Shown here piece after piece: positions 1 to 24,993 of a stretch of DNA of 24,993 bases (position 1 is its first letter; every line of letters begins with the position of its first letter). The notes beneath the pieces were generated by a model. That model saw nothing but the letters and a program-made list of their open reading frames with translations, searched no databases and was not told the origin of the DNA. Source of the DNA: a virus. The stretch lies in the IMG/VR virus record IMGVR_UViG_3300030451_001161, positions 1 through 24,993 of that record, one strand, 5' to 3'. Position numbers and translations under genes: made by a program.

Positions 1-12
1 ATAAGACATCAA

Positions 13-63
13 ACAAATGTTTATCTGATGTAATACAAATGTTTATCTGATGTAATACAAATG
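13..63. repeat. 22-bp tandem direct repeat, 2.3 copies
   Basis: Two exact copies of acaaatgtttatctgatgta+at lie at 13-34 and 35-56, followed by a partial third copy (acaaatg) at 57-63. They sit in the non-coding region beyond the large terminase. Function is unknown. Iterated short repeats of this size can be protein-binding sites or parts of a terminal repeat, but nothing here decides between these. Confidence 0.9.
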
Positions 64-169
64 ATACAAGACCAAAGACTTGATGGATTTCTAGGAAAAC
101 ATAAGGAAAACAGTGGTTTACCCCTAGTCCCTTGATTTAATTGATCGATTTGTAAACCATAAGGAAACA

Positions 170-219
170 AAGGGGGAACTCCGTCTTCGCTACATACGTC
201 AACCCCTTCAGATTTTTTT
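170..219. terminator. Possible hairpin terminator after the large terminase gene
   Basis: The arms aagggg (170-175) and ccccttc's first six bases (203-208) can pair as a 6-bp stem with a 27-nt loop. Read on the plus strand, the stem is followed after four bases by seven T (213-219). Read on the minus strand, the direction of the genes, it is followed by TGTTT. The loop is long and the spacing imperfect, so this is only a candidate, perhaps working in both directions. Confidence 0.35.
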
Positions 220-226
220 GCCAATT

Positions 227-1888
227 TTACATCCAGGTCAAATGTTTCTCTTGGTATCCCTTACCAATCACATGTGACATAAATCTTTCTAGCTCTTTAT
301 CCATGAGGTCATTCTTACGATCCCTGATCTGTTGGTCTGCATCAGCAGCCATCTGTTCGACCCAGTATGCAATAGCCATACTTAAGGCATCCAAGCGGTC
401 ATCATGTGCTAAAGCACCACGATCCTTAGTGATTCTAGTGAACTGATGGAACAACATGTACTTGGCTTGTTTTTCTGCTGCATAGTCCTTGACAGATTTG
501 TAGTCATGATCTATAATACTTTTGTTTACTATTAGTCTATGTTGGTTACATACAGGTTCTAACGTGTCTACTATACGTTTCTCCTTTTGTATATTACTTC
601 TTACTTCTTCTAGTGTAACACTATAGATCTTACTTAAGACTGGTTTTAGAAGTTCTAAGAACATTCCGTCACCAAAGTTACTCTCAATCAACACTACGTT
701 CACCTTGTTTCTCTTAGCAACTACGCTAAGGAACTCAAGGTTCTCCTTTCGGTACCCACCTTGGATACCTCCGCATTCTAGGACATAGAGGTAACCATTG
801 AGCATCTTTACTACTGCATATCCTGTTTCGTCTTTACCTCTACCTGAAGGGTCTATACTCAAGACTGATCCAGAATAAGAAATCCAATCTCCTAGTATCT
901 TTTGTGGTTTGTAGAAAGCATCACCAGGAAGTCCCACATTTGGTACATCATTGAGTTTATCTGATGAGTCATTGGACCAGATCGGTTTTTCTGGTGCTTT
1001 ATCTCTATCGAGGGACATCACCACTAAGTCCGATAGTTTCAATGGATACCTATCAGCATCACTCAAGGAGGTGTCTAGCATATACTGCATATTGAATCCT
1101 GAGCGTCCATAGGATAACTCACGTTCCAATAAGTCCTCATCATCGAACCGAAGAGGATCAGTAGGTTGTCGTACTATTGAGGGATCTTTCTCTAACTTCT
1201 CTAAGATGAATGGAGCTAGTCTATCTTCGTACTTATGGACTAGTTTCTCTGATGGATATCTCCCAGGCCATATACGTGCTTGATATCCTCGATTAGGTAG
1301 TTGTTCGTACAAGGACATCTCTGTTTGTGGAGTCCCTAAGTAGATAATCATTCCATCAGGTTTGAGGATAGCATCAAACTCCTTAACTGACTCTGAGAGT
1401 TTATCTCTCATCATCTGAGTCATAGAGTTATTCGGAACCTCTACATCATCAGCTACGATAAGGTCTGCTCTCGATCCTGCAAGTTGACCAGTGATACCTA
1501 CGCTTTTTACAGAGGGACTATGACTAGCCTTAGCTGGTCCTACATCAAAAGAGATCTTAGATTGCCTCTGGTTATCCTTAGGTATCAAATGCTGAAGGAT
1601 AGGCATCTCATGTATTAACCTCTGTGTGAATGTACTAAAGTCATCTGCTCTAATCTTAGATGCAGAGACTACGAGTACCTTTGTCTCAGGGTCATGAAGT
1701 AATCTCCAAGTAACAAAGGCACTCGTGATGTAGGACTTCCCGACTCCTCTAAATGCTTCTATGACTCCTCTCTTAGGAGCATTCTGTAAGAAGTCAGCAA
1801 TATCGTATTGCACTGGAGTAGGGTTAGGAAGGTTGAGGTGCCTCCAGCACATGAATAGGAAATTGCGGAAGTCCTTAAGCTCATTCAT
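227..1888 (-). CDS. terL: Terminase large subunit (T7 gp19-like packaging ATPase/nuclease)
   Basis: This 553-aa protein is the DNA-packaging motor and headful/concatemer nuclease that docks on the portal. The N-terminal ATPase domain has a Walker A-like EAFRGVGKS at residues 44-52 and a Walker B-like DLIVADDVE at 142-150. The C-terminal RNase H-like nuclease domain shows SIDPSGRGKDETG from 344 (Asp346), LIESNFGDG at 400-408 (Glu402) and HDDRLDAL at 495-502, the expected acidic metal ligands. Length is close to T7 gp19 (586 aa). The ATG overlaps the upstream TGA as ATGA, suggesting translational coupling. It is the last confident gene in transcription order. In T7 the small subunit is only two small genes away; here five genes intervene. 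Assignment to TerL is secure. Confidence 0.96.
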   Translation of the reverse strand: MNELKDFRNFLFMCWRHLNLPNPTPVQYDIADFLQNAPKRGVIEAFRGVGKSYITSAFVTWRLLHDPETKVLVVSASKIRADDFSTFTQRLIHEMPILQHLIPKDNQRQSKISFDVGPAKASHSPSVKSVGITGQLAGSRADLIVADDVEVPNNSMTQMMRDKLSESVKEFDAILKPDGMIIYLGTPQTEMSLYEQLPNRGYQARIWPGRYPSEKLVHKYEDRLAPFILEKLEKDPSIVRQPTDPLRFDDEDLLERELSYGRSGFNMQYMLDTSLSDADRYPLKLSDLVVMSLDRDKAPEKPIWSNDSSDKLNDVPNVGLPGDAFYKPQKILGDWISYSGSVLSIDPSGRGKDETGYAVVKMLNGYLYVLECGGIQGGYRKENLEFLSVVAKRNKVNVVLIESNFGDGMFLELLKPVLSKIYSVTLEEVRSNIQKEKRIVDTLEPVCNQHRLIVNKSIIDHDYKSVKDYAAEKQAKYMLFHQFTRITKDRGALAHDDRLDALSMAIAYWVEQMAADADQQIRDRKNDLMDKELERFMSHVIGKGYQEKHLTWM

Positions 1889-2274
1889 TTCTTCTTTTGT
1901 ATCTTTAAGTAATTAGAGAGTTTCTTTCGTGCAGCTTTAGGTTGTGGTACTACGTTACCTGTACCTCCACCCTTTCTCTTTGCCCTAGTAGATGCTGCAT
2001 ACTCAGAAGAAGACATGTTCTTGATTACCTTCGAGGGAAGATAGCGTTCACCTGTTTCCTTACTAGGCTTACCTGATTTGGTCCTCCACTTTTGCTTAGA
2101 CCATTTACTAAGTTTATTAGAACTCTTCTTACCCCCTTTGTATCCTCCACCTTTACTCTTGTAGATCTTAACTGCTAGTTGCATCGCACGAGCAGAGTGA
2201 CCACCGAGTTTTGCCTTGGCTTGAGACTTCGCACGTTCCCAGAGTCCAGGGTTTGTCTTAGTGGCAGTACTCAC
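1885..2274 (-). CDS. Small basic protein, DUF5872-like
   Basis: A 129-aa, very Lys/Arg-rich soluble protein. The stretch from about residue 38 to 95 (GGGYKGGKKSSNKLSKW, then KWRTKSGKP and ETGERYLPS, then SSSEYAASTRAKRKGGG) matches my memory of the DUF5872 family found in phages and large DNA viruses; no biochemical function is established that I know of. The charge suggests nucleic-acid binding, possibly in the virion or packaging, but this is inference. The start is GTG, overlapping the TGA of the 55-aa gene by four bases (GTGA), with AGAGGAGGA close upstream. No ATG exists before residue 31, inside the conserved part, so GTG is preferred. The stop overlaps the terL ATG. Confidence 0.8.
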   Translation of the reverse strand: MSTATKTNPGLWERAKSQAKAKLGGHSARAMQLAVKIYKSKGGGYKGGKKSSNKLSKWSKQKWRTKSGKPSKETGERYLPSKVIKNMSSSEYAASTRAKRKGGGTGNVVPQPKAARKKLSNYLKIQKKK

Positions 2275-2438
2275 ATTCCTCCTCTAAGTTCTGTTAGTTT
2301 CTTCTCTTCGCACACACAAGGATCTTGGTTACACTCAAGGCATACTTCTTCATCTACCATATTTCTATCTGTTCTCATTCCCATAGCTTGTTGATAAGAT
2401 ATACGTTGTTCTCGTTGCTTCTGTGATTCCTTTAGCAT
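2271..2438 (-). CDS. 55-aa Cys4 mini-protein (putative zinc-binding)
   Basis: A short gene reading MLKESQKQREQRISYQ... and ending KKLTELRGGM. It holds four cysteines in the pattern C33-x2-C36-x4-C41-x-C43 (CLECNQDPCVC), a typical small zinc-knuckle spacing. The N-terminal half is Gln/Arg-rich and probably helical. Its ATG lies within the upstream gene's end (ATGCTAA, 7-nt overlap) and its TGA overlaps the next gene's GTG by four bases, so it exactly fills what would otherwise be the only gap in this gene block. An in-frame AGAGGAGGA near its 3' end serves as the next ribosome binding site. I do not recognise the family. The tight overlaps at both ends are the main evidence for a real gene. 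Confidence 0.72.
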   Translation of the reverse strand: MLKESQKQREQRISYQQAMGMRTDRNMVDEEVCLECNQDPCVCEEKKLTELRGGM

Positions 2439-2704
2439 TTACAGTTCCACTTACGTAGTGCTTTGTTAATTCTTGAATCTGGATCTCTTGCAGTCTTCGC
2501 AGAGGTCAACCTACGTTTCATTCCGCACATACGACTACAGAAGGACTTTCTTCGTGCCTTTCGTTTACCTTTAGGATTCTTTTCGGTGACTGCCATCTTA
2601 ATGTTAGAACCAGTAGCACGATTGTACTTATCTACCCCTGCTTGTGTTAAGCCACCTTTACGACTTCTATGCTTACCTATCTTGAGGGATACGTTCTTAC
2701 TCAC
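2432..2704 (-). CDS. Small basic Cys-containing protein, DUF6321-like
   Basis: A 90-aa Lys/Arg-rich protein. Residues about 16-62 (KGGLTQAGVDKYNRATGSN, AVTEKNPKG, RRKSFCSRMCGMK) resemble the KGGL-x2-AG-x3-Y ... KSF-x-R-x2-G pattern that I associate with DUF6321 phage proteins; no function is known to me. Four cysteines (C56, C60, C88, C90) give C-x3-C ... C-x-C, so a metal site is possible. The C-terminal segment SAKTARDPDSRINKALRKW looks like a conserved helix. It begins immediately after the upstream stop region at 2705 and overlaps the 55-aa Cys4 gene by seven bases. Nucleic-acid binding is plausible from charge, not demonstrated. Confidence 0.72.
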   Translation of the reverse strand: MSKNVSLKIGKHRSRKGGLTQAGVDKYNRATGSNIKMAVTEKNPKGKRKARRKSFCSRMCGMKRRLTSAKTARDPDSRINKALRKWNCKC

Positions 2705-2995
2705 TTAAGACCTCTTCATTGAGTTAATGTATTGTGCTTTCTTTCTCGGAGACATCTTATGAAATCCTTTAGGCAACTCAGACATTCCTGTTTGAGTGGG
2801 TAGTGCTAGTTCAGTAGCTATCGCTGCTGCACCTCCTGCTCCCTTTGCGGTAATCTTGAGTGCCTTAAGTAACTTTTGTTTAAGAGTCTTAGATTTTTTC
2901 TTTCTCTTTTTCTTTAACTGCTTTGCTTGTTTTCGTCCTACCGCAAAGTCTCCTCCTGCTTTTGAGAGTCCTACTGAGCTACTATAGTTAGGCAT
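2705..2995 (-). CDS. Small Lys-rich hypothetical protein
   Basis: A 96-aa protein that I do not recognise. Residues 21-50 are a nearly uninterrupted Lys run pattern (KQAKQLKKKRKKKSKTLKQK), followed by a short Gly/Ala-rich, weakly hydrophobic segment (GAGGAAAIATELALP, about 52-66) and a basic C-terminus (SPRKKAQYINSMKRS). The protein could bind DNA or interact with membrane or capsid, but nothing in it is diagnostic. It sits one base after the upstream gene and abuts the next, as the third member of the block of small basic genes between TerS and TerL. Confidence 0.65.
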   Translation of the reverse strand: MPNYSSSVGLSKAGGDFAVGRKQAKQLKKKRKKKSKTLKQKLLKALKITAKGAGGAAAIATELALPTQTGMSELPKGFHKMSPRKKAQYINSMKRS

Positions 2996-2996
2996 A

Positions 2997-3302
2997 TCAG
3001 TTTCCTGCTCCCATTCGCATTGCTTGTTCCATTAAGTCATCCTCGTGAGAGATAACTTGAATCTTAAACTTCTTCTTAGGTTCTTCTTGCATAAGACCTT
3101 TCTTCATTCTCTTTGAGAGTTCTGTAGCCCCTTGTCTAGTATCAGATCCTGCTACAGTCTTACCATTGACTTTGACTAAGAACTTCTTAGGTTTTTTCTG
3201 CATCTCTCTTGTAGCTACTTCTGCACCCTTAGTAAGAAAGTCTGTTGCAGTCTCTATTAGCTTTTTACCGCCCTTGTAAGCGATCTTTAACTTTGCACTC
3301 AT
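2997..3302 (-). CDS. Small basic hypothetical protein
   Basis: A 101-aa soluble protein of unknown family. The N-terminal third is predicted helical (KLIETATDFLTKGAEVATREMQ). The middle contains a short beta-like pattern FLVKVNGKTVAGSDTRQGA, which resembles a small KOW/ubiquitin-like strand-turn-strand, and the C-terminus repeats a basic strand (KKFKIQVISHEDDLMEQAM). It is the first gene after the 65-bp gap downstream of the small terminase, so a promoter or processing site in that gap would control this block. No clear ribosome binding site precedes the ATG. Confidence 0.65.
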   Translation of the reverse strand: MSAKLKIAYKGGKKLIETATDFLTKGAEVATREMQKKPKKFLVKVNGKTVAGSDTRQGATELSKRMKKGLMQEEPKKKFKIQVISHEDDLMEQAMRMGAGN

Positions 3303-3373
3303 GGGTTTGTATAGGTTGTATTATAATCTTTTAAATACGTTGCTTGTATGAATATGCATATATCTTATCATAC
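3303..3373 (-). promoter_or_regulatory. Intergenic inverted repeat with -10-like box upstream of the small-gene block
   Basis: The gap after the small terminase holds an inverted repeat with arms gtatga (3346-3351) and tcatac (3368-3373) enclosing the perfect palindrome atatgcatat (3352-3361). Downstream in the gene direction there is a perfect TATAAT, but no convincing -35 hexamer at 16-18 bp. In this AT-rich DNA a TATAAT can occur by chance. It is one of only a few gaps over 60 bp in the window and precedes a co-directional gene block, so a phage promoter or RNA processing hairpin is plausible. Confidence 0.3.
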
Positions 3374-3586
3374 AATTTTAGATTCCTTCAAGTCCTCTTC
3401 AGTAGGAAACGGCATTGATTCCAAGAGTTGACTCAAAGCATTGTTATTGGTTGGTACTGCCGTAATCTCATTGTCCTTAAGGAACTTAGCTGCTACTGCT
3501 AGGTCTGGTGCCTTAGCTTCACCACTCTTAATTCTCTGTAGTAGCTCTTTAGCTAAGGCTTCGTGTAAGTCGTTTAGATTACTCAT
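3368..3586 (-). CDS. terS: Terminase small subunit (T7 gp18-like DNA maturase A)
   Basis: A 72-aa protein with the pattern LHEALAKELLQRIKSGEA ... DLAVAAKFLKDNEITAVP ... LSQLLESMPFPTEEDL. This is how short podophage small terminase subunits look in my memory: a helical N-terminal half followed by an LxVxxxFLKDN motif and an acidic tail. TerS recognises the concatemer and loads the large subunit for packaging. T7 gp18 is 89 aa, so the size fits. It lies downstream of the lysis genes, as in T7 (17.5 holin, 18, 18.5, 19). The start is three bases from the upstream stop. Five small genes, rather than the Rz/Rz1 pair of T7, separate it from terL. Confidence 0.75.
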   Translation of the reverse strand: MSNLNDLHEALAKELLQRIKSGEAKAPDLAVAAKFLKDNEITAVPTNNNALSQLLESMPFPTEEDLKESKIV

Positions 3587-3589
3587 ATC

Positions 3590-4210
3590 TTAAGATAGTC
3601 CTATGTTACTTGTGACATTACCTGATTTTCTCATACCTCCAACAAACGGACCTTTTACTCTAAACCTTCGTTTACCTCCTCTTTTTTTAATCCTAAGATT
3701 ACTCGAAGTACTTTTATCAGTCATAAGAACTCCTTTTTCTTCTTTAGGTTTTCTTTTTACTGACATCAACCCAAAACCTTCTGTAGCTTTACCCTCAGTA
3801 GGACCACCTTCGTAGTTAGGAAGTTTTTCCCATGTATAATTTCTTGAGTTCCATTTGTATCCAGGTCGTGAATTAGGATCAAAATCACTAGACATACGAC
3901 CTCCTCCTCTTCCTCCAGTATCTCCTCTTCCTAAACCGCTTGTAGTTTCTTCTTGTTTAGGAGCAACTGGAGCTACTTTAGGAGGTGGTTTAGCTATAAA
4001 TTTTTTAGGAGGTTTTACTTCTGTACCAGGAGGAGGACGAACATTATCATCTTGTGGAGCAACATAGTTTTTATCTACGAATAGTGTTTGACCAGTAGCT
4101 CTATTTATATGTTCTAAATTACCAGTATTTTTATTTACCTTTATTAAAAGATTACCACCCCTTACCATTTTTCTGTAGTCTTTATAAGGTAATCCATAGA
4201 ATTTTTTCAT
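3590..4210 (-). CDS. Pro-rich basic protein with C-terminal GKRRFRV motif
   Basis: A 206-aa protein of unknown family. Residues 1-56 look folded (KKFYGLPYKDYRKMVRGGN, LLIKVNKNTGNLEHINRATGQ, LFVDKNYV). Residues 58-90 are a Pro/Lys linker (RPPPGTEVKPPKK, AKPPPKVAPVAP). Residues 93-105 are Gly/Arg-rich. A NSRNYTWEKLPNYEGG segment follows, then a basic tail with LRIKKRGGKRRFRV at 172-185 and the end SNIGLS. The GKRRFRV motif recurs near the C-terminus of the protein upstream of the portal (24302-24793), suggesting a common docking partner. The ATG overlaps the endolysin TGA as ATGA. No catalytic motif is seen; a minor virion protein is possible. Confidence 0.7.
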   Translation of the reverse strand: MKKFYGLPYKDYRKMVRGGNLLIKVNKNTGNLEHINRATGQTLFVDKNYVAPQDDNVRPPPGTEVKPPKKFIAKPPPKVAPVAPKQEETTSGLGRGDTGGRGGGRMSSDFDPNSRPGYKWNSRNYTWEKLPNYEGGPTEGKATEGFGLMSVKRKPKEEKGVLMTDKSTSSNLRIKKRGGKRRFRVKGPFVGGMRKSGNVTSNIGLS

Positions 4211-4668
4211 GTTATACCTTCAGTATATTGTGTCTTACCATCTACCCTACTTGCAGTAAGTACTCGATTACGATTTTCTCCTGTATTGTTGTAACTGCAA
4301 TGTATCCATCCACTCGTGGGATCTCCACTTTCATAATATTCCAGAATGAGTTGATCAAACTTAAGATTACTTTCAATCCATTTAGCTAGTTGTAGGTTAT
4401 CTATTGAGGGGCACTCTAGGTCTGCTGCTTGTCCTAACACATGTTGTGACGTATCTCCACTTCCGATCTTTCGGTTTAACTCTAAGACCCTTAGTCCAGA
4501 GTTAATATTGACTCGCCCGTGTACCTCACGAATCGGCTGGAGGATTGCCGTGGTGAGGGCCGTGAGGCACACGAGTTGATCTAAAGTAGGTGAGTTATCA
4601 ATACCATGTCGTATTGCAGTTTGTGACCTAGTAAGTTCCTTCAATGAGAAGTTCTTACTTAGTTTCAT
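4207..4668 (-). CDS. Endolysin: M15-family zinc peptidase (Peptidase_M15_3-like)
   Basis: A 153-aa protein that resembles D-alanyl-D-alanine carboxypeptidase/L-Ala-D-Glu endopeptidase-type M15 enzymes cutting peptidoglycan cross-links. Zinc ligands are visible: SQHVLGQAADLE gives His76 and Asp83 (the SxHxxGxAxD signature) and GWIHCS gives His123. The opening KLSKNFSLKELTRSQTAIRHGIDNSP is the usual start of the Peptidase_M15_3 family. There is no signal peptide, so release to the periplasm would need a holin, and two membrane proteins lie just upstream. T7 uses a gp3.5 amidase in the early region; here the lytic enzyme is in the late cluster. The codons for residues 32-54 are unusually GC-rich and form a nested hairpin. 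Confidence 0.9.
   Translation of the reverse strand: MKLSKNFSLKELTRSQTAIRHGIDNSPTLDQLVCLTALTTAILQPIREVHGRVNINSGLRVLELNRKIGSGDTSQHVLGQAADLECPSIDNLQLAKWIESNLKFDQLILEYYESGDPTSGWIHCSYNNTGENRNRVLTASRVDGKTQYTEGIT
4518..4573 (-). other. GC-rich nested hairpin inside the endolysin gene
   Basis: The arms cgtgtacctcacg (4518-4530) and cgtgaggcacacg (4561-4573) are complementary at 12 of 13 positions. Inside the loop, cggc (4534-4537) and gccg (4547-4550) can form a second stem. By my count 41 of 63 bases at 4511-4573 are G or C (65%), in sharp contrast to the surrounding AT-rich sequence. The structure lies within the coding sequence for about residues 32-52 and could affect messenger RNA stability or translation of the endolysin. 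Function is inferred only. Confidence 0.6.
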
Positions 4669-4853
4669 CCGAGAAATTCTTTCACTGACTTAAATGTGTT
4701 TTCAGGCATTTCGTCCACTACTGCATCTATTAACTTAAGCTGATCCTCACTAAGGTTATCTTCCATAACTTTAGTTACATGTTCTTTAGCTAATGATTGT
4801 GCTTGGTCTACGACTAACGATTGAATTACATTAAGGAGTAACGCTGGTACCAT
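4665..4853 (-). CDS. Small hypothetical protein of the lysis cassette
   Basis: I place the start at the ATG at 4853, giving 62 aa (MVPALLLNVIQSLVVDQAQ ... ENTFKSVKEFLG). A longer frame opening at 4919 is possible (84 aa) but would overlap the upstream gene by 89 bases and begins with a non-conserved-looking Lys-rich stretch; the internal ATG has AAGAAGAAGAAA just upstream. The N-terminus is hydrophobic and amphipathic (PALLLNVIQSLVV) and the rest is an acidic helix pair, so peripheral membrane association is possible. It lies between the two-TM protein and the endolysin, with a 4-base overlap into the endolysin ATG. I have seen similar small proteins in marine podophages, without known function. 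Confidence 0.65.
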   Translation of the reverse strand: MVPALLLNVIQSLVVDQAQSLAKEHVTKVMEDNLSEDQLKLIDAVVDEMPENTFKSVKEFLG

Positions 4854-5169
4854 TTGTTTCTTCTTCTTTAGGTTTATCAGGTTCAGGGTTATGTGCTGGT
4901 TCGTCATGTGATACTTCAAACCAGTGTTTGCCTAACATTCCGATGATCGGTAAGAACGCACCGAATGCTAAGTTAATGAGGTCTTTACTTGACTGTGCTA
5001 ATTCATCTGGTTTGTTCACCATAGTAAACACAAGCCAACCAAAGAGACCAAAGGCAAGTAACGATATAAGAAACCTTGCCCAAAATCTTAGTTTCATCAA
5101 TTGGATGTGTGGGTCATCCTTTGGTTTTCCACCATTCTTAATAGTTGTTTTTTCTGTGACTGTTTCCAT
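4831..5169 (-). CDS. Two-TM membrane protein, putative holin
   Basis: A 112-aa protein with two hydrophobic segments: FLISLLAFGLFGWLVFTMV at about residues 33-51 and LINLAFGAFLPIIGMLG at about 64-80. Before the first segment lies a basic patch (KLRFWAR) and after the second a charged, Pro/Glu-rich tail (HDEPAHNPEPDKPKEEE). This size, topology and position directly upstream of the endolysin fit a class II holin that permeabilises the inner membrane. The family itself I only recognise loosely. The ATG directly follows the upstream TAG (TAGATG). The 106-aa one-TM protein upstream is an alternative holin. Confidence 0.6.
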   Translation of the reverse strand: METVTEKTTIKNGGKPKDDPHIQLMKLRFWARFLISLLAFGLFGWLVFTMVNKPDELAQSSKDLINLAFGAFLPIIGMLGKHWFEVSHDEPAHNPEPDKPKEEETNGTSVTP

Positions 5170-5421
5170 CTACTTAGTTTTTTTAAATATTTTTCTATCT
5201 CTATTTTTTAATCTTGCATATAGATCTGCTTGATGACCTTGCCTTTGTTCTTTTAAATTAGTTGAGAACTCTTTATCAGTTATATCATTTAAAAGTTTTC
5301 TTTCTTTTTTATAATTTCTTTTTTTCTTAGAGAGTAGTTTATCTATTCGTTTTTTTATTTTAAGATCTGACTTTCTCCAAAGTAAAGGTGCTCTTCTCCG
5401 TGTAGATTTGTGTCTAATCAC
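5170..5421 (-). CDS. Small Lys/Arg-rich hypothetical protein
   Basis: An 83-aa highly basic protein (MIRHKSTRRRAPLLWRKSD, KKRIDKLLSKKKRNYKKERK, then NLKEQRQGHQADLYARLKN). No membrane segment and no signal peptide are visible; most of it is predicted helix. The start is GTG overlapping the upstream stop as GTGA, and no other start codon is available in the first 80 codons. It sits between the two membrane proteins of the lysis cassette, but its content gives no reason to call it a lysis protein. Family unknown. Confidence 0.6.
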   Translation of the reverse strand: MIRHKSTRRRAPLLWRKSDLKIKKRIDKLLSKKKRNYKKERKLLNDITDKEFSTNLKEQRQGHQADLYARLKNRDRKIFKKTK

Positions 5422-5738
5422 TTTCGTGTAATCTCTTTGATTGCTTGTGTGTTAGCATCCAATGCTAGTTTAATCTGAAGAATAGCATCTGAAGACTTTT
5501 CAATCATGTCTAAGAGTCTACTATCGTGCTCTTCGTCTTTTTTCCAGAACTCTTCTCGTTCCTTTTTTGCTAGTTCACTTTGGTATCTAATGAACCAAAA
5601 TGCAGCTATGATGACACAGGCAGGTATGCCTAAGTCCATAACCATCTGATATAATGTACTTACTTCTGGCATAACTTCTGTTGCTTGTGTTGGATAGTTA
5701 TAGTATTGATCCGCTGGATTAGGATGATGTCCACTCAT
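5418..5738 (-). CDS. Single-TM coiled-coil protein, holin-like
   Basis: A 106-aa protein with an N-terminal polar region, one membrane segment (LGIPACVIIAAFWFI, about residues 36-50) and then a charged amphipathic helix (SELAKKEREEFWKKDEEHD ... IEKSSDAILQIKLALDA). This layout recalls BhlA/UviB-type holin-like proteins, with the charged C-terminal helix in the cytosol as expected from the positive residues after the membrane segment. It could also be an inner-membrane spanin-like protein, though no partner lipoprotein is seen. It is the first membrane protein of the lysis cassette. Its ATG lies three bases after the stop of a 20-codon micro-ORF whose start resembles its own. Confidence 0.6.
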   Translation of the reverse strand: MSGHHPNPADQYYNYPTQATEVMPEVSTLYQMVMDLGIPACVIIAAFWFIRYQSELAKKEREEFWKKDEEHDSRLLDMIEKSSDAILQIKLALDANTQAIKEITRK

Positions 5739-5741
5739 GTT

Positions 5742-5804
5742 TTATTTTAGGATACTTTCATAAACTGAAAGATACGTGTATTTTATTTTAGGATGTTCAC
5801 TCAT
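5742..5804 (-). CDS. 20-aa micro-ORF bridging the fibre-associated gene and the lysis cassette
   Basis: An ATG overlapping the stop of the 134-aa gene (ATGA) opens a frame reading MSEHPKIKYTYLSVYESILK and stopping three bases before the next gene. Its first codons (ACATGAGTGAACATC) resemble those of the next gene (ACATGAGTGGACATC), and a 14-bp direct repeat ATCCTAAAATAAAA occurs near both its ends. A 6-bp stem with a 5-nt loop (5755-5771) lies in its 3' half. It may be a translated leader, or merely the remnant of a duplicated start region. Product function is unknown and translation is uncertain. Confidence 0.35.
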   Translation of the reverse strand: MSEHPKIKYTYLSVYESILK

Positions 5805-6205
5805 GTTGTTCTCTCTGGAGCTTCATCCCAACTCTGGTCCTCTTCGTTCCAAAAATAGCTTTTTCCATCGTCAGGACATGCTACTGGGGAATCCCATAAA
5901 CAAGTAGTTTCATTAAATATCCAACTTGGGTAAGGTTGTGGAGGGATAAAAGCATCTCTATCTACATCGTATTTATACCCTTTTCCTGCATAATTTTTTC
6001 TTTGTCTTCCCTCATCTCCATCAATGACTGATTGATCTTCCGCTGGTTGGTTTGTTTCTGGATCGTAGTAAACTCCACCCCTTATGTTATATGAAGTCTT
6101 TAACCATGTGCCTGGAGTTTCATCTACGAATGTATTAAAAAACTCAGGTTCTGCGACAATAACATTAGTAACTATTCCACCACTTACTTTTGCGTAATGT
6201 GCCAT
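5801..6205 (-). CDS. Conserved marine-phage protein following the tail fibre
   Basis: A 134-aa soluble protein starting MAHYAKVSGGIVTNVIVAE and containing WLKTSYNIRGGVYYDPETN, RKNYAGKGYKYDVDRDAFI, then PYPSWIFNETTCLWDSPV and SYFWNEEDQSWDEA. I recall closely similar proteins in many cyanophages and SAR11 phages of both contractile and short-tailed types, always annotated hypothetical. The C-terminal half carries repeated W-x3-E/T-x3-W blocks, suggesting a small beta-rich binding module. Its place directly after the fibre gene hints at a fibre chaperone, accessory or virion decoration role, which is inference. A good AGGA ribosome binding site lies seven bases before the ATG. Confidence 0.75.
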   Translation of the reverse strand: MAHYAKVSGGIVTNVIVAEPEFFNTFVDETPGTWLKTSYNIRGGVYYDPETNQPAEDQSVIDGDEGRQRKNYAGKGYKYDVDRDAFIPPQPYPSWIFNETTCLWDSPVACPDDGKSYFWNEEDQSWDEAPERTT

Positions 6206-6216
6206 TTAATTTCCTA

Positions 6217-9200
6217 TTATATTTGGTAACGTATAATAACAATTCCTGAACCGCCAGAAGCACCAGAAGTATTGTTTGCGTAAGACCCTCCACCTCCTGC
6301 ACCTTTGTTTGTAGCTCCTGCGGATGGTGCGGTAGAACCATTACCTCCTAAACCTCCTCCATGACTTACAGTAGCTCTAGGATTACGAGTGTCATGTCCT
6401 CCTGCTCCTCCCCCTGCATAATCTACAGAACTTCCAGTAATTGAATTACTTAATCCTGCTCCTCCATTACCGAGTGAAGGACCACCAGTTGCTCCTACTC
6501 CTCCTGCTCCTCCACCGCCTGCACCAGAGTAAGGTGATGAAGATGTAGTATTTGTACCCCCTGCATATCCTTGACCTCCGGTTCCATTACCTCCATATTG
6601 AGTGGAAGAACTTTTATCACAAGCTCCTCCTCCAGAACCCCCATCGGCTCCATTATTTTCAATGGCAGATCCATTATAGAGACCACCATGCCCTCCACCA
6701 ACAGAGGCTCTTGCATTAAAGGATGAATCACTACCATTTGAATAAGACCCTCCTCCTCCACCAACAGTTACATAGTATGTACCTGCTCCTACAGTCATAG
6801 ACCCTTCAGAAGGACTACCTCCTCCAGAACCTCCAGACATGTTAGTTCGATAACCTCCTGCACCACCTCCTCCCCCACTAAATCCAATTCCACCTCCCCC
6901 TCCACCTGCAACAATTAAGTATTCAACTGAAAGATTTGGTATGACGTTTACAAAATTCGCTGAGCTATTAAAAGTGTGGATTCGGTAACTTCCTGAAGTT
7001 GTTATAGTACCTCCTGTGGGAAGTCCTACTTCTTTAGTTACACCATTTGAAGCAACAGAAGAATCACCATTATTAAATACTCTAATAGTTATTATATCTC
7101 CTTGGCTTTGATTATAAGCCTGAGAAGGTGTTGTAGTTGATATTATTCCAGAACTTGTAGGGGTAACTCCAGTTACTGTTGTAAGTAATGTGCTTCCTTC
7201 TTTGTACTCAATACTAACATTAGTTGTATCAAAACAAGATCCATTAATGGTTATAGTACTTGCTGACCCTGGAACAATAGCTCCATCAATTGAAGAGATA
7301 GAAGGTTTTACTGCATTTAAGGTGGTTGATAATCCATCAATATTACTAACAACATGATTGTGTGAATCATCAGCAATAACAATTGCATCGTATGTCCCAG
7401 AAACATCACCACCAAATGAAGCAGATGTTCCTATAGCACCAACATCAGATGCTGTTACACTGTGAGGGTTGCTTGTATCAGCAATATGATTATCAATAAG
7501 TGTATCAACTGCATCAACATAAGTTTTTGTAGTAGCATGTCCACTTGCCGTAGGTGCTGGTACAGTTACTGCTCCAGTAAATGTGGTATCTCCTGCTTTG
7601 TCTACTGATACTTTTTCAGTACCATTCGACTGAAGTTCAATAATGTTTCCACCAGTAGTCGTATCAACTTGATTAATAACAACTGCTTTACCAGTAGAAT
7701 TTTGTTCTACATTAATAGCATCACCTGTAGACGTTGAGTTAATATCTAAAGCAATGTCAGTTTGTGATCCTACATTATTATTTAATATTAATGATTCTGA
7801 TACTGTAGTTTCTGCATCAACAGTTGTAGTAGTTCCAGAAACTGTAAGGTTTCCTGAAAGCGTAAGGTTAGTAAAAGTTGGCGAATCAGAAGTTGCTAAA
7901 GCCTGTGGTGGTGAAGTTACTGGACTCCAACTACTTCCATCACTGTAATACAGAAGATTTGTTGTTGAATCGAAATACAAGTCTCCTTCTTGATGGGTAC
8001 TTGGAGCAGAACTTTGTGTTCCATGGTATACTCCAAAGAAATTATCATGAAGTGTTTGTGTAGCATTTTTATAATACTTAGCACTATACTCAGCATTATC
8101 TACTGTTCCTGATACATAAGTAGCCCAATCCTTTGCAGATCCTCCAGAAGCTGCACCTCTAGTTTGAGTTCCCTGTGCCCACTCTTTTGCTGAGTAACCT
8201 TGATCTGCTGTACCTGTATCCCCTGTAACTTGTCCTGATGTTAATGTTGCAAAGTCTTTTGCTTTTTCACGATAATGTAATGCAGATCGGTCTGAAGATG
8301 CTCCTCCTGGTACTTGGGTATCTTCTGCTGTTGTAGCATAACCTTTTGAAGAAGCTACAGTTGAACCTATTGCATACTCTTTTGCACTGTAATCGCTATC
8401 AACTTGTGCTCCTGTTACTGTAGCCCATTCTTTTGCAGAACCATCAGTAGGAGCATGAGTACCAGTTACACTAGCGTAAGCCTTAGCACTATATTCTGTA
8501 TCTACAGCACCATCAGATTTTTGTGCCCATTCCTTTGCTGTACCACCAGTAGCACTACTACCACTAGCATACTCTTTAGCACTAAATAATGAACTAGCAA
8601 CTGCTGTAGTGTCTTTACTTGCCCAATCTTTTGCAGAACCAGTGGGTACTGTAGTTCCAGTAGCGTGTTCTTTAGCTGAGTAAACACCAGATTGAGAAGT
8701 ACCAGTACCACTAGAAAACTCTTGTACTTCTGCACCTGAAGCAGTTGCATAAGAAGTTGAAGTAAGTTTAGAATCTTCTGAAGCGGTTGCTGAATTAGCT
8801 GCTGCACTTGCTGATCCAGCAGCATTTGATTCAGCATTACCTATATTACTTACTGATGTTGCTGCATCTTCAGCGTAGGTCTTAGCAGATTTAACAGCAG
8901 GACTAATTGCTGTTCCAGTATCATCAGTAATATTACTTGAAGAACTAGCCCACTCTTGGGCTTTTGTTCTATGGTGTTTTGCTGAATAACCATCGTTACT
9001 TGTAGCTCCACTTACAGGATTTGTGTATGTAACTTGAGTTTCAGCATTAGTTTGAGCGTATGCTTCAGCATTATCCTCATGTCTTCCAGCTTGTGTGTTT
9101 TGTGTGGTTGCTGTTGAAGAAGCATCACTTGCTGTAGTAGCATGATCAGAAGCAATTTCAGAATAGTGGAGTGCACTACGATCTGTAGATTGACCTCCAG

Positions 9201-9933
9201 GTACTTGAGTATTTTTTGCAGTCGAAGCCCAATTCTTTGCAGAAGTTACTGTACTACCAACTGCATATTCTTTAGCACTATATTCTGTTCCATCAGATTG
9301 CTCTACTGCACCTGTGTATGTATTAACAACACCACTTACTTTAGTAGCCCAATCGTTAGCTTCTAATTTAGAATCATTAGCATCATTTTTAGAACTCAAT
9401 GCATCATTTTTGTAACCTACTATTGTGTTATCATGAGTACTAAACTGAGCAAAGTTTACAGCATCATTAGCAGAACCACCTGTAGCTACATTTGTAATTT
9501 TAGCTGGATTACTAGAAATACTAGCATCCCATTCAGTACCTGCTGTATTTGAAGGTAATTTAGACTCTACAGCATCAATAGCTTCTTGAGCTACATGAAA
9601 GGTTTGTAGAGCACTATTATCTAAGTCTGCTTCTGTTAATACTGATGCATTCTGAAAATCAATCTGTCTGCTTGTTTTATTAGCAATCCTCTTAATAATA
9701 ATATTAGTAGGTTGATTAGATGTGATTTCATTTAAATCAATTCTTTTTTGAGTTGTATTAACAGTATAATCAGTATTTTCAGTTAGTTCAGTATTATCAG
9801 CAAATACCTTAAGTGTATCTCCAATACTAGAATTAAAATCTATACTTTCAACATCATACGATAGATTAGTAGATACACCAGAAGAATCAAATGTAATAGT
9901 ATTGTATGCTTTAGTTGTGGATGTAAGTGCCAT
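6217..9933 (-). CDS. Tail fibre protein with T7 gp17-like anchor and glycine-rich tip
   Basis: A 1238-aa fibre for host recognition. Residues 1-120 match the T7 gp17 N-terminal anchor (KAYNTITFDSSGVSTNLSY, IIIKRIANKTSRQIDFQN, LDNSALQTFHVAQEAID), which fixes the fibre to the tail. Residues 190-625 are an Ala/Ser/Thr-rich shaft with about fifteen SAKEYA/SAKEWA-like hexamers. Residues 640-675 hold the QEGDLYFDSTTNLLYYSDG segment common in phage fibres. A Thr/Ser beta-repeat region with an HIADTSNPHSVTASDVGA motif follows. Residues 876-970 resemble an IPT/TIG immunoglobulin-like domain. Residues 1009-1230 are polyglycine clusters ending GGSGIVIIRYQI, a likely adhesin tip. T7 gp17 has 553 residues, so this fibre is more than twice as long. 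It is much longer after an identical-type anchor, as expected of modular host-range evolution. Confidence 0.92.
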   Translation of the reverse strand: MALTSTTKAYNTITFDSSGVSTNLSYDVESIDFNSSIGDTLKVFADNTELTENTDYTVNTTQKRIDLNEITSNQPTNIIIKRIANKTSRQIDFQNASVLTEADLDNSALQTFHVAQEAIDAVESKLPSNTAGTEWDASISSNPAKITNVATGGSANDAVNFAQFSTHDNTIVGYKNDALSSKNDANDSKLEANDWATKVSGVVNTYTGAVEQSDGTEYSAKEYAVGSTVTSAKNWASTAKNTQVPGGQSTDRSALHYSEIASDHATTASDASSTATTQNTQAGRHEDNAEAYAQTNAETQVTYTNPVSGATSNDGYSAKHHRTKAQEWASSSSNITDDTGTAISPAVKSAKTYAEDAATSVSNIGNAESNAAGSASAAANSATASEDSKLTSTSYATASGAEVQEFSSGTGTSQSGVYSAKEHATGTTVPTGSAKDWASKDTTAVASSLFSAKEYASGSSATGGTAKEWAQKSDGAVDTEYSAKAYASVTGTHAPTDGSAKEWATVTGAQVDSDYSAKEYAIGSTVASSKGYATTAEDTQVPGGASSDRSALHYREKAKDFATLTSGQVTGDTGTADQGYSAKEWAQGTQTRGAASGGSAKDWATYVSGTVDNAEYSAKYYKNATQTLHDNFFGVYHGTQSSAPSTHQEGDLYFDSTTNLLYYSDGSSWSPVTSPPQALATSDSPTFTNLTLSGNLTVSGTTTTVDAETTVSESLILNNNVGSQTDIALDINSTSTGDAINVEQNSTGKAVVINQVDTTTGGNIIELQSNGTEKVSVDKAGDTTFTGAVTVPAPTASGHATTKTYVDAVDTLIDNHIADTSNPHSVTASDVGAIGTSASFGGDVSGTYDAIVIADDSHNHVVSNIDGLSTTLNAVKPSISSIDGAIVPGSASTITINGSCFDTTNVSIEYKEGSTLLTTVTGVTPTSSGIISTTTPSQAYNQSQGDIITIRVFNNGDSSVASNGVTKEVGLPTGGTITTSGSYRIHTFNSSANFVNVIPNLSVEYLIVAGGGGGGIGFSGGGGGAGGYRTNMSGGSGGGSPSEGSMTVGAGTYYVTVGGGGGSYSNGSDSSFNARASVGGGHGGLYNGSAIENNGADGGSGGGACDKSSSTQYGGNGTGGQGYAGGTNTTSSSPYSGAGGGGAGGVGATGGPSLGNGGAGLSNSITGSSVDYAGGGAGGHDTRNPRATVSHGGGLGGNGSTAPSAGATNKGAGGGGSYANNTSGASGGSGIVIIRYQI
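6244..6909 (-). repeat. Glycine-cluster coding region of the fibre tip
   Basis: This stretch encodes fibre residues 1009-1230. Runs such as AGGGGGGIGFSGGGGGAGGY, GSGGGSPSEG and GAGGGGAGGVGATGG alternate with short polar loops. Comparable glycine-rich motifs are known from gp38-type adhesins, where they form packed polyglycine-II helices with variable loops at the end. Here they would be the receptor-contacting tip. On the opposite strand it produces a long spurious reading frame. Confidence 0.8.
8248..8391 (-). repeat. Fibre shaft module, copy 2 of an internal duplication
   Basis: Residues 515-562 of the fibre (YSAKEYAIGSTV ... TQVPGGASSDRSALHYREKA) repeat residues 218-265 (coding 9139-9282), including the distinctive VPGG-x-S-x-DRSALHY core. 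The intervening distance is about 0.9 kb. The pair is a visible product of module duplication inside the shaft. Confidence 0.85.
9139..9282 (-). repeat. Fibre shaft module, copy 1 of an internal duplication
   Basis: Residues 218-265 of the fibre (YSAKEYAVGSTV ... TQVPGGQSTDRSALHYSEIA) match the second copy at 8248-8391 over 48 aligned residues without gaps. Both copies lie within the SAKEYA hexamer-rich shaft. Confidence 0.85.
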
Positions 9934-9937
9934 TTAG

Positions 9938-12900
9938 TTACTTTCTAAGTGTAGGAAATAAACTTATACCTGATTGTTTTTCAATACGATTACCTCCACG
10001 TATTCTTAGTATTTTAGTTCCAAGAATAGGGTTACGTTTGAAAAATTCCATTTCTGCTTGTTTTTTAAATTTACTTTTTATTTCTTGAAGTTGAGCAGCT
10101 TTAAACATATCACTACCAGTAGACTTATACTCTTTAGTATTCATCTTCTTTCTAAATGCTTGCTCAATAGTCATATTAGCAAGTTTAGTAGTACCTAATA
10201 TCTTTTGATAGTCACTAATTTGCTTAGATGTAAGTTTCTCACCTTCTATTGTTCTAGGTATACCTTCAGATAATGCAGGGTTACCTAACCTAACTATCTC
10301 AGCTACTACATCACTTTCTGTTGGTTTCTTTTGTTTAGAGTAGGGAAACCATAAGTATTCAGTTGGTTCCTGTGGTTGTCCTGTTACCCAATTGTATGCC
10401 GTATATGTTTTGGCACCCATGTTCTTGAGTAACTTCTCTTCAAAAGTTCTAGCTAATTGTACTCCTTCAGGTTCCTCTCCGAGAAAAGAAAAGAGTTGTG
10501 AAGGTGCTTTACCTCCTAATGGATTAAAAGTACTCGCCATTACATCAGGAATAAAAGTATCCAATTTATACACAGGATCATCAATAACTTCTGCAATGTG
10601 TTCTAAACCTCTTAATGTTCCTTCATCTCTAATAATACTCATCATAGAGATAGCCATACCATGAAACCAATCTTCTGCATCAGTACCTAATTCGTCATAC
10701 TTAATTGCATCAGTCCATGCTGCTACTGCTTTTAGTGGGATAGACCAAGGACTATATCTTCCGTAGTCATACCATTGTCCATCTATTTTAATAGAGTAAG
10801 GTTGATGTTCTTCTCTCCATAGTTTAGCGAGTCTAGGATCTGATGGTCCTGGACCTGTAATCTTTCCTTCTAAAGCAGCGAAAGAGAAAGACGATAGTAT
10901 AGACATAGTAGCTGCTAGTTCTCCTAGTGCTCTAGTTCTTACATCTATATTATCACTTGTTAACTGTTTGATATTGTATAGAGCACCTGGAGGTGTCATA
11001 CGAATACCTTTAGATATAATCTGTGTAGGAGTTCTTACAAAAGGGAATATTATTTGCATTCCTGGCATATAACCAAAACCAGTAGATAACTCACGGAATG
11101 CGTTAGTAAAGTTATTATCATCAGTATACGTGATTTCCCTAGAGTATTGTAAAGATCGTTCTCTAGTAGAAGTCATCATTACATCATCTATACTTTGTTG
11201 CTGTACATAAGATTTACCTAATGCTTCTCCATCATCTGAAAACAAATTATATAGCTTTTGTTGTACTTCTTTCTTACTAGCACCTTTATCTAAGAGTTCT
11301 TCTCCTGCAATAGCATAGGCTCGTGCATAGTAATTTAAATCTTTAATGAACTCATCAGTAGCATTTAAGGCACGATAGGATAAGGTACCTAAGTACCCAG
11401 ACATATTAATAGCAGTACGAGTAAACCATCCTACACCCATCGGTGCTTCTAATAATTTAGATGTATACTTGTTTGATCCTAATAAGTACTCAGCACTACC
11501 TCGATCTAAGACACCTTCGGTAGCAGTAACGTGAGGATCTAAAATTGCCTTATTATTTTTCAAGGCTTTGATAGCTTGTCTTCTAGCAATACCTACAGAA
11601 TACTTAAGACCAATCATGTGCCTTAAGATTTCTTTCCGTGCTTGTCTACGTTCTTTAGAGAGTGCAGTAGGTGTGGCTATAGAACCTAAGTATTCCGAGA
11701 GTGGTCTCGCAAATGTTTCAAAGATACCCATAGTGGCATTAAGACCAATGGTGGGTACGTTAAACAAAATGTTTCTTCGGAATCTCTCAGATAAGAAATG
11801 TTGAAGTCTAGTATTAAAAGTGTTTGTTCTAGCTATCTTGAGTATTTTATATCTAGCTTCTTTAGTTAGAGTATTTCGTCCACCAAACTGACCAGATCTC
11901 ATTGAGGCTTCTTGTACTCTCTTAGCTTTAGCCTTTAGTTTCTTTATGTGATTACTACCTAGTTTATTAAGCTGTTCAGCTAACTGAGCATCATTAAGAA
12001 ACCTAAGTTCGTTATCAGGTCTTCGTGTAATTATGTTTCCAGAAGCAGTAGTACGAGCAGCAGATGCTTGAAGTCTCTTACCTGCTACACCTAGTTCTCC
12101 AAAACTAGGCATCATCTCTTCTAGTTCGTGCATTCTAGCTAAGGCTTGCATATTGCTCATATCATCAGACCCTCTAGCAACAATCTTTGTTACTTGGTCA
12201 TACTCATCTGCAAACCAATGCACTGCAAACTTAGTGGCTACCATAAGAGATGACATCTGATCTACATCTCTAGTCTTTTTCTTTACTAGAGCAGTAAGAC
12301 CTTGTACACCATAAAGATTCAAAAGATCCATAGATTCTTTAGCTAGATCTTCATGCCTCTCTTTTACCTTTACATTAGCATTTACAGCACCACTAATAGC
12401 ATTTTCAAATGTATTAACAATACCAACTAAATCATCTCTATTCTTAAAACCTAATCTATTTCTATTGAAGTACTCTTGTCCTACATCGTCAATTTGACCA
12501 TTAGCTAACTTCTCAGTTAAATCTTTAACATCAAAATCAGTCATATCTAAAGATGCCTTAGGAGAATCCACTAAGGTTACTTTAGTACTCTTCTCTGCTC
12601 CTTCTTGTACAGCTTCTTCGGTAGTGTCCTGCACTACTTCATCTGTTTGTTTTGCACTTTGTACAGCTTTGTCAATATCTTTTTTACCTTTGGTTTCTGC
12701 TTTTGTAGCTTGTTCGATATTGTCGCTATACTTAATACCTTTGTATGCCTTAAGACCTCCAAAGAATGCTTCAGCCATTGATGCAGTAGTAACATCTTCG
12801 ATGCTCCTCTTTATCATAGCTACAACGATAGGATCGTCTTCTTTTACTGCTAGGTAGTCAAAGATAGGTTTCATAAACTCTGGACCCATCTCTTGACCTA

Positions 12901-13372
12901 AGTGTGCTAAAGACTCTGCATAGTTATCCCTAAGTAAAGAAGCACCTCCTTCAGCAGCTATATCTCTACCTACTCCCCATTGAACAGGAAGTACTCTTCT
13001 AGTTGCTAAGAATGTAGCAATAGGTTTTGTAATAGCCTTTGTGGTTCTCCCAGCTAATGTTTGTGGTTGAGGAGGAACAAAAGTATCTTCATAGAACTTA
13101 ATAGCATCATCTAAATACTCAGAACGATAGTCACCTTCGCCAAATAAAAAGTCTCCTCCAGCATCCCATAGTGAATTTAAGTTGTTAGCTGTATCCGAGA
13201 AGATCTCATTAATAGAACCTACGAATCCTTTACGTACTACATCATCAGTATCTGATAACAGTTGGCTACCAAAGTCAGTAACAGAATCTAAAACAGGACT
13301 TTCATTAGCATACTTTTTATATAGTTCTGAATTAGGATCTTTTAACTGTTCTTCTATACTTAATTCTGCCAT
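9938..13372 (-). CDS. Internal virion protein, T7 gp16-like (ejection protein D)
   Basis: A 1144-aa protein in the position of T7 gp16, the largest internal core protein that is ejected first to span the cell envelope. The motif IIFPFVRTPTQI at about 774-785, the RNILFNVPTIGLNATMGIFE block at 533-552 and the DGQWYDYGRYSPW block at 864-876 are characteristic, in my recollection, of gp16-type large virion proteins of podophages. T7 gp16 (1318 aa) begins with a lytic transglycosylase domain; I see no such catalytic motif in the N-terminal region here, only acidic helical sequence, and the protein is shorter by a similar amount. Residues 220-265 are a charged Lys/Glu/Gln linker. The start overlaps the upstream stop by one base (TAATG). 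Confidence 0.85.
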   Translation of the reverse strand: MAELSIEEQLKDPNSELYKKYANESPVLDSVTDFGSQLLSDTDDVVRKGFVGSINEIFSDTANNLNSLWDAGGDFLFGEGDYRSEYLDDAIKFYEDTFVPPQPQTLAGRTTKAITKPIATFLATRRVLPVQWGVGRDIAAEGGASLLRDNYAESLAHLGQEMGPEFMKPIFDYLAVKEDDPIVVAMIKRSIEDVTTASMAEAFFGGLKAYKGIKYSDNIEQATKAETKGKKDIDKAVQSAKQTDEVVQDTTEEAVQEGAEKSTKVTLVDSPKASLDMTDFDVKDLTEKLANGQIDDVGQEYFNRNRLGFKNRDDLVGIVNTFENAISGAVNANVKVKERHEDLAKESMDLLNLYGVQGLTALVKKKTRDVDQMSSLMVATKFAVHWFADEYDQVTKIVARGSDDMSNMQALARMHELEEMMPSFGELGVAGKRLQASAARTTASGNIITRRPDNELRFLNDAQLAEQLNKLGSNHIKKLKAKAKRVQEASMRSGQFGGRNTLTKEARYKILKIARTNTFNTRLQHFLSERFRRNILFNVPTIGLNATMGIFETFARPLSEYLGSIATPTALSKERRQARKEILRHMIGLKYSVGIARRQAIKALKNNKAILDPHVTATEGVLDRGSAEYLLGSNKYTSKLLEAPMGVGWFTRTAINMSGYLGTLSYRALNATDEFIKDLNYYARAYAIAGEELLDKGASKKEVQQKLYNLFSDDGEALGKSYVQQQSIDDVMMTSTRERSLQYSREITYTDDNNFTNAFRELSTGFGYMPGMQIIFPFVRTPTQIISKGIRMTPPGALYNIKQLTSDNIDVRTRALGELAATMSILSSFSFAALEGKITGPGPSDPRLAKLWREEHQPYSIKIDGQWYDYGRYSPWSIPLKAVAAWTDAIKYDELGTDAEDWFHGMAISMMSIIRDEGTLRGLEHIAEVIDDPVYKLDTFIPDVMASTFNPLGGKAPSQLFSFLGEEPEGVQLARTFEEKLLKNMGAKTYTAYNWVTGQPQEPTEYLWFPYSKQKKPTESDVVAEIVRLGNPALSEGIPRTIEGEKLTSKQISDYQKILGTTKLANMTIEQAFRKKMNTKEYKSTGSDMFKAAQLQEIKSKFKKQAEMEFFKRNPILGTKILRIRGGNRIEKQSGISLFPTLRK

Positions 13373-15591
13373 TACTTATTTTTTTTCTTAGCGTAGTAAT
13401 CTTCTACTGTCTTTCTTATAGAGATCAATGCGTTTTCAAAATCTGCTACATCCATTGGTTGTAGTTCAAAGTAAGAGACTAACATATCATATAACGGAGG
13501 TTTATAAAAGTATTGATTATCATCCCATTCATTACCTTTTGTTATATAGTAGGTAAAGGTTCTATTATAAGCCTCTTTAAATTGTTCCTCACTATTAACT
13601 AATTTAGGTAACTGTTCTAACCAAGCGTTTTCAGATACTAAATCATTACTAGTTGTTTTTTCTACATCCCAAGATGGATCATATAGTTCGTCACCTATTT
13701 CTCGTGCTCGTTTAAATACAAATTGATTTACTTCGTATTCACTAAACTGCCTCTTATCTGGTCCTCTTCCTTCTTTCAAAGCCTGTGCTTCTATTAACAT
13801 CTCATCAAATTGATTCAATGCTTCTAAAGCAGCTTGAGCACGGGCAGGATTGTGATATCCTGAATCAGGATCTAATAATCTAGCTATAGATATAGAAAGG
13901 TCTTCACCTTCTTTGTATATACCAGTACCTAGTATTCTCTTATAAAGTAAATTTCTTGATTGTCTAATAGGACTTCTAGGTTTATCAAGATTTTGTCTTG
14001 ATCTACCTTTTTCAAACTGAGTAGTTAAGTCTGACATAGGTAAATCAATAGTAGGATTACCTGCCCTTATTGCTTGTATTCTAGCTTTAAACTCTTCTTG
14101 AGTTAAGTTACCAGTTAATAAATCTTCTTCTAATTGGTTAATTAAACCTAAAGAAGTAAGGTTATCCTGTTCTTCTATAAACCCTCTAAAAGAATTTGCA
14201 GTACTAGCAGATCCTTCAATCTCTACTATACGTTGTAATGTTTGTTGAAGTGTTGTTCTAGCAGCTTTTGCTATGTCAGGTTTACTAGTATCTTTTGCCA
14301 TTTCGTATAGTCCTGGCAATCCACGAACTAATTCTTTTACTTTATTTTCTACTTCTAGTTTTTGATTCTTTAACTCTAAGTTACGTTTGGTTAAAGCACG
14401 AGAATTTATAGTATTAGTAGTTTGTGTTATCTGTTCTCTAGCATAAGTCGTATTTGCTAATGGCTGACCATCACGACCATGGAGTAAATGAATGTTACCT
14501 AAAATTGATGCATCTTCTTCTTCTAGTGCCTTAGCAGCTATAGCGTTTATAATAAGTTTGTTACCCTTAGTAAAATCACCAGACTCTGTAGAGTATGCTA
14601 TAAGTTCCCGATTAAGTTCTAATGCTTGAGTTAAAAACTGTAGTTCCTCAGGAAACTTAGCTATATCTAATTGATTACCTTCGATATCACCTACTTGTTG
14701 TCTCTTTGATTCTATTCTATTGATTAACTTAGAGTACCAATCCCCTATAATCTTAGCTTCTTCAGATCCTTTGAGTTGTACATCATTAAAATCAATTCCT
14801 TCTTTCTTAGCTTTTTCTTTTTTAGCTTTTTGAAACTCATGTGAAAGAGGAAAGATAAACTCTGGATCTCCTACGTTATACTGTTCATTTAAACTAATGA
14901 TAGTTGAGTTAAGCCAATCAGGATCTTCAATAGAAGCCATAGACACATCAGGATTCATCTCTACTAAGTTACTAATAACTAACTCAAAATTCTGATCCTT
15001 TCGTTCCCTAATTAACTGGTCACGCATACCTTGCCAGTTCTGTTGCACTGATGCTTTAAAAGCATTTTGCATAGGTGTAAATACAGAACTAACAATACTT
15101 TGATTATATTTACCTAGTGAATTTAATTCAGTAAACTTATCATCATATTTATCTAATGCTTCACTAAACTGTTCATCTGTAAAATCTTTAGGTATTTCAT
15201 TTAGTTGCCTAGTAAGTCCTAAGCCATAGTTCATACCTAAGTTTTTCAACTCTAACTTTTGATATCCTGAAATCCAAAAGGGACTCTGGACATCATCCAT
15301 GTCTCCATCACGAACAGCTTTACTAAAGGCATCTCTTTCACCACTTCTAAGTGATAAGTATTTCTTAGCACCTTCTTCTAATTCTTCTTCCTTGTACGCT
15401 CCAAAAACTTGAGATGCAAAGTTAACTAAGGATGGATTTAACTGCTCCAATGCCTTAGCCATTTGTGCTTCTCTAGTTGGACCCGCAGGTCCAGGTTTTG
15501 GTCTTTGTACTTGGAAACCAGTAGGTACGTTAGTATCTACCTGAGTTGTGGCTTGCATAGGTCGCAACCTAATTTTTCTATCACGAGCCAT
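13372..15591 (-). CDS. Internal virion protein, T7 gp15-like (ejection protein C)
   Basis: A 739-aa, mostly helical, charged protein between the gp14-like and gp16-like genes. T7 gp15 (747 aa) is nearly the same length and forms a ring of the inner core that becomes the periplasmic part of the ejection tube. The N-terminus (ARDRKIRLRPMQATTQ ... GFQVQRPKPGPAGPTREAQM) is Pro/Arg-rich, followed by long alpha-helical sequence with no membrane segment and no enzyme motif. Identification rests on position, length and helical composition rather than on a signature motif. The start and stop each share one base with the neighbours (TAATG), so the three ejection genes are translated as a coupled set. 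Confidence 0.82.
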   Translation of the reverse strand: MARDRKIRLRPMQATTQVDTNVPTGFQVQRPKPGPAGPTREAQMAKALEQLNPSLVNFASQVFGAYKEEELEEGAKKYLSLRSGERDAFSKAVRDGDMDDVQSPFWISGYQKLELKNLGMNYGLGLTRQLNEIPKDFTDEQFSEALDKYDDKFTELNSLGKYNQSIVSSVFTPMQNAFKASVQQNWQGMRDQLIRERKDQNFELVISNLVEMNPDVSMASIEDPDWLNSTIISLNEQYNVGDPEFIFPLSHEFQKAKKEKAKKEGIDFNDVQLKGSEEAKIIGDWYSKLINRIESKRQQVGDIEGNQLDIAKFPEELQFLTQALELNRELIAYSTESGDFTKGNKLIINAIAAKALEEEDASILGNIHLLHGRDGQPLANTTYAREQITQTTNTINSRALTKRNLELKNQKLEVENKVKELVRGLPGLYEMAKDTSKPDIAKAARTTLQQTLQRIVEIEGSASTANSFRGFIEEQDNLTSLGLINQLEEDLLTGNLTQEEFKARIQAIRAGNPTIDLPMSDLTTQFEKGRSRQNLDKPRSPIRQSRNLLYKRILGTGIYKEGEDLSISIARLLDPDSGYHNPARAQAALEALNQFDEMLIEAQALKEGRGPDKRQFSEYEVNQFVFKRAREIGDELYDPSWDVEKTTSNDLVSENAWLEQLPKLVNSEEQFKEAYNRTFTYYITKGNEWDDNQYFYKPPLYDMLVSYFELQPMDVADFENALISIRKTVEDYYAKKKNK

Positions 15592-16235
15592 TAAACCTCT
15601 GGTTTTTGATATAAGTTATACCATGATTCTTGTTTTTGAGTATTTGGATTATCTCCAACTCTACCACCTAATTTATAATAAGTAGTTCCTGCATCTAATG
15701 CACCTGATGCAAACTGAAGTGCTGATGCACTTGGATCTAACCCTCGTTGCATTTGCATAGAGTTAACTTGATTTAAGGCACTATAGTAAGCACTATCAGC
15801 ACTAAATGTTAAGTTCTTTCGTTGCCTACCTATGTTACCTAAACTAGTATCTAAGTTACGATTGATTGCATTGAGGTTATTTATTGATTGTCTTTCTAAA
15901 TCACTTATCTGCATTCCTGGTGATATACCTTCAACTCCTGCTTCACCACTCGCAGTGATCGCAGTACCAGTTGCCTTAAGTGCTTCTACTTGTTGTTCTA
16001 ATGCTAAGTTACCTGCTTGTTCTAGTTGTTGATTTTCAGCAGCTTTAAGTGCTCTATTCTTTTCAGCTATCTGTGCCATTGAGTTCTTATAAGACTCATT
16101 AGCTAAACGTGCGTTCTCTTGAGCAATTTTATTAGCATTAGCTATTTGTGCTCTCTGTGCTTCTTGTTGTTTAGAAATAGAAGCAATAGTAATAACTAAT
16201 TGTGCTGCTGCTGCATAAGCTGCAAATGCTCCCAT
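15591..16235 (-). CDS. Internal virion protein, T7 gp14-like (ejection protein B)
   Basis: A 214-aa protein with an Ala-rich hydrophobic N-terminus (GAFAAYAAAAQLVITIASI) followed by a long Gln/Ala/Asn-rich coiled coil (KQQEAQRAQIANANKIAQ ... RALKAAENQQLEQAG). T7 gp14 (196 aa) has the same length and layout and forms the outer-membrane pore of the ejection apparatus. The pattern GEAGVEGISPGMQISDLERQ is also a common feature of this family. A GAGG ribosome binding site precedes the ATG. It follows the nozzle gene by three bases, exactly the T7 order 12-14 with no gene-13 equivalent visible. Confidence 0.88.
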   Translation of the reverse strand: MGAFAAYAAAAQLVITIASISKQQEAQRAQIANANKIAQENARLANESYKNSMAQIAEKNRALKAAENQQLEQAGNLALEQQVEALKATGTAITASGEAGVEGISPGMQISDLERQSINNLNAINRNLDTSLGNIGRQRKNLTFSADSAYYSALNQVNSMQMQRGLDPSASALQFASGALDAGTTYYKLGGRVGDNPNTQKQESWYNLYQKPEV

Positions 16236-16238
16236 ATT

Positions 16239-19130
16239 TTAACTCCTCGGAGAACGTACTACTAAGAACCCTTCGTACTCTGCTGATTGAAACCTACATG
16301 GTAAGTGCTTTGCGTTTTGTATCTCTATAGTCACGTTATCACTCTTGGATAGTACTGGTACTCTAAAGGTTCCTGACTGTAACGATTGTTTATTTATAAC
16401 TGATGTACCAATAGTTAAACCACTAAATGTATTAGTTCTAGAAGTTCTACCTGATGTAGGTAAAGGTGACACAGTTATCTCAAAGAAACCTGAGTTAGTA
16501 AAATTAAATGACATGTTACGTATTTGTAATCTAGCGATCTCAATAGTAACATCATTCTCCTTATGTACCTGTTCACTTACTCGATATTTAAATGTAAAGG
16601 GTATACCTGCGAATACTGATTTACCTGCTGCTAGTTGTGTAGCAACATCAGTCGAATCAATAATCTTACCTGTCTCTAATATATATTGTGCATTATTATC
16701 AGTATAAGGTAATGATGTAGTACCTCCTGTCTTAAGTTCTACTCTACGATCTAAATGTATACTTTGGTTATCATCCATTACTGCTGATGCAGGATCTGTA
16801 AATAACGTAAGTTTTTCTAAAAATAAACTAGTACTACGTTTTAATAATATAAATACATCTGATCCTAATATAGATATAGAAAGTACATCAGCATCAAAAG
16901 TCCATTTAGACCAGGATGACTGTAGTTTCTCTGCACCAGACCAGAAGTATTTATAAACGTATATACTTTTTCGATCTTGATTTCCTAATGCTAGTAAAAT
17001 TTCTTCATTAGAAGAACTAGCCATTTGTAGAATATTACCTTCGATATATTCAGGTACATGTGCGGTTACCTCTTGTGCATCTGAGGTCTCCGTAGAGATA
17101 TCTAAAAAATACTCACGTACACCTGAAAAACCACCTCTTGTAAAAGGAAAATAAACATATCTACCTGCTGCTACTGGTTTAGCTTTTGTGTCTGTCTCAA
17201 AGTTAGTAGCTACATCAATAGAAACAGTAGTAGGTGTTAGTAGTTCTCCTGCGGTGACTTTAAACTGTTGTAAGTCTGAGAAAATAAGAAGACTTTCGTT
17301 AAAAGGAATTGCGTGTCGTAATACGGACACTTGATTATTTGATACTGCAACATCTATTGGTTCACTATCTAGAATAGTTAAGGTTGTAGTTACAAAGAGA
17401 TTATAGAATCCACCTGCTTCACTAAAGATTACATTTTCGTCACTTAAAAAACCTAAACGATTTCTATGAAAGAATATATCGTTAATCTCAAAATCAGTAA
17501 AAGAAGGAAAAGGATTAGTATTTATGTCACCAACAGTACGTTCTACCCATGGAGACTCTTCTAATACAAAGTATACTTCATTACCATCAAACTGTTTTTT
17601 TAGTTGATGAGGCATCGTACTAGCATTAAAGCTAGTTTTGTAATCATCTGAAGTTTCTCCATTATACCTTGGTAGTAAGGTTTCTTTCCAAGTTTTACCA
17701 TTCCAAAACACATAATAATCATCTTGTGCTTTTTCATTATTACCTCCTACCTTAATTGTAAACCCTATTCCTGTATTAGTAAATTGAGTACCATCCCAAC
17801 CTTTCTTTGCATCTTCAGGTAAGGTAGCAGGTAGTTTACCAAAGGAGGATACTTGTTCATGTCCTACAAATACATCTATATCTTCACCACCACGACTATC
17901 GGATACTTCTACATCAAAACTTATTTTATCTGTTCCAGAAGAATATATGTATATAAAGTTATCATCAGCATTGTATTTGACACCAAATGAATCCGCTTGA
18001 TCACCTATTAGTGATTCAGTAGCAGCAGTTCCATTAGGTTTTTTCCATAGAGTTGCATTATTAATATTAGCACTTAATGTAGTTGCTCCAGTTCCTAGTG
18101 GATTATCACTAGCAATATCAGTAATAACATCAATATTAGGACTAGTTGTACTTAAACCAGAAGATCCGTAAGCCAATGAACTAGCTATACGTTTTGTACT
18201 AACTGCTGCTTGGTTGTTAATTTGAGTGGTTTCTGGGACATCTGTATTTGCTCCAGTAGTATTACTCTTAATAACCCCATCAGGTGTTTCAGCAGTAGAA
18301 GTAAATTTATATACAACATTGTTTACTTCCATTGATACAGTTATAGAGTATTTAGACTTATAGTCACCATTCTTTACATAGACGTATGATTCGTATGGTC
18401 TCTGGTGTGAATAAGTAGTACCCTTAGTAATAGTTTTACTTCTATTTAAAAGAAACGTAAAGTCAGCAACAGTTGTAGCACCAAAAGTTTCTTGTGCAGT
18501 AGAGTCTGTAGGCACATTTAAATAGTCAACATCTACACCCATAATAGCAGTTACTGTACCGCAAGCTGGTCCCATACATCCTGAAAAGGATAAAGTAGGT
18601 GCTGATGTATATCCACTACCACTATTTGTAACAGTTGCACTAACTATAGAACCATTTGATACACTATAAGTACCTGTAAAACCAGTTCCTCCTCCACCAC
18701 TACTATGGAATGTACCTCCAACTGAATGAAAAGTTCCAGGGTCTGTGATTTCTAACCTTTCTACTCTTAAAGGTAGAGTATTAAAATTAGAATCTGCATA
18801 TACTGGTATTTCATTACCTGCCTGTGCAGTAGTTCCACCTTTAGGTACGTATCTACCTATTAAATCAAATATTTTAACACTTTGATTTGTTAAAACTGCT
18901 ACGTATGCTTCTTCTTCATCTCTTTGTATAGTATGAATAAATGCAGTAGTGTCATTAAAATTAGTTAATATTTCTCCTACGTGTTGAGTCCCAGGTCTTT
19001 TCTCTAACCCACGTACTACCGAGGATAAACCATTTTCTTGGATCTCCCCTTGGGTAGGTAGTCTTAACGATGGTGGTTGTTGTGACACACCATTGATTAA
19101 GTTAGGGATAGCTCCAGATACTAACGGCAT
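16239..19130 (-). CDS. Tail tubular protein B / nozzle (T7 gp12-like)
   Basis: A 963-aa protein that forms the hexameric nozzle of the short tail. The start MPLVSGAIPNLINGVSQQPP and the segment QENGLSSVVRGLEKRPGTQH are the diagnostic opening of gp12-type proteins. Further typical blocks are VADFTFLLNRSKTITKG near 221, INDIFFHRNRLGFLSDENVI in the middle and an RFQSAEYEGFLVVRSPRS end. T7 gp12 is 794 aa. Part of the excess is a separate Gly-rich module at about 129-200 containing NSGSGYTSAPTLSFSG and a Cys pair (C185, C190). It begins one base after the gp11-like stop, and the two proteins assemble as consecutive rings. Confidence 0.95.
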   Translation of the reverse strand: MPLVSGAIPNLINGVSQQPPSLRLPTQGEIQENGLSSVVRGLEKRPGTQHVGEILTNFNDTTAFIHTIQRDEEEAYVAVLTNQSVKIFDLIGRYVPKGGTTAQAGNEIPVYADSNFNTLPLRVERLEITDPGTFHSVGGTFHSSGGGGTGFTGTYSVSNGSIVSATVTNSGSGYTSAPTLSFSGCMGPACGTVTAIMGVDVDYLNVPTDSTAQETFGATTVADFTFLLNRSKTITKGTTYSHQRPYESYVYVKNGDYKSKYSITVSMEVNNVVYKFTSTAETPDGVIKSNTTGANTDVPETTQINNQAAVSTKRIASSLAYGSSGLSTTSPNIDVITDIASDNPLGTGATTLSANINNATLWKKPNGTAATESLIGDQADSFGVKYNADDNFIYIYSSGTDKISFDVEVSDSRGGEDIDVFVGHEQVSSFGKLPATLPEDAKKGWDGTQFTNTGIGFTIKVGGNNEKAQDDYYVFWNGKTWKETLLPRYNGETSDDYKTSFNASTMPHQLKKQFDGNEVYFVLEESPWVERTVGDINTNPFPSFTDFEINDIFFHRNRLGFLSDENVIFSEAGGFYNLFVTTTLTILDSEPIDVAVSNNQVSVLRHAIPFNESLLIFSDLQQFKVTAGELLTPTTVSIDVATNFETDTKAKPVAAGRYVYFPFTRGGFSGVREYFLDISTETSDAQEVTAHVPEYIEGNILQMASSSNEEILLALGNQDRKSIYVYKYFWSGAEKLQSSWSKWTFDADVLSISILGSDVFILLKRSTSLFLEKLTLFTDPASAVMDDNQSIHLDRRVELKTGGTTSLPYTDNNAQYILETGKIIDSTDVATQLAAGKSVFAGIPFTFKYRVSEQVHKENDVTIEIARLQIRNMSFNFTNSGFFEITVSPLPTSGRTSRTNTFSGLTIGTSVINKQSLQSGTFRVPVLSKSDNVTIEIQNAKHLPCRFQSAEYEGFLVVRSPRS
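18531..18746 (-). other. Inserted GSGYTSAP module within the nozzle gene
   Basis: This is the coding region for nozzle residues 129-200: a Gly/Ser linker (SVGGTFHSSGGGGTGFTG) followed by a small beta module with VTNSGSGYTSAPTLSFSG and CMGPAC. It interrupts the stretch between LRVERLEITD and VDYLNVPTDSTAQETF, where T7-type nozzle proteins usually continue directly. The GSGYTSAP-type repeat is familiar to me from unrelated marine phage structural proteins, so the module is probably mobile among virion proteins. Boundaries are estimates. Confidence 0.6.
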
Positions 19131-19131
19131 A

Positions 19132-19767
19132 TTATGATGATGTTTCGGTAAGTGTATTGGTTATATAATGCTCACTATGAATGTTTCTATCTAATGGAGC
19201 AAAGGTGTCGTAGTTATCAAAGATATTAAAGTCAGCAGTCTCTGCTTGATAATCTTGTAGTTCGATAAATGCCTGTTGTTCATCCTGCATTTGAAACCCG
19301 TGTATATTAGGGGAACTTAAAACTCTATCTTGAAAGATACGTGCAGAACGAATAGTAATGTATCTTCTAGCTACTTCAGGTATATCAGCAAAATCTAAAA
19401 GAATAACTGCATCAACTACTATATCATCAGAAAATACATAACTATTAGATATTCTATCATATAATTTACGTCCTCTTTCAACTATATCTTTTTTAGAAGA
19501 TCTTAATAGATTTCTAGTATCTACTCTTATATAATTATTAGGTAGTTCTATATGATTGTTAGATACGTTTCTAGTTAGTTTAATTTTTAAATCTGTATTA
19601 AATATCCAACCCTTACTTTGAGTTTCACGATTAACACTTTCTAGAATAGTTTCGGCTAACTCAGCATCTTCTAATCCTGATGTAAGAGAGTTAACTGGTG
19701 CTTCACCAATACTACTGAGCATTACGTTAACTGCATCTAATCTACTGGTGGGTTGTAATATAGCCAT
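19132..19767 (-). CDS. Tail tubular protein A / adaptor (T7 gp11-like)
   Basis: A 211-aa protein that forms the dodecameric adaptor ring between portal and nozzle. The N-terminus AILQPTSRLDAVNVMLSSIG followed by EAPVNSL is the well-known gp11 opening, and GWIFNTD, ARRYITIRSARIFQDR and the Gln/Glu helix near residues 160-175 also fit the family. T7 gp11 is 196 aa. The start shares one base with the stop of the small Lys-rich gene upstream (TAATG) and the stop lies one base before the nozzle ATG. Confidence 0.95.
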   Translation of the reverse strand: MAILQPTSRLDAVNVMLSSIGEAPVNSLTSGLEDAELAETILESVNRETQSKGWIFNTDLKIKLTRNVSNNHIELPNNYIRVDTRNLLRSSKKDIVERGRKLYDRISNSYVFSDDIVVDAVILLDFADIPEVARRYITIRSARIFQDRVLSSPNIHGFQMQDEQQAFIELQDYQAETADFNIFDNYDTFAPLDRNIHSEHYITNTLTETSS

Positions 19768-19973
19768 TATGCGTACTTCTTACTTTTCTGTGATTTTTTT
19801 CTTTTTTTATACATCTTCTTAGCCTCCCTATATTTCTTTTTTTGTTCAGGAGTTAAGTAATCTTCTATCTCAGGGTTAAGCATCCACTTAGGCATCCCCT
19901 TGAGTTGCTTCTTTTTCTTCCCTTCAAAGTCAGGCTCATCAGGGATTTTCATTTGTTTTAGTATATTATTCAT
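19767..19973 (-). CDS. Small Lys-rich protein between capsid and adaptor genes
   Basis: A 68-aa protein (MNNILKQMKIPDEPDFEG ... WMLNPEIEDYLTPEQKKKYR ... KKYA) with about a third lysine. The middle has a short helix-forming EIEDYLTPEQKKKYREAKKM. I do not recognise the family; small basic genes at this place occur in other marine T7-like phages. Its ATG lies just beyond the capsid terminator hairpin and has no clear ribosome binding site; an internal Met at residue 8 is an alternative start. The stop overlaps the adaptor start, which supports expression as the leader gene of the tail operon. Confidence 0.65.
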   Translation of the reverse strand: MNNILKQMKIPDEPDFEGKKKKQLKGMPKWMLNPEIEDYLTPEQKKKYREAKKMYKKRKKSQKSKKYA

Positions 19974-19980
19974 AGTAATG

Positions 19981-20018
19981 AAAAGGGCAGAGCAAGCCCG
20001 AACACTTGATGCCCTTAA
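19981..20018 (-). terminator. Hairpin terminator after the major capsid gene (T-phi analogue)
   Basis: On the gene strand, AAGGGCA (20016-20010) pairs with TGCCCTT (19989-19983), and CAAG (20008-20005) pairs with CTTG (19996-19993) above a small bulge. The hairpin is followed by a short run of T (CCCTTTT). It lies about 20 bases after the capsid stop, the same place as the principal T7 RNA polymerase terminator T-phi behind gene 10. Partial termination here would give more capsid and scaffold transcript than tail transcript. The T run is short, so efficiency is unknown. Confidence 0.7.
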
Positions 20019-20036
20019 AATGGATGCAGTCCTTAA

Positions 20037-21290
20037 TTAGCCAGTTGCATGTGTTGACATACAAGCTACTGCCATAGCAGGACGGAGTACATCGTGTCCC
20101 ATCGCATATTTGGACACGATTAGAGTACCTTGTCGGTCAATCTGGTACTCTGATTCAACAGCCAAGTCCATGAGCTTAACAGTTGCTACAGCGTCTTTGG
20201 ACATGACGAAGAAACGAATTTTAGATACTTCAGCTTTAAGATCTACAGAAGCTCCATCAGCATCAGTACCTCCATCGGCACCTGTTGTAGAACCAGCAGA
20301 AGCTGATGCATCATAATCGGCATCTTGATTATTAGTAATATCGTATGCCTTATCTCTTCCTGACTCACCAGAAATAGGAGTAGGACCAGTAGATGCTTGT
20401 CCTGTTGCTCCTGCCGTAGAGAGATCAGAAAAGATTGAATTAGACCAACTTCCTGCTGAATTATAGGAACCAAAGTGAGGTGTGGTTACAACTGGAATAC
20501 CTGCAATTGTTGGTAATTGCATAGCTCCAATCGAACCTGTTCCACCAAAGTCTCTATTGAATACAGCAAGATCAGTTGCTGAACTAGAGGTACTATCGAA
20601 AAGATCATAGTATGAGTCAGTGCTCATAATACAAACTAATCCATCAAGAGGTGCTCCGATTTTCTCAAGTTCTCGTCTTGCATCCATAATGGCTTTAACG
20701 ATAAATTGAGGTTTTCGTGAGTCACTTCCATCAGCAGTAGCACCAATGGTAATGTTTGCAGAAAAGTCTTCCTGATCAAATGTTTTATAATTATTGATCA
20801 ACTTAGAAGCACGTTCTACGTTAGTTGCTAAAGAAGCCTTGGTAAGAACACGTAAAATGTTCTGATCAGCTACTTTAGATAAACCATATCCTGCTTCCTG
20901 AGTGTACACATTCCTCACATCGTAATGCTGAATTGCTTCATCAATACTAGGGATAAACTGAGCGTTAATCAAGAGGTCATCAATGGTGACGAGTCTCTCT
21001 GAGTGTTTTGCGTTTGCATCAGGTGCAATACGATTTCCAGGGGTATGGTAAGCAGCATCCCTATATTTACCAGTCATGATAAATTGGGCTTCCTTACCTT
21101 TTGAAATGGTTCTCACTCTACCGAGAGGCATCATTACGTTCCTAGTCTGGAACGCAGTCATGACCTCACCTGCATAGAGTTTGAGAAATAGTTCTCTAGG
21201 ATCGGAACCACCATCAATGGTGGAACCTACGTTACGGGTACCACTACGAATAGACGTATATTCGCCAGCAGCACTTTGAAAATCAGGCAT
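20037..21290 (-). CDS. Major capsid protein (T7 gp10-like)
   Basis: A 417-aa HK97-fold capsid subunit. The N-terminal pattern TSIRSGTRNVGSTIDGGSD, the E-loop region GRVRTISKGKEAQFIMTGK, and AAYHTPGNRIAPDANAKHSE, TIDDLLINAQFIPSIDEA and AGIPVVTTPHFG all match T7-type capsids. It is longer than T7 gp10A (344 aa), mainly through a low-complexity Asp/Ala/Ser/Gly segment at about residues 275-352. A good AAAGG ribosome binding site lies five bases before ATG, in line with very high expression. I see no reading-frame extension past the stop resembling T7 gp10B; the terminator begins shortly afterwards. Confidence 0.95.
   Translation of the reverse strand: MPDFQSAAGEYTSIRSGTRNVGSTIDGGSDPRELFLKLYAGEVMTAFQTRNVMMPLGRVRTISKGKEAQFIMTGKYRDAAYHTPGNRIAPDANAKHSERLVTIDDLLINAQFIPSIDEAIQHYDVRNVYTQEAGYGLSKVADQNILRVLTKASLATNVERASKLINNYKTFDQEDFSANITIGATADGSDSRKPQFIVKAIMDARRELEKIGAPLDGLVCIMSTDSYYDLFDSTSSSATDLAVFNRDFGGTGSIGAMQLPTIAGIPVVTTPHFGSYNSAGSWSNSIFSDLSTAGATGQASTGPTPISGESGRDKAYDITNNQDADYDASASAGSTTGADGGTDADGASVDLKAEVSKIRFFVMSKDAVATVKLMDLAVESEYQIDRQGTLIVSKYAMGHDVLRPAMAVACMSTHATG
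20235..20468 (-). other. Low-complexity acidic insert in the capsid gene
   Basis: This stretch codes for capsid residues 275-352, with NNQDADYDASASAGSTTGAD and GGTDADGASVDL. It lies between the conserved IAGIPVVTTPHFG strand and KIRFFVMSKDAVATVKL. Its size accounts for the difference in length from T7 gp10A. The high Asp/Ser/Gly content suggests an exposed loop on the capsid surface. Boundaries are approximate. Confidence 0.6.
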
Positions 21291-21420
21291 TATTACCTTT
21301 CTTGTTTATGGTTAAGTATGTACACATGTGCATACATCCTGGTAAACAAGAGTTCGTACTAGGTTCTCCCTCGCAAGGGGCAAAGTCTAATATCTTGAGT
21401 ACGGATAATTCTGCTTAATG
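21291..21420 (-). promoter_or_regulatory. Capsid gene leader with imperfect palindrome
   Basis: This 130-bp gap between scaffold and capsid is the longest between confident genes. It contains gtatgtacacatgtgcatac (21316-21335), an inverted repeat with one mismatch and a G-T pair at its centre, and a short CCCT/AGGG hairpin near 21372. T7 has its strongest late promoter, phi10, in exactly this gap, so a promoter for the phage polymerase is expected. I see no T7-consensus promoter, and the polymerase of this phage is outside the window, so its target sequence is unknown. Confidence 0.35.
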
Positions 21421-22221
21421 TTACATTATATTTGATCGTGAAAGACGATCTGTTACTTCCCTTCGGTATGCAGGGTCTGAATGATACCGAGGGTCACTCA
21501 TGGCAGACGTTAGTTGTTGTACGGACTCATAACGACTACCTAAAGATTGCCCTCCACTACCTGAGATTAGGTTAGGTTCAGTACTCTGGTTCTCTAGCAT
21601 AAACCTCGATGCTAAACCTTGAACGGCAAAGTTGACTAAGTTGTTGTCTCCAGATTCTATCATGTGATTAAAAGCATCTACTTCATATTCATTTAAATTA
21701 TCTGATGCCCACTCTGTCATCGCTTGATAGTTCTCTTCACCACCAACTGAGTCATACACACTTGACTCTATCTGTTCAGCCATTGCTAGTTGACCTTCAA
21801 GATAGTTATCTACCATTTCTGATGGTATCCCTGCTTCATCTAATGCTTGATAAGCTGCATCAGAGAGTCCACCAGTTTCATTAAATTCTTGTTCAAACTT
21901 TTGATAGTCTAAACCATACCCTTCTAGAAACGAGTCTACATTATTAGAAGTAACTTGATCTCCTTCTTGGTATTCTTGTGCTTCCTGAGATTCCTCATAG
22001 TATTGCTGAGGTTCCTCTTGGTTACGAGTGTGAAACTCTTGTTCTAGATTTTGGTATGCTTCAGCTAGTTCCTCAGCGGAACTAAACTTTTCAGGTAACC
22101 ACTCTGGTCTATCATCTGTTTGTTCGACACCTTCTACTTTATCGAGCATCTCCTGTACATGCTCGGCTGATTCTATGTGCTGTGCATCATCAGCATTATG
22201 AGTTTGAACTGCATCCACCAT
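21421..22221 (-). CDS. Scaffolding protein (T7 gp9-like)
   Basis: A 266-aa very acidic, Glu/Gln-rich protein that guides prohead assembly and is lost on maturation. Features are an acidic helical N-terminus (HNADDAQHIESAEHVQEM), the conserved RPEWLPEKFSSAEELAEAYQ motif at about 38-58, a long Gln/Glu stretch, and a basic C-terminal segment (YRREVTDRLSRSNIM) that in this family contacts the capsid. T7 gp9 is 307 aa. Position between portal and capsid is canonical. Confidence 0.93.
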   Translation of the reverse strand: MVDAVQTHNADDAQHIESAEHVQEMLDKVEGVEQTDDRPEWLPEKFSSAEELAEAYQNLEQEFHTRNQEEPQQYYEESQEAQEYQEGDQVTSNNVDSFLEGYGLDYQKFEQEFNETGGLSDAAYQALDEAGIPSEMVDNYLEGQLAMAEQIESSVYDSVGGEENYQAMTEWASDNLNEYEVDAFNHMIESGDNNLVNFAVQGLASRFMLENQSTEPNLISGSGGQSLGSRYESVQQLTSAMSDPRYHSDPAYRREVTDRLSRSNIM

Positions 22222-22236
22222 TCTTACTCTTTCTTT

Positions 22237-22689
22237 TTATTTTTTACTTTTTGTTTTTGATTTACTCTTACTTTTACCTTTACCAAAGTCACCAGTTTTA
22301 ACTCGTATTTCTCTATACGCTTTACCCATATCTTGATTTGGACCTACTTTTTCTAATTTATCTAACTCATCTTGACGTTGAGTTGTTTTTCTTTCTCCAT
22401 CTAAACTAAAAACAAAACTATCTTTTCCTGCTCTTCTAGCAGCCATAAATTCTTTTTTAAATTGTTTAGCATATTCAGGTGATCCTTTTTTTGGTTTACC
22501 TGCTTGTACCTTTACAATTTTTTCTCTTTTAGGTGTCTTTGCTGCCTCTTGTACACGTTTATTAATGTTTTTAAGAGACATAAAGTCTTTAAATTTGCTA
22601 AGTAAAGAATCTTTAGTATTGGTTTCACTTAGTGTTTTCATGGGAGGTCTTCCTCTTTTACTCCCATACGTACCTTTACCTTGTGGCAT
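22237..22689 (-). CDS. Basic protein combining KGTYGSKRGRPP and AARRAGK motifs
   Basis: A 150-aa Lys-rich soluble protein between portal and scaffold. The N-terminus MPQGKGTYGSKRGRPP matches a short motif that I recall at the ends of many small phage proteins. Residues 77-105 (FKKEFMAARRAGKDSFVF ... GERKTTQR) match another recurrent marine-phage pattern, F-x-x-AR-x-AGK-x-x-F-x-(W/F)-x-G-x-x-x-T. The C-terminus is a KSKSKTKSKK tail. Function is unknown; the position inside the head operon suggests a minor virion or assembly factor. Its start shares one base with the portal stop (TAATG). Confidence 0.75.
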   Translation of the reverse strand: MPQGKGTYGSKRGRPPMKTLSETNTKDSLLSKFKDFMSLKNINKRVQEAAKTPKREKIVKVQAGKPKKGSPEYAKQFKKEFMAARRAGKDSFVFSLDGERKTTQRQDELDKLEKVGPNQDMGKAYREIRVKTGDFGKGKSKSKSKTKSKK

Positions 22690-24296
22690 TATTGTCCTTG
22701 TTGTTGTTGATTCTGTTGAAGACTTTCGCTCACTTGTTTAACAATCTCAGGGTTGCTCACGGCACGTTCTGCCATTTTACCCACCATCTGAGATTGCATT
22801 TGAGCTTGTTGTACTTGTTGTGCTTGCATCATCTCTTGTTGTTTTTGTTCTTGGGATTTGATAAGTCCATTAGTATCAATGCCAAGAGATGCCCCAAGAC
22901 GATCAAGATAATCAGTGACATTTAACTCCTGTCCCAATACCTGTGGTCCCAAGGGTTGCAAGTACTGTAAGAATGTCGCTAGTTTGTTAAGGTCTTGTCC
23001 TCGACCTAACGCTTCGATGCCTGTGACAATCTGTGGTTTGAGAGAGTCTTTAGGAAACTTAGGCATCTTCTTTTGTTGTTCTAAACGATTGAGTAAGAGG
23101 TTAACCAAGGGTACCTGAAACTCCTGAGATAACACTGAGTAAACACCGCCTAATGCCATCTCTAGTTCCTGGGCTGCAAATCGTATCTCTTCTGCGGTTA
23201 CTCTTTCTGCTTGTCTCTGTACTGCTGAATTAAGTAAAAATGCAAATGATAGACGTTCTTGGATTTGCCTTGATACATCTTGTGCTACACGAAAGTCATT
23301 GAACTTATTGACTTGGAGTACTGAAACATCTTCAGCAGCACCTTGTACAATAGCTCCATTAGGAGACTCTGCTAATGATCTGAGTTTTGTGGTACCATTA
23401 GGTCTCACCATAAAGAGCACCTTAGCAGCACTCGCTGATCCCTCTACAATAGATCTAGTTAATGCCTCTAAACTCTTTAGGTCACCTATGTATTCCTCAA
23501 CAAACCCTCTTCCATAGTCCTCAGAATCAATCCTCGTAAACCTCAAGGGTATGAATGGATTCTTGTCCTCCTCGTATGTGCCGTAGGAACTTTCTATTTC
23601 TTGACCTTCTACCTCTTGTCTTACTTCCCATCCTGATTCTGTCTTCTTGACACAGGTGTATAGATCGTAGTTCTTTTGTCCGTAGTCTTCGTTGGGTGTA
23701 GTGATTTTGGATCGTACCTCCTCAGGTAACATTAAGGGACTCAAGGATTCTACTGTAATAATCTCTAAGACATTTCCCATTGCATCACGTTTGACCACGT
23801 AGCGATCTAAACGAAACACACGCATACCACCATCTTTAGGCATATACACGAGAGCATTACCAGTGACAATGAGGTGCTTAAGTGCTTCAAAGACAGGCAC
23901 TCGTATTGCCTTAGCTTCGATCTCTCCCATAGCAGATCGTTCAATACGTGCTAACCCTTCTTCTACTGCACCTCTCTGGTTTGGTCCCACTAGGTTCTCT
24001 AGGTCAAAGTCATCTATCGTTAACCTAAAGAATGGTGAGTTAGGAGGTAAGAGTGCTAAGAGTAGTTTAGATGCTAGGTTGTTGACTCCTCTAGCACCTA
24101 CACTCTGGAATGGTTGACGAAAGAAGTTAGCAGAACTATGTCCTTCACGAGGTAGAAGTGATGGGATAGTAATCTCTGCTGCTTCCCTAGCACGTTCTAA
24201 AAATGGGTTTCTTTCTGCGTAACCTAAGTTATACCTGCTCTTTATAGAACCTGAAGGTATATCTTGGTTCTCATTAACTTCTACTTTATCTACCAT
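22689..24296 (-). CDS. Portal protein / head-tail connector (T7 gp8-like)
   Basis: A 535-aa portal forming the dodecameric DNA channel at one capsid vertex. Matches to the T7 gp8 family include SIKSRYNLGYAERNPFLERA near the start, VNNLASKLLLALLPPNSPFF, LKHLIVTGNALVYMP, PFIPLRFTRIDSEDYGRGFV, SRQIQERLSFAFLLNSAVQ and RVTAEEIRFAAQELEMALGG. T7 gp8 is 536 aa, essentially identical in length. The C-terminus is a Gln/Met-rich tail (about 495-535). It follows the upstream gene by five bases and its stop overlaps the next ATG. Confidence 0.96.
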   Translation of the reverse strand: MVDKVEVNENQDIPSGSIKSRYNLGYAERNPFLERAREAAEITIPSLLPREGHSSANFFRQPFQSVGARGVNNLASKLLLALLPPNSPFFRLTIDDFDLENLVGPNQRGAVEEGLARIERSAMGEIEAKAIRVPVFEALKHLIVTGNALVYMPKDGGMRVFRLDRYVVKRDAMGNVLEIITVESLSPLMLPEEVRSKITTPNEDYGQKNYDLYTCVKKTESGWEVRQEVEGQEIESSYGTYEEDKNPFIPLRFTRIDSEDYGRGFVEEYIGDLKSLEALTRSIVEGSASAAKVLFMVRPNGTTKLRSLAESPNGAIVQGAAEDVSVLQVNKFNDFRVAQDVSRQIQERLSFAFLLNSAVQRQAERVTAEEIRFAAQELEMALGGVYSVLSQEFQVPLVNLLLNRLEQQKKMPKFPKDSLKPQIVTGIEALGRGQDLNKLATFLQYLQPLGPQVLGQELNVTDYLDRLGASLGIDTNGLIKSQEQKQQEMMQAQQVQQAQMQSQMVGKMAERAVSNPEIVKQVSESLQQNQQQQGQ

Positions 24297-24301
24297 ATTG
24301 T

Positions 24302-24793
24302 TTAACCTTTAGGTACTGAAACACCTGATGATTTTGTTCCAGTGCTTACACCAGTTTTACCAGTAGGTCTCACACGAAACCTACGTTTACCTGCTCTAAA
24401 CCTAGATGCTTTAGCAGAGGGAGTTTGGAGTGCTAGTAAACCTTTCTTCTTCTTTCTCGGTTTTTTACTCTGAGCAAAGGCTGAAGTATCTCTCTGGGTT
24501 ACTGATGTATCATCATCACCGCTATCGCCGCCTCCTCCGTGGATTTGATTGTGAAGATATTTTCCAGGTTGAGAAATAAAGTGACTCAATGCCTGAGGAG
24601 ATAAGTTACCTTCAGTTAGTTCGTAATTTAATTTCTGTTTTCCAGCTTCAAATTGCTCATCAATATTTGTTTGGTCTGCAATATGCTTATCAGCTTTATC
24701 TCCCATTTTCTCGTAGTGTTTGCTATCACCACCTACGATTCTTTGACCTACGTAGTCGGCTGCTTTACCTACTGCTTTTGCTGAACCACCCAT
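24302..24793 (-). CDS. Basic protein upstream of the portal, in the T7 gp7.3 position
   Basis: I start this 163-aa protein at the ATG at 24793, not the more distant in-frame ATG at 24850, because AGAAGGA lies nine bases before it and because the upstream gene's stop is one base away. The N-terminus MGGSAKAVGKAADYVG recalls the MGKKVKKAVKKV start of T7 gp7.3, a tail assembly/host-range protein at the same locus. Residues 107-145 are basic, with RFRAGKRRFRV at 131-141, and the end is SGVSVPKG. The GKRRFRV element recurs in the protein at 3590-4210. The middle holds a Gly/Asp stretch (GGGGDSGDDD). Assignment to gp7.3 is by position and general composition only. Confidence 0.7.
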   Translation of the reverse strand: MGGSAKAVGKAADYVGQRIVGGDSKHYEKMGDKADKHIADQTNIDEQFEAGKQKLNYELTEGNLSPQALSHFISQPGKYLHNQIHGGGGDSGDDDTSVTQRDTSAFAQSKKPRKKKKGLLALQTPSAKASRFRAGKRRFRVRPTGKTGVSTGTKSSGVSVPKG

Positions 24794-24794
24794 A

Positions 24795-24993
24795 TTATAA
24801 TTTCCTTCTAAATAGCCTCCAGTCACCTCCCAAGGTACCCTTGTGAACATCGGGTAATCTGGAGCACATTAATTTGTAATAAGGAGACTCTGGTTCACAT
24901 GGGATTATGTATTCCGATAGTTGTAAATTGTTCATTAAAGTATCTAATGATTGAAATACTAGTAATGAGTCTTTCCTTGTTGTTTTGCTTTCG
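24795..24993 (-). CDS. 3' end of an unidentified gene, cut by the window edge
   Basis: A frame open from the edge for 65 codons ends with DWRLFRRKL and TAA at 24797-24795, one base before the ATG of the next gene. Visible sequence includes KDSLLVFQSLDTLMNNLQLS, EYIIPCEPESPYYKLMCSRL and PDVHKGTLGGDWRLF. Its exact abutment with the next gene, and the next gene's ribosome binding site lying inside its last codons, support a real gene. I do not recognise the product from this C-terminal fragment. Confidence 0.65.
   Translation of the reverse strand, partial: ESKTTRKDSLLVFQSLDTLMNNLQLSEYIIPCEPESPYYKLMCSRLPDVHKGTLGGDWRLFRRKL

Follow-up and report, generated by a model that had tools for sequence, protein, structure and literature searches.

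Five small genes between the terminase genes of a marine T7-like phage: a possible late cassette of basic, head-associated proteins

Why should a phage keep five small, mostly basic genes between the two subunits of its terminase? In T7 the interval between the small (TerS) and large (TerL) subunit genes is occupied by 18.5/18.7 (Rz/Rz1). The window analysed here is the whole of IMG/VR record IMGVR_UViG_3300030451_001161 (24,993 bases), a 25-kb fragment of a marine T7-like phage in which profile searches identified head-tail adaptor, scaffold, capsid and tail proteins, an endolysin, TerS and TerL. Positions 1885-3302, flanked by TerS and TerL, are filled by five intact co-directional genes, here called A to E:

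3368..3586, minus strand: terminase small subunit, TerS (PF11123, E 2e-18)
3303..3367, minus strand: TerS-gene A spacer, 65 bp, kept in six relatives
2997..3302, minus strand: gene A, 101 aa, basic (K+R 23%, pI 10.0), clade-specific
2705..2995, minus strand: gene B, 96 aa, basic (K+R 25%, pI 10.9), clade-specific
2432..2704, minus strand: gene C, 90 aa, assigned to DUF6321 by profile (K+R 31%, pI 11.4)
2271..2438, minus strand: gene D, 55 aa, acidic (K+R 16%, pI 5.0), with a CxxCx4CxC pattern, a probable zinc knuckle
1885..2274, minus strand: gene E, 129 aa, two-domain basic protein (K+R 27%, pI 10.9), DUF5872-like, phrog_14910
227..1888, minus strand: terminase large subunit of T7 type, TerL (phrog_38, E 4e-120)

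Five genes in a hypervariable terminase slot

The number, sizes, common direction and position of these genes were recovered as the initial annotation had described them, all on the minus strand. Its account of genes that abut or overlap by 4-7 bases is likewise borne out by the measured spacing: 65 bp separate TerS from A, 1 bp separates A from B, B and C adjoin with none, and C-D, D-E and E-TerL overlap by 7, 4 and 4 bp. The 1,418 bp are covered completely (100%) by same-strand ORFs of at least 50 aa; in 2,000 shuffles the coverage averaged 9% and never rose above 57%. Moreover, all or most of the block is present in IMG/VR relatives with intact frames and under purifying selection; the decayed frames that had been proposed as counter-evidence were not seen. 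Against close relatives, dN/dS was 0.22-0.49 for A, 0.04-0.27 for B, 0.02-0.05 for C, mostly about 0.1-0.3 for D and 0.03-0.12 for E; the long alignments of TerL gave 0.04-0.08. Given these ratios and the intact frames, the five ORFs are real genes. Four of them are rich in lysine and arginine as claimed (K+R 23-31%, pI 10.0-11.4), the fifth, D, being acidic. Searches of A-E against Pfam and phrog profiles gave no match to a spanin family, no match to an RNA-binding family and no match to an HNH family at a useful E-value, nor was an HNH nuclease motif found. The block has its genomic slot in common with T7 18.5/18.7, and none of its proteins matched a spanin family. In most of these six relatives, the spacer upstream of gene A ends in ...ATACAACCTATACAAACC[C/T]ATG. 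We recognised no copy of it at the other intergenic sites tested, and no common motif resembling a promoter was recognised ahead of gene A.

We surveyed the TerS-TerL gap in 84 relatives that have the same TerL family and both terminase genes visible. The gap measured 20 bp at its shortest and 1.9 kb at its longest, with a median of 368 bp, and exceeded 1 kb in 22 of them; in cultured relatives such as CRP-125 the two terminase genes are adjacent. The gap is a hypervariable slot in this T7-like TerL family. A similar insertion hot spot between terminase genes is the published hypervariable ('hyperplastic') gp16-gp17 region of T4-like cyanophages (PMC3037559, PMC4928673), but here the slot belongs to a T7-like TerL family and its content is biased towards small basic proteins. 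Lysine and arginine make up 25% of gap ORFs versus 12% of nearby small ORFs (P = 1e-7), and, counting one ORF per family, 13 of 25 gap ORFs have a pI above 9.5 versus 26% of the others (P = 0.009). The basic gap proteins come from unrelated families, among them small HNH_3-like proteins (in the gap at 16 loci, or just upstream of TerS), phrog_7595, a 42-aa family, DUF6321 and E. Some gaps also hold apparent plain cargo, in the form of proteins reading as IscU-like, IscA-like and oxygenase-like. Poly-lysine 'LKIKKK' tails occur in some gap proteins; within the window there is one, at the C-terminus of E.

The five genes do not make up a single functional unit: only C and E recur outside the clade, and A, B and D, which found no match among 50,697 phage records, vary by lineage. 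Gene A is missing from some relatives or swapped for another basic protein, the N-terminus of B differs among relatives, and rapid evolution marks A, D and, above all, the gene upstream of TerS. C and E are themselves both absent from relatives L010 and L313; in relative L350 the gap contains E, C and HNH in that order, and L381 has the order C-TerS-E-TerL. Two proteins had been credited with Cys4 patterns. In D the CxxCx4CxC is invariant in 9/9 homologues around a variable middle part, and by its sequence is a probable zinc knuckle. For C a Cys4 zinc finger was rejected, as the family as a whole keeps only two cysteines, C56 and C88.

Genes C and E recur beyond the clade

Gene C can be assigned clearly to DUF6321 (PF19846) by profile, in agreement with the initial annotation: it scores 72.6 bits against a cut-off of 28.5 and aligns over profile positions 1-72 of 72 (E 4e-20). 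It also carries the residues conserved in an alignment of 59-64 members, namely the RR.SFC.RM.GM core and the terminal W.C. C is the most conserved member of the block and is constrained at least as much as TerL. Against relatives L031-L033, a more distant clade, dN was 0.03 for C and 0.27 for TerL, and C is therefore the more constrained of the two over that distance. Synonymous sites in this comparison are near saturation, and so the 97-98% identity of C in L031-L034 reflects constraint; very recent transfer was rejected as its source.

Gene E had been compared to DUF5872 (PF19197), an assignment that fell below the Pfam cut-off (25.5 versus 27.5 bits, over positions 2-90 of a 116-position profile). 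Its clean match is to phrog_14910 (E 7.5e-22, profile positions 4-78 of 80) and lies in the C-terminal domain of the protein. We read E as a likely relative or outlier of DUF5872 and do not file it as a member. E and most of its relatives, of which we found 547 in IMG/VR, have two domains; in Lederberg, HTVC035P and HMO-2011 each half has a gene of its own. We found essentially no literature on DUF6321 or DUF5872. AlphaFold gave a confident, compact, all-helical model for C (pLDDT 88.6, pTM 0.72) and a moderately confident one for E (pLDDT 74.8, pTM 0.54). Neither predicted fold had a match in the PDB, and a fold-based function for C or E was rejected.

The neighbourhood of E was tallied over 28 sequence clusters, taken as lineages, within a distance of 3 kb. 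E lies near DUF6321 in 13/28 lineages and near phrog_7595 in 10/28, and near both in 0 (hypergeometric P = 2e-4). An HNH-related family (hhalign 96%) also stands beside E in 7 of the 28 clusters, and those neighbours in this tally that could be named are genes for head/packaging, connector, lysis and chaperonin proteins. We rejected a specific rule of proximity between E and TerL, with 6/19 seen versus 5.9 expected from contig size. The N-domain of E and DUF6321 do occur fused in one protein, but this arrangement, real as it is, was found by HMM in 3/139 ORFs and was dropped as a main argument on account of its rarity. Phrog_7595 was rejected as a remote homologue of DUF6321, profile comparison giving a probability of 73% over a common 14-aa motif only.

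DUF6321 in late modules and in a cyanophage virion

DUF6321 is found in at least 555 phage records, mostly of marine cyanophages. It lies in the late modules of 9/9 annotated phage lineages examined; assuming that 55-65% of a genome is late, this would arise by chance in about 0.5-2% of cases, the lineages being no random sample. Its surroundings within these modules differ. DUF6321 is flanked by scaffold and capsid genes in HTVC031P and by capsid and tail tube genes in P-SCSP1, adjoins the capsid gene in HTVC115P, is close to TerS in P-GSP1, sits amid holin and tail genes in MinM2, and accompanies the endolysin and other small genes in Lederberg and HTVC035P. It is also encoded downstream of the capsid gene in P-SCSP1d, a close relative of P-SCSP1u; a text search of the P-SCSP1u cryo-EM paper turned up no mention of gp14, gp15 or hypothetical proteins. 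Cultured phages with free-standing copies include Pelagibacter phages Lederberg (EXVC029P) and Hodr, which have both DUF6321 and DUF5872-like genes, HTVC035P, and, for DUF6321, Prochlorococcus phage P-SCSP1u.

The carrier of DUF6321 in T4-like cyanophages (T4-GC119) is encoded between gp16 (TerS) and gp17 (TerL). Among 45 T4-like cyanophage contigs, TerS upstream and TerL downstream of the carrier were both found in 26, one side was seen in 17 and neither in 2. S-SSM7 is an exception, its carrier not lying between the terminase genes. The T4-GC119 proteins (for example SSM1_115 and PHM1_110) and gp137 of S-CREM2 resemble gene C in having DUF6321, in their placement between TerS and TerL, and in belonging to the late module. 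They differ in that the cyanophage DUF6321 is built, as a rule as the C-terminal domain, into a myovirus protein of 230-990 aa, whereas here it is a free-standing 90-aa protein of a T7-like phage. The label 'structural protein T4 GC0119' in S-E7 is annotation only.

Synechococcus phage S-CREM2 has the gene order TerS (gp135), gp136, gp137, TerL, and in gp137 (490 aa) DUF6321 forms the C-terminal domain (residues 415-488, 40.8 bits). Published mass spectrometry of CsCl-purified S-CREM2 virions places gp137 with the virion: ORF136 was detected by 8 unique peptides and ORF137 by 4, with 4.1% coverage, and the list of virion proteins contains neither TerS nor TerL (PMC10665884 Table 3). The gp137 peptides may lie outside the DUF6321 domain. 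S-CREM2 is the only experimental evidence that we found and concerns one phage with a fused homologue; we found no virion proteome covering a free-standing DUF6321 or any DUF5872-like protein.

A proposed late cassette weighed against other roles

We favour, at chances that we put just short of even, a late cassette whose small, basic products are accessory proteins made with the terminase that associate with DNA and enter the head. The block would be a late-expressed accessory cassette inside the terminase operon, its translation probably coupled to that of TerL through the 4-7-bp overlaps. C and E would bind DNA, to judge from charge alone, and would be carried into the capsid during genome packaging, there to neutralise or organise the DNA or to be delivered with it. 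A, B and D would be lineage-specific extras in the hypervariable slot. The initial annotation had offered packaging cofactors, DNA-condensing virion proteins or takeover proteins. For the DUF6321 member, the placement in late modules of unrelated phages and the detection in S-CREM2 virions favour the virion option; nothing was found in support of early takeover, and the cofactor option is kept alive by the HNH-like proteins of the same slot.

That option would have the basic proteins work alongside TerS and TerL, for instance in recognising or cutting concatemer ends or in bridging DNA and motor, without being destined to remain in the virion; we consider it rather unlikely. HNH proteins of phage packaging machines are encoded beside the terminase genes. 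They have been described as facilitators of the packaging reaction (review PMC9611059), and the HNH_3-like basic proteins of the relatives fill the very slot discussed here. The gene orders in L350 and L381 and the translational overlap with TerL also speak for such a role. However, no protein among A-E is HNH-like, E and the small HNH family gave a negative result when their profiles were compared, and in other phages DUF6321 and E are often encoded at a distance from TerS and TerL. Moreover, S-CREM2 virions contain both gap proteins without TerS or TerL (PMC10665884 Table 3).

Still less probable, in our judgement, is that the whole block consists of morons in an insertion site, with assorted roles in host interaction, defence or counter-defence, or metabolism, that make use of late transcription. 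The span of gap lengths, the unrelated contents with their IscU-, IscA- and oxygenase-like proteins, the parallel with gp16-gp17 and the fast evolution of A, D and the gene upstream of TerS all agree with it, and it explains the variable members of the block. It does not fit the TerL-like constraint on C and E, nor their recurrence in the late head/lysis modules of unrelated phages at several positions, also outside the hot spot, nor a gap content that is biased to basic proteins and not random. Very improbable is a set of small, basic, extremely conserved regulators that bind RNA or the ribosome and act on late translation or transcription. The extreme constraint on C could reflect binding to a conserved cellular machine, and the K+R content is high, but no RNA-binding family was matched in the profile searches and a DUF6321 carrier was detected in virions (S-CREM2, PMC10665884).

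The points in favour of a head-associated cassette are the detection of gp136 and gp137 in S-CREM2 virions, the TerS-TerL placement of the cyanophage carriers, the late modules, the constraint on C, the pairing of E with DUF6321 or phrog_7595 and the basic gap ORFs; against it stand the placement in S-SSM7, E-TerL proximity at expectation, the lack of a fold match, the absence of gp14, gp15 or hypothetical proteins from the searched text of the P-SCSP1u paper, and a virion detection that concerns a single fused homologue at 4.1% coverage. These explanations can each hold in part: the slot is a hot spot, while a function in virions or in packaging is probable for C and E, and the remaining genes, A, B and D, may be additions specific to the lineage. 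Among the members of the block, it is the DUF6321 protein, probably with the 129-aa E, that we infer to be DNA-associated and to end in the head. A broader proposal is possible but on balance doubtful, namely that DUF6321, DUF5872-like proteins and phrog_7595 together make up a hitherto unrecognised group of small, basic virion proteins in aquatic tailed phages, nucleoid-like in character and exchangeable. In this group a DUF5872-like protein would be paired with DUF6321 or phrog_7595, move among unrelated phages (T7-like, T4-like and others) in the company of head and DNA-packaging genes, and be packaged with the genome.

DUF6321 has been an anonymous family despite its strong conservation and its presence in at least 555 phage records; its link to a virion and to the terminase slot makes it testable. 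If the conserved pair is packaged with DNA, many aquatic tailed phages would have, apart from the internal-protein systems already recognised, small head proteins that associate with DNA.

Modular make-up of the 129-aa protein and of DUF6321 carriers

The halves of the 129-aa DUF5872-like protein from the interval between the terminase genes are encoded separately in several compared phage loci:

L004:3071-3190 and 4959-5183, and L001:5592-6019, halves as separate genes

In HMO-2011 the two genes lie 1.8 kb apart, whilst in Lederberg and HTVC035P they are adjacent; it is therefore a two-module protein. The two partners of this family, DUF6321 and phrog_7595, exclude each other: DUF6321 accompanies it in 13/28 of its sequence clusters (28 loci), phrog_7595 in 10/28 and both together in 0/28.

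L102:1697-4678, L103:2240-4234 and L125:1545-3338, T4-like DUF6321 carriers

These carriers are built from short recurring motifs in series, namely DUF6321, DUF5661, CWxGYxxxGxKxKxGxxVPNC, DNPxGFSQxAHC and a DUF5872 N-like motif. Moreover, several of these motifs are also found in other phages as stand-alone small genes.

N-terminal sequences

Window 22237-22689, 150-aa basic gene flanked by scaffold and portal/adaptor genes
L110:4912-5541 and S-CREM2 gp136 (L393:4014-4727), N-termini of two proteins

The 150-aa product begins MPQGKGTYGSKRGRPP, near-identical to the start of the homologues of the basic 96-aa gene B in L010, L011 and L015 (MPQGPGTYGSQVGRPP, with an RQV variant in L015), and the remainder is dissimilar. 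This N-terminal motif is frequent across IMG/VR. The L110 protein starts MISFKDFLDEA and gp136 starts MQTFSMFFSEDA; both starts may be similar to the N-terminal stretch that targets T4 internal proteins to the capsid.

Other small genes and the terminase interval in relatives

Window 3590-4210, 206-aa basic gene directly upstream of TerS
Window 4831-5169 and 5418-5738, upstream of the endolysin gene, small proteins that contain hydrophobic stretches
Window 19767-19973, 68-aa Lys-rich gene between capsid and tail-tube genes
L315:3234-3605, L329:534-893 and L381:2675-3148, TerS-TerL gap proteins of relatives

The 206-aa gene evolves fast (dN/dS 0.5-0.8) among phages that are otherwise near-identical. 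A family search with the 68-aa gene gave no match; its slot is the DUF6321 position in P-SCSP1. The hydrophobic products are a possible holin and spanin, and a PHROG search with that of 4831-5169 found no match. Read by eye, the gap proteins at L315, L329 and L381 look IscU-like, IscA-like and oxygenase-like, and may represent auxiliary metabolic cargo.
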